Shown here one piece after another: positions 1-64,000 of a stretch of DNA of 64,000 nucleotides. Made by a program: the position numbers and the translations under genes. The notes below the pieces were generated by a model that did not search any database, was not told where the DNA came from, and worked only from the letters and a program-made list of their open reading frames with translations. The DNA comes from Anaerocolumna aminovalerica. GTDB taxonomy: Bacteria > Bacillota > Clostridia > Lachnospirales > Lachnospiraceae. The DNA lies in contig NZ_FOWD01000005.1 in the NCBI RefSeq assembly GCF_900115365.1, forward strand, positions 66,048 through 130,047, written 5' to 3'. Numbering within the stretch: the stretch's first letter is position 1; the number at the start of each line of letters is the position of its first letter.

Positions 1-40
1 AACATAAGTCCACTTCAAGTGAGCCAATTAAAATATGACT

Positions 41-1387
41 CTATTCTACTACTGTTATGGAGCTGCGTATCATTCCCATCCAACAGCTATAGCCAATCTG
101 ACCTGCCTCTGTAGGTGTAAATTCAATTACGTTCTCTCCTTCATGAAGTTCTATTTCAAGGCCATACTTTGGTATAATAAGTTCATTATTACATCCATTA
201 ATTTTGCCTTTTTCTGCTTGAATTATCCATTTGACCGGAATACCTTTTTTTACGGTTATCTGAGGATATGTACCAAAATCAAGAGGTGTGATTATGGTTT
301 GAATTCCGCCTTCTATTTGTGCAGTCATTGACTGCCCGCTGCTATTTTGAAAGGGCAATGCCACGCCGGATAGTGCCAATCCGTTGCTTAACATTCCAAT
401 TCCCAAAACAACAACTAAAACAGCACAAATTGACATCATTTTATCTGTGAATTTCTTATTCAGTTTACTGCTTAAGGCTCCTAGTCCAAACATAAGAGGT
501 ACGGTTCCTAAACTGAACAGGAACATGGATAATGCACCGTAGAAAAAACTTCCGGTGGATAATGCAAATAGCTGCATACTTTGCAATGGTCCGCAGGGCA
601 TAAGTCCATTTAAAAGCCCTATATAAAAAGAGGAATGACTTTCTGTCTTCTTCTTACCTATTTTTCTTCCAAGGAATTTTGGCATTTTAATAGTAAATCT
701 TCTTAAAGCAGGAAATACATTCATCATGTTAAGTCCCATTATCATCATAAATACACCTGCAAAGATTGCTACTGCGCCGCGAAATCCGCCTCCAAGACTG
801 ATAACGGAGCCTAATGCCCCTACAATACCACCTATTAATGTATAAGATATGACACGCCCCAGATTATATAGGAGATTAGGGTATATGGCAGATGCACCTT
901 TTTTAGAAGCATTTGCACTCTGGGCTAAGTTAATGCCGCCGCACATGGCTACACAATGCAAAGAGGTCAGCAGACCTATAACAAACATCATGCCATAGCC
1001 CATGTTACTTTGTATTCTTGGAAAAAAGTTTGTAAAGTTTAATAATCCTAAGCGTTTTAAAATTATGTACCCGCCAATAAGGATAATCAGTATATAAAGA
1101 GATTGTGAATTACCGGTTAGTTCTTCTACATTACTTTCTTTTGCATCTTTATTTCCTCCAGGTATTTTATTGGTTTCCTCTACCACCTTGTAACCCAGCT
1201 TATTGATTGTGTTCTTAATTTCATCCAAACCTACAACTTTATTATCATAGGTAAAAAATACTTTCCCTTTACCATAACTGGCATTTATATTCCCTATACC
1301 ATTTAACTTTGATAACCCGTTCTCAATTGTCAGCTCACAGTGGGCACAGCTCATACCCAAAATAGTTAAACTTTTATTTTCTTTCAT
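41..1387 (-). CDS. HMA domain - TauE/SafE-like membrane - cupredoxin-like fusion protein
   Basis: Predicted integral membrane protein for metal (probably copper) or reductant handling. Seen: an N-terminal heavy-metal-associated domain with GMSCAHC at residues 11-17, a polar linker, then a multi-helix segment from about residue 95 to 345 of the sulfite exporter TauE/SafE (UreH/DsbD-like) type with the stretch SLHCVAMCGG. The last ~95 residues look like a small cupredoxin-type beta domain with conserved Cys and Met near the end (YSCWMGM). The family knowledge is that HMA plus TauE/SafE fusions are found in copper-handling proteins of Gram-positive bacteria; the exact substrate is inferred. Its start codon abuts the stop of the DUF2318 gene upstream, so the two are very probably one operon. 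Length 448 residues. Confidence 0.8.
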   Translation of the reverse strand: MKENKSLTILGMSCAHCELTIENGLSKLNGIGNINASYGKGKVFFTYDNKVVGLDEIKNTINKLGYKVVEETNKIPGGNKDAKESNVEELTGNSQSLYILIILIGGYIILKRLGLLNFTNFFPRIQSNMGYGMMFVIGLLTSLHCVAMCGGINLAQSANASKKGASAIYPNLLYNLGRVISYTLIGGIVGALGSVISLGGGFRGAVAIFAGVFMMIMGLNMMNVFPALRRFTIKMPKFLGRKIGKKKTESHSSFYIGLLNGLMPCGPLQSMQLFALSTGSFFYGALSMFLFSLGTVPLMFGLGALSSKLNKKFTDKMMSICAVLVVVLGIGMLSNGLALSGVALPFQNSSGQSMTAQIEGGIQTIITPLDFGTYPQITVKKGIPVKWIIQAEKGKINGCNNELIIPKYGLEIELHEGENVIEFTPTEAGQIGYSCWMGMIRSSITVVE

Positions 1388-2028
1388 TAAAATTTCTTCC
1401 AGTTCTCAAATCTATCCGCATTTTCTTTTATCAGTTTTAAAGGTATGGTGATTTCTGTGTCTGTCTCTTTTTTTTCATCTGCCATAATTGGAACTGGATT
1501 ACATCCTCCCCGTTCTTGCTCAATCATGTCCCCACTATAGATGTTACCGCAGTTCTGGCATTGGAATTTGTCTCCTTGCTGAATGAAAAAAGCGTAAGGG
1601 CTTCCATTACATATCTGGCAGGTATCGAATGCGGTACGTATGGTTCCATCCGAAGCCTTTAAAGCAAACAGGCCAACCGTGGTTCCTTCTACATCCATGG
1701 TATAAAAGGTTGCTGTTTCTGATATGTCTGCTGTTTGGATGACTACATCACCCTCTTCGTTAAAAACTGCCGGAATGGCATCCTCACTGGAAACAATGGA
1801 GGAATCTGTTGAATCGGAACTGTTAGCTGAATTATTGGCTGAATCGGATGTATCTGTTGAATTCGAGGTATCTGATGAATCAGGTATATTACCGGGAAGT
1901 TTGGTTCCCTTTCCTTCAGGAACCAAAAATACTATTGCAATAGCCAACACGCCTACCGCAATTGCCGTTATTAACAGCGGATTCGTATTTTTTTTCTTAG
2001 AATGATTGGTTTTCTTATTATTGGACAT
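1387..2028 (-). CDS. DUF2318-type membrane-anchored protein with two CxxC motifs
   Basis: Single-pass anchored protein of 213 residues. It has a basic Lys/Asn-rich N-terminus, one hydrophobic segment (about residues 18-38), a Ser/Asp/Thr-rich spacer, and a globular C-terminal domain with the motifs CQIC and CQNC plus a later Cys (GGCNPVPI). This arrangement matches DUF2318, predicted to bind iron-sulfur or another metal and often found with metal transport or redox proteins. The C-terminal domain should lie outside the membrane. It is directly coupled to the HMA-TauE fusion downstream, sharing a base at the stop/start junction, which suggests a joint role in metal uptake or thiol/copper chemistry. 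An 11-bp tandem repeat lies about 50 bases upstream. The biochemical function is not established. Confidence 0.75.
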   Translation of the reverse strand: MSNNKKTNHSKKKNTNPLLITAIAVGVLAIAIVFLVPEGKGTKLPGNIPDSSDTSNSTDTSDSANNSANSSDSTDSSIVSSEDAIPAVFNEEGDVVIQTADISETATFYTMDVEGTTVGLFALKASDGTIRTAFDTCQICNGSPYAFFIQQGDKFQCQNCGNIYSGDMIEQERGGCNPVPIMADEKKETDTEITIPLKLIKENADRFENWKKF

Positions 2029-2079
2029 GGTAAGTTCCTTTCTATTAATTCGTATATTTTAATAGAAGTATATATTTGT

Positions 2080-2101
2080 TTTATGGAGATTTTATGGAGA
2101 T
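2080..2101. promoter_or_regulatory. 11-bp perfect tandem repeat upstream of DUF2318 gene
   Basis: The unit TTTATGGAGAT occurs twice head to tail (2080-2090 and 2091-2101), 52 bases before the DUF2318 start. One-helical-turn direct repeats are typical of OmpR/PhoB-type response-regulator sites. Function inferred from spacing only. Confidence 0.4.
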
Positions 2102-2190
2102 TATTTTGTAGGTTGGATTTTATAAAGAATGTTTTTCTATGAATATTTATATTAGAGTTTTTCCTGCTTCCAATTTTGTGGATAAAAAAG

Positions 2191-2237
2191 AAACAAAGCC
2201 TATTCTTACTGTTAAGTAAAGCAGATAGGCTTTGTTT
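2191..2237 (-). terminator. Intrinsic terminator downstream of mobA
   Basis: A 13-bp perfect inverted repeat (arms 2191-2203 and 2225-2237) with a 21-base loop. It lies between mobA and the DUF2318 gene, both on the minus strand, so it should end the formate dehydrogenase/mobA transcript. T residues follow on the minus side (CTTTTTTATCC). Confidence 0.75.
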
Positions 2238-2318
2238 AAGATTAAGAAAATTATATTTTGCTTCATTGTTAAAAATAAAATTCTCAGGAACAAGTATAAT
2301 ATTTATCTTTTAATATCT

Positions 2319-2921
2319 TTAATTTGCTTCTATAATTTTCTTGTATTCTTCCTGAGTATTAATATTTGTTATAATTTGTTTTGTATATCCCAAACTCTCA
2401 ATATCTATATATCTGGTATATACCCGTTCATAAAGCATCCTAAGCTTATGTTCTTCCTGCTCCCTCATTTCTTTCAGGAAAGGCAAAGTCGTTCTGGAAT
2501 ATAAACTGCATAAAGGCTCCAGCATATTATCAGCCCGTAAGACAATGCAGCCCGGCATCTCTCCCTGGTCATTTCTTAACAGGACAGGGTTATCCAAACA
2601 GCTACAGAACTTGTTTAAGAAGTTTTTATTAATATAAGGCATATCCGCAGCCAGTATTAGAGCAAACTTCGTATCCGCTTTTTTTAGGATCTGATAAACC
2701 CCCTCCAATGGCCCAAATCCACTTTTTTCATCCTGCACTAATTCATAACCTATATTTTTATAGGTTTCTAAATCATTCACTGACAGAATAATTTTAGAGA
2801 AATCTTCACATTCTTCTGCAATAGTTTCTATAAATGATGTTTCTCTAAATGGGAGAAATGCTTTGTTTATTCCCATACGGGTACTTTTTCCACCTGCAAG
2901 AATTCCTACCGTTATCTCCAT
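2319..2921 (-). CDS. mobA: Molybdenum cofactor guanylyltransferase (MobA)
   Basis: Cytoplasmic nucleotidyltransferase that attaches GMP to Mo-molybdopterin to make the guanine dinucleotide cofactor. Seen: the N-terminal NTP-transferase loop LAGGKSTRMG followed by NKAFLPF (residues 8-26), and the metal-binding LAADMPYIN near residue 95. The 200-residue length is normal for MobA. It lies 65 bases after the molybdopterin-containing formate dehydrogenase subunit on the same strand, so the cofactor enzyme and its client are probably co-transcribed. The intergenic region shows no terminator. Confidence 0.88.
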   Translation of the reverse strand: MEITVGILAGGKSTRMGINKAFLPFRETSFIETIAEECEDFSKIILSVNDLETYKNIGYELVQDEKSGFGPLEGVYQILKKADTKFALILAADMPYINKNFLNKFCSCLDNPVLLRNDQGEMPGCIVLRADNMLEPLCSLYSRTTLPFLKEMREQEEHKLRMLYERVYTRYIDIESLGYTKQIITNINTQEEYKKIIEAN

Positions 2922-2986
2922 ATTATTACCTCTAACCTTATTAATGTCTTTCTGAGGAATAGTAAGAACAGAATTATTCTTAACAT

Positions 2987-5683
2987 CTACGCCTTCTCAA
3001 TTTTTATTGCACATACCTTATACTCCGGTATGCGGGCATATTCATCCAGGGCAGCATTGGTTAACCAGTTTGCATTGCCATCTTGAAAATGGAATGGCAT
3101 CCAGCTTTCTCCCTGTGATACTTTTACACCAACTCTTGCTGTGGATTCTATTACGCCCCTGCGGGAGGATACTTTTACCCTGTCTCCGTTGACAATACCC
3201 AGTTTTAAGGCATCCTTCTCATTCATTTCAATGAAAGACCTTCCTTCTATTTCATTTAGTCCGGGAGTTCTGCCGGTCATGGCTCTTGCATTATAGTGTG
3301 CTAAAATACGTCCTGTCATCATAATAATTGGATATTCTTCATCTGGTAATTCTGCAGAAGGCCTGTATTCTGCCGGGAAGAACCAGCCCAAACCTCTTGT
3401 GAATTTGCCCACATGCATAATAGGAGTCCCGTTATGACTTTTTCCGGTGCAAGGCCACTGTAAACTTTCTCCTGCATCCAGTCTTTCATAACTGATACCT
3501 GCAAAACTTGGTGTTACAGAAGCAATTTCCTCCATGATTTCGGAAGCTGTTAAATAAGGCTGAGAATATCCCATTCGGTTCATTAAATCCATAAATATAT
3601 CCGCATCTGAACGCATCTCACCTTCTATGGTTACTGCTTTGCGAACCCTTTGTACTCTTCTTTCCGTATTGGTAAAGGTTCCTTCTTTTTCTGCGTAGCT
3701 GACACCGGGAAGTACCACGTCTGCATACCTGGCAGTTTCCGTCATAAATAATTCCTGTACTACTAAGAAGTCAAGACTTTCCAACGCTTTTATTACATGA
3801 TGGGTATCAGGATCGGAAACAACCGGGTCTTCACCAAAAATATAAAGTCCCTTGATTCTTCCTTCTGTTGCTGCCGGAAATACATCCGTTGCATGGGTTC
3901 CTTGCTTATGATTTAAAGGAACTCCCCAGGCTTTTTCGAATTTTTCTATTACTTCCGGATTCCTGACCTTTTGATATCCCGGAAAATCTCCCGGCATGGC
4001 ACCCATATCACAGGCACCCTGTACGTTGTTCTGTCCACGTAAGGGATTAACTCCACAGCCCGGTTTTCCCAGTTTACCTACCGCCATAGCTAAGTTGGAG
4101 ATGGACATAACTCCTTCGGTTCCTGTGGAGTGTTCCGTTACTCCCAAACAATATATAATTGGTGCTTTCTTTGCTGCAGCGTACATTCTTGCTGCTTCTC
4201 TTAATTGATCCGGATGGATATGGCAGATTTCTGCCACCTTCTCCGGTGTGTAATCCTTTACGATTTCAGCAAGAACCTCATAACCTTCCGTACGTTCTTT
4301 AATGAATTCCTTGTCTTCTAATCCCTCCGACAAAATTACATTTAACATACCATTTGCAAAAGCCACATTGGTTCCCGGCTTTAATTTCAGATGTATATCT
4401 GCTTGTTTGGACAATCCAATATCCCGGGGATCTACTACGATTAGTCTGGCACCCTCACCAACTGCCTTACGAATCTGCATACCTACAACTGGATGAGCTT
4501 CCTCCGGATTGGAGCCAATAAGTAAGATGCAATCCACATCATGATGTGTAATATCATAAATAGGGTTAGTCATAGCACCGGAGCCTAAGGTCATGGCAAG
4601 ACCGGCTACTGACGCAGAATGGCATACACGGGCACAATTATCCACGTTATTGGTACCAAAGCAGGTTCTTACCATCTTTTGCATCATGTAAATATCTTCA
4701 TTAGGGGAACGTGAACATGCAAAGCCTGCTAAAGAATCCGGGCCGTATTCTTTCTTTAATTCCAGGAATTTGGAAGCAACCAAGTCCATGGCTTCTTCCC
4801 AGGTTGCCTTTTCAAATTCACCGGTCTTTTTATTCTTTATTAACGGATATTTTAATCTCTCTTTGGAGTGTATGAAATCAAAGGAGCCGGAACGTCCTTT
4901 CACACATAACCGTCCTTTGTTGGAGGGGCCTTCGGCACTTACCACATCAACAATTTTATTGCCTCTTACCACAAGATATAATTGACATCCTGTACCGCAG
5001 TGAGGACAGGTTGTTAAAACCTTTCTTACTTCCCAAGGCTGATATTTTTTTCTTCGACCTTCTGTTAATGCTCCGGTTGGACAGGCCTGTGCACAATTAC
5101 CGCAGGATTCACAGATAGTATTCTTCCAGTCCTCACCAAAGGGTGCATCAATAACAGTAAATATTCCATTTTTTCCAGAGGTTATGGCTTTTCTTCCTAC
5201 TGTTTTGGAACAGGTATTAATACACCTTTGACAATGGATGCAAAGACTTGGATCGTAGGATAAAAAGGGATGGGAATGAAGGATTTCCTTTTTGATTTTA
5301 CTTCTGCTGCCTTCGTAAGAAGATTTTTCTATTCCATATTCTTTACAGTAACTTTGCAGACCACAATCTCCATTCTTAGGACAGGAAAAACAATTTGTAC
5401 TATGGTTGGATAAAATCAAATCCAAGGTCATTTTTCTTGACTTTATTACTTTTTCACTTCTTGAACGGACTACCATACCTTCTTTCACAGGGGTATTACA
5501 GGAAGTAACTAATTGTTCCATTCCCTCTACTTCTACTACACAAAGTCTACAGGCGCCTATAGTGCTGACTTCTTTTAGATAACATAAAGTAGGTATCTTA
5601 ATTCCTCCAGAAACAGCAGATTCCAAAAGAGTGCTTCCTTCCTTTGCCTGAATATTTTTACCGTCTATTATTATATTCACCAT
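2987..5683 (-). CDS. fdhA: Molybdopterin formate dehydrogenase catalytic subunit (Cys form, NuoG-like N-terminus)
   Basis: Catalytic subunit oxidising formate (or reducing CO2) at a molybdenum or tungsten bis-MGD centre. Domains in order: 2Fe-2S ferredoxin (Cys in TLCYL and GACRLCVVE), NuoG-type His/Cys cluster (HSTNCFSCPKNGDC), two 4Fe-4S motifs (CIHCQRC and CESCGNC), the molybdopterin Fe4S4 motif CPHCGTGC, then the large MGD domains and a C-terminal dinucleotide-binding domain. The active-site motif reads RVCHSASVAG with Cys at residue 354, so this is the cysteine rather than selenocysteine form. The start was set at 5683 because a GGAGG-type site precedes it and the upstream stop lies one base away; a longer frame would overlap the preceding gene. 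Forms an operon with the diaphorase-like gene upstream. No fdhD is seen nearby. Formate is the best substrate guess. Confidence 0.85.
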   Translation of the reverse strand: MVNIIIDGKNIQAKEGSTLLESAVSGGIKIPTLCYLKEVSTIGACRLCVVEVEGMEQLVTSCNTPVKEGMVVRSRSEKVIKSRKMTLDLILSNHSTNCFSCPKNGDCGLQSYCKEYGIEKSSYEGSRSKIKKEILHSHPFLSYDPSLCIHCQRCINTCSKTVGRKAITSGKNGIFTVIDAPFGEDWKNTICESCGNCAQACPTGALTEGRRKKYQPWEVRKVLTTCPHCGTGCQLYLVVRGNKIVDVVSAEGPSNKGRLCVKGRSGSFDFIHSKERLKYPLIKNKKTGEFEKATWEEAMDLVASKFLELKKEYGPDSLAGFACSRSPNEDIYMMQKMVRTCFGTNNVDNCARVCHSASVAGLAMTLGSGAMTNPIYDITHHDVDCILLIGSNPEEAHPVVGMQIRKAVGEGARLIVVDPRDIGLSKQADIHLKLKPGTNVAFANGMLNVILSEGLEDKEFIKERTEGYEVLAEIVKDYTPEKVAEICHIHPDQLREAARMYAAAKKAPIIYCLGVTEHSTGTEGVMSISNLAMAVGKLGKPGCGVNPLRGQNNVQGACDMGAMPGDFPGYQKVRNPEVIEKFEKAWGVPLNHKQGTHATDVFPAATEGRIKGLYIFGEDPVVSDPDTHHVIKALESLDFLVVQELFMTETARYADVVLPGVSYAEKEGTFTNTERRVQRVRKAVTIEGEMRSDADIFMDLMNRMGYSQPYLTASEIMEEIASVTPSFAGISYERLDAGESLQWPCTGKSHNGTPIMHVGKFTRGLGWFFPAEYRPSAELPDEEYPIIMMTGRILAHYNARAMTGRTPGLNEIEGRSFIEMNEKDALKLGIVNGDRVKVSSRRGVIESTARVGVKVSQGESWMPFHFQDGNANWLTNAALDEYARIPEYKVCAIKIEKA

Positions 5684-5684
5684 A

Positions 5685-7529
5685 TCAGTCCCTGCCTCCT
5701 TCCAATACACCGCATCCATAATGGTCACATCGCAAACATCTGGATACTTCCTGCATAGCTTCTTCATAAGACATTTCATTCTCTATATGAAGAAAATCTT
5801 GCTTACGGATACTTGGCTTTCTTTCCGTTAGATTTACACGTCCCGTTGGAATACGGTTATTGGGATTTGCATCCGGTATCTTAATTCCAGCATTTACTTT
5901 GTGGTGATAACCCAAGTATTCGTCAATGCTAAAGGCTGCAACTTTACCGGCTGCAACTGCCTTTATAACAGTAGAAGGCCCTGTAACGCAGTCTCCTCCT
6001 GAGAATACTCCTTCTAATTCTTTAACAGCACATTCCGATGTAGTGACAAAACAATTACCATCTGTCGGCATTCCAAATTCTTCAAAAGGGCCCTTTATAA
6101 TATCCTGACCAACTGCTATTAAAATAATATTACAAGGAATTCGTTCCGGTTCTTTCCTTGCATCTACGGGACGGGGACGTCCTTCACTGTCATATGCACC
6201 AATCCTTTGAGGCTGTGTCCAAAGGGCCGTACAATTTCCGCTTTTATCCGTTTCTATGTTAAGAGGTGCCTGTAAGGTCATTAATTCAACTCCTTCCATA
6301 ACAGCCCCTTCTATTTCACTGGCTAGAGCAGTCATATCCTCCTGCCGCCTTCGATATACTATGGTAACTTCCTCTGCTTTACACCGAAGGGCGCTTCTGG
6401 CACAGTCCATTGCCACATTACCCCCTCCAATTACCACTACCTTTTTGTTGGAGTAATCCGGATAATTTCCGTAACCAATTTCCCGAAGCATATCCACAGC
6501 TGATGTTACATTACCACAATTGGCTCCTTCTATTCTTAAGCCCTTTCCCCTTTGAGCCCCGATAGCAACGTATAGGGCATGGTATTCTTTATGGATATTT
6601 TCTATAGGAATGTCTTTTCCTACACTGCTATTATAGATTACATCAATATTACCGGTAGAAAGTATGGCTTTTATATCTTCTTCCAAACGGTCTTTGGGAA
6701 ATCTATAATTTGGTATTCCATATCTTAGCATTCCTCCAAGCTTATCATTTTCTTCATATATCACCACTTTATGCCCCATAAGTGATAGGAAGTAGGCTGC
6801 GGTCAATCCGCTTGGCCCCCCTCCCACAACAGCGATCTTTTTACCTGTTGTTACATTACTTTGGGGCAAAGGTACGGTATCTGCCGACACCTGGTCTACG
6901 GCAAATTTCTTTAGACCCCTTATATTTAGAGGACTATCAATCAGGCTGCGTCTGCAGCGCTCTTCGCAGGGATGTTCACAAATCATGGCGCAGGCAGTAG
7001 GGAAAGGATTATCTTTACGAATTAAATTGATAGCTCCTGCATAATCCTTTTCACCAATCAAAGAAATGTAACCTGGTATATCCACATGTGCCGGACATAG
7101 GGCTACACAAGGCAGCTTCTGCTCTGTTCCTTTTTGACAGCTATTATTCTCAATATGACTTATGTACTCGTCATAAAAGACTTCCATGCCCTCCAACATA
7201 TCCCCTGCAGTTTCGTAACCAATGGCACAATCTGAATTATCCCGTATATATTCAGCTAAGTGCTTTATCTCCTCTAAAGTATCTTTTGTTGCTTCTCCGT
7301 CTAAAACAAGTTGTAATAATTCTTCCAACTGGGGTAATCCATCACGGCAGGGAACACATTTACCGCAGGTCTGGTTTTTTGATGTATGTAGTAAAGACAT
7401 TTGTACAATCAAAGGGCAAACTCCCATTGGATATGCATCTAACTTGCGTCTAAACTTTTTTAAAACTTCATCGATTTGCTTTTTGGAATTACTTTGTTCC
7501 AATGTGCATTTAGCCAATTTTGCACCCAT
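5685..7529 (-). CDS. NuoF C-terminal Fe-S / GltD-like FAD-NAD(P) oxidoreductase fusion
   Basis: Electron-transfer partner of the formate dehydrogenase. Residues ~1-125 resemble only the C-terminal 4Fe-4S part of NuoF (CGKCVPCRDG and a later Cys in NSDCAIG); the FMN/NADH-binding core of NuoF is missing. From ~135 on it resembles the small subunit of glutamate synthase: a Cys-rich Fer4 domain (CVALCPAHVDIPGY, CAMICEHPCEERCRR), an FAD-binding loop (GGGPSGLTAAYF), an NAD(P)-binding loop (VVIGGGNVAMDCARSA) and the closing GGD motif (FSGGDCVTGPSTVIKA). A Cys pair (CLRCDHYGC) is near the end. It therefore probably carries electrons between NAD(P)H and the iron-sulfur chain of FdhA. RBS AGGAGG precedes the ATG. 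The two proteins together may form a soluble NAD(P)-linked complex. Confidence 0.82.
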   Translation of the reverse strand: MGAKLAKCTLEQSNSKKQIDEVLKKFRRKLDAYPMGVCPLIVQMSLLHTSKNQTCGKCVPCRDGLPQLEELLQLVLDGEATKDTLEEIKHLAEYIRDNSDCAIGYETAGDMLEGMEVFYDEYISHIENNSCQKGTEQKLPCVALCPAHVDIPGYISLIGEKDYAGAINLIRKDNPFPTACAMICEHPCEERCRRSLIDSPLNIRGLKKFAVDQVSADTVPLPQSNVTTGKKIAVVGGGPSGLTAAYFLSLMGHKVVIYEENDKLGGMLRYGIPNYRFPKDRLEEDIKAILSTGNIDVIYNSSVGKDIPIENIHKEYHALYVAIGAQRGKGLRIEGANCGNVTSAVDMLREIGYGNYPDYSNKKVVVIGGGNVAMDCARSALRCKAEEVTIVYRRRQEDMTALASEIEGAVMEGVELMTLQAPLNIETDKSGNCTALWTQPQRIGAYDSEGRPRPVDARKEPERIPCNIILIAVGQDIIKGPFEEFGMPTDGNCFVTTSECAVKELEGVFSGGDCVTGPSTVIKAVAAGKVAAFSIDEYLGYHHKVNAGIKIPDANPNNRIPTGRVNLTERKPSIRKQDFLHIENEMSYEEAMQEVSRCLRCDHYGCGVLEGGRD

Positions 7530-7568
7530 TCACACTTTCCTCCTACAATTACAGATACATTTGTTTTT

Positions 7569-7597
7569 ATTATACAAACAGGATTAAGAGATTGCAA
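7569..7597 (-). promoter_or_regulatory. Sigma-A-type promoter of the formate dehydrogenase operon
   Basis: On the minus strand, -35 TTGCAA (7592-7597) and -10 TATAAT (7569-7574) are separated by 17 bases and lie 40 bases before the first gene of the operon. Good match to the vegetative consensus. Confidence 0.6.
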
Positions 7598-7826
7598 TGA
7601 ATGATATTTTTTTGACAAATTCGGTGGCAAAAAAGACAACTTTATTGTGAATAATGAATATATTTAAATTTTCAATAATTATAGCTCATTTAATTAACCC
7701 AGCTTACATTACGTATTTTTGTTAAAATTATGCTAATACTATAATTGTTTTAAAAATTCTGAAAAATGCCCAATCTTAACAGCTACCCTGCCTTAAGGAT
7801 ATAACCCGGAATGGAGTGAATCAATT

Positions 7827-9363
7827 TTGAATAAAATAAAATTTATAGCCAGTAAAGTACTTATCCCTTTTATCGTGATTTTAGCGGAAATATTCCTATT
7901 TATTATAATGGTTATTAAATACCACCAATACTTTGTTTTATATTATATAGTAAAGTTTATTATTAGCTTTATTGCTATGCTTTGGATTATTAATAAGCGT
8001 ATGAATCCCACATTTGTAGTAACCTGGTTATTCACTATTTTTCTTTTTCCTGTTTTTGGAGTATTGGTTTATATCCTTTACGGTGGAAAACTAACCGGTA
8101 AAAAAAATGCAGGCAGAACTAAATTCCATATATTCCAAAATACAATCAGATTTCTCCCTTGGAAGCGATGCCATTCTTTCGGAACTGAAAGAGATTGATA
8201 TTCATGCCTACCGCCAGGCAAATTATATTAAGGGCAAGTCTCTTTGTCCCATATATAAAAATAGTTCCTGCACCTATTTTCCATCTGGAGAAGCTTCTTA
8301 TAATGATATTATGAATGCTTTAAAATCAGCAAAAGAGTTTATTTTTTTAGAATTTTTTATTATAAAAGAAGGTGTATTCTGGGACGGTGTACTTGATATT
8401 CTTACTAAAAAGGTGAAAGAGGGTGTGGATGTAAGAATTATTTATGATGAAGTAGGCTCTCTATTTACTCTGCCGGCTCATTATGATAAAAAATTAATAT
8501 CCTTAGGAATAAAATGTCATGTTTTTAGACCCTATAGTTGGATTTTTTCAACGGTAAGTACCAATCTGGACCACCGTAAAATATTATTAGTTGACGGTAA
8601 AGCCGCTTTTACCGGAGGATTTAACCTGTCTGATGAATATATTAATGTTATTAATAAACATGGTTATTGGAAGGATTCCGTAATTCGTGTAAAAGGTGAT
8701 GCCGTACAGAATTTTACTGCTATGTTCTTATCTACTTGGGATTATTTAGATGGCTCAACCGAAGATACTTCCCCATTCCATAAAGTTATTACTCTTTCTG
8801 AAGAAGATAATCCTTCCGGATTCGTTCAGCCCTATAACGATACTCCGCTGGATTATGAAGGAGTGGGTGAAACCGTATATCTTAATTTAATTAATAAAGC
8901 CACAGATTATGTCTATATTACAGCTCCTTATCTTATAATAGACAGTGAAATGGTAACAGCCCTGTGTAATGCCGCCAAAAGCGGTGTAGATGTTCGAATC
9001 ATTACTCCCTATATTCCGGATAAAAAGATAGTTTTTATGATGTCTTGTTCCTTCTATCCTGTGTTAATGGAATCCGGCGTCAAAATTTATGAATTTACAC
9101 CTGGATTTATTCATTCCAAAAATATTATAGTGGATGACCTTTATGGTGTAGTGGGTTCTATTAATTTAGATTACCGCAGTTTATATTTTCATTTTGAATG
9201 CGGCGTATGGATGTATAAGTCAGAATGCATTATGGATATGAAGAAAGACTTTCTCAGTACGATTGAAGAAAGCAAACTTATCTATTATGAAAAAAGTAAA
9301 TATAAGAATTGTTTTAAGCGCTTTGCAAGTTCTATTTTAAGAATATTTGCACCGCTTTTTTAA
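7827..9363 (+). pseudogene. cls: Cardiolipin synthase (PLD family), split by a frameshift
   Basis: Membrane phospholipase-D-type synthase condensing phosphatidylglycerol into cardiolipin. The first frame (TTG start 7827, GGAG 10 bases upstream) encodes the N-terminal transmembrane hairpin domain. The second frame (from about 8107 to 9363) carries both catalytic motifs, DHRKILLVDGKAAFTGG and HSKNIIVDDLYGVVGS. The frames meet at a run of eight A (8100-8107). Seven A would join them cleanly as GGKLTGKKMQAEL, so one extra A explains the break. It may be a true mutation, a slippery or phase-variable tract, or a sequence error. A short overlap lets the second frame start at its own ATG, but without the membrane anchor and without a clear RBS. 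The gene has its own terminator just after the stop. Confidence 0.85.
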
Positions 9364-9368
9364 CGAAA

Positions 9369-9399
9369 ACGGCGGTTTTATAAACATCAAAACCGCCGT
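9369..9399. terminator. Bidirectional terminator hairpin between cls and the response regulator
   Basis: An 11-bp perfect stem (ACGGCGGTTTT at 9369-9379 with its complement at 9389-9399) and a 9-base loop, six bases after the cls stop codon and 69 bases beyond the stop of the convergent regulator gene. The T tract is weak on both sides, so efficiency is uncertain. Confidence 0.6.
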
Positions 9400-9467
9400 A
9401 GCTATTATATATTGTATTTAGTTTTTTGCTACCTGTTTCCCCGTCACCAACCATTTTTATGGAGTTC

Positions 9468-10283
9468 TCACGCTTTTTTGTGGCAACGCTCTTTATTAGG
9501 GCCTTTTTTATTTTCTGAACTTTCCAAAATAGTATTACGGTATTCATTTGCGGATATACCCATCTTTTTCTTAAATATTCTTGAAAAATGGGCTAAATCC
9601 ACAAAACCTACTTTTTCAGATATATCACCTATTCTAAGAGACGGATCCCGCAACAACTCAATTGCTTCCCGAATTCTAATATTATTTAGAATTTCAGAGA
9701 AATTTTGTCCCAGGTTCCGATTCAAAAGTTTACTTAAATGCCATTGGCTGACGTATGTTTTTTCAGCCACTTCAGATAAGGTAATCTTATGAGCATAATT
9801 CTGTTCTATGTATTTCATTGCATTATTGACAATAAAATTATTTGCTTCACTGTCTAATTTGGTATTTTGTGTACCATCAGTTTCCTCTATATCCGGCAAG
9901 ATATTATGAGATTTTAGATTATTTACCATAGTTTTAATTGCTTCTTCAATCTCCTCCATGGAGGAAGGTTTTAACAAAAACCTGGTCACACCCAGATTAA
10001 TTGCCTGTCTTGCATATTCAAACTTGCGGTATCCCGTGAGAATGCTTATCTCTATATTATCAAATTCGGATTTCAGGCCTGCTATCATAGTTAAGCCATC
10101 CAAATCCGGCATAGCAATATCCGTGATAACAATGTGAGGCTTATACTTTCTAATAACTTCCCCGCCCTCATTGCCATCATTGGCCGTTGCCACAACCGTA
10201 CAATCATACTGGTCCCATGAGATCATACGAGATATTCCTTCCACGATAATCGGTTCATCATCAATAATTACAACTTTATACAT
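9468..10283 (-). CDS. Response regulator, YesN type (REC + AraC HTH)
   Basis: DNA-binding response regulator of 271 residues. N-terminal receiver domain: acidic pocket IIDDEP, phosphoacceptor Asp in ITDIAMPDLDG, and Lys in LLKPSS. The C-terminal AraC-type double helix-turn-helix spans roughly residues 160-265 (IEQNYAHKITLSEVAEKTYVS, then FSRIFKKKMG). It is the last gene of a cluster holding two sugar permeases and the binding protein, while the cognate kinase is at the other end (13940-15826). Kinase and regulator thus bracket the transporter they probably control. It lacks the long middle domain seen in the other YesN regulator of this window (47715-49322). Confidence 0.88.
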   Translation of the reverse strand: MYKVVIIDDEPIIVEGISRMISWDQYDCTVVATANDGNEGGEVIRKYKPHIVITDIAMPDLDGLTMIAGLKSEFDNIEISILTGYRKFEYARQAINLGVTRFLLKPSSMEEIEEAIKTMVNNLKSHNILPDIEETDGTQNTKLDSEANNFIVNNAMKYIEQNYAHKITLSEVAEKTYVSQWHLSKLLNRNLGQNFSEILNNIRIREAIELLRDPSLRIGDISEKVGFVDLAHFSRIFKKKMGISANEYRNTILESSENKKGPNKERCHKKA

Positions 10284-10321
10284 ACACCATCCCTCAATTA
10301 TTTACAACTGTTACTTTTATC

Positions 10322-11170
10322 TTATCCTTTTACTGCTCCTGCTGTCAAACCTTTTATAATGTTTTTTTGAAGACATATATATACAATCAAAACAGGAATT
10401 ATGATAATTGTTATGGAAGATGCCATCAATCCATAATCAATTCCATATTTTGAACTGATTTCGTTTAACAATGCACAGATAGGGAATTTTGTTCTCCTTC
10501 GAATCATGATCAATTGAGTGAATAAATCATTATAAGACCATAGAAAGCAAAAAATTCCTACTGTTGCCAGCGACGGTTTACATAAAGGTACAATAATCCG
10601 TGTAAATACCTGTCTAATGTTGGCTCCCTCCATATAAGCAGCTTCCTCCATTTCAATAGGGAGTCCTCTTAAATAACCCATCATAATCACAGATGCAAAA
10701 CTTAAATTACCTGCAATCTGAGGAATAATAACACTTAAAGGATTACTAATTAAGTTTGCCTGAGACATCATTTTAAAGACAGGAATAATGGTAGAAAACA
10801 CAGGGAACATCAAACTTGCTATAATAAGTGAGTGAATGAATTCCCTCCCTCTGAATTTATATCGAGTCATTGCAAATGCAATCATGCTTGCTAATATCAT
10901 AACTGCAATAGTTACACTTCCGGATATAATAAAACTATTCTTATATGCCTCTAAAATATTTAAATTATCAAAAGCCTTAACATAATTCTGCATGGTAAAT
11001 TCTATAGGTAATGAAAATGAACTATTAACAACCTCTCTTGATGGCTTAAAGGAATTATTGATTACCCATACAAATGGAAATATAGTTGTAATTCCCCATA
11101 AGCTTAAAATAATGTAGATAAGGATAGTTGATACTTTAATTTTTTTCTTTTTCTTCTTTACTTCGGACAA
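10322..11170 (-). CDS. Carbohydrate ABC transporter permease, MalG type
   Basis: Inner-membrane permease of 282 residues with six predicted helices and the EAA loop EEAAYMEGANIRQVFTRIIVP that contacts the ATPase. A Lys-rich N-terminus lies in the cytoplasm. It belongs to the CUT1 family that imports oligosaccharides. It is 16 bases from the MalF-type permease upstream. No ATPase gene is in this cluster; CUT1 systems in Clostridia often share a distant MsmK-type ATPase, which is inferred here. Given the neighbouring GH94 phosphorylase, cello- or other beta-disaccharides are plausible substrates. Confidence 0.9.
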   Translation of the reverse strand: MSEVKKKKKKIKVSTILIYIILSLWGITTIFPFVWVINNSFKPSREVVNSSFSLPIEFTMQNYVKAFDNLNILEAYKNSFIISGSVTIAVMILASMIAFAMTRYKFRGREFIHSLIIASLMFPVFSTIIPVFKMMSQANLISNPLSVIIPQIAGNLSFASVIMMGYLRGLPIEMEEAAYMEGANIRQVFTRIIVPLCKPSLATVGIFCFLWSYNDLFTQLIMIRRRTKFPICALLNEISSKYGIDYGLMASSITIIIIPVLIVYICLQKNIIKGLTAGAVKG

Positions 11171-11186
11171 ATTTTCAACCCCCTTA

Positions 11187-12068
11187 TTACAGATTCTTAT
11201 CCGGTTTTATCAGGACTGATACTATTTTGGAAACAATCACACCAAATATTACGATAACAAAAGCTATTGTTGAACCATAATCAATGTTACTTATAGTAAA
11301 TGTTTGTTCATACATATAAGTTCCTAAGAAATGTGTTACACCTTGTGGAGCACCTTTGGGAACGATTACCCAAGGAAGATCAAAAACCTTCAATGCACCG
11401 GTAACTGCTAAAGTAATGCAAGAGCACATAACTCCACGGACCATTGGTATGGTAATATAAAAAACTTGTTTAAAATTAGAACATCCGTCAATGGATGCTG
11501 CTTCATAAAGTTCATCAGAAATTGCATTTAATCCGGTTAGAATAATAACAAAATAGAAACCTACATAACTCCATATAATAGGTATGGAAATCATGGAAAA
11601 TGCCTTACTTGTGGACAACCAGTTAATCGGTTCCTTCCCCAGAGCTATCATTATCTGATTTAGCATTCCACCATTATAATTATAAAATAATTTAAATAGC
11701 AATCCAATTGCAGATGCAGAAATTACAATGGGGAAAAAGTAAACTGTTCTGAAGATGTGCTGGCCCTTATTTATTCTACTAACTAAAACAGCCAACAGAA
11801 AAGCAATACCAACTTGGAAAACAACGGATAATATCATCATTTTGAAAGAATTTAGAATAGCTGTTCTAACTTTCGTATCCTGAAATAGTCTTTTATAATT
11901 TTCCAGGCCAATAAATTTCCATTCCTGACCCGGCATTTTCACAACAGAGGTCATATCATAAAAGCTGTTAATAATATTCTCAATAAAAGGTTTGTAGAGA
12001 AATAAAACCATTAATAGCAGACCGGGAACCAAAAATATAAATAACGGTAATTTTTTCTTATAGAGCAT
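11187..12068 (-). CDS. Sugar ABC transporter permease, MalF type
   Basis: Inner-membrane permease, 293 residues, six predicted helices. The EAA motif YEAASIDGCSNFKQVFYITI lies in the fourth-fifth helix loop. The first helix (LPLFIFLVPGLLLMVLFLYK) and the overall length are typical of CUT1 MalF-like subunits without the large periplasmic insertion of the E. coli protein. It works as a heterodimer with the MalG-type protein encoded next. The gene follows the substrate-binding protein after 280 bases that contain a palindromic repeat. Confidence 0.9.
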   Translation of the reverse strand: MLYKKKLPLFIFLVPGLLLMVLFLYKPFIENIINSFYDMTSVVKMPGQEWKFIGLENYKRLFQDTKVRTAILNSFKMMILSVVFQVGIAFLLAVLVSRINKGQHIFRTVYFFPIVISASAIGLLFKLFYNYNGGMLNQIMIALGKEPINWLSTSKAFSMISIPIIWSYVGFYFVIILTGLNAISDELYEAASIDGCSNFKQVFYITIPMVRGVMCSCITLAVTGALKVFDLPWVIVPKGAPQGVTHFLGTYMYEQTFTISNIDYGSTIAFVIVIFGVIVSKIVSVLIKPDKNL

Positions 12069-12234
12069 TGATCTCTCGCCTTTCCTAATTTAATGGAAAC
12101 TTCTTATACTTGCCTCAATTATAACCCTGAAAAATATTTGTAAAGTCTGTATATTTTGTTTAGTAAGGTTTAATGAGTGATTAGTAATAAGAACCTGATT
12201 TCAGTTAAACACAAATGTCATTCAGAATTATATT

Positions 12235-12306
12235 TGTCATTCCAAACCGCAGGTGAAGAATCCATTTATAAAAATATTAGATTCTTCTCCTTCGGTCGGA
12301 ATGACA
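12235..12306. repeat. Imperfect palindromic repeat (REP/MITE-like), 72 bp
   Basis: Ends are perfect complements (TGTCATTCC at 12235-12243, GGAATGACA at 12298-12306). Pairing continues inward to GAAGAATC / GATTCTTC with three mismatches, around a ~17-base AT loop. The arm sequence resembles the GTCATTCCGACCGAAGGAG-type dispersed palindromes known in several bacteria. It lies in the gap between the sugar-binding protein and the first permease, so it may fold in the mRNA and lower expression of the permeases relative to the binding protein. A second TGTCATTC is nearby at 12217. Confidence 0.6.
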
Positions 12307-12348
12307 TACCTTAACAATTACTTTATTATGAATGACAGAAATTTTTAA

Positions 12349-13695
12349 TTATCTTGCATTAACTTGTAATACTTCTTCTATCAGATCCGCAGGAGTTCTA
12401 GCTCCGGTTGAAACATCTACAATACCAGCAGTTAGAGTATTATAAGCCTCTTGTTTGATTCTTGCATCAGTTGGGGTAGAAATACTAGTTGCTGCGCTGC
12501 TGTAATTCAATCCGGAAATACCAAGTGGTGTCATATCTGCAAGAGGTTCAACCTTTGCAGCAGCCGTACCGTTTCCATTCCAATATTTTTGAACAGATTC
12601 ACTACAGGTATGTGCCATAACAAATTTTACTGCTGCATCTCTCTTGTCAGGATCATTCCATGCTTTCTTAGTAATATAGAATCCTGATGATAATCCGCCT
12701 ACCATAAATCCTGGTTCTGCTTTTCCGCCAGGAATAACCGGGAAGGATACTACTACTGTATTATCCTGATCTGGAATTCCGCCAGCATACCATGAACCAT
12801 CAAGTTGCATAGCTGCTTGTTTATTCTTAAATAATTCGCCAGCAAAATCATTATCGATAGTATCTGTATCTACTGGAAAAGCACCTAAGTCTCTTAATGT
12901 CTTGAACATTTCTAAACCTTTAACCCAGTCCTCAGGAGCACTTTCAGGTACTGTAGTAAAACCTTCCGGACCTGCTGCTGCAAGCATTAAGAACTCCACC
13001 CAATAATGAGGAACATTGTTTAAAGATACAGCAATTGGAATAATATCATTTTCTTTAAAGGTTTCGATTGCTTTTAACATCTTATCCCAATCTGTTGGAA
13101 GTTCAAGATTATATTTATCAAATAAATCTTTGTTGCAGAATAAACCTTCCCAAAAACCAGTAGTTGGCACTGCTCTTTGCACACCATCCGGGTTAACTGC
13201 TGCTTCTAATGCAGCTGGAAGAGTATCTTTCGCATAATCTGGATATTCTGCTTTAATTTCTTCAATGGTAACGAATTTATCGGCAGCAAGAACATCAGAA
13301 GCATTGGCATCTGTAAAGAATTGGATAACATCCGGTTCATTACCTACAGCAAAATCTGCTGCTATCTTTGTCTTCCAATCCTGATCGGAAGTCTGTGAAT
13401 CATCTTCTATTGTTATGTATGAATAATCATTCATGAACTTTTTATTAATTTCCTGATAATTCGCAGCATTAGGGTCTGTACCGCCATGCATGGAAACAGT
13501 TGTTAAAGTTACTGGATTGTGTTTATCATTTTCAGTTTTTGTTTCTTGCTTATTTTCCTCTTTTTCCCCATTATCCTTTGTTTCCTGTTTTGTTTCTGAC
13601 GTTTCTTTTACATCTCCCTTTTTACAGGCAGCTAAAAGAGACATCATGAAAACCACTGTCAGTACAAGGTAAACTAGTCTTTTTACTTTCCTCAT
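12349..13695 (-). CDS. Extracellular sugar-binding lipoprotein of ABC transporter
   Basis: Family 1 solute-binding protein of 448 residues. A lipoprotein signal peptide ends in the lipobox LLAAC (Cys near residue 24), followed by a Lys/Glu/Thr-rich spacer and a two-lobe binding fold (GNEPDVIQFF, LDGSWYAGGIPD). It would be anchored to the outer face of the membrane and deliver sugar to the two permeases encoded downstream. Length and architecture are typical for CUT1 oligosaccharide binders. The gene sits directly after the sensor kinase gene on the same strand, with a 244-base AT-rich gap that probably holds its own promoter. Confidence 0.9.
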   Translation of the reverse strand: MRKVKRLVYLVLTVVFMMSLLAACKKGDVKETSETKQETKDNGEKEENKQETKTENDKHNPVTLTTVSMHGGTDPNAANYQEINKKFMNDYSYITIEDDSQTSDQDWKTKIAADFAVGNEPDVIQFFTDANASDVLAADKFVTIEEIKAEYPDYAKDTLPAALEAAVNPDGVQRAVPTTGFWEGLFCNKDLFDKYNLELPTDWDKMLKAIETFKENDIIPIAVSLNNVPHYWVEFLMLAAAGPEGFTTVPESAPEDWVKGLEMFKTLRDLGAFPVDTDTIDNDFAGELFKNKQAAMQLDGSWYAGGIPDQDNTVVVSFPVIPGGKAEPGFMVGGLSSGFYITKKAWNDPDKRDAAVKFVMAHTCSESVQKYWNGNGTAAAKVEPLADMTPLGISGLNYSSAATSISTPTDARIKQEAYNTLTAGIVDVSTGARTPADLIEEVLQVNAR

Positions 13696-13939
13696 AAATA
13701 AATCCTCCTTTAATATAATTAGCTATTCACCAAGAGCAATCTCTTAGGCATATTATTATTATATAAACAGATGTAATAAAAAGCATTAGTTTAACTTGAT
13801 ATTATTTGTATATTCTTGCTACATTTAAATTTCCACCCAATATACATTTTGTATATATTGTAATTATATTTATTCTTTATGAAATCATCTTTATATTCTT
13901 TTGATAATATACTAGCAAATAGCCAGATATCAGCCTTAA

Positions 13940-15826
13940 TTATTCTTCAACAAAAGGTATGGTTATAGTGGACGCCGTTTCTCCTTCTCCTATGGGGCTT
14001 ATACTAAGTCCATACTCTTCACCGTATATGAGCTTAATTCTTTCATTCACATTTTGTATTCCTAAGGATTCATGATCTGTTTTCTCATCCTGATTCTGAT
14101 TTCTTTTCCCGTTCAGTAAATAATCCACTTTTGATATATCTTCTTCCGACATATCTTTGCCGGTATTGATAATCTGTAAAATTACATGATTATTTTCTTT
14201 ATCCTGATATATTTTTATTTGGATAGTACCACTTTTTACTGTTTCAACCCCATGAACCACTGCATTCTCAATTAAAGGCTGAAGTATGAGCTGAGGAACT
14301 TTAATCTGTAATAAATTTTCATCCACTTCCTTTTCCACCTTCAATCTCTTGCCAAAGCGCATGGATACAATATATAAATAAGCCTCCACGCATCTTAGTT
14401 CTTCTGCCAGACTGAGCATTTTTCTGTTGGAACGATCCATGGAGTAGTTTAGAAGTGTTCCTAAGGCTTCTATCATTTTTGATACTGTAACATCTCCCGC
14501 CATTCTCGCCTGCCAGTTCATCATCTCCAAAGTGTTATTTAAAAAATGTGGATTGATCTGGGACTGTAATGCCTTAATTTTTGCATCCCTTCTTGCTATT
14601 TTTTCATTGTAGGCATAATCAAATAAATACTTTATCTCCGATGACATATGGTTAAAGGCATCCTGCAACACATCAAACTCCAGGTTAGGCATGATGTTGC
14701 TTTCAATCTGCATACCGATTCCGCCCTGTTCAATTTTGTTTGCTGCTTCAATCATTCTGCTCATTGGCTTTGTAATATGATGGGCAATAAAATATATCAT
14801 ATAAATAAATACCGGAATAATAATTAGCATTATAAAAAGCATAATGGTATAAAGATTATATATTTCTGAGAAAATTACATTTTCATTGGCTACAAGAACC
14901 GCACCAAAATGAAAATCATCGTATTTCTGCTGATATAACAGACCTATGAATGGTCTGTCTTTTTCCTGAAGAATCTTTCTATTCACTTTCTGAGAATATT
15001 GATTTGATAACTTATCCAGAATCTCTGTTCTGCTGGTTTCATCAAAATTATTATTATAAGATATCATAGAGCTTGTATCATTAATAAAAAATCCTATTTC
15101 ATAATCCTTGTTCAAGGATATTCCATCAATCAGCTTGTCCTTATTCAATTCAAGAACCAGCGTACCAAACTTTGTGTATTTGGTAGTTGTATATAGATTA
15201 CGGATAATATAGATTTTTCCGTCAATAATACGGACATGGGCATCGGAAGTATCCTGACTTGTTATTTCATGAGCAGCTTTAGCCACATTATTTTTATAAA
15301 TATTAATATATTCCACATTTTCTCTTGAAGTATAGTAAATTTTATCAGGTTCATCACTTAAATAAAATACAGACATGACAAACCGGTTGTCTATGTAAAA
15401 TCTGCTTTTTAAATTACCTGTTATCTCGCTGTATAATTTAGATTTCTTTATATTACCAGCCTCATACATTCTCCATGCCTTTTCAATAACCAGTTCGTAG
15501 GAAGTCTTTTTGGATATGTCGATTGCTTCATCTATTTTTTGAGCACTGAAATAAGTGAAATTTTTTAGATTTTCTTCCATAATTGCATTGGTTTTCCCAA
15601 TTATATTATTTCGATAGGAAATAGTCATAAACAGATACATGATTAAAACCGGCAGCATCCAAATAAGTACAACTAAAGAGAGCAGCCTTCTCCGTAAGGA
15701 TACCCTTTTCTTAATCTTTATTATTTTCCCTTTAATTTCTTCATTATCTTTCATAGCTGCACTTTCGCTTTTTGCTGCATCCTTTATTTCTTTTCTTATA
15801 CTTTCCTTATGTTCCTCCAATAGCAT
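13940..15826 (-). CDS. Sensor histidine kinase, YesM type
   Basis: Two-transmembrane sensor kinase: helix at about residues 45-70, an extracellular region of roughly 250 residues, a second helix (LYTIMLFIMLIIIPVFIYMI), HAMP (ITKPMSRMIEAANKI), the His_kinase segment with the phospho-accepting His in INPHFLNNTLE, and the HATPase domain (PLIENAVVHGVE, LGIQNVNERI). This is the family that pairs with YesN/AraC regulators; the partner is almost certainly 9468-10283. The start was placed at 15826 rather than 15844 because AGGGGTGGGA directly precedes that ATG. The sensor likely detects the sugar or the loaded binding protein. Confidence 0.88.
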   Translation of the reverse strand: MLLEEHKESIRKEIKDAAKSESAAMKDNEEIKGKIIKIKKRVSLRRRLLSLVVLIWMLPVLIMYLFMTISYRNNIIGKTNAIMEENLKNFTYFSAQKIDEAIDISKKTSYELVIEKAWRMYEAGNIKKSKLYSEITGNLKSRFYIDNRFVMSVFYLSDEPDKIYYTSRENVEYINIYKNNVAKAAHEITSQDTSDAHVRIIDGKIYIIRNLYTTTKYTKFGTLVLELNKDKLIDGISLNKDYEIGFFINDTSSMISYNNNFDETSRTEILDKLSNQYSQKVNRKILQEKDRPFIGLLYQQKYDDFHFGAVLVANENVIFSEIYNLYTIMLFIMLIIIPVFIYMIYFIAHHITKPMSRMIEAANKIEQGGIGMQIESNIMPNLEFDVLQDAFNHMSSEIKYLFDYAYNEKIARRDAKIKALQSQINPHFLNNTLEMMNWQARMAGDVTVSKMIEALGTLLNYSMDRSNRKMLSLAEELRCVEAYLYIVSMRFGKRLKVEKEVDENLLQIKVPQLILQPLIENAVVHGVETVKSGTIQIKIYQDKENNHVILQIINTGKDMSEEDISKVDYLLNGKRNQNQDEKTDHESLGIQNVNERIKLIYGEEYGLSISPIGEGETASTITIPFVEE

Positions 15827-15979
15827 ATTCCCACCCCTAAACATAATACTGTTCTCTCATTAAAACCCTACTTTCTTAATTTTACCATATTTTTATGGTA
15901 TTTTCTATGTACTTATACAATAATCCCAACTATTTTTAAGATTTGGGCAATACTGATTCCTAGTTAAAAAAGTTAATAG

Positions 15980-16025
15980 AAAAAACTTCGAAAAATGGCC
16001 TATTAAGCCTTTTTCGAAGTTTTTT
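15980..16025 (-). terminator. Strong terminator after phosphoglucomutase gene
   Basis: A 16-bp arm (15980-15995) pairs with 16010-16025, with GGC/GCC inside and a small loop. The A- and T-rich ends make it functional in both directions. It separates the GH94/phosphoglucomutase pair from the transporter cluster. Confidence 0.8.
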
Positions 16026-16089
16026 GGAGCTCTGCGAAAATTAGTAAAGGGATGGAAGCATATATGAATTTCGAATATCCTTTAAGCCT

Positions 16090-17496
16090 TTAAATTTGAA
16101 GAAATTCTTCAAATATATTACATACCAGTTTTGCTTCATCCTCAGAAGGCATTTCACAAAATATTCTAAGCAGCGGTTCTGTACCGGAGAACCGGATTAC
16201 AATCCACCCACCATTATTAAAGTATATCTTGCAGCCATCCAAGTAGGAAATCTTTGATATCTCAAAAGGTATATCCGGAATCAATTTATCAATTAACAGG
16301 ATTTGATAAACCTCCTCCTTCTTTTCTTCATCAAAATGATAATCCTTCTCTTCCATGTAGTATCGTCCATATTCCTCTTCAATATCTTTTACTATCTCAG
16401 AAAGTTTCTTGCCTACAACTGCAATCATTTCAATTAAAAGCATAGCTGCATAAACGCCGTCTTTTCCTTTAATATGGCCCCGAACCGTCAGTCCCCCTGA
16501 AGACTCTCCGCCGATTACTGCGTTGGTTTCATTCATTTTAGCAGAAATATGTTTAAATCCCACAGGAACTTCATATCCTTTTTCTCCGAAACTTTCCGCT
16601 ACCTTATCCAACAGATGGGTAGTGGCAATATTTCTTACCACTGCTCCATGCCAGCCTTTATACTTCACAAGATAGTAATAGAGGAGTACTAAAATGTCAT
16701 TGGGATGAAGAAATTTACCCGTATCATCAATTACACCAATCCGGTCAGCATCTCCGTCTGTTGCTATTCCAATGTCACAATGATAATCCATCACATAATT
16801 TTGCAGACTCTTTAAAGTACTGGCGGAAGGCGAGGGAAGCTTTCCGCCAAATAGGGTATCGTGTCTGTCATGGATGGTAGCTACATCACACCTTGCTGTC
16901 AGTAAAATTGTTTTTAGGGAGGTTTCACTGACGCCATACATAGGATCCAATGCTATTTTAAGCCCCCTATTTCTAATAGCCTGCATATTAATTTTTGTAA
17001 TAATAGTGTCAATGTATTCATTTAATGGATTTATTTCGTAAATGAGTCCGGCATCTATTGCTTTTTCATAATACATGGAACTCACATCCTCAACATGGGA
17101 AATATAATTTTCTATTTCTTTTGTCTGAAATTCATCTGCATCTCTTCCGCCATAAGTAAATACTTTTATTCCATTATAAATTGCCGGATTGTGGCTTGCC
17201 GTCACCATCATTCCGTAAGGCAATTCATGTTTCATAACATAATACATAATCAGTGGAGTAGGTGAAGACCGGTTAATCAGATATGCCTTGATATCTTCTG
17301 CGGCAAATACTTCTCCTGCCCATCTCATAGCTTCTTTTGAAAGGAATCTTCTATCATAGCCAAGAACAATTCCTTTCTCCGTAACTCCTTCATCTTTCAT
17401 TTTCAATGCTATACCTTTGGAAAGTTTCTGAATATTCGCTTTTGTAAAATCTTCTCCAATTACTGCTCTCCAACCTCCGGTACCAAACTTTATCAT
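16090..17496 (-). CDS. Phosphoglucomutase/phosphomannomutase
   Basis: Alpha-D-phosphohexomutase of 468 residues, cytoplasmic. Seen: the phosphoserine loop TASHNPAIYNG, the Mg-binding DGDADRIGVID, the sugar-binding GGESSGG, and the C-terminal phosphate-binding RFSGTEPLLRIF. The family interconverts hexose-1- and hexose-6-phosphates. It follows the GH94 phosphorylase gene after 109 bases. Since that enzyme releases alpha-glucose-1-phosphate, conversion to glucose-6-phosphate is the natural role here. Glucose versus mannose preference cannot be told from sequence. Confidence 0.87.
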   Translation of the reverse strand: MIKFGTGGWRAVIGEDFTKANIQKLSKGIALKMKDEGVTEKGIVLGYDRRFLSKEAMRWAGEVFAAEDIKAYLINRSSPTPLIMYYVMKHELPYGMMVTASHNPAIYNGIKVFTYGGRDADEFQTKEIENYISHVEDVSSMYYEKAIDAGLIYEINPLNEYIDTIITKINMQAIRNRGLKIALDPMYGVSETSLKTILLTARCDVATIHDRHDTLFGGKLPSPSASTLKSLQNYVMDYHCDIGIATDGDADRIGVIDDTGKFLHPNDILVLLYYYLVKYKGWHGAVVRNIATTHLLDKVAESFGEKGYEVPVGFKHISAKMNETNAVIGGESSGGLTVRGHIKGKDGVYAAMLLIEMIAVVGKKLSEIVKDIEEEYGRYYMEEKDYHFDEEKKEEVYQILLIDKLIPDIPFEISKISYLDGCKIYFNNGGWIVIRFSGTEPLLRIFCEMPSEDEAKLVCNIFEEFLQI

Positions 17497-17568
17497 CGCA
17501 ATAGCCTCCTCTAGCAGTCATATACATTTATCCGCTTTCAGCAGATTACTCTGTCATTTTCTATTCAA

Positions 17569-17602
17569 TAATCCCAATTAAAAAGGTTTTAATGAGGGAT
17601 TA
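17569..17602. promoter_or_regulatory. Intergenic stem-loop between GH94 and phosphoglucomutase genes
   Basis: TAATCCC (17569-17575) pairs with GGGATTA (17596-17602), and ATTAAAA pairs with TTTTAAT inside, with an AGG loop. It may be an mRNA processing or stabilising hairpin, or a weak terminator giving more phosphorylase than mutase. Inferred from structure only. Confidence 0.4.
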
Positions 17603-17605
17603 GAA

Positions 17606-19996
17606 TTAACCCATAATTATAAGAACCTGATTTATACTGTCTTGCTCCTGTACGGGTATTCTTTCAACCAATTTTCCGTTTAACCGGATTTCTTTCACAC
17701 CTTTCATAACGCCTTCCGGATTCCGCACAGTGATATAGTACTGTGCCCCTCTCCATTCACGGCGAATACGAAATTCTTTCCAATCCGATGGAATACATGG
17801 ATCGATTAATAAATAATCAAACTCCGGACGAATTCCAAGAATATAGCGGGTAGCCGAAAAATACGCCCAACCTGCTGTTCCTGTCATAAAGGGATGTCTT
17901 GCACGTCCAAAGGCAGTGTGGTCCCTGCCCACAATAAATTGGCAGTAGGAATAAGGTTCTGCTTCCCTGATTTCTATGTTGTCATTCTGATTATAAGGAC
18001 ATAAGGCATTATAATACTTCATTGCCTGGTCACCCCGTCCTAACATGCACTCAGCAGCCCATGCCCATGGATTGGGATGACTGAATATTGCTCCATTTTC
18101 TTTCAGTCCCGGATATACCCTTGTAACAAATCCAATATCCTCATCAGGTACCGTATAGGAAGGGCCGTTCAACATAATACCATAAGGCGTATATAAGTAA
18201 TGATCTACACTGTCCATTGCTTTACTTCCTCTGTCCTTTGATGCCAGGCCGGACAGCACTGCCCAGGCATTGGATTCCAAATGAATTCTTCCTTCTTTGT
18301 CCTCATCTGTTCCAATCTTTTTCCCGTTCTTAGTAATACCTCTGATGTACCATTCCTTATCCCAAAGTACCTCTTCACAAACATCCTTCACTTTTGAACG
18401 TATCTTATTATACTTTATAACATCTTCTGTCTTATTTTGATATTCTGCGATCTCGATAAAATTGCCCAGTGCCCAGTATAAAAGAAAAGAAACCATAGCA
18501 CTTTCGCCGCCTCCAAGATTAAGGCAATCGTTCCAGTCCGCCCGCAGTCCCTTACAGATACCATTCTCCCCTACCTGATTATTGGAAAAATCCAGTATTT
18601 TGGTCATATGCTCATAAACAGAGCCGCTGCCACCGTCTGCATAGGTGATTTCTTCGTCTAAGAAAGACATTTCACCAGTTTCTTTTACATATTCAACGAT
18701 TGCGCTAACCAGCCACAGGGCATCGTCGGAACACGCATCATCTATACCATGAACAATATCATTTTTATTTGGAGAAGGTATTACCGTTGGTGATTTAAAT
18801 GGTTTAACCTCCTTGTCCGGTTCAAACCATTCCGGCTGGAATAAATGAAGTCCATAACCTTTGGATACCAATGCCCGGAGTAATTCCACTATTCTTTGCT
18901 TACATTTTTCAGGATTGGAGTGGGGAATTGTCATTGCATCCTGTGAGGTATCCCTGAAACCTAAACCTGTTCTTCCTCCTACTTCAATAAAGGAAGCAAA
19001 TCTTGAAAACATAACATTTATCTCTGCCTGATATAAATTCCATATGTTAATTAATGTATTCATACCTTCATTTGGAGTATGAATGACTAATTTATCTAAT
19101 TTTCTGTTCCAAAAGTCGGCCATTTGATTATAAGCAGCGTCTATTCTGTTAAAATCCGAGTATTTTTCTCTGATCCGTTTTCCTTCTGCAAGATTACCTT
19201 CTCCTAACATAAAGACTAACCGAACTTCTTCTCCCGGATGGAGAACCAATTTTTTATGTAAGGAACCGCAATGATTATTTCCCTTCTCAAAGCTGCCGCT
19301 TAAGACACCTTTTTCTACTGCAACGGGATTGTTTTCGCTGCGATAAAGTCCGATAAATTTATCTCTTAGACAATCAAAACCATCAGGAGCAAAATTCGCA
19401 GTAAAATACTGATATCCAAACTCTTCATAGAATAAGTCATATTCTATAATTCCATTTTCATAAGAGGAACCTGCTGCATAATTACTCATTTGGAAGTTCT
19501 GATTATCCATGGCAATATGGTGATAGGAGAATTCACAATAGGAAAATACACTTAATTCTCTGTTAACTTCACCGGTATTTTTAATTTTTACATCCCATAG
19601 TTCCACAGGATCATTTATGGGTATAAATAATGTCTGTTCTGCTTTAATATCGTTGTATTCGCATAAATACTTTGTATAAGATAAGCCATGTCTGCACTGA
19701 TACTTGGCTTTATCTAAAGATTTGCCAACCGGCTGCCAGGATACGCTCCAATAGTCACCGGAATTATCATCCCGTAAATAAACATAATGTCCCGGCCGGT
19801 CCATAGGTACGCTATTGGCACGAAAACGGGTAATACGATGATATTCCGGTGATTTATAAAACACATACCCCCCTGCAGTATGGTTGACAACTCCGCACAT
19901 GTCCTTTACCCCTAAATAATTCGTCCACGAGGTAGGTAAATCCACTCTTTCAATTACATACTCTTTATTCTCATTATCAAAATAGCCGTATTTCAT
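17606..19996 (-). CDS. GH94 glycoside phosphorylase (cellobiose phosphorylase type)
   Basis: Cytoplasmic inverting phosphorylase of 796 residues that splits a beta-glucoside with phosphate, giving alpha-glucose-1-phosphate and a free sugar. The N-terminal beta-sandwich begins at once (KYGYFDNENKEYVI). The (alpha/alpha)6 barrel holds the catalytic motif RADWNDCLNLGG with the general acid at Asp490, the position known for cellobiose phosphorylases. Other conserved stretches are VGGRTGLGFRDTSQD and MTGTAGWAYF near the C-terminus. Length matches cellobiose or chitobiose phosphorylases (about 800) and not the longer cellodextrin enzymes. Context with a sugar importer and phosphoglucomutase supports cellobiose use; chitobiose or laminaribiose cannot be excluded. 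Confidence 0.85.
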   Translation of the reverse strand: MKYGYFDNENKEYVIERVDLPTSWTNYLGVKDMCGVVNHTAGGYVFYKSPEYHRITRFRANSVPMDRPGHYVYLRDDNSGDYWSVSWQPVGKSLDKAKYQCRHGLSYTKYLCEYNDIKAEQTLFIPINDPVELWDVKIKNTGEVNRELSVFSYCEFSYHHIAMDNQNFQMSNYAAGSSYENGIIEYDLFYEEFGYQYFTANFAPDGFDCLRDKFIGLYRSENNPVAVEKGVLSGSFEKGNNHCGSLHKKLVLHPGEEVRLVFMLGEGNLAEGKRIREKYSDFNRIDAAYNQMADFWNRKLDKLVIHTPNEGMNTLINIWNLYQAEINVMFSRFASFIEVGGRTGLGFRDTSQDAMTIPHSNPEKCKQRIVELLRALVSKGYGLHLFQPEWFEPDKEVKPFKSPTVIPSPNKNDIVHGIDDACSDDALWLVSAIVEYVKETGEMSFLDEEITYADGGSGSVYEHMTKILDFSNNQVGENGICKGLRADWNDCLNLGGGESAMVSFLLYWALGNFIEIAEYQNKTEDVIKYNKIRSKVKDVCEEVLWDKEWYIRGITKNGKKIGTDEDKEGRIHLESNAWAVLSGLASKDRGSKAMDSVDHYLYTPYGIMLNGPSYTVPDEDIGFVTRVYPGLKENGAIFSHPNPWAWAAECMLGRGDQAMKYYNALCPYNQNDNIEIREAEPYSYCQFIVGRDHTAFGRARHPFMTGTAGWAYFSATRYILGIRPEFDYLLIDPCIPSDWKEFRIRREWRGAQYYITVRNPEGVMKGVKEIRLNGKLVERIPVQEQDSINQVLIIMG

Positions 19997-20033
19997 AATT
20001 GCTGCACCCCCTGAATATTAAGTAATAAAATAC

Positions 20034-20056
20034 TATAATTAGATACTTTAATTATA
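20034..20056. promoter_or_regulatory. Palindrome upstream of GH94 gene
   Basis: TATAATTA (20034-20041) and TAATTATA (20049-20056) form a perfect 8-bp inverted repeat around a 7-bp spacer, 38 bases before the GH94 start. It can provide a -10 TATAAT on the minus strand, so it may be an operator over the promoter. Function inferred. Confidence 0.35.
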
Positions 20057-20213
20057 ACAAGGAACAGCTTTTATAGTATTGCTAGGGATGTCAATATTTG
20101 ATTTATATTGCTATCCTGTAAGTGAAAAGGAATTTTTTAACCATGGCTTTTTATCCTATTTCAGAAGAGACAGCCATCTGGGATAAAGTACAGAAACATT
20201 TCCATAATGCAAT

Positions 20214-20239
20214 AAGGCAACTCCTAGCGGGGTTGCCTT
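20214..20239. terminator. Probable terminator downstream of FUSC-HAD gene
   Basis: AAGGCAAC (20214-20221) pairs with GTTGCCTT (20232-20239) around a 10-base loop, about 80 bases beyond the stop of the minus-strand FUSC-HAD gene. T-rich sequence follows on the plus side. No gene was found in the rest of the 320-base gap. Confidence 0.45.
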
Positions 20240-20318
20240 TCGTTTATTCATAAGGAAAACAGCCGCGCAATAATAGTTTGGTTGTCCTTTTTATGGATAA
20301 TATATTATCTTTTATTTT

Positions 20319-21632
20319 TCACATATTTCCTTCTTCTTTTTTCTTCCAGATAAAAGGCTCATATAATTCCTTCATTCTTTTCACCACAGTATTCTGATTG
20401 CTATCCTGTATTAGAATATCATACTGCCCCGGAATAGTACCAAAAGTCACCATCTTCTCCAATCCGGTTAAGACTTTTAGTTCAGCAAGCATATTTTCTT
20501 TAGCAGCATCTTCATGATATATGTTTAAATAAGTGTAACCCGGATTGTCTTTGGACGAGCTTTGCACTATTCGAATATGTTCTGCTATAGGCAGATCCTT
20601 AATTCGCTGATGGATTTTTGTAATATGTTCCTGTTTACAGATACACATTATATGAAAGCATTCCCCATCACTTCCTGTACTTCCCTTTATAAAATTACGA
20701 TAGGGTGAAGTTCTTAGTTTATTATAAACCTTTTCTTCTGCCTGCTGATAGAATTCTTCGTAATATATCATTAAAGTTTCCTGTAGTAAGACTGTAGTAA
20801 AACAGCAGATTTTTTCCTCTCTTAAAAGATCTTGTATGGATTTTACTACTTCTTTATCCAATATCTTTTTTCTTAGAAATTCTTTCTTTTCCACATCGTA
20901 TAAAACTGCTCCATTAAAAGCAATTACCGGCAATTTTAAAGGTACCTCCTTTACAAAGTCCATTAAAGAGGCAATGGTTCTTTCTGTGGCTATGGTAAAA
21001 TTAGCTCCCCGCTCAATCATACGGTTTAATTCAACCCTGCTGTATGGTACTAATTCTCCCTTATCATTTAGCAAAGTATCATCCAATCCGCTGACAAACA
21101 AAATATTGTTATTGTTTCTCCGTGGTAATGAAATCCGATTAACTATAATTGACACTCCAACTCCAATAAGGGTATCCAGCACACGATTTAATACAAACAA
21201 GTAGGGATTGCTGTCACTTAAATGGTTTACCGTAATACTTAAAAATACCACACCAGAAAAGAATGATACCTCATGTTTCTTTAAAAGAACTGCCGTATAT
21301 ATAACAGGAATAACGGAAATGGAAATAAACAAATATTTCCACATTATAGGTATATCTTTTAATATATAAGTATTCATAACTAAAACAATGCAGCCCCAAA
21401 AGGCTCCGTTAAAGGTACCAAATGTCCGGGATTTGGCATTAGTTTTACTATTCTCTATATATGTTTCCATACAAAATATTGCTGCTATAGCAGAATAAAA
21501 TGGAATACCTTTCTCACCTCTGAGTATGTATATAATAAGGCAGATAAACACGGCCATGGCAGTCTTTATCATTCGGAGGCCAACCGGCATTATTCTAAAC
21601 TTTTTCTCATTTTCTTTACTTTGGGAAAACAT
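20319..21632 (-). CDS. FUSC/ArAE-type membrane domain fused to a degenerate HAD domain
   Basis: The N-terminal ~170 residues hold four to six hydrophobic helices typical of the aromatic acid exporter (ArAE_1/FUSC) half-domain. The C-terminal ~260 residues resemble a Cof-type (HAD-IIB) phosphatase. The HAD part has lost its key motifs: motif I reads SGLDDTLL (181-188) where DLDGTLL is expected, so the nucleophile Asp is Gly182. The final GDxxND motif reads FGTIPGQYD. The domain is therefore probably not a phosphatase and may instead bind a ligand to gate or assemble the membrane part. The RBS GGAG lies before the ATG. It is a stand-alone gene between GH94 and an AraC regulator. Confidence 0.75.
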   Translation of the reverse strand: MFSQSKENEKKFRIMPVGLRMIKTAMAVFICLIIYILRGEKGIPFYSAIAAIFCMETYIENSKTNAKSRTFGTFNGAFWGCIVLVMNTYILKDIPIMWKYLFISISVIPVIYTAVLLKKHEVSFFSGVVFLSITVNHLSDSNPYLFVLNRVLDTLIGVGVSIIVNRISLPRRNNNNILFVSGLDDTLLNDKGELVPYSRVELNRMIERGANFTIATERTIASLMDFVKEVPLKLPVIAFNGAVLYDVEKKEFLRKKILDKEVVKSIQDLLREEKICCFTTVLLQETLMIYYEEFYQQAEEKVYNKLRTSPYRNFIKGSTGSDGECFHIMCICKQEHITKIHQRIKDLPIAEHIRIVQSSSKDNPGYTYLNIYHEDAAKENMLAELKVLTGLEKMVTFGTIPGQYDILIQDSNQNTVVKRMKELYEPFIWKKKEEGNM

Positions 21633-21725
21633 AGGTAAACTCCTTTTTTGTATAAACTGAATTTATTTCCAGCACCTTGGACTAATAGGTATTCTAAACT
21701 TGCCTATAAGGATTGTCAATATACA

Positions 21726-22568
21726 TCAATCAATAAAGGAAACATTTTTAGGCATTGTATTATAAGCTTTTTTGAAAGCTCTGAAAAAGGAAGAATAATT
21801 CTTAAAACCACATTGATAACAGGCCTGTGTAAGTGAGCTTCCATTTTGAACAAGGTTTTTAGCTAATAATAATCGTTTCTCAGTAATATATTTACCAATG
21901 GTATATCCTGTTTCTTCTTTAAAAAAATGCATTAAATAATACCTGCTTAAATAAAAATGGCTAGATAATGTATCTATGGTAATATCCTCCGTAAGATGTT
22001 CATTGATGTAATCTATAATTTGCAGAAGTTTTTCATTACCAATTACAGCATCAAGGTAATTGATGGGGTTTGATATCGCAGTCCGGTTTAGCTGTATCAT
22101 AAATTCCAAAAACAATATTCTTTGATACAAGTCTTTGGCATAGGCATTATCTGTGAAGGAATACTCCAGTTCCTGGCATACCTGAAATAGTTTGCTTTTA
22201 TCAAGGGAAGGAATTCTAAGCACATTGGAATGTTCTTCTTTTGCACGTTGGAAACAATACTTTAGATCATTATCATTATCTGAATAGGTATTTAGAAACT
22301 TTGTTGAAACATATATAATAACTCTTTCATAAGGAGAGCTATCCATTATGGAAGGTCTATGTATTTCTCCCTGATTCACAAGAACGATATCGTAAGGCTT
22401 AAGTAAATAATCTTTTCCTTCTATGGAGTAATTGATATTTCCGCTTAGAAGAATCATAATTTTGTTAAAATCATGATAGTGATAATTGAATTCTTTCTTC
22501 TCCCTGTCAACGATATGAAACATTTTATAATCATTGTTTAAATATCCGGTTTTTTCAACCTTGTTCAT
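21726..22568 (-). CDS. AraC family transcriptional regulator with cupin sensor
   Basis: 280 residues. The N-terminal cupin-like domain (FNYHYHDFNKIMILLSG, LKPYDIVLVNQGEIHRP) probably binds a small ligand. The C-terminal AraC double HTH runs from about 180 to 275 (ITIDTLSSHFYLSRYYLMHF, ACYQCGFKNYSSFFRAFKKA). It is divergent from dapA across a 176-base gap, so control of that gene or its own is likely. The ligand is unknown. GAGG five bases before the ATG supports the start. Confidence 0.87.
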   Translation of the reverse strand: MNKVEKTGYLNNDYKMFHIVDREKKEFNYHYHDFNKIMILLSGNINYSIEGKDYLLKPYDIVLVNQGEIHRPSIMDSSPYERVIIYVSTKFLNTYSDNDNDLKYCFQRAKEEHSNVLRIPSLDKSKLFQVCQELEYSFTDNAYAKDLYQRILFLEFMIQLNRTAISNPINYLDAVIGNEKLLQIIDYINEHLTEDITIDTLSSHFYLSRYYLMHFFKEETGYTIGKYITEKRLLLAKNLVQNGSSLTQACYQCGFKNYSSFFRAFKKAYNTMPKNVSFID

Positions 22569-22744
22569 ATTAACCTCAATTCTGGCACTTTTAGCACCAC
22601 TTTAGCACTTTTTAATCTAAAGACAATTATACAGCACTATATGCAATATTTAAAGCATTATAATGCTATTCTTAAAGAATATTATTGTGTAAAATAGAAT
22701 TAAGAATAAAATGCACGTTATACGAAATGCAGGGAGGATTTTTT

Positions 22745-23608
22745 ATGCAGATTACTGGTGTATGGTTACCGATTATAACCCCATTTAAAGATAATAAACT
22801 TGACTATCAGTCATATAAAAGATTAATTGATCACTATTCTGATAAAGGAATAAGTGGTTTCATTCCACTAGGTACAACAGGGGAATGTCCAACTTTAAGT
22901 GATTTTGAGTTTGAAGATATGATTGAAAAGACAATGGAATATAATAATAGACGATTACCTGTCTATGTAGGAGTTGGCGGAAACTGTACTGCCCAGGTAA
23001 TAAAGAAAGTAAAAATTGCTGAATATTATGATATAAAAGGTATCCTATCCGTTTGTCCTTACTATAACAGACCAGGCCAAGAAGGAATCTATGGTCATTT
23101 TAAGAGCATTGCTGAGGAAACTCCTTTAGATATCGTTATGTATAATATTCCATATCGAACTGGTGTAAATATGGAAAATGAAACCATATATAAACTATCT
23201 GAGATAAAAAATATAGTAGGATTAAAGGATTGCTGCGGTAATATTAAACAAACAGCTGAATTATTAATGAATCCTCCAGAAGACTTCTCTATCCTAACCG
23301 GAGAAGACTTATTATTCTTTTTAACCCTTACTATGGGAGGACATGGAGGAATACTTTCCTCTTCACATTTGAAAACAGAGATGTTTGTGGAGGTATATAA
23401 TAAGATAAAGGAAAATGATTTAGAATCTGCTTTAAAGATATGGAAACCTTTATATGACTTTATTCCTTTACTATTTAAAGAACCTAACCCAGCTCCTGTT
23501 AAATATTGCTTAGAGGAACTATCGTTGATAGATTCCGATGAGGTAAGACTTCCTTTAACACAAATATCGGATCAACTAAAAGAAAAATTAGATTGTATAC
23601 TTTTATAG
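22745..23608 (+). CDS. dapA: 4-hydroxy-tetrahydrodipicolinate synthase (DapA family)
   Basis: Class I aldolase joining pyruvate and aspartate semialdehyde in lysine/diaminopimelate synthesis. Seen: GTTGE (pyruvate carboxylate binding), YYNRP, the Tyr-Arg pair in YNIPYRTG, and the Schiff-base Lys in VGLKDCCGN. Length 287 is typical. The start was set at 22745 with AGGGAGG seven bases upstream, shortening the open frame by 20 residues. The Arg in PYRTG and the LFKEPNPAPVK stretch favour DapA over neuraminate lyase, but its isolated place beside an AraC regulator leaves a catabolic aldolase possible. Confidence 0.8.
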   Translation: MQITGVWLPIITPFKDNKLDYQSYKRLIDHYSDKGISGFIPLGTTGECPTLSDFEFEDMIEKTMEYNNRRLPVYVGVGGNCTAQVIKKVKIAEYYDIKGILSVCPYYNRPGQEGIYGHFKSIAEETPLDIVMYNIPYRTGVNMENETIYKLSEIKNIVGLKDCCGNIKQTAELLMNPPEDFSILTGEDLLFFLTLTMGGHGGILSSSHLKTEMFVEVYNKIKENDLESALKIWKPLYDFIPLLFKEPNPAPVKYCLEELSLIDSDEVRLPLTQISDQLKEKLDCILL

Positions 23609-23617
23609 ACAATTATA

Positions 23618-23658
23618 ACATCCCCTTCCCCTCATTTTATTTACGAGGAAGGGGGTGT
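23618..23658 (+). terminator. Terminator of dapA
   Basis: ACATCCCCTTCC pairs with GGAAGGGGGTGT (one G-T pair), followed by CTTTTTTT. A classical intrinsic terminator ten bases after the stop codon. Confidence 0.85.
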
Positions 23659-23690
23659 CTTTTTTTATTACGTTGCTACATAATAACTTT

Positions 23691-23845
23691 ATGAGTATAT
23701 TAAAAGATATTTTTAATTATGAATAAATGTTATATATTTTTACATACCAGTAAGACTGTCATTGACAACGTTAATAAGATGATACCTTTTCTATTCCTGA
23801 GAAAGATTTTAAAATGCTTCGTTACTTTGGCATTTATGGGTTAAT
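23691..23845 (+). pseudogene. Deleted remnant of IS91-family transposase
   Basis: About 100 bases from 23691 match, with scattered differences, the 5' part of the transposase copy at 28387-28485 (shared blocks ATGAGTATATTAAAAGATAT and ACTGTCATTGACAACGTTAA). After an internal deletion the translation reads IPEKDFKMLRYFGIYG and stops. The same HIPE...RYYGIY segment lies near the end of the larger copy in a shifted frame. The remnant has the same orientation as that copy, so the two enclose the ParB/Dam/ATPase island as direct repeats. Confidence 0.7.
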
Positions 23846-23869
23846 TTTACATTTCTAATAATCTTATTA

Positions 23870-25570
23870 TCATTTCTGTAATTCTGCATTTTCATTGTCA
23901 TTTGCTACAAGTCCCATCATATAATCAAATCCTAACTTCTCTGCAATCAAATTATATACATCAATAAACTCTTGGACAAATTTATTAGCTTTATCTGGAT
24001 TTTTTAAAAACCAAAAATCGAATAATTTATTAATTCCTCCCAATGTTTCTTCCATGTATGCAAACCAACTCTTATATTCCTTCGCGTCATACTCAGCTTC
24101 TACCCAATCTCTGAAGCAAATCTCATAGGGCATTCTAACTTCTTGAATAGTTTGTTCAAATTCTGAATAAAATATAGGGTCCTTTAGCAACATAAACAAT
24201 CCCTTTTCAACATCTTCTGGAAGAAAAAGAATATTTTTTGCAGTATTTAAAATATAGTTTAATTTTGTTCTATCAGCTTTTTCACGAACATCATGATCTA
24301 GGATAATTACGCTATTTATAAATTCAGGAACATTTTTTTGATGTAATTGAACATAATTTGTCCAACCTAAATCAATATCTACAACATTAAAATAATTTTC
24401 AAAATTATAGTCTAAATGTTTTGAAAGTAAGTAGAATAATAATGACTTAGCTCTCTCATCTTCCAAGTAAACATTAACACTCTGTCTTACTGTTGATGGT
24501 TGCATATTAATACCATCTATTATAGTATTAAGGTCAGATGATGTTCTAATGTTTCTCCCTGTAATCATTCTTTTACTATCACCAACTTCTCCAACATAAT
24601 AAGATTCCAAATATATAAGTTCACATTCATAATTATATGAAATTATTGATGGGTCTATTCGTTGTTTTTGTAATTTTTTAACTTCATTACGTTGCAGGGA
24701 ATTAACTTCCTTCATAATCATTGGAGAATGTGTTGTAAATACTATTTGAATTTTTAATTCTTTTGACTTTTCGTAAAGGAATTTAACAAGTTTTTTCTGT
24801 GAGTACCCATATAAAGTTGCATCCAACTCATCAATCAACAATATTCCCCCTTTATATGCAGGGTATTTATCCTTCAATCTTTTAAATGATAATATAGCCA
24901 AAATAATTCTCCCGATATTACTTTCACCAGCTGAGTTAGTGAATACATCATGCGTAGTATCATTAACACCTACAAAACTTCTTTTAGCATCAGCCTTCTC
25001 CATTACTGCTGATGCATCTTTTGAATCTTGTATAGATAAAATTTCCTTATAATATCTTGTAAAAAATATATTTTCTTCATCTGTTAGTTTAATATCTACA
25101 GATTTTGTTTTTGCAGTCTCACCAATCGGAAATAATCTTCCTAAACTTAAATAGTAAACCGGTAATTGAACATAACCAGAGCCTTTAGCTCTACTTTTTG
25201 CGTTCCAAAATCTAATATCATCCGGGTTGCTCTTTGTTGGTCGCTTCATACTAGTAATCTTAATCTGATTGTCCTTATAATATCCGTTATTATAAAAATT
25301 CAACGTCCAAATATGTTCACCAAAACGATCAAAAGTCTTTGATAATTTAAATTTCTCTTTAAATTGTGATTTGAAATTATAACCATCAATAGTTGTACAT
25401 CCATACATTGGATGACCTGTAGATATTGTAAATGGCTGACCAAGCATTCCCAATACGGTTGTTTTTAATGTTGCATTACGTCCAGCTATTGCCGTTATAT
25501 TTTTCCCTATTTGTAACTTCAAATTCTCAATAGCTCTAAAGCGTTCTATATCAATATTTTCAATAATCAT
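23870..25570 (-). CDS. AAA ATPase with TOPRIM-like C-terminal domain (OLD-like)
   Basis: 566 residues, third gene of the island operon. The N-terminal SMC/ABC-like ATPase begins IENIDIERFRAIENLKLQIG. Its P-loop is unusual: GRNATLKTT (residues 30-38) with Leu where Gly precedes the Lys. The ABC-signature-like GESNIGRIIL, Walker B GGILLIDELDAT and the switch TTHSP follow. The C-terminal part (about 360-470) shows a TOPRIM-like pattern: an acidic residue in VYLEDERAKSLLFYLL and a DxD in VIILDHD. ATPase plus TOPRIM is the plan of OLD-family nucleases, including GajA, and of the PARIS ATPase/TOPRIM pair. Nuclease activity is inferred, not shown. It starts three bases after the methylase gene. Function within the set may be restriction or sensing. 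Confidence 0.75.
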   Translation of the reverse strand: MIIENIDIERFRAIENLKLQIGKNITAIAGRNATLKTTVLGMLGQPFTISTGHPMYGCTTIDGYNFKSQFKEKFKLSKTFDRFGEHIWTLNFYNNGYYKDNQIKITSMKRPTKSNPDDIRFWNAKSRAKGSGYVQLPVYYLSLGRLFPIGETAKTKSVDIKLTDEENIFFTRYYKEILSIQDSKDASAVMEKADAKRSFVGVNDTTHDVFTNSAGESNIGRIILAILSFKRLKDKYPAYKGGILLIDELDATLYGYSQKKLVKFLYEKSKELKIQIVFTTHSPMIMKEVNSLQRNEVKKLQKQRIDPSIISYNYECELIYLESYYVGEVGDSKRMITGRNIRTSSDLNTIIDGINMQPSTVRQSVNVYLEDERAKSLLFYLLSKHLDYNFENYFNVVDIDLGWTNYVQLHQKNVPEFINSVIILDHDVREKADRTKLNYILNTAKNILFLPEDVEKGLFMLLKDPIFYSEFEQTIQEVRMPYEICFRDWVEAEYDAKEYKSWFAYMEETLGGINKLFDFWFLKNPDKANKFVQEFIDVYNLIAEKLGFDYMMGLVANDNENAELQK

Positions 25571-25573
25571 TAA

Positions 25574-26452
25574 TTATACTCCTCTTAAGTTAATATTTAT
25601 TTTTTTATCTAACAATTCCTCATTGTTTGGACAAAAAGCAGTACTCTTAAATATTATTACTTCAGAACTTTTACGTGTATTAGCCACACTATAATTTAGA
25701 TCAAATCTTCTAATACAGTGGTTTTTGTATATTTCTATAATTTCTGGTGTATCATCGTATGTAATAATCCAGTTATTGTCAACATTATTCATTATCCTAT
25801 CAGCAATTATAGTGTGATCATGCTTTTTAAAAAAGTTTTTGTATAATTCGTGTCCTTTATTAAAATACGGAGGGTCAAAATAAACTAACACATCCTTTCC
25901 ATACCTCGGTAAAACGCAATCAATAAAACCCAATATTTCTTTATTATAAACTTTAATATGTTTTTTTCTACTCGCTATATCCTTAATTCTATTAACAAGA
26001 TTCTCTCTGTTATATCTTGCATCAATTAGGTAATTTCCATTTTGCTCCATTCCGCCTATTGGTCCTGCTTTTAATATTCCAGATCTATTTGTTCGATTTA
26101 GAAAAAATGTAGCAAATGCCAAATCTAAGGAATATTTATTATTTTTATTTGTATAAATCTCTTTTTGTCTATTCCACTCTTCTATCGATACAGGTGTTTC
26201 GATTATCCTATCAATCAAGTTATTAGATTCTATTAAAATTGCTCTCCAAACAGAATAGATTGCCTTATCATAATCATTTATTACAATATTATCTACATGT
26301 CCCTTCATTAATAGCGATAAAGCCACACCTGCTCCTCCAGCAAACGGTTCAATATATGTACCACCCTGTATATTTAATTTTTCTATCATGAATTCCATAA
26401 ATGGAGCAAGTTTTCCTTTTCCACCTGGATATCTTAATGGCGAATAGAGCAT
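25574..26452 (-). CDS. DNA adenine N6-methyltransferase, D12 class (Dam-like)
   Basis: 292 residues, SAM-dependent. Motifs in the D12 order: N-terminal RYPGGKGKLAPF (residues 7-18), SAM-binding EPFAGGAGVAL, ND acidic motif INDYDKAIYS, and catalytic DPPYF. These define the Dam/DpnM family; the recognition site cannot be read from sequence (GATC is only one option). GGAGGG precedes the start. It lies 19 bases after the ParB-like gene and 3 bases before the ATPase gene, so the three are surely co-transcribed. No classical restriction endonuclease gene is present; the ATPase/TOPRIM partner is the only nuclease candidate. Confidence 0.88.
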   Translation of the reverse strand: MLYSPLRYPGGKGKLAPFMEFMIEKLNIQGGTYIEPFAGGAGVALSLLMKGHVDNIVINDYDKAIYSVWRAILIESNNLIDRIIETPVSIEEWNRQKEIYTNKNNKYSLDLAFATFFLNRTNRSGILKAGPIGGMEQNGNYLIDARYNRENLVNRIKDIASRKKHIKVYNKEILGFIDCVLPRYGKDVLVYFDPPYFNKGHELYKNFFKKHDHTIIADRIMNNVDNNWIITYDDTPEIIEIYKNHCIRRFDLNYSVANTRKSSEVIIFKSTAFCPNNEELLDKKININLRGV

Positions 26453-26471
26453 CTACCATCCCTCCATTTCA

Positions 26472-27944
26472 TCAACTATTCAAGCAAATTTCTAATATTT
26501 TTCTCATATTATCAAAATAATAAATCAGAATATTTTTATTAGGTAAAACAGAATCATAATGAACATATCCATTAAAAATACTAAAAATCTTATCATTTTT
26601 TCTAATTTGATTCAAATTACTATGTTCTGCTAGACTAATGATCTTCTTTACTCTCATACTCTCCAGGGTTGCATTAAAAGTTCCTTCCAAATTATTTTCA
26701 ATAATTTTTCCGCTCTCATTTACATTATTTAAATAATACTTTAAACTTAATTCAACCAACACTCTCAATAAAACTGCCTGAGCATTAATTGAATAATTCA
26801 GATTTAGCCTTTTTAATTCATTTATAATATCATTAATCTTGATCATCTTACAAGAAACCATAAAATCATCAGGTATTAATACATTTCTATTCGAAGTATA
26901 TTTTTTATCATTTTTATTTTCTTTTTTATTTTTCTCTTTATTCCTTAAATCGTTTTTATTTTCTACATCCGACTCTTTACTGGTTATTTGAGTAGTTTCC
27001 TTCTTTCCCAAATCATTTGATGATAAAGTTTGTTTTTCTTCCTTGCGAGATTCAATCAAAATTTTATTTTCTGCTAAATAATTCATAAGTTCAGGAATAT
27101 CTTCATATGTACTTCTTGTTCCATTAAAATCAACGCAATAATCAGGAATAAAAGCAGCTTGTGCAACAATATATAATATTTTATCAAATATATCCTTATC
27201 TAAAGCAGTTTGAATATAAAAATTATCATCGTAGCTTAAATCTAAAATATCTCGTAATCTTGGATTCTTTTTATCTTGTGTTTTTGCGCTAAATAAACGA
27301 GTTAACCTAGATGTTTTAATATCTTGGAGATTTAAGTATTCTTCTTTTTGTTTCTGTGTCCAGTATTGTAGATTAAGAACATATTGAATTACCCTATATT
27401 CCTTTAAACCGCTACGTATTTTAGATTGAGAAACACCTGTAACTAGTGCTATTTCGTCAATTGTTCTTCCTGCATCAAATTCTAATGCAAAAAATTTATA
27501 TTTTGAAATTGTTGACCATTTTTTTATTCCATCAATATGCTTTGCTGCAAGTGAACTTTGAGCACTTATTCTACTAGGCATTACATCTACATTAATATTA
27601 GAAATATTATTGATTAAATTATCTGTAATTACTAATTTATTTATGGATGCCGGTCTTCGATTCTGTAACAATCGAGGATTCATTAATATTTTACATGCAC
27701 ATATTCTTCTATTACCTTCTAAAACAACATATTTCCCATTTTCTTTTACAGCTATAACTCTCTCTCCTGCATATAATCCGCCACTTTTACTAATATCCAT
27801 AGCTAATTGTTCTACTTCTTCATAGTCAATTAAATAATCTACAATACTTTGTTGTGATGGATTAGGTGGTATAATAAATCGAGGATTATTTTCATCCAGA
27901 ATCAAATCGTTAATATTTATATCTTTAGTGACATAATTAAGCAT
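26472..27944 (-). CDS. ParB-like N-domain protein with HTH and unknown C-terminal domain
   Basis: 490 residues, first gene of the island operon. The N-terminal ParB/sulfiredoxin-like domain (about 5-110) contains VVLEGNRR (residues 73-80), matching the GxRR box that binds or cleaves nucleotides in the superfamily. A helix-turn-helix (GRTIDEIALVTGVSQSKIR) covers 159-177. A Lys/Asn/Glu-rich linker spans about 299-345. The last ~140 residues form a helical domain I do not recognise. No ParA partner is near, so chromosome partition is unlikely. A role as DNA-binding specificity or signalling component for the methylase and ATPase encoded just downstream is inferred. Confidence 0.72.
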   Translation of the reverse strand: MLNYVTKDININDLILDENNPRFIIPPNPSQQSIVDYLIDYEEVEQLAMDISKSGGLYAGERVIAVKENGKYVVLEGNRRICACKILMNPRLLQNRRPASINKLVITDNLINNISNINVDVMPSRISAQSSLAAKHIDGIKKWSTISKYKFFALEFDAGRTIDEIALVTGVSQSKIRSGLKEYRVIQYVLNLQYWTQKQKEEYLNLQDIKTSRLTRLFSAKTQDKKNPRLRDILDLSYDDNFYIQTALDKDIFDKILYIVAQAAFIPDYCVDFNGTRSTYEDIPELMNYLAENKILIESRKEEKQTLSSNDLGKKETTQITSKESDVENKNDLRNKEKNKKENKNDKKYTSNRNVLIPDDFMVSCKMIKINDIINELKRLNLNYSINAQAVLLRVLVELSLKYYLNNVNESGKIIENNLEGTFNATLESMRVKKIISLAEHSNLNQIRKNDKIFSIFNGYVHYDSVLPNKNILIYYFDNMRKILEICLNS

Positions 27945-28170
27945 TCTTTCCCCCCACTATTGGCTACATAGCTTATTTATTCAATGTTAAAGTTAAAGTC
28001 CAAGTATTATTAAAAGTCCAAAGAAATATCCCTTCAGAAACTTATTAAAATCTTCATTAATCTTCAATCTCTATTCATTATATAGATATTAGATAAATAA
28101 ACAACTATTTACTGATACAATAAACCAAGATAATTTTACCATATTTATAAGCAAAATTGTATAAAAATTT

Positions 28171-28348
28171 TCATTCAATTTTAAACATCTGAGTCATTTC
28201 TTCAAATAACCCCTTTATATTTTTACCTTCATCCAGTAATTCAGCTGCTATAGATTTATTACTTACTAATCATTCAGCAATTTTGGTAATAATCTTGTTA
28301 TCATAAACTTCTCCAATCGATTTTCCGCGAATATCCTTACTCCCCTGA
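28171..28348 (-). pseudogene. Truncated gene fragment with in-frame stop
   Basis: On the minus strand an interrupted frame reads KDIRGKSIGEVYDNKIITK then IAE, a TGA at 28270-28272, and continues with LVSNKSIAAELLDEGKNIKG up to QMFKIE and a stop at 28171. It looks like the C-terminus of a protein whose front part is missing where the IS91-like element begins. The family is not recognised. The rest of the 27945-28170 gap is AT-rich with nothing clear. Confidence 0.45.
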
Positions 28349-28388
28349 CCCCTCATTCATGAGGGGAAGGGGTTTTCTTAATAGTCAT

Positions 28389-29512
28389 ATGAGTATATTA
28401 AAAGATATTTTTAAAAACCATTATGAAGAAATGTTATATATTTTACACCCTCGAAAAACTGTCATTGACAACGTTAACCGAATGCTTAACTTCGGTGACT
28501 CTTCTCATGGGGGTGCTTTTTGGGGGTGCCCCGATTGTGGCAAACTTAAATTTGTTTCTTATACTTGCAAAAGCCGTTTCTGTCCTTCCTGTGGTAACAT
28601 GTACAATCAGAAACGTTCTTTCCACATGTCTTGCAAGCTTATTTCTTGCGTCCAAGACATTGTGTTTTTACTATTCCTGAAGAACTTCGTAGCTTCTTTT
28701 TAAATGATCGCTCTCTACTTGGAGAACTTTTTTATTCCGTTCGTGATGCAATCCTCTACATGTTCTCAAAAATGAATAAAATCGAAAACTTTACTCCTGG
28801 TTTCGTCTGCGTTCTTCATTCTTTTGGACGCGATTTGAAATGGAATCCTCACATCCATGCTCTTATTTCAGAGGGCGGTGCTGGTAACATCACTCCTTGG
28901 CGTATTGTAAAACACTTTGATTATACCTTTCTTCGAAATTCCTTTCGGAAAGTCCTTCTTAATAGAATGTCAAAACATATCGGTCCCTCCTTTAAGAAAG
29001 TCAAAAATGAGATGTATACAAAGCATTCTAATGGTTTCTATGTACGAGTCAAGCCGAACTCCTGCACTCCAGATAAAACCATTAAATATATCACGCGCTA
29101 CATTTGCAGACCTGTCATTGCAGCTTCTCGTATTGATAAATACGATGGCTATTCCGTAACATTTCACTATAGCAGACATGAGGATGATGCTCTCGTAACA
29201 GAAACAGTTCCTTTACTTGTTTTTATAAAGCGATTAATTGTACATATCCCTGAAAACATTTCTAAAAGCTTCGATACTATGGAATTTATGCAAAACATCA
29301 CAAGCAAGAAAAAAATCTCAGAAAATGCCTTTCCTGTGAGAAACGTAGGCTCTTACGTTCCTTACTTGATTTGGAAACAATCCATTCTTCTAACGTTTGG
29401 ATATGACCCTCTTCGTTGTCCTAAGTGTGGCACTTCTATGTTGGTTCTAGAAGTGTAACATAAAAAAAATGCACTATTTGAACAATATCGAAAGTCTATA
29501 GGTTATGGATAA
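28389..29512 (+). pseudogene. IS91-family transposase, multiply frameshifted
   Basis: Rolling-circle (HUH) transposase. The N-terminal zinc-binding part (CPDCGK, SRFCPSCGN) is in one frame. After a frameshift near 28640-28655 the frame RPRHCVFTIPEELRSFF continues through the HUH motif WNPHIHALISEGG and the Tyr-bearing YITRYICRP. Around 29255 the expected segment ending RYYGIYAKHHKQEKN is in another frame, returning near IWKQSILLTFGYDPLRCPKC. A TAA at 29456 then interrupts LEV-HKKNALFEQYRKSIGYG, which ends at 29512. At least three lesions plus a stop mean it is inactive. The start used is ATG 28389, which aligns with the remnant at 23694. Confidence 0.8.
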
Positions 29513-29521
29513 ATCCACTTT

Positions 29522-29555
29522 CCATGCAAATTCATGGCGAAGTAGCACCCTTCGC
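29522..29555 (+). repeat. Hairpins at the 3' end of the IS91-like element
   Basis: Two adjacent small hairpins, CCATG-CAAATT-CATGG (29522-29537) and GCGAAG-TAGCAC-C-CTTCGC (29537-29555), lie just after the transposase frame. IS91-type elements carry a structured replication origin at this end, so these may mark it. The exact boundary was not determined. Confidence 0.35.
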
Positions 29556-29666
29556 TCTTTTGTTATGCCATTTTTTATTTCTACTCTATTATACACTATT
29601 TTTTCGATTTGAGGAATTTCCTAATAATTAAAAAAAGCTGTCAAACATTATGCTAGCCTGTTATCT

Positions 29667-31025
29667 TTAACAAATTTTTATTTCAAAAATAACCATAGCC
29701 CCAGTTTGATCTGACTTATTGTAATAAGTTATGCCGCCATTATATTTTTCTGCAACATTGCTAGCAAAATACATTCCTAGTCCGTAATGTTCTTCGCTTC
29801 TTTCGGATTTTTCCGTATAAAATTGATTTTTAGCATACTTTAAGGCCTCACTGGTAAAACCTTTTCCAAAATCTTCAACTGATATAACAAGTTTGTTTTC
29901 CAAACATTCAAAATACAACTTAATCATTTTTTTTGAATTAGTATGTTCTATTGCATTCTGAATAAGGTTTAATACTGCTCTTTCAACTAAATCTCTATTA
30001 ATAATAATGTCAACTTCAAATACTTTATTATGTGTAATTTGTTCTATACCATGTAAATTACAGATTACTTCACTTGCTTTAATAATACCATCTATAAGAG
30101 TAGTTAATGTAACCTTTTCTTCATTGCCCGATGTTAAAGTATTATTTGTCTCATCAATCAATAATTTAATATATCTTTCTATTCTATCAGAGTTACTATT
30201 AATTAAATCAGCAAGTTGATATATTTCAGCTATATTATTTTCTTCTAAAATAAGTTCTGAATTACCCTTTATAACAGTAAGCGGCGTTTTAATATCATGT
30301 GCAAGTGCAGAGATATTGCTTTTTCTTTTCTGTTCAGTTTCCCATTCCTTTTTTAATGATTGTGATAATGCTGTTTCCATATCATAAAGCGATAATAATA
30401 TATCATTAAATTCTTTAATTTTAGAATTTTTACGTTCTACATTAAGTTCTCTATTTTGAATCTGGCTTATTTCCTCAAGTACTGGTTTAAGTTCCTTCTT
30501 TAACTTTCTACCAAAATGCAATGCATTATTTATAACAATAACAATAAAAATTATAAAAAACAAAATTAGATACATCAGCTCAAACTTAGGAAAAAGTTTA
30601 TCAAGAGTATAGGATGAAAAATGTACAGATATATCATACTGAATAACACAATATTCGTTAGCTCTTTCAATCAATATAAATCGATTATTAGATTTTTTTG
30701 CATCTTTGATAAATACTTTTGCATCATCTACAATATCTTCACTAAAATCACCTGATAAATAATTTCCATTAAAATCAAATAATCCGTATTTACAAGTATA
30801 TGGTATTAATGCTTTGTCAAAAGGTTCACTCTTTCCAATTATACTCTTATTTATTTCAAGATAATGCTCGGCATAATTTGCAGGTAAAATAAATCCACTA
30901 TTAAGCGCTATATTAAACAGTAAAATAAACACAAAAATCTCCATAAGAAAACAAGCAGCAAGCCATAATAATTGCTCTAAAAACAGCCAAAATAGTGTAT
31001 AGGATTTATTTTTTATAAGTTCCAT
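29667..31025 (-). CDS. Sensor histidine kinase (HisKA/HATPase, two TM)
   Basis: Membrane kinase of about 452 residues. Two helices (near 10-35 and YLILFFIIFIVIVINNAL) flank an extracellular sensor of ~110 residues. The HisKA H-box is ISALAHDIKTPLTVIKGN; the HATPase domain has NLIQNAIEHTNSKK, EDFGKGF and GLGMYFASNVAEKYNGG. The start at 31025 is chosen since GGGGGATAGG precedes it; the gene overlaps the end of the regulator gene by 13 bases, showing translational coupling. It probably senses an envelope or antibiotic signal, as in VanS/BceS-like systems; this is inference. Confidence 0.87.
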   Translation of the reverse strand: MELIKNKSYTLFWLFLEQLLWLAACFLMEIFVFILLFNIALNSGFILPANYAEHYLEINKSIIGKSEPFDKALIPYTCKYGLFDFNGNYLSGDFSEDIVDDAKVFIKDAKKSNNRFILIERANEYCVIQYDISVHFSSYTLDKLFPKFELMYLILFFIIFIVIVINNALHFGRKLKKELKPVLEEISQIQNRELNVERKNSKIKEFNDILLSLYDMETALSQSLKKEWETEQKRKSNISALAHDIKTPLTVIKGNSELILEENNIAEIYQLADLINSNSDRIERYIKLLIDETNNTLTSGNEEKVTLTTLIDGIIKASEVICNLHGIEQITHNKVFEVDIIINRDLVERAVLNLIQNAIEHTNSKKMIKLYFECLENKLVISVEDFGKGFTSEALKYAKNQFYTEKSERSEEHYGLGMYFASNVAEKYNGGITYYNKSDQTGAMVIFEIKIC

Positions 31026-31675
31026 TTGTAGCCTATCCCCCAAACTGTTTCAATTGGTTGTTTATCGCAATGTTTCAGTTTAGCTCTTATATTTTTTATA
31101 TGCTCTCTAATTGCGCTGCAATCACTTTCAGAGTTAAACCCAAATACTTTCTCAATTATCTGTTCAAGTGAAAATACCTGCCCCTTGTTTTTTAACAGGA
31201 ACTCACATATCTCATATTCACTTTTAGTTAACTTTATTTGCTCATTTTTATAAAAAAATATTTTTTCTGAAATATCTAATATATAATTGCCACTTATAAT
31301 CCGATTATGGTATTCTCTTTTTTCACGCCTTATATGTGCATTTACTCTGGCTCTAAGTTCAGCTAAGCTAAATGGTTTCTTTATATAATCATCAGCACCA
31401 ACTGCAAATCCTTCCGTTAAATCTTCATCCATGGCCTTTGCAGTTATAAAAAGAATAGGACAATCAACAATATTACGGATTTCTTTGCAGAAAGAAAAGC
31501 CATTTGTACCAGGCATCATTACATCAAGTAAAATTAAATCATATTTAGAAAGATTACCTTTATTCACTTTTTCAATATTATCTAGAATATCAACAGAATG
31601 CTTATCATTTTCAAGGGCCTTCTTGATAATTGATAAAATTTGAATATCGTCATCAAGTGCAAGTATTTTTGACAT
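31013..31675 (-). CDS. Response regulator, OmpR/PhoB type
   Basis: 220 residues. Receiver domain with acidic pair ALDDDIQ, phosphoacceptor DLILLDVMMPGTNG, Lys in YIKKPFSLAELRAR, and a C-terminal winged helix (SLEQIIEKVFGFNSE, IREHIKNIRAKL, WGIGYKW). The start at 31675 has AGGTAGG upstream and removes 15 residues of the open frame. The kinase follows with overlap. A tandem 11-bp repeat of the type bound by this family lies upstream of the neighbouring TraX-like gene, which may be its target. Confidence 0.9.
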   Translation of the reverse strand: MSKILALDDDIQILSIIKKALENDKHSVDILDNIEKVNKGNLSKYDLILLDVMMPGTNGFSFCKEIRNIVDCPILFITAKAMDEDLTEGFAVGADDYIKKPFSLAELRARVNAHIRREKREYHNRIISGNYILDISEKIFFYKNEQIKLTKSEYEICEFLLKNKGQVFSLEQIIEKVFGFNSESDCSAIREHIKNIRAKLKHCDKQPIETVWGIGYKWNL

Positions 31676-31720
31676 ATTAACACCTACCTTTACTTGATAG
31701 TATATCATACTTTTAATCAT

Positions 31721-31790
31721 AAGAAGACACTTTATTCAATGCATATTTCTGTTAGTCATTAAATATAAACATAAAATTTGGTGTCTTCTT
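31721..31790. promoter_or_regulatory. 10-bp inverted repeat before the OmpR-type regulator gene
   Basis: AAGAAGACAC (31721-31730) and GTGTCTTCTT (31781-31790) are perfect complements 50 bases apart. They lie between the TraX-like gene and the regulator gene. They could close a leader RNA or end the TraX transcript (T-rich sequence follows the second arm on the plus side). Role unknown. Confidence 0.4.
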
Positions 31791-31847
31791 TATTCTTCTA
31801 TAAAAATTAAAACTAGTTAATACATGTTAGAATCTTACTTCTAAAGC

Positions 31848-32687
31848 TTATTTGTTCAGAATTAAGTAAAGTAAAAATGACAGCCCATATAGAATATAAA
31901 CATGTCCGGGGTAGAACCAATAAAAAAGTTTCTTATTGCCTGCTCCCCTCTCACCGTTATACATCAACATCAATATTGCCGCAAAAGCTCCCATCCATTC
32001 AAAAGCTACTGTAAGCAAAAGTTCTATAGTAATACCAGACATTAATGCAAGGGGTAAAACTACATCTATCACAATTGTTGAAATAACAAAGACAATAGCT
32101 TGCCACTTGCGGTTTTTACGAAATAAATACATAAGGATGCCTTGTAAAATAAAAAATGTACCTCCATCCATAATGAAACTATGCAAAGGAAGTATGGAAA
32201 GACTCAGAAGATTAATAAAATTCCAAGCACCGGGAACCCTGCTACCGATAAAGAATGCTAAAAATGGTAATATAATTGGTACAATAATTGCAGGTAAGCC
32301 TTTAACCCACTGCTTTTTTGAGCACCAGTCAAATCCTTGTAAAATAATTAATAATATGGAAAAGGTGGCAAGCATCTGATTTTGTGGATAAAATCCATCC
32401 GGCCTTGTAAGTCCTAATTCAATGATAAAAAATTGTATTAGCCCCATAACAACAGCAATGGAATAAATCTGTGTAAAATATTTTTTTCTGTTATGAGTGT
32501 GAGTAAAACCTTCAATAATACAAAATAGAAATAAAGGTGCAGATAGTCGTCCCAACATAGAAAACCATATTGGTATTTTACCGGTAAATTCAAAGAAATA
32601 ATGAATATGGTCTAATACCATAAGAAACATAGCAATATATTTTAGTTGAAATCCAGTAAGCCCTTTTTGTTTCATTGTTTTTTCCAT
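31848..32687 (-). CDS. TraX family membrane protein
   Basis: 279 residues with about eight hydrophobic helices. The opening GLTGFQLKYIAMFLMVLDHI and LGRLSAPLFLFCIIEGFTHT match the TraX family (acyltransferase-3-like fold), named for F-plasmid pilin acetylation. Chromosomal copies are common in Firmicutes and are not by themselves a sign of conjugation; no other transfer gene is near. It may modify a surface polymer. It lies upstream of, and on the same strand as, the two-component system, with a tandem-repeat box before its start. Confidence 0.85.
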   Translation of the reverse strand: MEKTMKQKGLTGFQLKYIAMFLMVLDHIHYFFEFTGKIPIWFSMLGRLSAPLFLFCIIEGFTHTHNRKKYFTQIYSIAVVMGLIQFFIIELGLTRPDGFYPQNQMLATFSILLIILQGFDWCSKKQWVKGLPAIIVPIILPFLAFFIGSRVPGAWNFINLLSLSILPLHSFIMDGGTFFILQGILMYLFRKNRKWQAIVFVISTIVIDVVLPLALMSGITIELLLTVAFEWMGAFAAILMLMYNGERGAGNKKLFYWFYPGHVYILYGLSFLLYLILNK

Positions 32688-32729
32688 AATTAAATTCCCC
32701 TTTCTTAGATATTAAAAGTATATCTGTAA

Positions 32730-32751
32730 TTTATAAGGATTTTATAAGGAC
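32730..32751. promoter_or_regulatory. 11-bp tandem repeat upstream of TraX-like gene
   Basis: TTTATAAGGAT (32730-32740) is followed at once by TTTATAAGGAC (32741-32751), 43 bases before the TraX start. It resembles the box at 2080-2101. One-turn tandem spacing suggests binding of an OmpR-family dimer, most simply the regulator encoded next door. Confidence 0.5.
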
Positions 32752-32799
32752 TTGAAAGAATTTTTAAAAAGAGATTGACGCAACATATCTGACACAACA

Positions 32800-32832
32800 A
32801 AGGCACTATCAATTCTAAATTGATAGTGCCTT
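32800..32832 (-). terminator. Terminator of the Na/phosphate symporter gene
   Basis: A perfect 15-bp stem (32800-32814 with 32818-32832) and a 3-base loop, 17 bases after the stop codon. The minus-strand tail is TTGTTGTG, moderately T-rich. Confidence 0.75.
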
Positions 32833-32848
32833 GTATAATGTTCAATAT

Positions 32849-34606
32849 CTAAGGTAATTGATATAGCTTTTTCACAGAATAATAATCATCTTTAAACCCT
32901 TTATTATCCTCATGTTTCAGTACATCTAAATATTCATGTATATCAAATTCATCCATGTTTAGCTGAATAACATCAACAGCAATGTTTGAACAATGGTCGG
33001 ATACCCTCTCTAAATTAGTTGTGATATCGGATAGGATAAAACCTAATTCAATGGTACACTTTCCTTCCATAAGCCGGTTAATATGTCTTTTCTTTATTTC
33101 GTTATGCAGATAGTCAATTACCTCTTCTAAAGGCTCAATTGACTTTGCACCTTCAATATCTCTATTAATAAAGACTGTAACCGCTTTATCCATAATATCT
33201 GTTACAGCTTTGATAAATACTTTTAATTCATGTTCAGCTTCTTTAGAAAAACTAACTTTCTTTTCTTTCATTTCTTTTGCCGTCTGCATTATATTTAATG
33301 CATGGTCAGAAATTCTTTCAAAATCCCCAATACAATGAAGTAACAATGATAATGTTTTACTATCTTCATTAGAAAGTTGTTTACTGCTTAATTTAACCAA
33401 ATAACTTCCTATTGCATCTTCATATTTATCTACTCTATTTTCCGATGCGATTATTTTTCTTTCTGCTTCATCATCATATTTCACTAATAATCCTATGGAG
33501 GATAAAAGGGCTTCTTTTGAAATTTCAGCCATTTTGTCCGTCATATCCTTACAAAGCTTAAGCCCATAGGAAGGGGTTTCCAAAAAACGCACATCAAGAG
33601 TTTGAAATTCATTTTCTTCTTTTTCTTCTTTTCCATCCTTGATGGTCTTAATTGCAAGCTTTTCAAGTAAATTAGAAAAAGGCAGCAAAACGATAGTAGC
33701 CGCAATATTAAATGTACTGTGAATTACTGCAATTCCAGTGGGACCTGCCGCTTCTCCTAAAACACTAAAATGCATAAATGTATTAAGACCGTAAAATACA
33801 ATCATAAATATAGTAGTTCCTATCAGATTAAAATACAAATGAACAGCTGCTGCTCTTTTTGCATTCTTATTAGCACCAATACTGGATAATATAGCAGTAA
33901 TACAGGTACCTATGTTTTGTCCCATTATAATAGGCAAAGCAGTACTATACTTAACTGCGCCGGTTAAACACAATGCCTGAAGAATACCTACAGAAGCAGA
34001 AGAGCTCTGAATAATAGCTGTAAAAACAGCACCTGCTATCATACCAAGAACAGGGTTGGAAAACGCCGTTAATACGTTTATAAATGCAGGTACTTCAGCC
34101 AAAGGTTCTACTGCATCACTCATGGTTTCCATACCAAAAATCAATATAGCAAAACCAATTAGAATAGTACCTATATGTTTCTTTTTTTCTTTTTTTGAAA
34201 ACATTAAGAATGCAATTCCAATAGCTGCTAATACAGGTGTAAAAGAGGAGGGTTTTAAAAAGCTAACAAAAAAGTTATTACTTTCTATTCCTGCTAAACT
34301 TAAAATCCATGATGTAACCGTCGTTCCTATGTTTGCACCCATAATAACCCCAATTGCCTGGGATAATTTCATAATACCAGAATTAACAAAACCAACTACC
34401 ATTACTGTAGTTGCCGATGATGATTGAATAATACCTGTAACAGCTGCTCCAAGTAATACAGCTTTTATTTTGTTTGAGGTAAGTTTTTCAAGAATTGCTT
34501 CTAATTTTCCTCCAGAAAGTTTTTCAAGGCCTTCTCCCATTGCATTCATTCCGTATAAGAATAAGGCTAGTCCACCAATCAATGTTAATACACCAAATAT
34601 GTCCAT
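32849..34606 (-). CDS. Na+/phosphate symporter with C-terminal PhoU-like domain
   Basis: 585 residues. The membrane part has two inverted repeats, each with the signature QSSSA (VTGIIQSSSATTVMVVGF and FTAIIQSSSASVGILQAL), typical of the NptA/YjbB family that moves inorganic phosphate with sodium. The cytoplasmic last ~230 residues form a PhoU-like helical bundle (LSLLLHCIGDFERISDHALN, TTNLERVSDHCSNIAVDVIQ) with the E/D-rich metal-binding pattern. Direct repeats resembling Pho boxes upstream suggest induction at low phosphate. Single gene with its own terminator. Confidence 0.9.
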   Translation of the reverse strand: MDIFGVLTLIGGLALFLYGMNAMGEGLEKLSGGKLEAILEKLTSNKIKAVLLGAAVTGIIQSSSATTVMVVGFVNSGIMKLSQAIGVIMGANIGTTVTSWILSLAGIESNNFFVSFLKPSSFTPVLAAIGIAFLMFSKKEKKKHIGTILIGFAILIFGMETMSDAVEPLAEVPAFINVLTAFSNPVLGMIAGAVFTAIIQSSSASVGILQALCLTGAVKYSTALPIIMGQNIGTCITAILSSIGANKNAKRAAAVHLYFNLIGTTIFMIVFYGLNTFMHFSVLGEAAGPTGIAVIHSTFNIAATIVLLPFSNLLEKLAIKTIKDGKEEKEENEFQTLDVRFLETPSYGLKLCKDMTDKMAEISKEALLSSIGLLVKYDDEAERKIIASENRVDKYEDAIGSYLVKLSSKQLSNEDSKTLSLLLHCIGDFERISDHALNIMQTAKEMKEKKVSFSKEAEHELKVFIKAVTDIMDKAVTVFINRDIEGAKSIEPLEEVIDYLHNEIKKRHINRLMEGKCTIELGFILSDITTNLERVSDHCSNIAVDVIQLNMDEFDIHEYLDVLKHEDNKGFKDDYYSVKKLYQLP

Positions 34607-34669
34607 TTTTTTATCTCCTCTTTAAACACCATCATTCTAATTTCACTCAACACAAGATTATTAAGTTCC

Positions 34670-34708
34670 TGTAAAGTCTATACTAATGTTTTGTAAAGTT
34701 TATGTAAA
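34670..34708 (-). promoter_or_regulatory. Pho-box-like direct repeats before phosphate symporter gene
   Basis: On the minus strand TTTACA occurs at 34703-34708, 34692-34697 and 34670-34675, i.e. at spacings of 11 and 22 bases. This fits PhoP/PhoB-type binding (hexamers repeated every helical turn), about 65-100 bases before the start codon. Confidence 0.5.
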
Positions 34709-35154
34709 GTTTTTATTTGTAGATTATGGAAATTAGTAAGACACCGTGTAAGCTCCTTCTAATACTCTCATGTTTTGTCTTTGTAACCAATTTTATGCCA
34801 TTGTAACTTCATTAATTTAATTATAATATAGGGACAGCTATAAAAATAGGATAAGACATAACATTCCGGAATAACTTAAAACACCTTGGAATAATTTAGT
34901 AAAAAGGTACAACCTAATTTAAATCAATTTGTAATTAAAATTTAAAATCTATGTAAAGACTAAATCTTTTATATGTGTTAAGATTTTTATAGCTTGTAAA
35001 ACGACAAAATCTTTTATAATTTTTTATATTTCTACTTTTTTTAGTCATTTTAGCTAATTTTAAATTATTTTAACTATTTTTTATAATTTTTAAAACTTTT
35101 TGGGATGCTATTAAGTCTATATAGTGTCGAATTTACATAGATAAGGAGTATATT
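34709..35154. other. Long AT-rich divergent intergenic region
   Basis: No gene is seen. There is one further TTTACA half-site on the minus strand (34952-34957), two direct repeats of the type AAATCTTTTATA near 34963 and 35010, and a TATAAT-like element near 34826. It presumably holds the promoters of the symporter and of the plus-strand MBOAT cluster. Confidence 0.4.
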
Positions 35155-36528
35155 ATGCTTTTCAGTAGTTTGCTATTCATTTTTCAATTTTTACCTGTTT
35201 TTTTTATTATTTATTATTTATCGCCAATACGCTTTAGGAATTTAATATTATTTTTGGCAAGTGTCTTTTTTTATGCATGGGGCGAACCTCGATTTGTTAT
35301 TTTAATTTTAATTTCTATTCTTATAAATTATATTGCAGGAATTTTTATTGAGCGTTATGACAGAAACGAAAAGATTCGAGTTACAATTTTAGTGCTTTCC
35401 ATTATTTATAATATTGGAACATTAATGTTTTTCAAGTATTTTAATTTTATTATTGAAAATATAAATTATATTTTCAAAGGAGATATTAGTTTTATAGATA
35501 TTCCCCTTCCTTTAGGAATCAGTTTCTATACTTTTCAGATTATGTCTTATACCATTGATGTATATAGAAGAGATACCAAGGCAGAAAGATCATATATTAA
35601 TTTAGGCGCATATCTTTGTATGTTTCCTCAATTAATTGCAGGTCCTATTGTAGTTTATACACAGGTATCAAAGGAACTAAGGAAAAGGAGTTATTATCTT
35701 AAAGACATAGAGAAAGGATTAAGAATCTTTATATTAGGGCTGGGATCTAAAGTGCTGATTGCCAATAACGTAGGTGGATTGTGGGATGATATGGCCCAAA
35801 TAGGATATGCTAATATATCTATGCCTTTGGCATGGCTGGGACTTCTCTCCTTCTCTCTTCAAATTTATTTTGATTTTAACGGCTATTCATTGATGGCTAT
35901 TGGACTTGGTAAAATGCTTGGATTTGATTTTCCACAAAACTTTAATTTTCCATATATCTCAAAATCCGTTACAGAATACTGGAGAAGATGGCACATTACT
36001 CTTAGTACATGGTTTAAAGAATATTTATATATCCCTCTGGGAGGCAACCGGAAAGGGAAATTAAGAACCTATATCAATCTGTTTATTGTTTGGTCAGTCA
36101 CCGGTTTATGGCATGGGGCAAGCTGGAATTTTATTTTTTGGGGAATCTATTTCTTCGTTTTACTTTCATTAGAAAAATTATTCTTAAAAAAATGGTTAGA
36201 GAAGAATGTGATTTTATCCAGAATTTATACCATTCTGGCTATATTACTGGGATGGATGATATTTGCCATAACTGAATTAGAGAATATAAAAATTTACTTT
36301 GGCAGATTATTCTCTTTCTCCATATCGGAAGACTGGATATATTATTTAAGAAATTACGGAATGATTCTCGTAATAGGTATCCTTTTTTCTACTCCATTCC
36401 TGAAAAAATGGTATGATAAGCAGGCAAATAAAATATTATGCAATATATTGTTATTGGTAATATTCTTACTTTCCATTGCCTATCTGGTAGATGCAGCATA
36501 CAATCCATTTTTATACTTTAGATTCTAG
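35155..36528 (+). CDS. MBOAT family O-acyltransferase (AlgI-like)
   Basis: 457-residue polytopic membrane enzyme that passes acyl (usually acetyl) groups across the membrane to a surface polysaccharide. Typical features: opening MLFSSLLFIFQFLPVFFIIYY, YRRDTKAE, the LGISFYTFQIMSYTID stretch, EYWRRWHITLSTWFKEYLYIP and the catalytic His in VTGLWHGASWNFIFWG. It leads a plus-strand set with a DHHW/AlgJ-like and an SGNH protein, the usual partners in alginate- or teichoic-acid-type acetylation. GGAG precedes the ATG. The polymer acylated is unknown. Confidence 0.92.
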   Translation: MLFSSLLFIFQFLPVFFIIYYLSPIRFRNLILFLASVFFYAWGEPRFVILILISILINYIAGIFIERYDRNEKIRVTILVLSIIYNIGTLMFFKYFNFIIENINYIFKGDISFIDIPLPLGISFYTFQIMSYTIDVYRRDTKAERSYINLGAYLCMFPQLIAGPIVVYTQVSKELRKRSYYLKDIEKGLRIFILGLGSKVLIANNVGGLWDDMAQIGYANISMPLAWLGLLSFSLQIYFDFNGYSLMAIGLGKMLGFDFPQNFNFPYISKSVTEYWRRWHITLSTWFKEYLYIPLGGNRKGKLRTYINLFIVWSVTGLWHGASWNFIFWGIYFFVLLSLEKLFLKKWLEKNVILSRIYTILAILLGWMIFAITELENIKIYFGRLFSFSISEDWIYYLRNYGMILVIGILFSTPFLKKWYDKQANKILCNILLLVIFLLSIAYLVDAAYNPFLYFRF

Positions 36529-36546
36529 TAATAAAAAGCAATTTTT

Positions 36547-36595
36547 CAACATCTTGGTTTATACGCATTGCTAAAGCATGCAGATGGGAGTTTTT
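36547..36595 (+). promoter_or_regulatory. Leader hairpin shared with another gene (copy A)
   Basis: CAACATCTT, a hairpin GCATTGCT-AA-AGCATGC (one bulged T) and the RBS segment CAGATGGGAGTTTTT directly precede the DHHW gene. The same arrangement with compensatory changes precedes the degenerate ATPase gene on the other strand (46522-46569). See the separate observation. Confidence 0.5.
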
Positions 36596-37717
36596 ATGAA
36601 AAAAATACGGCATTATCCCTTTTTAATCGTTATGGTTATTCTGATTCTTGGAATATCCTTTATAAATTTGATAAAAAAAGATACCGATTTTTCCGAAATG
36701 GAAAATAGATATTTAGCTCAAAAACCTGAACTTACCTTGGGAAACATACTGGATTCTTCTTTTGGAACCCAATATGAAACTTATGTAAATGAACAGTTTA
36801 TTTTCCGTAATCAATGGATTGGCGGAAAAGCAATTACGGAAACTCTTTTAGGTAAGCAAGAAAACAACGGAGTTATCAAAGGTAAAAATGGGTACTTGTT
36901 TAATAAGCAATTAAATATAGATAAACAATTAAAAAAGAATGTGAAAGCCATAAGGGACTTTGGTAAAAACACAAATACGAAGACCTATGTATCCATTGTA
37001 CCTAATTCATATGATATTTTAAAAGACTATCTCCCAAAAGGAACTCCAAATATTGATCAGGAGGCACTGATTGAGCAATCTTACGAAACACTTAAAGAAG
37101 AAAAGAAGATTACAAATATTAAGTTAGATAATACCTTAAAAGAACATAAAAATGAATATATTTATTATCGTACGGACCATCATTGGACAACTTTAGGAGC
37201 ATATTATGGATATCTTCAGTTTTGCAAGGAACAGGGATTAACTCCTGTGGATATTAATAGTCTTACTGCCCATAATGTTGATAACTTTTATGGAACTTAT
37301 GATTCTAAATATAAAGGTATTGGCATTAAACCGGATACTATTACCTACTACCAAAGGCCAATTGAAAAGATGGTCATAGGCAATGAGGAAAAATCCGGAC
37401 TTTATGATCTTGAAAAAACGAAAGTAAGGGATAAATATGCTATGTTCCTGCATGGTAACAATCCCATTAGCATAATATATTCAAAAGAAAATGAACAGAA
37501 TCAAGGAAAAAAATTATTATTACTGAAAGATTCTTATGGAAATAGCATGATACCTTATCTGACCTATAACTATCAGGAGATTTATGTTGTAGATTTGAGA
37601 TATTATAGCGATAGTATAAGCAAGTTAATTGAGGATAAGGGTATTCAGACCACATTCATATTATACAATTTTGATACAATGATGACAGATAATCATTTTT
37701 ATCGGCTAAGCCGATGA
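36596..37717 (+). CDS. DHHW/AlgJ-AlgX-like protein of acylation cluster
   Basis: 373 residues; one N-terminal membrane anchor (YPFLIVMVILILGISFINLI) and an extracytoplasmic domain of the SGNH-like AlgJ/AlgX class. The motif YRTDHHWTTLGAYYGY gives the DHHW name. A late LLLKDSYGNSMIPYL resembles the Ser-containing block of the fold. Such proteins accept the acyl group exported by the MBOAT partner and place it on the polymer. The start at 36596 is set by GGGAG eight bases upstream; the open frame begins six codons earlier. Co-transcribed with the flanking genes. Confidence 0.85.
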   Translation: MKKIRHYPFLIVMVILILGISFINLIKKDTDFSEMENRYLAQKPELTLGNILDSSFGTQYETYVNEQFIFRNQWIGGKAITETLLGKQENNGVIKGKNGYLFNKQLNIDKQLKKNVKAIRDFGKNTNTKTYVSIVPNSYDILKDYLPKGTPNIDQEALIEQSYETLKEEKKITNIKLDNTLKEHKNEYIYYRTDHHWTTLGAYYGYLQFCKEQGLTPVDINSLTAHNVDNFYGTYDSKYKGIGIKPDTITYYQRPIEKMVIGNEEKSGLYDLEKTKVRDKYAMFLHGNNPISIIYSKENEQNQGKKLLLLKDSYGNSMIPYLTYNYQEIYVVDLRYYSDSISKLIEDKGIQTTFILYNFDTMMTDNHFYRLSR

Positions 37718-37751
37718 ATTGATGGGCTTTAAATATAATGGAGGATATAAC

Positions 37752-38873
37752 GTGGTACAGCAATCACAACGAAAAGAATGGCGGAGAAGACAAAGAAGGC
37801 GAAAAAGAAACCTGCTTCTTTTTAAAATTTTAGTATTCATACTGGTGCTCTCCGGCGTTGGTTATGGAGGGAAAAAATTATACGGCATATACAATGCGGA
37901 GGCATCCAAAGATAACTCTGTTTCAGAGATTCCAAATATAGTAGATCCTGCTGACAATACAGAAGAAACAAAAGAACCCGGTCAAACAGATAATATTGAT
38001 ATACCGGAAAAGCCGGATGAAACAAAGAAGCCTGATTCATCTGAGAAACCAGATTCATCCGGAAATACTGATAAAGCGGAAACTGATTCATCCAAAGATC
38101 CAAATGGGCCTGAAAGCCCGGATTCATCAAATAGTACCGATGAAACTAAAAAGCCGGATTCATCACATAATTCCGATGGAAAGGAGAAGCCGGATTCATC
38201 AGAGAAGCCAGACAAACCGGAAAAACCTGCAACAGATAAGTCCGATGAGACAAAAGAGCCTGATAACCAGAAAAAAGATGATGATACAGTAAAAGCTGAT
38301 GACTCTTATTTTGATGATGCAGTCTTTGTTGGAGATTCCAGAACAGAAGGTTTTGGAATGTATTCAGGTTTAAAGAACGCTACTTTTTATTCTGAAAAGG
38401 GCTTAATGGTGGATAGTATCTTTAAAGATAAGGCAGTTAAAATAAGTGGAGATAAAGTAACCATTATGGAAGCATTAAAAAAACGCTCCTTTGGGAAGGT
38501 CTATATTATGCTTGGGGTAAATGAACTTGGCTGGCCCTATGACAGCGTGTTTATCGAACACTATAAAAAAGTTATTGATGCTATAAAGGAATCCCAGCCA
38601 CAGGCTGTTATTTACATTCAGAGTATTATCAATGTGAGTAAGGAAAAAGATAAGAATCCCCCTTCTTATATCAACAACAAACAGATTAACAGCAGAAATA
38701 AGTTAATCAAAAAAATGGCAGAAGAAGAAAACGTTAATTACCTGGACGTAAATGAGGTTTTGACAGATAGTTCAGGCAATTTATTTGCAGATGCATCTAC
38801 TGATGGTGTACACTTAAATCAAAGGTACTGTTTAGTTTGGAAAGATTATTTATTAAAACATACAATAAATTAA
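37752..38873 (+). CDS. SGNH/GDSL hydrolase with long KPDSS-rich linker
   Basis: About 373 residues. Basic N-terminus (RRRQRRRKRN), one membrane helix (LLFKILVFILVLSGVGYGG), then a ~120-residue linker rich in Lys, Pro, Asp, Ser and Glu with repeated KPDSS-like units. The C-terminal esterase fold has block I FVGDSRTEG, block III LGVNELG and block V DGVHLN, giving the Ser-Asp-His set. The linker suggests spanning of the wall. A GTG at 37752 with GGAGG eight bases upstream is the best start; TTG 37719 and ATG 37722 are alternatives. It belongs to the acylation cluster and may transfer or remove acetyl groups. Confidence 0.85.
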   Translation: MVQQSQRKEWRRRQRRRKRNLLLFKILVFILVLSGVGYGGKKLYGIYNAEASKDNSVSEIPNIVDPADNTEETKEPGQTDNIDIPEKPDETKKPDSSEKPDSSGNTDKAETDSSKDPNGPESPDSSNSTDETKKPDSSHNSDGKEKPDSSEKPDKPEKPATDKSDETKEPDNQKKDDDTVKADDSYFDDAVFVGDSRTEGFGMYSGLKNATFYSEKGLMVDSIFKDKAVKISGDKVTIMEALKKRSFGKVYIMLGVNELGWPYDSVFIEHYKKVIDAIKESQPQAVIYIQSIINVSKEKDKNPPSYINNKQINSRNKLIKKMAEEENVNYLDVNEVLTDSSGNLFADASTDGVHLNQRYCLVWKDYLLKHTIN

Positions 38874-38888
38874 AAGGAGAAACGTAAC

Positions 38889-39362
38889 ATGAAATTAAAC
38901 AGATTGAAGAAAAGAATAATGATAGGATTAATCGGAACAGCTGCGTTAATGGCATTTACCGGCTGTGGCAAAAAGGAAGCAAAAAGCATTGATGTAAAAA
39001 CAACCGCAAACAGTTTACTTACAGAACTAAAATATGAGGATCAGTTGTCAGAAGTAAATTATGATCTTGTCTATGATATGGAGGACATTAATATAACTGA
39101 AAGTGTTGTTTATGTAAGCAGCGGTGCTACCGCAGAAGAAATTGCCGCTATAAAGTGCGAAACGAAAGAAGATGCTGAAAAGGTAGAAACAGCTTTAAAG
39201 GAACGTGTAAAAGAGCAAAAGGAATCTTTTGAAAATTATGTTCCAAAAGAACTTGATAAATTAGATAAAGCAGTTATTGTAAAAATCGGTAATACTGTAG
39301 TGCTAAGCGTATCCAACGAAGATGCAAAGGCGAAAGAAATAATTGAAAAGGCATCTAAATAA
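38889..39362 (+). CDS. DUF4358-type lipoprotein
   Basis: 157 residues. Lipoprotein signal ending in the lipobox FTGCGK, followed by a small domain (residues ~35-157) of the DUF4358 kind. This family is regularly found beside MBOAT/SGNH clusters in Lachnospiraceae; a helper role at the membrane surface is inferred. AAAGGAG precedes the ATG, 15 bases after the SGNH gene. Last gene before a terminator. Confidence 0.75.
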   Translation: MKLNRLKKRIMIGLIGTAALMAFTGCGKKEAKSIDVKTTANSLLTELKYEDQLSEVNYDLVYDMEDINITESVVYVSSGATAEEIAAIKCETKEDAEKVETALKERVKEQKESFENYVPKELDKLDKAVIVKIGNTVVLSVSNEDAKAKEIIEKASK

Positions 39363-39366
39363 AAAA

Positions 39367-39395
39367 GAAGCTGTCAACATAAAGTTGGCAGCTTC
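39367..39395 (+). terminator. Terminator of the acylation cluster
   Basis: GAAGCTGTCAAC pairs with GTTGGCAGCTTC (one G-T pair) around ATAAA, four bases after the stop codon and followed by CGTTTTAT. Confidence 0.8.
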
Positions 39396-39489
39396 CGTTT
39401 TATATAAATACTGTAATCAATTTTGTATTCACTGATTTTCATAACTCAGAATGATATAAAATATCAGCTATTTTGTATAACTATATTTC

Positions 39490-40410
39490 TTAATTATCCC
39501 CTTTCATACGGATGACAATATCCCCACCATCATCTGTAGAAACATCTACATCATCCGCTGAAATGCCCTCATTTTCAGCAGTATTTTCTTCCCTATTATC
39601 AATTTCCTCCGTAGGATTCCATTCCTTCTCTAACTGTTCCAGATATTCTTGGGCTTTTTTACTGTCTGCCTTAGCGGGATCCAATTCCATAGGGAATAAA
39701 ACATTGGTTCCTTTATAATCTTCATTAACGGTAATCAGACCTGTTGTTTCATCATAATTAAAAGCTTCCGTACTGTAAAAGATTGTATCTGATACTGCCA
39801 GATATAGGTTTCTATCAGCAAATACTTCTACGTTGTCACATTCTATAATACGGTAATGTACGCCGTCAATAACATCTGCAACATAGCCACCATTCATACT
39901 TGCAATATTATATTGCCAAGGTTTAAGCCCCTGAATCAAAGGAGTAACAAATAAGCTTTCTTCAAAGTTCTCACTCATGTCAGTGCCATCAGCTTTTTCA
40001 ATGGCTACTGCTACATAAGTTCTTTCAGGATGAAGTTCCCATGAGGAAGCAACTCTTTCACTTATGGATTTTCCTGATACGTGCCCAAGGTAGGTAACCT
40101 TATATTCTCCATCAGTTACAGTTTGAATTACTTCTTTACCATCCTTTTCAAAAGCCTCACTCAGTAAATTATCCCCTACCTCTACAGCTGCTTCTTTGGG
40201 AGATAAGTATTTATATGCTGCATAAATAGATGTTGGTAAAAGCAGTACACATAAAGCAATACTTGCTGCCATTAATATTTTTTTACTTTTCATTTTTATT
40301 TTGCCACTCTCCTTAATTTGATTTAATATCTTCTGATTCAGTTCTTCTGAAGGACATTCGGAAGGAGAAAGGGTAGCCTTTAAGATTTTATCTATATCAT
40401 GATATTCCAT
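39490..40410 (-). CDS. Probable membrane anti-sigma factor (DUF4179-like)
   Basis: 306 residues. A short cytoplasmic N-terminus (~45 residues), one membrane helix (ILMAASIALCVLLLPTSIYA), then an extracytoplasmic domain with the pattern of DUF4179 anti-sigma-type proteins. The C-terminus is acidic (EENTAENEGISADDVDVSTD). It starts four bases after the ECF sigma gene, the classical arrangement for a cognate anti-sigma factor that holds the sigma at the membrane. The signal is unknown. Confidence 0.72.
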   Translation of the reverse strand: MEYHDIDKILKATLSPSECPSEELNQKILNQIKESGKIKMKSKKILMAASIALCVLLLPTSIYAAYKYLSPKEAAVEVGDNLLSEAFEKDGKEVIQTVTDGEYKVTYLGHVSGKSISERVASSWELHPERTYVAVAIEKADGTDMSENFEESLFVTPLIQGLKPWQYNIASMNGGYVADVIDGVHYRIIECDNVEVFADRNLYLAVSDTIFYSTEAFNYDETTGLITVNEDYKGTNVLFPMELDPAKADSKKAQEYLEQLEKEWNPTEEIDNREENTAENEGISADDVDVSTDDGGDIVIRMKGDN

Positions 40411-40414
40411 AATC

Positions 40415-40927
40415 TTACACCTCCAGAAATTCTTTAATTAGTTTCCTTCCCTTATGAAGCCTGCTTTTTACAGTTCCTTTTGGTATATGTAATGCCTTCG
40501 CTATTTCCTCCACAGGCATTTCAGCGGTATAGTACATATAAAGAACTGTCTGCATTTTTTCAGGTAGTTGTTTAATTCCTTCACGTACTGCATTGATTGT
40601 TTCTTTTCTTATTATTTCAGATTCCGGTTCATTACTTAAGCCATATACGCCCTGCATAAGATTCTCATTAAGTTCTTCCATCTGAATAATATTATTTCTT
40701 ATTGCATACTTTTTCTTTTGATTTTGCCATATCTTAACTGATATGCCCATTAGATAACTTTTGGGATTGCCACTGCTGTCAAGTCTGTGGCGTAACTCAA
40801 CAGCTTTTAAGATGGTATCTTGATACAGGTCATCAGCTTCTATTCTGTTTCCTGTAAGGTTACAACAGAAACTATATACATGCTTTTCGCATTCAGTGAT
40901 TAAGTTTATCAATTCATCTGCTGTCAT
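40415..40927 (-). CDS. ECF-type RNA polymerase sigma factor
   Basis: 170 residues. Region 2 (VYSFCCNLTGNRIEADDLYQDTILKA) and region 4 (LPEKMQTVLYMYYTAEMPVE, EIAKALHIPKGTVKSRLHKG) are clear, with no region 1 or 3. AAAGGAG precedes the start. It probably directs its own operon; the -35/-10 sequence it uses was not resolved. Confidence 0.92.
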   Translation of the reverse strand: MTADELINLITECEKHVYSFCCNLTGNRIEADDLYQDTILKAVELRHRLDSSGNPKSYLMGISVKIWQNQKKKYAIRNNIIQMEELNENLMQGVYGLSNEPESEIIRKETINAVREGIKQLPEKMQTVLYMYYTAEMPVEEIAKALHIPKGTVKSRLHKGRKLIKEFLEV

Positions 40928-41106
40928 TTCTGCTTTCTCCTTTCAGTAATATCAAACCTGTATTTTACCTTCTTACTATTTATTGTCATGAGAATGGAAT
41001 TGGTTCATTTTAAATTAAAAAAGTTATATTATAATTACTTATGGATAATTACTTTTAAACTTTTTATATAATAGCATATATTCTTCCAATGGGCAAAAAA
41101 ACAAAA

Positions 41107-41132
41107 ACAGGCTAGCACCATTGCTAGCCTGT
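41107..41132 (-). terminator. Terminator of the ribose-type transporter operon
   Basis: An 11-bp perfect stem (ACAGGCTAGCA, 41107-41117, with 41122-41132), loop CCAT, followed on the minus strand by TTTTTGTTTTTTTG. A strong intrinsic terminator 51 bases beyond the binding-protein stop. Confidence 0.9.
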
Positions 41133-41183
41133 TACTATAACCTTTTTATAATGACTGTTTCTTCTATCTTCCATTTATTCAAG

Positions 41184-42167
41184 TTAATTCTTTGTAATAG
41201 CAGATACTCCTGTATCGATATTAGTTTCTCCTATATTTTCACCAGCTAATGCTTTTGCTGCAGTTTTCATACCCTCATAACCCATTACATCAGGATTTTG
41301 AGCCATAGTACAAAGGAGATGTCCACCGTCAATTAATTCAAGGATTGTATCTGATTTATCAAATCCTACCCCAATAATGGTTTCACCAGCTTCCTGTATT
41401 GCAATACCAATACCTACAGTAGAACCTTCATTTGCTCCGAATAAGCCAACACAGCCTGAAGTTATATAGTTAGCTGCTATATCCTTAGATTTAGCTGCAT
41501 CACCTTCACCATATTGTGTCTCTAGTAATTCAAAGGAGGTTCCTTCAAATGCAGAACGAAAACCTTTTTCACGGGCTACACAGGATGCTGTTGCTGAATT
41601 CACATTAACAATACCAATTTTACCTTCTTTTATTCCTGCTGCCGTCAGGCCTTTGATCATTTCCTCACCTGCAGTTTTACCTGCCGCTTCATTATCAGTT
41701 GCTAATGTTTGAACAGCCGGATAATCAGCGGCTGAGTCAACATAGATAATTTTAACCCCTGCTGCTTCTGCTTCTTCCAGTGCAGAGGTAACGGCATCAG
41801 GACCATTTGCTGCAAGAAGAATAGCATCGGCTCCACCAGCTACAGCATTATTGATACACTCAATCTGCTTTGCATCATCTTTCACGTCAGGAGCTAACCA
41901 TTCATAATCAATATTATCTAGTTCTTTCACTGCTTTTTTACATCCTGCATCCACATTAACCCAATGCTGGTCCATCTGGTCCATAGTTATTAAATATACC
42001 TTGTATCTTTCTGAATCAGCCGGTTTATTAGTATCAGTTGGTGTCTCAGTTTTACTTTCATTCTCATTGCCTTTTGTGCCTGAACCACTTGTAGCCTTAT
42101 CTTTGGAACATGCTGCAACAAAAACCATACATAAGCAGATAATAATTGATAATACCCTTTTCTTCAT
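41184..42167 (-). CDS. Sugar ABC transporter substrate-binding lipoprotein (RbsB-like)
   Basis: 327 residues. Lipobox FVAACSK, a Ser/Gly/Thr-rich spacer, then a LacI-type periplasmic-binding fold (KVYLITMDQMDQHWVNVDAG, ADAILLAANGPDAV, IIYVDSAADYP, IGVGFDKSDTILELIDGG). This class serves CUT2 importers of monosaccharides or related small molecules such as ribose, xylose, inositol or AI-2. Last gene of the operon ATPase-permease-binding protein. The ligand cannot be assigned. Confidence 0.9.
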   Translation of the reverse strand: MKKRVLSIIICLCMVFVAACSKDKATSGSGTKGNENESKTETPTDTNKPADSERYKVYLITMDQMDQHWVNVDAGCKKAVKELDNIDYEWLAPDVKDDAKQIECINNAVAGGADAILLAANGPDAVTSALEEAEAAGVKIIYVDSAADYPAVQTLATDNEAAGKTAGEEMIKGLTAAGIKEGKIGIVNVNSATASCVAREKGFRSAFEGTSFELLETQYGEGDAAKSKDIAANYITSGCVGLFGANEGSTVGIGIAIQEAGETIIGVGFDKSDTILELIDGGHLLCTMAQNPDVMGYEGMKTAAKALAGENIGETNIDTGVSAITKN

Positions 42168-42238
42168 TGTTTAAATCCTCCCTTTTATATTGGTTTTATT
42201 ATTAAAGCTTTTTGCCTTAATCCCTAGTTAATATGTAA

Positions 42239-43243
42239 CTAACTTGCTTTCCTTTTTCTATGTTTTCCGGTTCGTACAACAACATCTAAAAGCACGGATA
42301 CCACTACTATTATCCCTATTGTAATATTTCTGATTGCAACAGGTGCACCGGCAAATTGCAGACCATTTTGTAGAACTCCCCATATGGAGGCTCCCACTAC
42401 TGTTCCAAGAAGAAGTCCCTGTCCTCCAAGTGTACTGACTCCACCGATTACAGAAGCTGCTACCGCATACATTTCATAACTGTTACCCGCATCCATAGTT
42501 CCCATTCCGGTTGTTGCACAAGTCATAAGCCCTACCGTACATGCGCAGATGGCGCTGACCATATAAGCCTTAATTGTTGTAGAATGGACATTGACACCGG
42601 AAAGTCTGGCTGCATCAACATTACTTCCAATTGCATAAATATGCCGGCCTGTTCTTGTTTTACTTAATAAAAAATTAAATACGATCCACATTACAATTGT
42701 TATCCATATTGCATTGTATAGGCCTGCCGTTTTCCCGTAATAAAAGAAATTCCGAAATCCTTTTGCCTTTTCTCCAATAGAACCAGTATTATAATTATTA
42801 TTGACAATTTGTGCAATACCTCTTGCAATAGTCATTGTACCAAGGGTTGCAATAAATGGAGGCAGCTTACATTTAGACACTAATTCACCATTTAGTAAAC
42901 CTACCGTCAAACAGCAGATAAATGTAATAAATACAGCCGCCCAGGGATTTACTCCTTTTGTCATCATGGTTGCTGAAATCATACAGCTCATACCAACTAC
43001 TGAGCCGATGGAAAGATCAATATTACCTGTTATTAAAACATAAGACTGTCCAATACCGATAATCAAAATAGGTGCAATTTGACGAAGCAGATTGGCTATA
43101 TTCTTTCCTGAGAAAAAGATTGGATTAACGATGCTAAAAACAATGCACAGAATTATGAGCCCTATAGTAACCGTAATTACCTGTCCCATACCTCTTACCG
43201 ATAATATTCTTTTTATTTTATTCTGTTTACCCATCTTAACCAT
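42239..43243 (-). CDS. Sugar ABC transporter permease (RbsC-like)
   Basis: About 334 residues with eight to ten hydrophobic helices. Family landmarks: ILIIGIGQSYVLITGNIDLS, TLGTMTIARGIAQI, TRTGRHIYAIGSNVDAARLS and VIGGVSTLGGQGLLLGTVVG, all typical of CUT2 permeases. The start at 43243 is supported by AGAAGGAGA; the longer open frame would overlap the ATPase gene. Functions as a homodimer with the ATPase encoded 22 bases upstream. Confidence 0.9.
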   Translation of the reverse strand: MVKMGKQNKIKRILSVRGMGQVITVTIGLIILCIVFSIVNPIFFSGKNIANLLRQIAPILIIGIGQSYVLITGNIDLSIGSVVGMSCMISATMMTKGVNPWAAVFITFICCLTVGLLNGELVSKCKLPPFIATLGTMTIARGIAQIVNNNYNTGSIGEKAKGFRNFFYYGKTAGLYNAIWITIVMWIVFNFLLSKTRTGRHIYAIGSNVDAARLSGVNVHSTTIKAYMVSAICACTVGLMTCATTGMGTMDAGNSYEMYAVAASVIGGVSTLGGQGLLLGTVVGASIWGVLQNGLQFAGAPVAIRNITIGIIVVVSVLLDVVVRTGKHRKRKAS

Positions 43244-43265
43244 TATAATTTCTCCTTCTATTTGA

Positions 43266-44786
43266 CTATTTGTATTGCACGTCTTTGTCAATTTTTTTAT
43301 CAAACCTGGTTGCATATTGTAAAATAATATCCTGAGTAGCTTCCTCTGTCTTTAATTCACCGGTAATCTTACCATCACACATAACAATAATCCGGTCACT
43401 TATTCCAATGACCTCAGGCAGCTCGGAAGAAACAAATAGCACCCCGATTCCCTGTTCTTTCAAATCATTCATCAGATTATATATCTCAACTTTTGCCGCC
43501 ACATCGATTCCACGGGTAGGTTCATCAAATATTACTACTCTGGATTTTCTTCTAAGCCACTTTCCTACAACTACTTTCTGCTGATTTCCTCCAGACAGAC
43601 TGCCTGCATTTACTTCAATATCTGGAAGCTTTATCTTTAAATCAGATACTGCTTTATTTGCCATCTCTCTTTCTATTTTACTATTTATAATTCCTGCTTT
43701 TTGACAAATAATATCCAGGTTGGGAAGTGCTATATTATCCCTGATACTAAGTTTTGTACATAATCCGTCCTTTTTCCTGTCCTCGGGAACCAATACAATA
43801 CCTTGGCTGATGGCATCCATTGGTTTTTCTATTTTTACGGTTTTTCCATCCAGAATTATATCGCCACTTTCCTTTGCATCTATACCAAAGATGGCTCTTG
43901 TTGTCTCCGTTCTTCCTGCCCCCATAAGACCTGCTATACCAACAATTTCTCCTTCATATAAATCCAGATTAATATCTCTCACCATTGGACCGGCATTTAA
44001 TTTTCTAACTTCAAGAATTTTCTTTCCTTTCTTGCATGTGATCCTTGGAAATTTCTCTTTAATATTGCGTCCTACCATAAAGGATATAATTTCAGGTAAA
44101 GAAGTCTCTTTGAAGTTCATACTATTGATATACTGCCCATCCCGTAATATTGTTACCCTGTCTACAATATGCTCCAATTCTTCCAGCCGGTGTGATATGT
44201 ATACAATGCCGCAGCCTTCTTTCTTTAATTTCTTTATAATCAGAAACAAATCTTCAATTTCTTTAGCAGTTAAGGCTGAAGTTGGCTCATCCATAATTAA
44301 AATCTTGGAATTGGAAGATAATGCTTTTGCTATCTCCACCATTTGCTGCTTAGATACAGACAAGTCTCCTACAATCATTTCAGGTTCCATATCAATGTTT
44401 AAACTTTTCAGTATCTTTTTTGCTTCACTATTCATCTTACTTGAAGACAGCATTCCATGTCCGGTAATCTCCCGTCCCAGAAAAATATTCTGTGCTACCG
44501 TAAGATGAGAACATAGATTCAATTCCTGATGAATAATTGCAATTCCTAGTTCCCCGGCCTTCTTGGCATTCATACTATCTACAACCTGACCAAAGATCTT
44601 TATAATACCACTATCTTTGGTGTATACACCGCTTAATATTTTCATTAATGTTGATTTACCAGCACCATTTTCTCCTAATAATGCCAATACTTCACCTGAC
44701 TTCAGGTCAAAAGATACATCATCCAATGCCAATACGCCGGGGAAGCTTTTCGATACATGTTCCAGCTCAACAATATATTCATCCAT
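43266..44786 (-). CDS. Sugar ABC transporter ATP-binding protein (RbsA-like)
   Basis: 506 residues, two nucleotide-binding domains. The first has an intact P-loop (GENGAGKSTLMKIL), Q-loop, signature LSVSKQQ and Walker B ILIMDEPTSAL. The second has GLMGAGRTETT, typically non-canonical in this family, signature LSGGNQQK and Walker B VVIFDEPTRGID. Drives the RbsC/RbsB-type importer. An upstream hairpin (44839-44865) and a GC-rich segment separate it from the degenerate paralogue gene. Confidence 0.92.
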   Translation of the reverse strand: MDEYIVELEHVSKSFPGVLALDDVSFDLKSGEVLALLGENGAGKSTLMKILSGVYTKDSGIIKIFGQVVDSMNAKKAGELGIAIIHQELNLCSHLTVAQNIFLGREITGHGMLSSSKMNSEAKKILKSLNIDMEPEMIVGDLSVSKQQMVEIAKALSSNSKILIMDEPTSALTAKEIEDLFLIIKKLKKEGCGIVYISHRLEELEHIVDRVTILRDGQYINSMNFKETSLPEIISFMVGRNIKEKFPRITCKKGKKILEVRKLNAGPMVRDINLDLYEGEIVGIAGLMGAGRTETTRAIFGIDAKESGDIILDGKTVKIEKPMDAISQGIVLVPEDRKKDGLCTKLSIRDNIALPNLDIICQKAGIINSKIEREMANKAVSDLKIKLPDIEVNAGSLSGGNQQKVVVGKWLRRKSRVVIFDEPTRGIDVAAKVEIYNLMNDLKEQGIGVLFVSSELPEVIGISDRIIVMCDGKITGELKTEEATQDIILQYATRFDKKIDKDVQYK

Positions 44787-44838
44787 ACATATTACCTAAT
44801 CCTTCTCTGTTTTGTTTATCCGTTATATAAAAGTATAT

Positions 44839-44865
44839 CACCCCTATTAATCAATAATAGGGGTG
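44839..44865 (-). promoter_or_regulatory. Hairpin in the leader of the RbsA-like gene
   Basis: CACCCCTATT (44839-44848) and AATAGGGGTG (44856-44865) pair perfectly around a 7-base loop, 53 bases before the start. On the minus strand ATATACTTTTATAT follows. It may be an attenuator, the terminator of the preceding gene, or an operator. Confidence 0.5.
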
Positions 44866-44904
44866 ATTCTTTGGATTTAGGGGTATATTCTTTTGATATA
44901 TTAA

Positions 44905-45068
44905 GAAGGTCAGTCAAAGGAGCTATTCCCACTTACTTTCAGGCAAGTTTATCCGCTTACGCTACGGCTCTGACCTTATTGCCACTACCTGGCATTTCAG
45001 CAGGACCTTGATTCCTGCTTGAACAAGCAAGTCCCCCCCTTGGAAAAGCGGGGGGCATCCCTGATGAG
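44905..45068 (-). other. GC-rich, highly structured segment of unknown origin
   Basis: This block stands out from AT-rich flanks. It contains nested inverted repeats: AAGGTCAG / CTGACCTT (44906-44913, 44970-44977), TGCCA-CTACC-TGGCA (44980-44994), GCTTG-AA-CAAGC near 45018-45029, and a C-run/G-run stem (45034-45039 with 45050-45055). On the minus strand a 33-codon frame begins MPPAFPRGGLACSSRNQG and ends KVRAVA, which recalls the tail of IS605-type TnpB proteins and would make this an element right end with its overlapping RNA. That identification is tentative; a riboswitch-like leader is another possibility. Confidence 0.35.
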
Positions 45069-45069
45069 G

Positions 45070-46521
45070 TTACGCTATAACATGAATAGACTCAAACTCA
45101 TCTTTTGGATATTCTTTTAACACAGCTCCTTGTTCAATTATCATAAGACGGTCCGCTACTGATAGTGTATCAGAAATGTTAACTGCTATAATAATTATAG
45201 TAATACCTTTTTTCTTTAACTCATAAATCAAATCTGAAATATGTTTCCTAAGATACATGTCAGCACCTGAAAATGGCTGAATGCAGAAAACAATATTAGG
45301 GTTATATAAATGAAGCCGGTAATAAACCAGATTATACAAAGATGCCGGTTCAAGATCCGAAAGATCATTCAAATAAATTTCTTCTCCCAGAATATTTTCA
45401 TATTCTCTTATAATACTTTTTTTAATTTTTCGTTTCATGATCTTTTTTTCTATTTTCTTATCTATCAGAAAACAAAGATTATCTATATAATTCAAATTAT
45501 AAAAAATCATTTTTTGTATGGAATCTTCGGAAATTACTGCTATCCCATTTTCCAAGGCTTTTCTGGCTGCATTTTCGGCATATACCTGATTATTATACAG
45601 AATCCGTCCGCATATTGGACTTAGTTCACCATTCATTAGGTCAAGCAAATCTGAATAAATTGTATTATTCGTGTCAAAAAGCACGACACACTCGCCCTTT
45701 TTAACGGAAAAGGACATCTTATTCAGATTACCGGTACAAATATTCTCAAACTCTAAAATTCCTTGGCCATTGTACCTGTCTATTTTCTGTTTATTATCAG
45801 TAAAGGAAATAGTATAGAACTTAATCAGATCATTTTTCATGTCCTGTTCATCCAATACCTTTATTATTGTACCATCCTTCATCAATGATACTCTGTGGCA
45901 AATTGTGAATATTTCTTCATGATGATTCCCAACAAATAAAAACGAATATCCTTTATCGGCATAAAAATTAACCAGTTGATATAATTTTGATAAATCCACT
46001 ACACTTAAGATATTGGTTATATCACTGATAATTATCAGATTAGCCCCTGTAATGACCGCCTTGACCAGTTCAACACAGCACTGCTCAAAAGGATTAAGAT
46101 CAGCTATCAGTTCATCCGGATCAATATAAATGCCAATTTCTTTTAAGTATTTATTAACCTGTCCCCTCAATACCTTATTATTAATAATATATTTTTTAAA
46201 ACCTCTCCGCAGGACAAAAATGTTATCCGATACTGTTAAATCCTGTATCAGCTTACTTTTCTGATTAATAACATATACCCGGTTAATACTATTGGTACTG
46301 TGCTCATAATAGTTAACTAATTCATTATTAATGTAAATCCGCCCATAATCAATGGGACTATTTTGACAAAGCAATTCTATGAGCTCTGATTTTCCCTGCC
46401 GGTTGATAGGAATAAGCCCCATAATCTCACCTTTATATATTTGCATATTAAAGTTATCCAGATAAATAACCCCTGCATAGGACTTTGTCACATGTTCCAT
46501 TCGGAGTATTTCTTTTCTCAT
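45070..46521 (-). CDS. Degenerate RbsA-type ABC ATPase paralogue
   Basis: 483 residues with the two-domain length and order of RbsA-like ATPases, but most catalytic motifs are gone. The first P-loop reads GLIPINRQGKSE (GK kept, rest altered), its signature LNPFEQ, and its Walker B IIISDITN lacks the Glu. In the second domain the P-loop is FDTNNTIYSD, the signature LSDLEPAS, and Walker B FCIQPFSGAD. Hydrolysis is unlikely; a regulatory or decoy role in the transporter or sensing complex is inferred. It lies between the YesMN two-component genes and the intact RbsACB operon, all on one strand. The start at 46521 is set by GGGAG in a leader hairpin shared with 36547-36595. Confidence 0.75.
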   Translation of the reverse strand: MRKEILRMEHVTKSYAGVIYLDNFNMQIYKGEIMGLIPINRQGKSELIELLCQNSPIDYGRIYINNELVNYYEHSTNSINRVYVINQKSKLIQDLTVSDNIFVLRRGFKKYIINNKVLRGQVNKYLKEIGIYIDPDELIADLNPFEQCCVELVKAVITGANLIIISDITNILSVVDLSKLYQLVNFYADKGYSFLFVGNHHEEIFTICHRVSLMKDGTIIKVLDEQDMKNDLIKFYTISFTDNKQKIDRYNGQGILEFENICTGNLNKMSFSVKKGECVVLFDTNNTIYSDLLDLMNGELSPICGRILYNNQVYAENAARKALENGIAVISEDSIQKMIFYNLNYIDNLCFLIDKKIEKKIMKRKIKKSIIREYENILGEEIYLNDLSDLEPASLYNLVYYRLHLYNPNIVFCIQPFSGADMYLRKHISDLIYELKKKGITIIIIAVNISDTLSVADRLMIIEQGAVLKEYPKDEFESIHVIA

Positions 46522-46569
46522 AAAAACTCCCATCTGCGTGCTTTAGCACACATAAAAATAAGGATGTTG
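46522..46569 (-). promoter_or_regulatory. Leader hairpin shared with another gene (copy B)
   Basis: On the minus strand CAACATCCTT, the hairpin GTGTGCT-AA-AGCACGC and CAGATGGGAGTTTTT lead into the ATG. Base changes relative to copy A (36547-36595) keep the stem paired. A second small hairpin (GCAGGT / ACCTGC, 46569-46590) lies just upstream, with another GCTAAAGC at 46599-46606. Confidence 0.5.
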
Positions 46570-46687
46570 CAGGTGTGTTTTTTAACCTGCCAAACATGCC
46601 GCTTTAGCAGAGCAAACTATCAAATGTGAAACTTTAAAATTCTTAGTGGGTTTATTGTGCAGATTTAAAATTTATTTTCACTACAGA

Positions 46688-47695
46688 TTATTCTTTCACT
46701 TTTGGCAGCGTAATAGTGACATCCGTACCAACGTGAATGGTGCTTGTAATATATATGCCATATTCATCACCAAATAATAGTTTAATACGGTTATTTACAT
46801 TAACTATAGCTATACCACCTTGTTTTCCTTTTAATTGGGTCACATCCTCCAAATAAGTAGACCGGAGCTTTTTATTCAATAAATCCAGCTGCTCTTTTTC
46901 GATTCCAAGACCATCATCTGATATTACAATAATCAGGCGGTCCGTGGTTGACTGTATCTTTATCCTCAGATTACCTTTTCCTATCTTACGCTCAATTCCA
47001 TGATAAATAGAATTCTCCACAATTGGCTGGAGAGTCAGCTTAGGTAATAAGAGCATTAGTACATCCTTTTCTTCCTCTTCGTATTCTACACTTACATTCA
47101 GCCTGTCCCCAAAGCGGTATTGTTGTATCATATAATAATTCTGTATATTGTAAAGCTCATCTTCCAGTGTAACCAAGTGATCAACATTCGATATAGTATA
47201 TCGGAAAAAGGTGCCAAGGGCCTCTGTCATATTGGCTACTCCATCCATTCCTGCACATAAAGCTTCGCTTCGGATCCCTTCTAAAGTATTATATAAAAAG
47301 TGGGGATTTATTTGATTTTGCAGTGCTAAATACTCCGCTTGCTTCTTAGAAAGTTTAAATAGTTCCTTGGTATCAAGCATTACTTTAAACCGTTTTGTAG
47401 CATCATCCATCTGCTCACTTAAGGGACATCTAAGATCGAAGATTCCCTGCAATATAGACCCCTCCGAAAACAAACTAAGTGTTTTATTTGTCTCCTGATA
47501 AGGTTTATACACCCACTTATAGCTCAGGTAGAGAAGTACAATAAAAGCAGTACATCCCACCACCGTAAATAGGATGTACCTGTTTTCAATTAATGCAATA
47601 ATCATGAACAAAGACAGCATTATTAATGTAAGTAATGTCATTAAACAAAATAATATGCCCACTCTAAAAGAAAGATACCTGCTTTTATGTTTCAT
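46688..47695 (-). CDS. Sensor histidine kinase, YesM-like short form
   Basis: About 335 residues. Two adjacent N-terminal helices with almost no extracellular loop (VGILFCLMTLLTLIMLSLFM, FTVVGCTAFIVLLYLSYKW), then the His_kinase box NQINPHFLYNTLEGI and the HATPase domain (PIVENSIYHGIE, SDDGLGIE, GGIAIVNVNNRIKLLFG). Lacking a sensor domain, it may take its signal from a partner protein, possibly the degenerate ATPase or the binding protein. The start at 47695 is preceded by GAAGGGATAGAAAG; an earlier ATG at 47740 would overlap the regulator gene. Confidence 0.85.
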   Translation of the reverse strand: MKHKSRYLSFRVGILFCLMTLLTLIMLSLFMIIALIENRYILFTVVGCTAFIVLLYLSYKWVYKPYQETNKTLSLFSEGSILQGIFDLRCPLSEQMDDATKRFKVMLDTKELFKLSKKQAEYLALQNQINPHFLYNTLEGIRSEALCAGMDGVANMTEALGTFFRYTISNVDHLVTLEDELYNIQNYYMIQQYRFGDRLNVSVEYEEEEKDVLMLLLPKLTLQPIVENSIYHGIERKIGKGNLRIKIQSTTDRLIIVISDDGLGIEKEQLDLLNKKLRSTYLEDVTQLKGKQGGIAIVNVNNRIKLLFGDEYGIYITSTIHVGTDVTITLPKVKE

Positions 47696-47714
47696 TGTAC
47701 TTTCTATCCCTTCA

Positions 47715-49322
47715 TTAAGAGTATAACTTACGATACTCATTTGGTTTTAAATTCGTGTGTTTTACAAAGGTTTTTGTAAAATGTTTAACATCACTGTAAC
47801 CTACATCCTCACAGATTACCATAACACTATAATTGGTATCCTTTAAAAGTTCTTTTGCTTTATTAATACGTACCTCAGATAGATATTCTAAAAATGTATA
47901 ACCGGTTTCTTTCTTAAATAGGGAGCTGAAATATGTAGCATTAAAACCAACCTTCCCGCTGACTTCTTCCAAAGTTAAGGGTCTCTTATAGTTTTCCTGA
48001 ATAAATTGTTTTGCATCCCGAATAGGCCTTGTATCGCTTTGTCTCTTATCTTCTATTATCTTATCCATGCTGTTAACAATAACTTCTGTAAGATATTGAT
48101 ATAATTTATAAACAGAACCAATGTCATTGGCATTCATGCTGAAATTCTCAAGGAAGTTATCTCCCCCTTCTACAGGAAACTTATTATAACGCATGGTAAA
48201 TAAAAACAAATTGCAAATCTCCTTGGTCATTTGAAGCAGTTCATACCCGCTGATTCCTGGCCGGTTTCTTAAACCTTCCCTTATGTAATGGATCGCCCCA
48301 ACAACTGCTTCTTTATCCAGCCTTTCCAAAGCAGCTTTCATATCTTTGTTAAAATCATGAAACAGTTTACTGTCAACAAGGTTACTTGATTCGGATATCT
48401 TGCCTTCTATTACCTTATTGGTACCAAGTACTAATCTTTGCTGATATGACCATACAGCTGCCTTGTATGAATTATCAATCATCTGAATCTCATTTTCCAC
48501 CGTACCAAGTCCAATTGTTACCTCTAAGTTTTCAAATATTTCTCTCTGTAAAAGCAATTCATCCATTAACCTCTTACATTGGCGGCGGATACTTTTTTTG
48601 TTTTCAGGATTATAGTTTATGATACAATAGATTATATTATTTTCAAAATAATTCTCCATATCATAACAATATTCCTTTAAATTATTCTGAATTATTTTTA
48701 ATATTTTTTCTTCGAGAAAGGTAACTGTAGTGGAATACGACCGCCCCACACCATCTAACTTTACGGTTATGATTTGAAATAAACCTTCCTTAAAACCGTA
48801 TCCGTAATCATTATTAATAAAATCAATGGTTATGTTTTTTGTCCTATTATAAAATAACACCGAGTTAAACAGCCCGGTTCTTAATTTATAAATATTATTT
48901 CTTATACTTAACTCTGACTGTTCTTCTTTCGTCAACAGCTCCACCCGTTCCAGATATTGATTCTTTATCTTGGTTAAAGTGGCTAAAAGTTCATTCTTTT
49001 TAATTGGCTTAAGCAGGTAATCAATAACTCCATATTTAATTGCCCTCTGGGCATATTCAAATTGTTGATAACCGCTGATGATAACAAATTGAATATTCGG
49101 ATTTATTTCTCTGGTTCTTGATATGAATTCCAATCCGTCATAGCCGGGCATTCTGATATCTGTGATTATAATATCCGGATTATTTAACTTCACTAACTCC
49201 AGTGCCTCAATACCGTTATGTGCAATGGCTTCAACTTTCATATCCAGGGAATCCCAGTCAATCAATTTGTATATTAATTGGCATATTTTATCTTCATCAT
49301 CTGCTACGATTACTTTTAGCAT
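47715..49322 (-). CDS. Response regulator, long YesN type (REC + linker + AraC HTH)
   Basis: 535 residues. Receiver domain: VADDEDKI, phosphoacceptor IITDIRMPGYDG, YLLKPIKKNEL. A ~270-residue middle region, common in long YesN proteins, is followed by a C-terminal AraC HTH (YKRPLTLEEVSGKVGFNATY, ICEDVGYSDVKHFTKTFVKH). First gene of the kinase/ATPase/transporter series; it probably activates the RbsACB operon. Confidence 0.9.
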   Translation of the reverse strand: MLKVIVADDEDKICQLIYKLIDWDSLDMKVEAIAHNGIEALELVKLNNPDIIITDIRMPGYDGLEFISRTREINPNIQFVIISGYQQFEYAQRAIKYGVIDYLLKPIKKNELLATLTKIKNQYLERVELLTKEEQSELSIRNNIYKLRTGLFNSVLFYNRTKNITIDFINNDYGYGFKEGLFQIITVKLDGVGRSYSTTVTFLEEKILKIIQNNLKEYCYDMENYFENNIIYCIINYNPENKKSIRRQCKRLMDELLLQREIFENLEVTIGLGTVENEIQMIDNSYKAAVWSYQQRLVLGTNKVIEGKISESSNLVDSKLFHDFNKDMKAALERLDKEAVVGAIHYIREGLRNRPGISGYELLQMTKEICNLFLFTMRYNKFPVEGGDNFLENFSMNANDIGSVYKLYQYLTEVIVNSMDKIIEDKRQSDTRPIRDAKQFIQENYKRPLTLEEVSGKVGFNATYFSSLFKKETGYTFLEYLSEVRINKAKELLKDTNYSVMVICEDVGYSDVKHFTKTFVKHTNLKPNEYRKLYS

Positions 49323-49633
49323 CCTTAACTCCTTTCCAAGGTCCTTCCAGGTAATACCCCAAATACCTTGATTATTTCAGGCTGCCAGGTACGATATAAT
49401 CTTCTATGTCACTTACTTCCTTACTGTATATATCTCCTAACACTTCTTCACATTAGGCATTTAATAGATGTCAATGTTTTTAATTTTTATCTTATTTCTC
49501 CTTATTCACTTTCCTGTTTTCTTTTTTTATTTCCTTCCGTATTTTAGTACTTTTACACGGTTTCATTATATACATGTGATAATTTTTTGTCAAGAATCTA
49601 TCAATTTTAGTAATTGTGCATAAATATTTTTAT
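49323..49633. other. AT-rich gap without recognised genes
   Basis: 311 bases upstream of the YesN-type regulator. It should hold that gene's promoter, but I see no clear paired elements, repeats or reading frame. Confidence 0.4.
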
Positions 49634-50332
49634 CTAATTAGCATTAGGCCAATCTGTAGACACAGCAATTAGTTTTCCATCCTTCATAAAAGCCATAAGT
49701 CCCATGCAACGTCCTGTAAAGTTATCCATATGATCTTCATTTTCATCATATAAGACAGCGCTATAATAATAAAGGTAATCAAAGTCAAGCATCGATAAAG
49801 GACCTATTTCAAAACTCAATAAGTAGCTGTTTATTTTTTTGTCCGTACCGATGTCTACTTTATTATATCTATTAAATGGAATATCAAGATTGTTAATTTC
49901 ACTTTTATCCATACCAACTTTAAGACCACAGTCAAATTCATATTTATTATTAATTAATATTACAGAATATAGACTTCCGTCCTCTGTTGTAATGTAAATG
50001 ATTCCATCCCCTTTATAGAAAGTTAAGTATCCGTCCATTCTTTCTTCTGAGTAAGTAATATCTAGCTTTTCTGAACATTTTTCCTTTATATTATCTATTG
50101 TTGTTGTGTAAAATGGTACATCTTTCAATAATGGATGACTTATTACAAAAATATCTTCTTTATCCATTCGATTTTCACCTTTATCTATCGGCTTTTCTTC
50201 TTTAATATCAAAGCTTTGTGAAATTGTTATATTATCAGTCTTGGTTTGTGCTGTTTCTTTCCCACAACCGGTTCCGGATATTACCATGATGAATATTATT
50301 AAATGCATAATAATCATTTTCTTATTTCTCAT
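49634..50332 (-). CDS. Hypothetical lipoprotein
   Basis: 232 residues. Signal peptide with lipobox SGTGCGKE, followed by a Thr/Lys-rich spacer and a ~170-residue extracytoplasmic domain rich in Tyr and Asp. I do not recognise the family. Monocistronic, flanked by long gaps. No catalytic motif is evident, so no function is assigned. Confidence 0.65.
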   Translation of the reverse strand: MRNKKMIIMHLIIFIMVISGTGCGKETAQTKTDNITISQSFDIKEEKPIDKGENRMDKEDIFVISHPLLKDVPFYTTTIDNIKEKCSEKLDITYSEERMDGYLTFYKGDGIIYITTEDGSLYSVILINNKYEFDCGLKVGMDKSEINNLDIPFNRYNKVDIGTDKKINSYLLSFEIGPLSMLDFDYLYYYSAVLYDENEDHMDNFTGRCMGLMAFMKDGKLIAVSTDWPNAN

Positions 50333-50498
50333 AATTTCACTCCAATCGTTATTGGTTTATATGTTATATATAGTTTAGTATTTGTTATAATCCTTTGCAA
50401 CTAAAATTTTACAGTGTTATTCAAAAGTAGAATATATTTACTTTTATAAGATTATTTTTTGGGGAGATTTTTATAAGATATTTGAAAAGATCTTTAAA

Positions 50499-50634
50499 AA
50501 AGGACGTGTCGCAAATAGATTTTAAGTTTGAAGTGGATATTGCAAATGAATAAGGTTACTAGATATAAGTTCAGACTAATATTACAATTCTTATCCGGTA
50601 TGAAACATTCATTTTTAAAGTGCGGCACGTCTTT
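50499..50634 (-). terminator. Long-range inverted repeat, possible terminator or small RNA
   Basis: AAAGGACGTGTCGCA (50499-50513) pairs with TGCGGCACGTCTTT (50621-50634) with one bulge and one G-T pair, around a 107-base interior. On the minus strand it ends in CGTCCTTTTTTAAAG, as for an intrinsic terminator beyond the HAD hydrolase gene. The loop is unusually long, so a small RNA or a miniature element is also possible. The rest of the 397-base gap shows nothing clear. Confidence 0.4.
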
Positions 50635-50729
50635 TCGTATTATAGATGTTTAAGATTTCAACTAACAAAGATTATTTTTTTATAGATATTCAGCAAAATA
50701 AATCCGTCTCTATACTAAAGTGTTAGTAA

Positions 50730-51401
50730 CTAAATATGAAGCAGTTCCGATATATCCCTTATGGTATAAGTGGCACTTGAGAGAACCGGATTCTCTGAAC
50801 GGCTAAAAAGACAGGAATCAATGCCCGCATTTACAGCCCCCTGAATATCAGAGGATATGCTGTCCCCCACCATGATTGTCTTTTCTTTTTCAAAGCCTTG
50901 GATATTGTTAAAGCAATACTCAAAAAAAGGAAGAGCTGGTTTTTCATATCCCACTTTTTCCGATATGAACATCCCATCGAAAAGATCATAGATACCGACA
51001 TTTTTAAGCCTTTGTATCTGGGTATCATATACGCCGTTGGATGCTGAATATAATTTTTTCTCTTGCTTCTTTAACTCCAGTAGTGTTTCTTTTGCATTTA
51101 GAACCAAGTCGGAGCTTTCTCCAAGATGTTTTCGGAAACGGGATTCCGCCTCTATACCACTGGCCTCTATATGATAGAGACGGAAGAATTCACTGTAACG
51201 AGTATTCAATAACTCTTCTTTTTCTATCTTCCCTTGTTCTAATAAGTTCCAGAGATTCCGGTTTATTCTTTTATATTGCTCCAGCATTTCGTTGTTATAT
51301 TCTATCTCATAGGATTCAATAACCTTTTTAAATCCCCGTTTCTCTGCCGCATCAAAATCCAAAAGTGTATTGTCTATATCCAATAAAAAAATCCGGTACA
51401 T
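50730..51401 (-). CDS. HAD hydrolase, YjjG-type pyrimidine nucleotidase
   Basis: 223 residues, cytoplasmic. All HAD motifs are present: FLLDIDNTLLDFD (motif I), SASNG (motif II), GYEKPALPFF (motif III Lys) and MVGDSISSDIQGA (motif IV). The opening and length match the YjjG/YfnB group, which removes phosphate from non-canonical pyrimidine nucleotides. It lies three bases after the YitT/YczE-like gene, so the two form an operon. Confidence 0.83.
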   Translation of the reverse strand: MYRIFLLDIDNTLLDFDAAEKRGFKKVIESYEIEYNNEMLEQYKRINRNLWNLLEQGKIEKEELLNTRYSEFFRLYHIEASGIEAESRFRKHLGESSDLVLNAKETLLELKKQEKKLYSASNGVYDTQIQRLKNVGIYDLFDGMFISEKVGYEKPALPFFEYCFNNIQGFEKEKTIMVGDSISSDIQGAVNAGIDSCLFSRSENPVLSSATYTIRDISELLHI

Positions 51402-51404
51402 ATA

Positions 51405-52061
51405 TTATTCCTCCATTGTCAAATGTTTTTTGAAAAATTCGTAACAAATTCCAAGTAATGTTGATAAAAGAAAAATACTAATAACAGTCCCTTCCCTGAT
51501 CTGTAAAGGGGTATGTGCCAATAGGGTAATGATTAGAGTAGCAACTAAGAATATTATATCAAAACTCATCCTTACAGCGGTAAATTTCTTTTTAAACACT
51601 TCACTGATGGTCAGGCAAAGGCTTTCTAACGGAAATTTTATAATTCCAATTGCTAGAACAGCCCCTAAGCTGATGGAAGCGATACCTAGTCCGATTATAT
51701 AAAGCACAACCCTATAAAAATAATTTTCTATATTAAAAATAGAAAGTACGTTATAGAGAAAAAAATTGATGACAACTCCGTTTGTAATGGTTGCGATTAC
51801 TTGTATTGCATCCTTATAGTTTAACCGGGAACGCCGCAAAAGTAAATAGGCTGCAAAGAAAAGTGAGTTAATCACATTGAGTATAGTGCCAACTTTCAGC
51901 TGGATGGTGTCAGATAATGTGACTGCTAATGCATTTATGACGCTTTGTCCGATGGCTGCCTTAAGTTGCAGAGAAATTCCAAAACCAAAAAACAAAAAGG
52001 ATAAAATGGAATAGAACATATATTTCTTATATTTATTATTATTCTTTATCATTGTTTTCAC
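51405..52061 (-). CDS. YitT/YczE family membrane protein
   Basis: 218 residues with about five to six hydrophobic helices (MFYSILSFLFFGFGISLQLK, VVLYIIGLGIASISLGAVLA). The motif GIIKFPLESLCLTISEVFKK is like the YczE/YyaS group. Function unknown in general. First gene of an operon with the HAD nucleotidase, divergent from the Crp/Fnr regulator gene across 147 bases. Confidence 0.75.
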   Translation of the reverse strand: MKTMIKNNNKYKKYMFYSILSFLFFGFGISLQLKAAIGQSVINALAVTLSDTIQLKVGTILNVINSLFFAAYLLLRRSRLNYKDAIQVIATITNGVVINFFLYNVLSIFNIENYFYRVVLYIIGLGIASISLGAVLAIGIIKFPLESLCLTISEVFKKKFTAVRMSFDIIFLVATLIITLLAHTPLQIREGTVISIFLLSTLLGICYEFFKKHLTMEE

Positions 52062-52208
52062 CTCGGTAATATGATATCATAAAAATTCGAAAACCAACTA
52101 TGAGAATTATCATATTGAGGAATAAATGTTGAAAGAAAATTAATTATAAAAGGAGTGCCACAATGTAATTCTTTTAACTTAATTTTGTGGCCGGGCAGTG
52201 GTGTAAAA

Positions 52209-52832
52209 ATGATGAAAAACCATATATGCGAAATACCTGAAAGCTTGATGGTTCTGGGAGCCGAGAGGCGTTTTATTAAGGGGAAGAATATTTTTAAGAC
52301 CAGTGAAAAAATCTCTCATTGCTATCTAATCCTTTCCGGAATGGTAAAAATCTATATTGATCATGAAAATGGCCGACGGTCAATCCTTGATTTTGTGGGG
52401 AAATCTGATTGGCTTGGAGAGCTTTCTTTATTCTGTAATGAAAACTTTATCAAAGAAAATAAAGTTGTAGAGGATGCAGTCTGCCTGGAGTTTGATTTAG
52501 AAGAGTTAAAGAATATCTGTAAAAAAGATGCAGAAGCCTCTTTTTACTTTGCTTCCTATATCTCTAATAAACTGATGGTTAGAAGTTATCGAATGAGTGA
52601 ATATATGAATTATTCACTTGAAAGAAGGCTTGCCTCCTTCATACTAAACTACCAGCAGGATGGAAGGTACTATATATCCCATACGGATGTATCCGAATAT
52701 ATGAATACCAGCTATCGTCATATATTATTTGTTATAAAAAAATTCTGTGATGATGGAATCCTGAAAAAAGATGATGGATATAGCATCACGGATTTCAAAA
52801 GGTTAGAAGAAATTTCTACTAGCGCCGTATAA
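52209..52832 (+). CDS. Crp/Fnr family transcriptional regulator (YeiL-like)
   Basis: About 207 residues. Cyclic-nucleotide-binding-like domain (GKNIFKTSEKISHCYLILSG, GKSDWLGELSLFC), a long dimer helix, and an HTH_Crp domain (ISHTDVSEYMNTSYRHILFV). No N-terminal Fe-S Cys cluster, so not a classical FNR. The start at ATG 52209 is preferred as the receptor fold begins soon after; the open frame could begin at GTG 52155 with AGG upstream. Likely controls the divergent YitT/HAD operon. Confidence 0.8.
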   Translation: MMKNHICEIPESLMVLGAERRFIKGKNIFKTSEKISHCYLILSGMVKIYIDHENGRRSILDFVGKSDWLGELSLFCNENFIKENKVVEDAVCLEFDLEELKNICKKDAEASFYFASYISNKLMVRSYRMSEYMNYSLERRLASFILNYQQDGRYYISHTDVSEYMNTSYRHILFVIKKFCDDGILKKDDGYSITDFKRLEEISTSAV

Positions 52833-52932
52833 GCTTAGTGATGGCGCAGGCCTTGATGCAATTAGGACTTTAAAAAGCCCTTTAGCTGATTATGTTTAAA
52901 ATCTATATTATCCTCTTTTTAAGAATAAAAAA

Positions 52933-52986
52933 TAAGAAGCTTTTGCTTGATAGCTGATTGTTCAACTATTTTGCAAAAGCTTCTTA
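52933..52986. terminator. Bidirectional terminator between crp-like and alcohol dehydrogenase genes
   Basis: A 14-bp perfect stem (52933-52946 with 52973-52986), a 26-base loop and A/T tracts on both sides (AAAAAA before, TTTTTAT after), serving convergent genes. Confidence 0.85.
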
Positions 52987-53032
52987 TTTTTATCTATAAC
53001 ATGTCAGTATTGTGAGATATTACAGAAGTTAT

Positions 53033-54208
53033 TTAGAAATCTACTTCCGTATCGTAATAGCAGGTATATAATAATTTTTCCATTACCTCAGGGGTGATTG
53101 CTCTTGGATTAGAACCGGTACATGCATCACCTACAGCCAGCTCTGCTACCTTAGGAAGTTTTTCAAGGAATTCTTTCTCATCAATGATTCCCCCTTCGTA
53201 ATCCTTTATACAAGAAGGAATATCTAATTCTTTATTCATTCCATTGATGTGTTTAATTAATGCATCTGCACTAGGTTCCAATCCCAGGAAAGATGCTATC
53301 TGGCCATAACGTTTTGCTGCAGTTTCATCTTTGGAATTATATTTAATAACCTTCGGAAGATACATAGCATTGGCACAGCCATGTACAATATGTCCGCCAC
53401 TGTAAGCAGCACCGGTTTTATGTGCCATAGAATGTACAATACCAAGTAGTGCATTAGAGAATGCCATACCTGCAAGACATTGTGCATTATGCATTTTAGC
53501 ACGGGCTTCCATATCGCCGTTATAAGATTTTACCAAATATTCGCTTACCATTTTAATGGCATGAAGTGCCAATGGATCGGTATAATCACTGTTTAATGTA
53601 GAAACATATGCTTCAATAGCATGTGTCATTGCATCCATTCCGGTATGTGCTGTAAGTTTCTTAGGCATTGTTTCCGCCAAATCCGGATCTACAATTGCAA
53701 CATCCGGTGTTATATTAAAATCAGCCAGAGGATATTTGATACCCTTTGCATAATCTGTTATTACAGAAAATGCCGTAACTTCGGTTGCTGTACCGGAAGT
53801 AGAAGGAATAGCACAAAATTTTGCCTTTGTACGAAGTGTTGGGAAATTAAATGGTATGCAAAGATCTTCAAAGGTTGTCTCAGGATATTCATAGAAAGCC
53901 CACATTGCCTTTGCAGCATCAATAGGTGAACCGCCGCCAATTGATACAATCCAATCCGGTTGGAATTCACGCATTGCTTCTGCACCCTTCATAACTGTTT
54001 CAACGGAAGGATCCGGTTCTACCCCCTCAAACAACTTAACTTCCATTCCTGCTTCTTTCAGATATTCAACAACTTTATCTAAAAAGCCGAAACGTTTCAT
54101 ACTTCCGCCACCAACAACAACGATTGCTTTTGTTCCGGTTAAAGTCTTTAAAGCTTCGATAGATCCTTTACCATGATAGACATCTCTGGGTATTGTAAAT
54201 CTTAACAT
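53033..54208 (-). CDS. Iron-containing alcohol dehydrogenase
   Basis: 391 residues, cytoplasmic NAD(P)-dependent enzyme interconverting aldehydes and alcohols in fermentation. Seen: nucleotide-binding GGGSMKRFG and GGGSPIDAAKAM, and the metal-binding set Asp/His in GMDAMTHAIEAYVS, His in VHSMAHKTGA and His in GGHIVHGCANA. A Rex-type operator lies about 80 bases upstream, which fits NADH-responsive control. Butanol, ethanol or propanediol specificity cannot be told. Confidence 0.9.
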   Translation of the reverse strand: MLRFTIPRDVYHGKGSIEALKTLTGTKAIVVVGGGSMKRFGFLDKVVEYLKEAGMEVKLFEGVEPDPSVETVMKGAEAMREFQPDWIVSIGGGSPIDAAKAMWAFYEYPETTFEDLCIPFNFPTLRTKAKFCAIPSTSGTATEVTAFSVITDYAKGIKYPLADFNITPDVAIVDPDLAETMPKKLTAHTGMDAMTHAIEAYVSTLNSDYTDPLALHAIKMVSEYLVKSYNGDMEARAKMHNAQCLAGMAFSNALLGIVHSMAHKTGAAYSGGHIVHGCANAMYLPKVIKYNSKDETAAKRYGQIASFLGLEPSADALIKHINGMNKELDIPSCIKDYEGGIIDEKEFLEKLPKVAELAVGDACTGSNPRAITPEVMEKLLYTCYYDTEVDF

Positions 54209-54286
54209 ACTATTTTCCTCCTTAATTATACCATGTTTACACGCTGTTTCCTTTATTGTTACAGTATGCAGTTATATGTAATTGCT

Positions 54287-54304
54287 TTGTTTATATTTTA
54301 ACAA
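54287..54304. promoter_or_regulatory. Rex operator upstream of alcohol dehydrogenase gene
   Basis: TTGTTTATATTTTAACAA differs from the Rex consensus TTGTTAANNNNTTAACAA at one position. It sits 79-96 bases before the dehydrogenase start, and a rex gene lies 1.3 kb away. Confidence 0.75.
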
Positions 54305-54336
54305 TCTTTTTCTTAAATGTAAAATGCAAAATTGAT

Positions 54337-54360
54337 TTATCGATATTCCATTATCGATAT
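54337..54360. repeat. Repeated TTATCGATAT palindromes
   Basis: The 10-base unit TTATCGATAT occurs at 54337-54346 and 54351-54360 (each contains the palindrome TATCGATA). Possible binding site for a regulator such as the neighbouring LysR protein. Confidence 0.35.
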
Positions 54361-54483
54361 ATTAATTGTTAGTATATTATTTTAGATTTTTAGATATTAT
54401 TCGTTAAAATATATGAAGGTTTTGATTGTATATATTCATAATTGTTGAAATTAGATTGATAAAAATTTGTCACAGAATACAAT

Positions 54484-54525
54484 CCATGCCCACAATGGAA
54501 TATTCATATTCCATTATGGGCATGG
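54484..54525 (-). terminator. Near-perfect 42-bp palindrome after the LysR gene
   Basis: CCATGCCCA (54484-54492) pairs with TGGGCATGG (54517-54525), and AATGGAATAT pairs with ATATTCCATT inside, with one mismatch and a two-base centre. It lies 68 bases past the LysR stop and may act as terminator, though the flanking T tract is weak on the minus side. Confidence 0.45.
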
Positions 54526-54593
54526 CAGAAAAAAATTATAGTAAGCAATAAACTGTATCATAATTTACTGTCTGTTATAACTGTTTTCTGATT

Positions 54594-55532
54594 TTATCTA
54601 TATTCTTTAAAGGCCACCTCATTTTTTGCTTCTGATAATTTATCTATAAATTTATATTCAAGTGCAGAAAGTTTATAGTCCTTAGAATATATAAACACAT
54701 CTTTGTATCTGTGACCGGAGGCTTTGCATCTTCGCTGCATAAGATTGTATTTGGTTAACCATTTCTCCGATATGGGAGAGCCCCACATATAGGTTGTAGG
54801 AATGGTGCTTAGAATATCATACTGACTGGACCAGTTATAGATATAAATATGTTTTGAAGTTTTTCCATTATTATTTATCCGGCTGTTATTACTTTGCATC
54901 AGATAGGGAATAATCGTCTCCCCATAAGATATCTCAGTAAATTCTCTAAGTTCTTCATAGTCTATTTTATCACACTGGGCTAAGGGATGATTTGTTGACA
55001 TAAGTGCAAGATGTTCAAATTCCCACAGTATTTCATACTGTAACTGTTTTTCCATTAAGTAATCAAAAAAATAATTTTCATATTCGATTTGATAGCGGAT
55101 AATTCCCAGACGGAAAGATCCATCGGTAATATTGTTAATTACCTGAAATGAATTGGTCTCCTGAACATTTACGTTTATTCCCCTGCTTTCGTCCAGGTCT
55201 GCTATAAACTTTACAATAGCGTCTGTAATATAGCAAGCCCTTGGTATGGATATACTGAAATTTTGGATATTGCTATTAGCAGTTTCAGAAAGTGCTTCCA
55301 TCTTTTCTATCTGTTGAAGTATGTTCCTGGCATATATTAAAAATTCCTGCCCTTTTTGGGTTGGACTTACTCCTCTGGAAGTTCGTTCAAAGATAGCATA
55401 CCCAAGAGAATCTTCTAATTCTTTAATGATTTTACTTAGAGTTGGCTGCCCCATAAAAAGATTTTCTGCAGCCTGGGATATGGAGCAGGTTCTTTCTACT
55501 TCTATTACGTATTTTAAATGTTTTGTATTCAT
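54594..55532 (-). CDS. LysR family transcriptional regulator
   Basis: 312 residues. N-terminal winged HTH (YVIEVERTCSISQAAENLFM, GQPTLSKIIKELEDSLGYAI) and a substrate-binding co-inducer domain. It lies 42 bases after rex on the same strand, so probably co-transcribed. Target and ligand are unknown; the adjacent alcohol dehydrogenase or its upstream repeats are candidates. Confidence 0.88.
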   Translation of the reverse strand: MNTKHLKYVIEVERTCSISQAAENLFMGQPTLSKIIKELEDSLGYAIFERTSRGVSPTQKGQEFLIYARNILQQIEKMEALSETANSNIQNFSISIPRACYITDAIVKFIADLDESRGINVNVQETNSFQVINNITDGSFRLGIIRYQIEYENYFFDYLMEKQLQYEILWEFEHLALMSTNHPLAQCDKIDYEELREFTEISYGETIIPYLMQSNNSRINNNGKTSKHIYIYNWSSQYDILSTIPTTYMWGSPISEKWLTKYNLMQRRCKASGHRYKDVFIYSKDYKLSALEYKFIDKLSEAKNEVAFKEYR

Positions 55533-55574
55533 TTGGTTTCCTACTTTCCAGCTAACAGTATGTGCTCAAGAAAA

Positions 55575-56225
55575 CTATATTTTATCAATTGTTTTCTTAA
55601 GATGCTTGGATAATACTGCAAGTGACGCCGCTAGATTTTCATTTTGTACAAGAATATGATCCGGTACGGATAGATGAACCGGGGCAAAATTCCAAATAGC
55701 AAGCACTCCTCCGGCTACCAACTGGTCACATACAATTTGGGCCTGAGCTGCCGGAACGGTAATAATACCGATATGCACCTTCATACGGCGGCACAAATCG
55801 CTGACTTTCTCTGCGGGAAGAACCTTGGTACCATTGATTTCCATACCAATATAAGCAGCATTATTATCAAAAGCGGCCACTATTTTTATTCCATAGGTTT
55901 TCAGCTCCTCATATGCCAGCAAGGCATGGGCCAGTGAACCTGCACCAACCAGAACAGCTTCCTCTGTATTATCATATCCAAGAAGTTTCTCCATATTCGT
56001 AATCAATTCAGAGACAGAAAACCCGGCTTTTGGCTTTCCCTTCGATAAACTGACTGACGCAAAATCCTTACGTACCTGGACCTCATTGAGATAAAGTAGT
56101 TCTGCAATTTTGGGTGCTGAAACGGTTTCTACATTATTTTTTTGCAGTATTTTAAGTTGTTGCAAATAATATGGTACCCTTCGCAGTGCCTGTATGGTCA
56201 CCCCGTATTTTCTATCATCATCCAC
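55575..56225 (-). CDS. rex: Redox-sensing transcriptional repressor Rex
   Basis: 216 residues. N-terminal winged helix (RRVPYYLQQLKILQKNNVET, IAELLYLNEVQVRKDFASVS) and a Rossmann domain with the NADH-binding loop VLVGAGSLAHALLAYE. Rex leaves its operators when NADH/NAD+ rises, inducing fermentation genes. A near-consensus operator lies before the alcohol dehydrogenase gene. The GAGSLA loop varies from the more common GxGxLG form. RBS AGAGGTG upstream. Confidence 0.88.
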   Translation of the reverse strand: MDDDRKYGVTIQALRRVPYYLQQLKILQKNNVETVSAPKIAELLYLNEVQVRKDFASVSLSKGKPKAGFSVSELITNMEKLLGYDNTEEAVLVGAGSLAHALLAYEELKTYGIKIVAAFDNNAAYIGMEINGTKVLPAEKVSDLCRRMKVHIGIITVPAAQAQIVCDQLVAGGVLAIWNFAPVHLSVPDHILVQNENLAASLAVLSKHLKKTIDKI

Positions 56226-56378
56226 CGTGAAACACCTCTTTTCATCAGTATCCGTTTATTAATATTGTAATGCCGGTATATGCCACTGTCAATGGAGTTT
56301 CCCTAGGTTTTATGCTCAGTAATGAAGTACAGATAAAGTATTGAATATAGCTTTGAGTTAAGCACAACATTTATAAAC

Positions 56379-57893
56379 CTATTTGCCGGGGATTGAAATG
56401 TTCCTGGTTCTTATTGCTCCTATCCTTCTAATCTTCATAGCTATAGACAAAATACAGTTAATAATCGTAAGGACTTCCCATACAAATATTGCATTAGACA
56501 TCCATACCCTGATTAAATAATAATTATAGTTGATTAAATAAGGCCAGATTATTATAAATACCAATAAAATTATTCTTAATACAAGTCCAATGGCGATTCC
56601 GATTATATTCCTGGGATTAGTATCTTCATTTTTAATCACCTTCCTTTTCCCTTTAATAAAAACCCTTCTACCAAAGCCCACCATCGCTATTATAGATAAG
56701 AGGGAGAATATAATATCCAGTAATATATAAGAATCATCATAACTAAATTTAATCATCTGTATATTATTTAGATTTCTATATGTATTGTTGGCAATTTGAG
56801 AAGGTGCACTGGAATCTAAATTTGCCAGAACAAATACAGCTTCCTGTTTTTCTAAATCTATAATAGCCTGAGAAGAATAATTGGGATTACTTCCGCCATG
56901 TTTAATAACTTTATTCTCTATATCATTACTCCATCCATAAGAATAATACTTATCTTCGTTTATATAACCGGCAATTTCTCTGTCTACATGGTGGGATTTG
57001 TTTATAGCACTTCTAAGATTATCCGGTATGTTACCAAGTCCCAATTGAGCATTCATCCAAAGCCCTAAATCCTTAATATTAGTAACCAGATATCCTGCTG
57101 CAATATTACCATAATATCTGGGAGCTTTATATTCTAAGCTTTTTCCAAAGAATAATTTATAACCTTTGGTAAGTTTATCAGATACCTCTTCCTGACCGGT
57201 AGAGAAATAACTCTCTGTCATTCCTAAGGGAAGCAGTATATTATCTGTTACAAAATCCTGATATTTTTGTCCCGTAACCTCTTCAATAATAAGAGCTAAT
57301 ATATCATAATTAATAGTTGCATAACTATGTTTTGTACCGGGATATGTATCCAATGTAATTGCTGATATATTCCGTATGGTTTTTTCAAGCATATCATCTG
57401 AAGTTCCTTCCGGAATCAGCTGAACACTCCATGAGGGAATACCGCTGGTATGTGCCAGCAACTGGTCAATGGTTATATCTGCCTGTTCACCGTTATAAGC
57501 AGGCGCGAACCAGGGTAAATAATCCGATACAGGGTCTGAACCTGTTATATATCCCTCATCTTCCAATAAAATGATAGCCAAAGCCGTAAACGCCTTTGTT
57601 GTTGAGCCCAATTCAAACAAAGATTCTTCAGTAACTTTCTTTTGATTTTTCACATCCCCATATCCGTAGTATTTATAATCAATCTTACCACCCTTTGATA
57701 TTACCATGGCTACCCCTGGAGTAGCTGATTTATCCATTATAGTTTCCACCATATTATCAACATCATTATAATTTCCTGCCGAAAAAAAAGTAGCGAGTTC
57801 ATTCCTCCAAATAATTAAGGAAACTATTACTAGAAATAAGATAACCACTGCTGTTGTTCCTGTTTTCTTTGCTGTTTTCTTTGCTGTTTTCAT
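56379..57893 (-). CDS. Serine hydrolase, beta-lactamase class C-like, membrane-attached
   Basis: 504 residues: an N-terminal helix (TAVVILFLVIVSLIIW), an extracytoplasmic beta-lactamase/penicillin-binding-like domain, and three to four C-terminal helices. Catalytic Ser-x-x-Lys is STTK in FELGSTTKAFTALA; the third motif is HGGS. The second motif, usually YxN, reads YATINY, so the Asn position is Thr. Such proteins are mostly peptidases or esterases acting on wall peptides rather than antibiotic-destroying enzymes. Single gene. Confidence 0.82.
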   Translation of the reverse strand: MKTAKKTAKKTGTTAVVILFLVIVSLIIWRNELATFFSAGNYNDVDNMVETIMDKSATPGVAMVISKGGKIDYKYYGYGDVKNQKKVTEESLFELGSTTKAFTALAIILLEDEGYITGSDPVSDYLPWFAPAYNGEQADITIDQLLAHTSGIPSWSVQLIPEGTSDDMLEKTIRNISAITLDTYPGTKHSYATINYDILALIIEEVTGQKYQDFVTDNILLPLGMTESYFSTGQEEVSDKLTKGYKLFFGKSLEYKAPRYYGNIAAGYLVTNIKDLGLWMNAQLGLGNIPDNLRSAINKSHHVDREIAGYINEDKYYSYGWSNDIENKVIKHGGSNPNYSSQAIIDLEKQEAVFVLANLDSSAPSQIANNTYRNLNNIQMIKFSYDDSYILLDIIFSLLSIIAMVGFGRRVFIKGKRKVIKNEDTNPRNIIGIAIGLVLRIILLVFIIIWPYLINYNYYLIRVWMSNAIFVWEVLTIINCILSIAMKIRRIGAIRTRNISIPGK

Positions 57894-58024
57894 ACCTATA
57901 CTCCTCTCCTATGATTCTTCTTGGTATTTACCAAATAAAATCTTGCATTGCTTGTTTAGATATTTCAAAAACTTCTACCAACGTTATCAGCATATCCTTA
58001 TTTGAAATACTGCTGCTCTCATCT

Positions 58025-59377
58025 TTACAAGGAAGTCTCTATACATTCTAATCTTTTTAATTTTATAATCTCTACCACGATATATACAATGGCAATAATA
58101 GATGCAATACCATCAGATAATGCATTGCTTATATAAATCCCCTTTACCCCAAGATTTGGTGCTAGTATTAAAATTGATGGAATAATAATAATACCATATC
58201 TTAAAAACGCTAAAACACTACTACGCTTGACTTTTCCAACAACCTGAAAATATTGCGAACTAATTGTTTGTAGTCCAATTAGAGGAAGCATGCTTAGATA
58301 AAATTTTATTCCAGCAGAAGTCAATTGTATTAACAGTATATCATCTGTGAACATGCTTACCAATAATTGAGGATATAATAAGACTACTAAGTACAAAAGA
58401 AAGGATAATAAAAACGAATAGAAAAGTGCTAATTCTAGCGATCTTCTAACCCTAGCATATAGTTTTGCTCCCCAATTATAACCGCAGATTGAGTTGTTAC
58501 CTTGAACGATCCCTACAATTACCATATGGTAAAAACTATATATACTAGACATGATAGTTACAGCAGCAATATCTAAGTCAGTACCAAATTTAAGCAAATT
58601 ATTATTTATATAAAAATTAACTACAGCTGCTAAAATTTGTACGTAAAAAGAAGGTAACCCCATCTTTAAGCTTTCTTTAATCAACTTAGCTTCATTTTTC
58701 ACTTTTCTTATTTTAAGGTGAATGATAAAATCCGCTCTTTTAGAAAATACATAAATCACATAAATAGTTAATGTTGTTTGAGATATCACCGTTGCTATTG
58801 CTGCTCCTGCGATTCCTAATTTTAATCCAAATATAAAGATAGGATCTAATATAATATTGATTATTGATGTTATCACAATAATTTTCATTGAGATCTTGGA
58901 TTGGCCAATAGAACGTAATGAATTATTTAAACAGTATCCGGGAATTCCTATGATTGAGCCAACAATAATAATAACAATATATTCTTTAGCATGAGGTAAT
59001 ACTTCTTTTGAAATTGCTAAGGAACGTAAAATAGGATCTAGAAAACTCATAAATATAATAACAAAACTAATCAAAAATAAGATAATATATTTAAGGGCTA
59101 AATATAAAATATCTTCAGCCTCTTCATTATTCCCCTCACCTAATTTAATGGATATCAAAGAGGAAGTTCCAATACCTATTAGTAATATAAATGCCATTTG
59201 AATAATCTGTATAGGCATGGTAATCCCTACTGCTGTTAATGCATATGAACTTAATTTACCTACATATATACGATCTACTATATTAAAAATTGCACTACTT
59301 AACATTCCAAGAATAGCTGGAAAGCTAAGTTGCCATAACAATCTAGATATTTTTTCACTTCCAAGATTCATTTTCAT
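58025..59377 (-). CDS. MATE family efflux transporter
   Basis: 450 residues, about twelve helices in two related halves. The opening ISRLLWQLSFPAILGMLSSA and DRIYVGKLSSYALTAVGITM, and GNNSICGYNWGAKLYARVRR in the second half, are typical of MATE Na+- or H+-driven drug/metabolite exporters (MepA/DinF type). No regulator is adjacent. The substrate is unknown. Confidence 0.88.
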   Translation of the reverse strand: MKMNLGSEKISRLLWQLSFPAILGMLSSAIFNIVDRIYVGKLSSYALTAVGITMPIQIIQMAFILLIGIGTSSLISIKLGEGNNEEAEDILYLALKYIILFLISFVIIFMSFLDPILRSLAISKEVLPHAKEYIVIIIVGSIIGIPGYCLNNSLRSIGQSKISMKIIVITSIINIILDPIFIFGLKLGIAGAAIATVISQTTLTIYVIYVFSKRADFIIHLKIRKVKNEAKLIKESLKMGLPSFYVQILAAVVNFYINNNLLKFGTDLDIAAVTIMSSIYSFYHMVIVGIVQGNNSICGYNWGAKLYARVRRSLELALFYSFLLSFLLYLVVLLYPQLLVSMFTDDILLIQLTSAGIKFYLSMLPLIGLQTISSQYFQVVGKVKRSSVLAFLRYGIIIIPSILILAPNLGVKGIYISNALSDGIASIIAIVYIVVEIIKLKRLECIETSL

Positions 59378-59499
59378 TTCTTCGCTCCAGCCTATAGTAA
59401 CAAATTATATTCATAATCTTTTATATTAATTAGTCATAATGAAAAAAGTATATAATATATTCTCATAATAATCCAGTTGTTTTTTTATTATACAATTTC

Positions 59500-59780
59500 A
59501 ATAAAAAATAATTTTCAACTTGTTTATACCCCCTGGTAGATTACTAGGTAAGTGGGTACAAACCAGGATCATGTCATCCACATCAAAAGATAACCAATTT
59601 GCACCATTACCCTCATGCCCAGGCTGTTATGATTTCTGCACATCCTAACCAAGGTTTACCATCCGGCCTTTTTCAGTTCCGTAGTCGAATGATCCAAAAC
59701 AGGCCGTCCAAGTTGTAAATCCTATAATATGTCGGAATCGAAAGAATAAGAAGAAGGTAATACAATTTATAAAAAAGTAG
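59500..59780. other. Unidentified segment, possibly a decayed gene or element
   Basis: A stretch of higher GC than its flanks between the MATE gene and the small toxin gene. No frame above background is intact on either strand. Broken frames (for example KTGRPSCKSYN on plus, FDVDDMILVCTHLPSN on minus) were not assignable to a family. Confidence 0.25.
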
Positions 59781-59877
59781 AAAATGAGAAATAGAGAAAA
59801 GTGCTACAAGAATTATTGTTGTTGATAACATAGAAATACAAGTTGAATTTAGCGATAATGGAATCCACTTTTCGAAC

Positions 59878-59906
59878 TTGTGTTCTGTTTTATGATATGG
59901 TATAAT
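59878..59906 (+). promoter_or_regulatory. Promoter of the small toxin mRNA
   Basis: TTGTGT (59878-59883), a 17-base spacer and TATAAT (59901-59906). Transcription would begin near 59913, giving a ~75-base leader. Confidence 0.55.
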
Positions 59907-59988
59907 TTGTATAAGCAGTTATTATAACTGCCGGCAATCGTGTATAGGGTGGTTGGCCTTCATTCTACATAGAATGGAGGTGATGCAT

Positions 59989-60078
59989 ATGAACAATAAG
60001 TTTGATTTTAAAGACTTAATGCAATTTGGCATGTTCATTATAGCACTACTGACATTCATTTATTTAATATGTCGCTAA
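59989..60078 (+). CDS. Small holin-like type I toxin peptide
   Basis: A 29-residue peptide, MNNKFDFKDLMQFGMFIIAL through LTFIYLICR: a short polar front, one membrane helix and a final Cys-Arg. This is the form of the putative holin-like toxins of Firmicutes (Fst/TxpA-like), which damage the membrane when over-made. GGAGG lies eight bases before ATG 59989 (an in-frame ATG at 59983 is too close to it). Its own promoter and terminator are present, and an antisense transcript covers its 3' end. Complementary segments flank the gene (GGCAATCG and GGGTGGTTG at 59932-59957; their complements at 60138-60161). Confidence 0.7.
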   Translation: MNNKFDFKDLMQFGMFIIALLTFIYLICR

Positions 60079-60081
60079 TGT

Positions 60082-60126
60082 AAAAAACCTTCCCTGTACT
60101 TTGACCGAGTCCAGGAAGGTTTTTTA
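60082..60126. terminator. Shared terminator of toxin mRNA and antisense RNA
   Basis: AAAAAACCTTCC and GGAAGGTTTTTT flank an inner partial stem (TG / CA, ACT / AGT). It works in both directions because A and T runs bound it. Confidence 0.8.
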
Positions 60127-60169
60127 ATTCAAACTTGGTCAACCACCCTGTGGCGATTGCCTTTCATAT
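60082..60169 (-). ncRNA. Predicted antisense antitoxin RNA
   Basis: On the minus strand -35 TTGCTA (60198-60203), a 16-base spacer and -10 TATAAT (60176-60181) would start an RNA near 60169 that ends at the shared terminator, about 88 bases. It is fully complementary to the 3' end of the toxin mRNA, and its 5' part is close to the toxin leader sequence because of the flanking inverted repeat. This matches convergent type I toxin-antitoxin loci. Confidence 0.6.
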
Positions 60170-60286
60170 AATTATATTATAGCAGATTATTAAAATATAG
60201 CAAGTGTTAAAACTGTGTAACTTCTCTCAAAATATAACTTACATTTTATTTGCTTTGTCTGTATCCTTATCCCCCAGCCGCATGAC

Positions 60287-60315
60287 GAAAAGCAGCCCAA
60301 AAAGGACTGCTTTTC
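60287..60315 (-). terminator. Terminator of ppdK
   Basis: GAAAAGCAG (60287-60295) pairs with CTGCTTTTC (60307-60315), 12 bases after the ppdK stop. The T-run after the hairpin on the minus strand is poor, so termination may be partial. Confidence 0.65.
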
Positions 60316-60327
60316 TGTACATAGAAA

Positions 60328-62949
60328 TTATTTATTGTTGAGTACTGCCTGAGCTGCTGCAAGTCTAGCAATTGGCACACGGTATGGTGAACAGGATACA
60401 TAGTTCAAACCAACCTTATGGCAGAATTCGATAGTGGATGGATCTCCACCATGTTCTCCACAGATACCTAATTTTAAATTAGGGCTTGTTGAACGGCCTT
60501 TTTCAGCTGCCATTTGAACAAGTTGTCCAATACCTTCCTGGTCAAGTCTGGCAAATGGATCTGACTCGTAAATCTTGTTAGAGTAGTAAGAATCTAAGAA
60601 CTTACCAGCATCATCACGAGAGAATCCGAATGTCATCTGAGTTAAGTCGTTTGTACCGAAGGAGAAGAATTCAGCTTCTTCTGCGATTTCGTTAGCAAGT
60701 AAGCATGCACGAGGGATTTCGATCATAGTACCAACCATGTACTTAATGTCAGAACCGTATTCAGCGATTACTTTTTCTGCTGTTTCAACAACAACATCTT
60801 TAACGAATTTTAATTCTCTCTTCTCACCAACTAATGGAATCATGATTTCAGGAACGATATCGTATCCTTTTTCATTCTTAACTTCAATAGCTGCTTCCAT
60901 AACAGCTCTTGTCTGCATCTTAGCGATTTCTGGGTAAGTTACAGCAAGACGGCATCCTCTGTGTCCCATCATAGGGTTGAACTCATGTAAGGAATCGCAA
61001 GTAGCTTTTACTTCTTCCACAGTAAGACCCATATCATTTGCTAATTCTTTAATATCTTCTTCATTAGTAGGTACGAATTCATGTAATGGTGGATCTAAGA
61101 AACGGATTGTAACCGGTCTTCCTTCCATTGCTTCGTAAATACCTTTAAAGTCACCTTTTTGGAAAGGAATTAACTCTTCAAGAGCTGCTTCTCTTGCTTC
61201 CACTGTCTTAGAAAGAATCATCTTTCTAATCTTAGGAATTCTGTCTTCATTAAAGAACATATGCTCTGTACGGCAAAGACCGATACCTTCTGCACCAAAT
61301 TTAACTGCGTTAGCAGCATCTTCTGGAGTATCAGCATTTGTTCTAACCTTTAATGTTCTGATTTCATCAGCCCATTGCATAAGTCTATCAAAGTTACCAC
61401 TGATAGTAGCTTCTTCTGTTGGAAGATCTCCCACATAAATTTTACCGGTAGAACCATCTAAGGAAATGTAATCTCCTTCTTTGATTGTTTCTCCGCCAAG
61501 TGTAAAATATTTTGCTTCTTCATTGATCTTAATTTCACCGCAACCGGATACACAGCAAGTTCCCATACCACGAGCTACTACCGCTGCGTGAGAAGTCATA
61601 CCACCACGTACTGTTAAAATACCCTCTGAAGCATGCATACCTTCAATGTCTTCCGGTGAAGTTTCCAGACGAACAAGAATAACTCTTTCGCCTTGATCAT
61701 GATGTTCTTTCGCTTCATCAGCAGTAAAATATACTCTACCTGCTGCTGCACCAGGAGATGCAGGTAGTGCACTTCCGATAGGTGTTGCTGCTTTAAGAGC
61801 AGCCTGATCAAATGCTGGGTGTAGTAATTGATCCAGGGATTTCGCATCAATTCTCTTAACAGCTTCTTCTTTTGTTATCTTTCCTTCATCTACTAAATCG
61901 CAAGCGATTTTTAAAGCAGCTGCAGCTGTTCTCTTACCGTTACGAGTTTGTAAGAAGTAAAGTTTTTTATCTTCAATTGTGAATTCCATGTCTTGCATAT
62001 CTTTGTAATGTTCTTCAAGTAAGTTTGCAATTCTCATGAATTCATCGTATACTTCCGGCATATCCTCATGTAGCCTTGTAATTGGCTGAGGAGTTCTGAT
62101 ACCTGCAACAACGTCTTCACCTTGTGCATTGATTAAGTATTCACCATAAATCTTAGCTTCACCAGTAGACGGGTTACGTGTAAATGCAACACCGGTTCCT
62201 GATGTATCACCCATGTTACCAAATACCATGGCTTGTACGTTAACAGCGGTTCCCCAATCTCCAGGAATGTCATTCATTCTTCTATAGTAGATTGCACGAG
62301 GGTTATCCCATGAGCGGAATACTGCTGTTATTGCTTCGATTAATTGTTCTGCTGGTTCCTGAGGGAAATCGGTTCCTTTTTCCTCTCTATATAATGCTTT
62401 AAATTGTGCAATAACATCTTTTAAATCTTCTGCTGTAAGGTCATTATCATAATGAACACCTTTTTTTTCTTTGATCTCATCTAAAACTCTTTCGAATTTA
62501 GATTTACTGATTTCCATAACTACGTCAGAGAACATTTGAATAAATCTTCTGTAGGAATCGTATGCAAATCTGGAATTACCAGTTTTCTTTGCAAAACCTT
62601 CTACAGCCACATCATTTAGGCCTAAGTTAAGGATAGTATCCATCATACCCGGCATAGAAGCTCTTGCACCAGAACGAACAGATACTAATAAAGGATTTTC
62701 TGTATCTCCGAATTTTTTGCCTTGTTGTTCTTCAAGATTTCTTAAAGCATCAAAGATTTGACCTTTAATTTCGTCTGATATAGTTTTATTATTGTTATAA
62801 TAATCTGTACACGCTTCTGTTGTAACAGTAAAACCTTGTGGAATAGGAAGTCCTAAATTAGTCATTTCAGCTAAGTTAGCTCCTTTACCACCAAGCAGAT
62901 TTTTCATATCTGCTTTACCTTCTTTAAACAAATATACCCATTTTGCCAT
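60328..62949 (-). CDS. ppdK: Pyruvate, phosphate dikinase
   Basis: 873 residues, cytoplasmic. Converts PEP, AMP and PPi to pyruvate, ATP and Pi (and the reverse), a key step in PPi-linked glycolysis of many Clostridia. Domains: N-terminal ATP-grasp (LLGGKGANLAEMTNLGLPIP), swivelling phospho-His domain (GGMTSHAAVVARGMGT with the catalytic His), and a C-terminal PEP-binding barrel (GLCRTEHMFF, FGTNDLTQMTFGFSRDDAGK, CGEHGGDPSTIEFC). Full length and intact. The gene uses many codons ending in T or A, consistent with high expression in this genome. 584 bases separate it from glyS. Confidence 0.96.
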   Translation of the reverse strand: MAKWVYLFKEGKADMKNLLGGKGANLAEMTNLGLPIPQGFTVTTEACTDYYNNNKTISDEIKGQIFDALRNLEEQQGKKFGDTENPLLVSVRSGARASMPGMMDTILNLGLNDVAVEGFAKKTGNSRFAYDSYRRFIQMFSDVVMEISKSKFERVLDEIKEKKGVHYDNDLTAEDLKDVIAQFKALYREEKGTDFPQEPAEQLIEAITAVFRSWDNPRAIYYRRMNDIPGDWGTAVNVQAMVFGNMGDTSGTGVAFTRNPSTGEAKIYGEYLINAQGEDVVAGIRTPQPITRLHEDMPEVYDEFMRIANLLEEHYKDMQDMEFTIEDKKLYFLQTRNGKRTAAAALKIACDLVDEGKITKEEAVKRIDAKSLDQLLHPAFDQAALKAATPIGSALPASPGAAAGRVYFTADEAKEHHDQGERVILVRLETSPEDIEGMHASEGILTVRGGMTSHAAVVARGMGTCCVSGCGEIKINEEAKYFTLGGETIKEGDYISLDGSTGKIYVGDLPTEEATISGNFDRLMQWADEIRTLKVRTNADTPEDAANAVKFGAEGIGLCRTEHMFFNEDRIPKIRKMILSKTVEAREAALEELIPFQKGDFKGIYEAMEGRPVTIRFLDPPLHEFVPTNEEDIKELANDMGLTVEEVKATCDSLHEFNPMMGHRGCRLAVTYPEIAKMQTRAVMEAAIEVKNEKGYDIVPEIMIPLVGEKRELKFVKDVVVETAEKVIAEYGSDIKYMVGTMIEIPRACLLANEIAEEAEFFSFGTNDLTQMTFGFSRDDAGKFLDSYYSNKIYESDPFARLDQEGIGQLVQMAAEKGRSTSPNLKLGICGEHGGDPSTIEFCHKVGLNYVSCSPYRVPIARLAAAQAVLNNK

Positions 62950-63372
62950 TTTAGTCTTTTTACCTCCTAAAATATCTGTTAATTGTTTGACTTATCGTCG
63001 ACATCCAACATTATAACACATGTTACATAAATAAGGGAAGATATTTTTATCTTTTTCATCGATTTTATAAAGATAAAATTGACTATTGACAAAATTCCTT
63101 GTAAATATGCCCTCTTAAAGGCATTTTTCATAAGTTATTTTATCTTTATAAATTTTAGGTCAGATCAATATTATACAGGTTTTCTGCAATATCGTTAAAT
63201 CTTAGATTTTATAAACTCAAAAGTTCCAACATTACCTTATACTGAAACGAGTTATAAAAATGTAAAAACTCAACTAAAACTTAGATATATACAGTTTTGC
63301 AAATATTTTAATCTAATTTCTAGGGAAAATTAGTATTATCTATTTCGTTTAAATTCTCACCAAAATACAAAA

Positions 63373-63489
63373 AACACCTCGAAAATTTATAGATTATCTG
63401 TAAAAGCAGGCAAAACAGCATTAGAATAGAGAATGCCACTGCACATTTGCACAGCTCCTTACAGATTTTATATAAATATCCGGGGTGTT
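63373..63489 (-). ncRNA. Structured intergenic RNA candidate between glyS and ppdK
   Basis: Nested pairing spans 117 bases: AACACCTCG with CGGGGTGTT (63373-63381, 63481-63489), ATTTATA with TATAAAT, ATCTGTAA with TTACAGAT (63396-63403, 63459-63466), and inner hairpins GCATT/AATGC (63418-63422, 63432-63436) and TGCA-CATT-TGCA (63440-63451). On the minus strand it is followed by TTTTTTG, so it may be the glyS terminator, a riboswitch-like leader of ppdK or an independent small RNA. The rest of 62950-63533 is AT-rich without recognised genes. Confidence 0.45.
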
Positions 63490-63533
63490 CTTATAATTTC
63501 AATAACTGAATATTACAATATCATCTTAATATA

Positions 63534-64000
63534 TTAAAATTCAAATTTCTGTTCAAAATAAGCCTTTAAATCCGCTATTTTAATGCGTTCCTGTTCCATT
63601 GTATCACGGTCACGAATGGTTACGGCTTGGTCTTCTACTGATTCAAAGTCATAAGTAATGCAGAATGGAGTACCAATTTCATCTTGTCTTCTATAACGTT
63701 TACCAATATTACCTCTGTCATCAAATTCACAGTTATAATATTTAGATAATTCTTGATATATTTTTTCTGCCCCTTCAGAGAGTTTCTTGGATAATGGTAA
63801 TACACCAATCTTAACCGGCGCTAATGCAGGATGGAAATGTAGAACCGTACGAACATCTCCTTCCCCAATTTCTTCTTCATCATATGCACCGCAAAGGAAT
63901 GCCAGTGTTACACGGTCAGCACCCAATGATGGCTCTACTACATAAGGCACGTATTTAATCTTCTTTTCATCATCAAAATAGCTCATATCTTCTTTGGATA
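63534..64000 (-). CDS. glyS: Glycyl-tRNA synthetase, C-terminal part (cut by window edge)
   Basis: The frame runs off the window end; the last 155 codons are present. [20 protein letters not shown] is class II motif 3 of the homodimeric (eukaryote/archaea-like) glycyl-tRNA synthetase, followed by the anticodon-binding domain ([40 protein letters not shown]). The upstream residues SKED continue the frame without a start, so the apparent ATG at 63986 is internal. Charges tRNA-Gly. Confidence 0.93.

What the first reader, a model, noticed from the sequence alone, without database searches (positions are those of the whole stretch)
23691..29560. ParB-like / Dam-like methylase / ATPase-TOPRIM operon as a candidate new defence or modification system
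Three genes with gaps of 19 and 3 bases encode a ParB/sulfiredoxin-like protein with HTH, a D12 adenine methylase and an AAA ATPase with a TOPRIM-like end. Known: OLD-type ATPase-TOPRIM proteins act in anti-phage systems such as Gabija, and PARIS pairs an ATPase with a TOPRIM protein. A D12 methylase plus ParB-like partner is not a standard part of those. Seen: the set is alone, compact and bounded on both sides by decayed transposase copies. Inference: methylation marks self DNA or silences the complex, the ParB-like protein gives DNA or nucleotide recognition, and the ATPase is the effector.
Basis: partly seen in the sequence, partly recalled or inferred. Interest (0 to 1): 0.85.

Follow-up and report, generated by a model that had tools for sequence, protein, structure and literature searches.

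The report
PD-Lambda-5 phage defence with added nuclease
Three neighbouring genes in this bacterium are a published two-gene anti-phage system (PD-λ-5: a ParB-like protein plus a DNA adenine methylase) joined to a third, probably DNA-cutting ATPase that in about a hundred other prophage and genome loci almost always sits next to the same kind of methylase, which suggests one DNA mark protecting the cell from two different weapons.

Summary
In detail: three intact minus-strand genes, A (ParB-like, 490 aa), B (D12 adenine methylase, 292 aa) and C (OLD-like ABC ATPase, 566 aa), with gaps of 19 and 3 nt, lie between two decayed copies of one IS. The "new system" reading is only partly right. A and B match PADLOC's PD-Lambda-5_A and PD-Lambda-5_B (E 2e-52, 7e-114), a published system (Vassallo 2022). 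C is not part of that description. C homologues sit next to a B-type methylase in 92 of 97 loci, and four of the other five run off the contig; most lack A, and the C+B pair occurs in 85 of 5,426 E. coli genomes. I found no published system or PADLOC model for it. A+B+C occurs in eleven loci (Clostridia to Vibrio phages) in five gene orders, and the methylase tree forces several separate gains or losses. C's fold resembles OLD, GajA and retron Eco8 nucleases, with invariant E-D and DxD residues in a TOPRIM-like C-terminus; a sequence search restricted to that domain gave no match. Best reading: methylation-licensed, restriction-like defence in which one mark from B licenses two effectors, A and C. 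New variant of a known kind. No activity was tested.

The parts
26472..27944 (-). Gene A: ParB-like protein, 490 aa, PD-Lambda-5_A family
   Evidence: ORF; PADLOC PD-Lambda-5_A, E 2.2e-52; fold matches to KorB, Noc, ParB; phrog_9592, 226 bits
27537..27944 (-). A residues 1-136: ParB/Srx-like domain; EGNRR motif at residues 76-80 (27705-27719)
   Evidence: EGNRR invariant in 17/17 homologues; ParB-type fold
27375..27512 (-). A residues 145-190: HTH-like helical region
   Evidence: helices 145-157, 162-169, 173-190; weak Sigma70_r4, E 0.015
26475..26849 (-). A residues 366-490: all-helical C-terminal domain with invariant R394 and H462; possibly HEPN-like, unproven
   Evidence: the same domain is fused to an HSP90-like ATPase in L182
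25574..26452 (-). Gene B: D12-class adenine DNA methylase, 292 aa, PD-Lambda-5_B family; DPPY motif at 25865-25876
   Evidence: PF02086, E 7.6e-23; PD-Lambda-5_B, E 7.2e-114; motifs invariant
23870..25570 (-). Gene C: OLD-like ABC ATPase, 566 aa, phrog_3940 family
   Evidence: AAA_15, E 5.8e-13; phrog_3940, 328 bits over 3-545; fold: OLD, GajA, retron Eco8
25460..25483 (-). Walker A of C, residues 30-37 (GRNATLKT; G, N and K invariant)
24191..24481 (-). TOPRIM-like region of C, residues 364-460, with E370-D371 and D425-H-D427
   Evidence: not confirmed by a domain-only profile
28340..29600 (+). Decayed IS copy (frameshifted transposase), upstream boundary of the set
   Evidence: other copies in the genome
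23681..23775 (+). Remnant of the same IS 5' end in direct orientation, downstream boundary of the set
   Evidence: families D2-D4, 84-96% identical to 28379-28477; 85% over 49-138 of the IS

Best explanation
A chromosomal, horizontally acquired PD-λ-5 anti-phage system (A+B) joined to an OLD-type ATPase nuclease (C). B methylates adenines in a specific sequence, marking cell DNA as self. A, a ParB-like NTP-dependent DNA clamp with an HTH and a helical effector-like tail, and C, an ATPase that gates a TOPRIM-like nuclease, each act when they meet DNA without the mark, or when modification is disturbed. One mark thus licenses two independent effectors. Shown here: family identity of A and B, intact motifs in all three proteins, near-obligate pairing of C with B, recurrent A-B pairing, repeated A+B+C co-occurrence. 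Shown by others: A+B-type PD-λ-5 blocks phages in E. coli. Inferred: that C is a nuclease, that unmethylated DNA is the trigger, and how A and C divide the work.
For: PADLOC identity of A and B; phage restriction by PD-λ-5, cloned in an mrr-deleted host, which fits an active methylase (PMC9519451). C next to B in 92 of 97 loci, four of the other five cut by the contig end, 89 of 92 gaps at most 102 nt. A+B without C in 27 loci and A+B+C in the window plus ten. C fold like OLD, GajA, Eco8 with invariant E-D/DxD. A kept while methylase chemistry changes in P2-like phages. A-like N-terminus fused to an ABC ATPase in PDC-M38A. Methylase tree forces at least 6 changes of the A+B+C label. C+B in 85 of 5,426 E. 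coli genomes, in the one inspected between integrase genes.
Against: No activity was measured. The TOPRIM domain is not confirmed by sequence profile. Orphan B-type methylases exist. In two A+B+C genomes A is broken while B and C are intact, so A and C need not work together. No target motif or methylome is known.
Confidence: 0.6

Rival explanations
1. PARIS-like backup: A+B is the front-line restriction system and C is an abortive effector held inactive until a phage protein inhibits the methylase or the restriction step.
For: OLD-like ATPases paired with TOPRIM nucleases act this way in PARIS (PMC9122126); OLD-ABC modules are recruited as backup effectors by BREX (PMC12839542); C scores against AriA models in PADLOC for several homologues.
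Against: C occurs with only B in most loci (82 of 97), with no restriction partner for it to back up; AriA-model matches cover the ATPase part.
Confidence: 0.2
2. Prophage or plasmid maintenance: B protects element DNA against host restriction, and A and C are partition or regulatory ATP/NTP-binding proteins without a defence role.
For: ParB-like folds linked to methylases are enriched in prophages, where an anti-defence role was suggested (PMC12704722). Orphan B-type methylases exist in phages.
Against: PD-λ-5 itself gave phage protection (PMC9519451). No ParA-type gene lies beside A in the window. It does not explain an OLD-like ATPase beside the methylase in 92 of 97 loci.
Confidence: 0.1
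3. Two neighbouring but independent systems, PD-λ-5 (A+B) and C+B, which share one methylase only because one copy became redundant after insertion at the same site; no functional cooperation.
For: Modules occur separately far more often than together, and A+B+C arose several times in different orders.
Against: Only one B is kept in each A+B+C locus, so the shared mark must serve both if both are functional; co-location is enriched (4 of 9 C-bearing genomes in a sample of 398).
Confidence: 0.1

Closest known systems
PD-λ-5 (Vassallo et al. 2022, PMC9519451; PADLOC PD-Lambda-5_A/B)
   Same: A and B are full members by profile, adjacent and in the same order
   Different: an OLD-like ATPase gene follows; here in an IS-flanked chromosomal site instead of a prophage
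OLD-family nucleases: class 1 OLD, GajA of Gabija, retron Eco8 effector
   Same: ABC ATPase with TOPRIM-like C-terminus, by fold and by E-D/DxD residues
   Different: no GajB helicase and no reverse transcriptase; partner is an adenine methylase; about 13-15% identity
PARIS (AriA/AriB)
   Same: AriA-type ATPase relation in the ATPase part
   Different: no DUF4435/AriB gene; TOPRIM-like part is in the same protein; methylase present
PDC-M38 (PADLOC candidate system)
   Same: ParB-like N-terminus fused to an ABC ATPase, with a separate gene that looks TOPRIM-like
   Different: no methylase found nearby; only distantly similar to A and C
Type II restriction-modification
   Same: sequence-specific adenine methylase plus linked putative DNA-acting partner
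   Different: no classical restriction endonuclease; partners are a ParB-like protein and an OLD-like ATPase

Membership tests
PD-λ-5 | ParB-like component A matching PD-Lambda-5_A | tested here: met
   E 2.2e-52; 23 PD-Lambda-5_A models hit
PD-λ-5 | D12 methylase component B matching PD-Lambda-5_B | tested here: met
   E 7.2e-114 over residues 2-280
PD-λ-5 | A and B adjacent on one strand | tested here: met
   19 nt gap, both on minus strand
PD-λ-5 | system consists of A and B only | tested here: not met
   C follows 3 nt after B; the models PADLOC names PD-Lambda-5 that appeared were A and B only
PD-λ-5 | phage restriction | not testable with these tools
   known for the E. coli system (PMC9519451); not assayed here
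OLD-family ATPase-TOPRIM nuclease (C) | OLD-type ABC ATPase core | tested here: met
OLD-family ATPase-TOPRIM nuclease (C) | C-terminal TOPRIM domain with E and DxD | tested here: inconclusive
   residues invariant 53/53 and fold match, but domain-only profile negative
Gabija | GajA next to a UvrD-like helicase GajB | tested here: not met
   neighbours of C are B and a dapA-like gene; GajA models match only parts of C
PARIS | AriA ATPase with AriB/DUF4435 partner | tested here: not met
   no DUF4435 in A, B or C and no further gene in the set
Retron type I-B/Eco8 | reverse transcriptase and msr-msd beside the ATPase-TOPRIM gene | tested here: not met
   the three proteins have no RT domain; ncRNA was not searched
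Type II RM | cognate endonuclease cutting unmethylated sites | not testable with these tools
   methylase present; endonuclease activity of A or C unknown

The most novel reading that the evidence does not exclude
C+B is a widespread, undescribed methylation-licensed OLD-nuclease restriction system, and A+B+C loci are dual-effector systems in which one methylase licenses two unrelated effectors, assembled repeatedly by module exchange.
Probability: 0.4. Interest if true: 0.7.

Novelty: new variant of a known kind. Interest (0 to 1): 0.5.

Why it matters
PD-λ-5 has phage-restriction data, but I found no published mechanism in the library searched. Seeing that its methylase family also pairs almost obligately with an OLD-like ATPase, and that its ParB-like partner pairs with methylases of different chemistry, points to a testable rule: the methylase sets the self mark and the effectors are exchangeable. 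The C+B pair is present in 85 complete E. coli genomes, so it can be tested in laboratory E. coli directly.

Tried and rejected
Single-sequence search of viral contigs with C found nothing; an alignment was needed. The empty-site test failed: the flanking genes are not neighbours in congeners that have both. TOPRIM recognition by profile against the PDB, and against the PDC-M38B protein, failed. Pfam gives A no significant domain; its HEPN-like tail stays unproven (no R-x4-6-H motif seen around H462). Paper searches for an OLD-like ATPase plus adenine methylase system found none, but the ABC-ATPase classification paper that might describe it (doi 10.1093/nar/gkaa726) is not held, and DefenseFinder models could not be run. 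Considered and set aside: plasmid partition (no ParA beside A in the window), retron (none of the three proteins is an RT), Gabija, PARIS.

Full report
What is there. Three intact genes run on the minus strand: A (26472-27944, 490 aa), B (25574-26452, 292 aa), C (23870-25570, 566 aa), 19 and 3 nt apart. They lie between a decayed IS copy on the right (28340-29600, frameshifted transposase) and a remnant of the same IS end on the left (about 23681-23775, direct orientation). That IS has further copies in the genome. The three genes are 26-30% GC against 34% for the window. Outside are a dapA-like gene and a two-component pair (names read from the sequences), so no prophage is evident. B is the only D12 methylase of the genome, and A and C are single copies.

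Identity. PADLOC assigns A to PD-Lambda-5_A (E 2.2e-52) and B to PD-Lambda-5_B (E 7.2e-114); C hits only ATPase parts of many defence models. PD-λ-5 is a published E. coli system with broad phage protection, described by its authors as a compacted prophage version of an RM+Abi system and cloned in an mrr-deleted host (PMC9519451). A's model places a ParB/Srx fold at the N-terminus (Foldseek to KorB, Noc, ParB), with invariant EGNRR, an HTH-like part and an all-helical tail with invariant R394 and H462. B has the expected motifs, and its family profile matches DpnM and Dam structures weakly and 7m6b strongly. C is an ABC ATPase of OLD type; its model aligns over 600 or more columns with Thermus OLD, GajA and the retron Eco8 effector, with low overall TM-scores, and E370-D371 and D425-x-D427 are invariant in 53 homologues. 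The TOPRIM call rests on motifs and fold; a profile of that domain alone found nothing.

Association. C homologues were collected without using A or B as bait; a minority of the loci came in through the A scans. Across 97 C loci, 92 carry a B-type methylase, four of the other five reach a contig end, and one (L064) lacks it; 89 of 92 gaps are at most 102 nt. Most lack A. A homologues give 27 A+B loci without C. All three occur in the window and ten further loci: Acetivibrio mesophilus (same order, 65/75/73% identity), Vibrio phage ValB1MD-2 (C convergent), five viral contigs and three genomes of the same phylum. Orders include A-B-C, A-C-B, C-A-B and C convergent with A-B. In two of the genome cases A is broken, once by an IS and once by frameshift, while B and C are intact. 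In a 398-genome phylum sample C occurs in 9 genomes, A in about 7, and all three at one locus in 4. The combinations are not tied to one lineage of B: in a 73-row tree the A+B+C label needs at least 6 changes forced by well-supported branches; the window and Acetivibrio B are sisters of a B+C methylase from the window's own genus, whereas L160/L161 are sisters of an A+B methylase. The C+B pair is present in 85 of 5,426 complete E. coli genomes at 80-90% identity, in the one inspected between two annotated integrase genes in a prophage-like region.

What points to the mechanism. Short A homologues of P2-like phages sit with an unknown gene and a methylase that can be C5 type (Wphi Mth and many relatives), D12 type or SPPY type (the C5 and SPPY calls rest on motifs except for the annotated Mth). 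Keeping A while swapping methylase chemistry fits a self mark rather than a private interaction with one enzyme. The PADLOC candidate PDC-M38A fuses an A-like N-terminus to an ABC ATPase next to a gene whose N-terminus (VVVVACEGQHD) reads like a TOPRIM motif, a natural link between A-type and C-type modules. A's tail also occurs fused to an HSP90-like ATPase. Anantharaman et al. 2013 list ParB-HEPN fusions and a HEPN family in operons with a ParB nuclease and DNA methylase (PMC3710099).

Verdict. The set is best read as a PD-λ-5 defence system to which an OLD-type effector has been joined, with one adenine mark licensing two effectors. The identity of A+B, the intact motifs and the associations are shown; nuclease activity of C, the trigger and the division of labour are inferred. 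Against it: no activity was measured, orphan B-type methylases exist, and A is sometimes lost beside C. The finding is not a wholly new system, since two of its three genes are a published one. What seems unreported, within the libraries I could search, is the near-obligate C+B pair and its repeated union with PD-λ-5.

Noticed in passing
L005, L017, L112, L115, L117-L131, L135, L138-L140 (C5); L016, L105-L109, L111, L113, L114, L116 (D12); L021 (SPPY): Short A homologues (about 360-390 aa), mostly in P2-like phages, sit with a methylase gene that can be C5 type, D12 type or SPPY type; where checked (L005, L016, L021) an unknown gene of about 340-370 aa without Pfam or PADLOC hits lies between. 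A is kept while methylase chemistry changes.
   Followed up: partly
L142:5950-9028 (also L143, L146, L149): PDC-M38A: ParB-like N-terminus fused to an ABC ATPase (746 aa), followed by PDC-M38B (289 aa) whose start VVVVACEGQHD looks like a TOPRIM motif.
   Followed up: partly
L182:2965-4884: The C-terminal domain of A is fused to an HSP90-like (HATPase_c_3) ATPase, a different defence-like architecture.
   Followed up: no
L160 (G167) and L161 (G277): A+B+C loci in which A is interrupted by an IS in one and frameshifted in the other while B and C remain intact, so A may be the dispensable member.
   Followed up: partly
L187 (E. coli GN4143, 1148581-1163306): C+B pair between two annotated integrase genes; the pair is in 85 of 5,426 complete E. 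coli genomes, convenient for bench tests.
   Followed up: partly
L189 (Vibrio cyclitrophicus phage, 3986-8428): B-type methylase without A or C, convergent with three genes, one annotated as a HerA helicase and one as a P-loop NTPase: possibly another exchangeable partner set.
   Followed up: no
window 20319-21632, minus strand: 437-aa ORF that, read by eye, joins an N-terminal multi-helix membrane domain to a C-terminal HAD/Cof-like phosphatase domain; an unusual fusion, not analysed.
   Followed up: no
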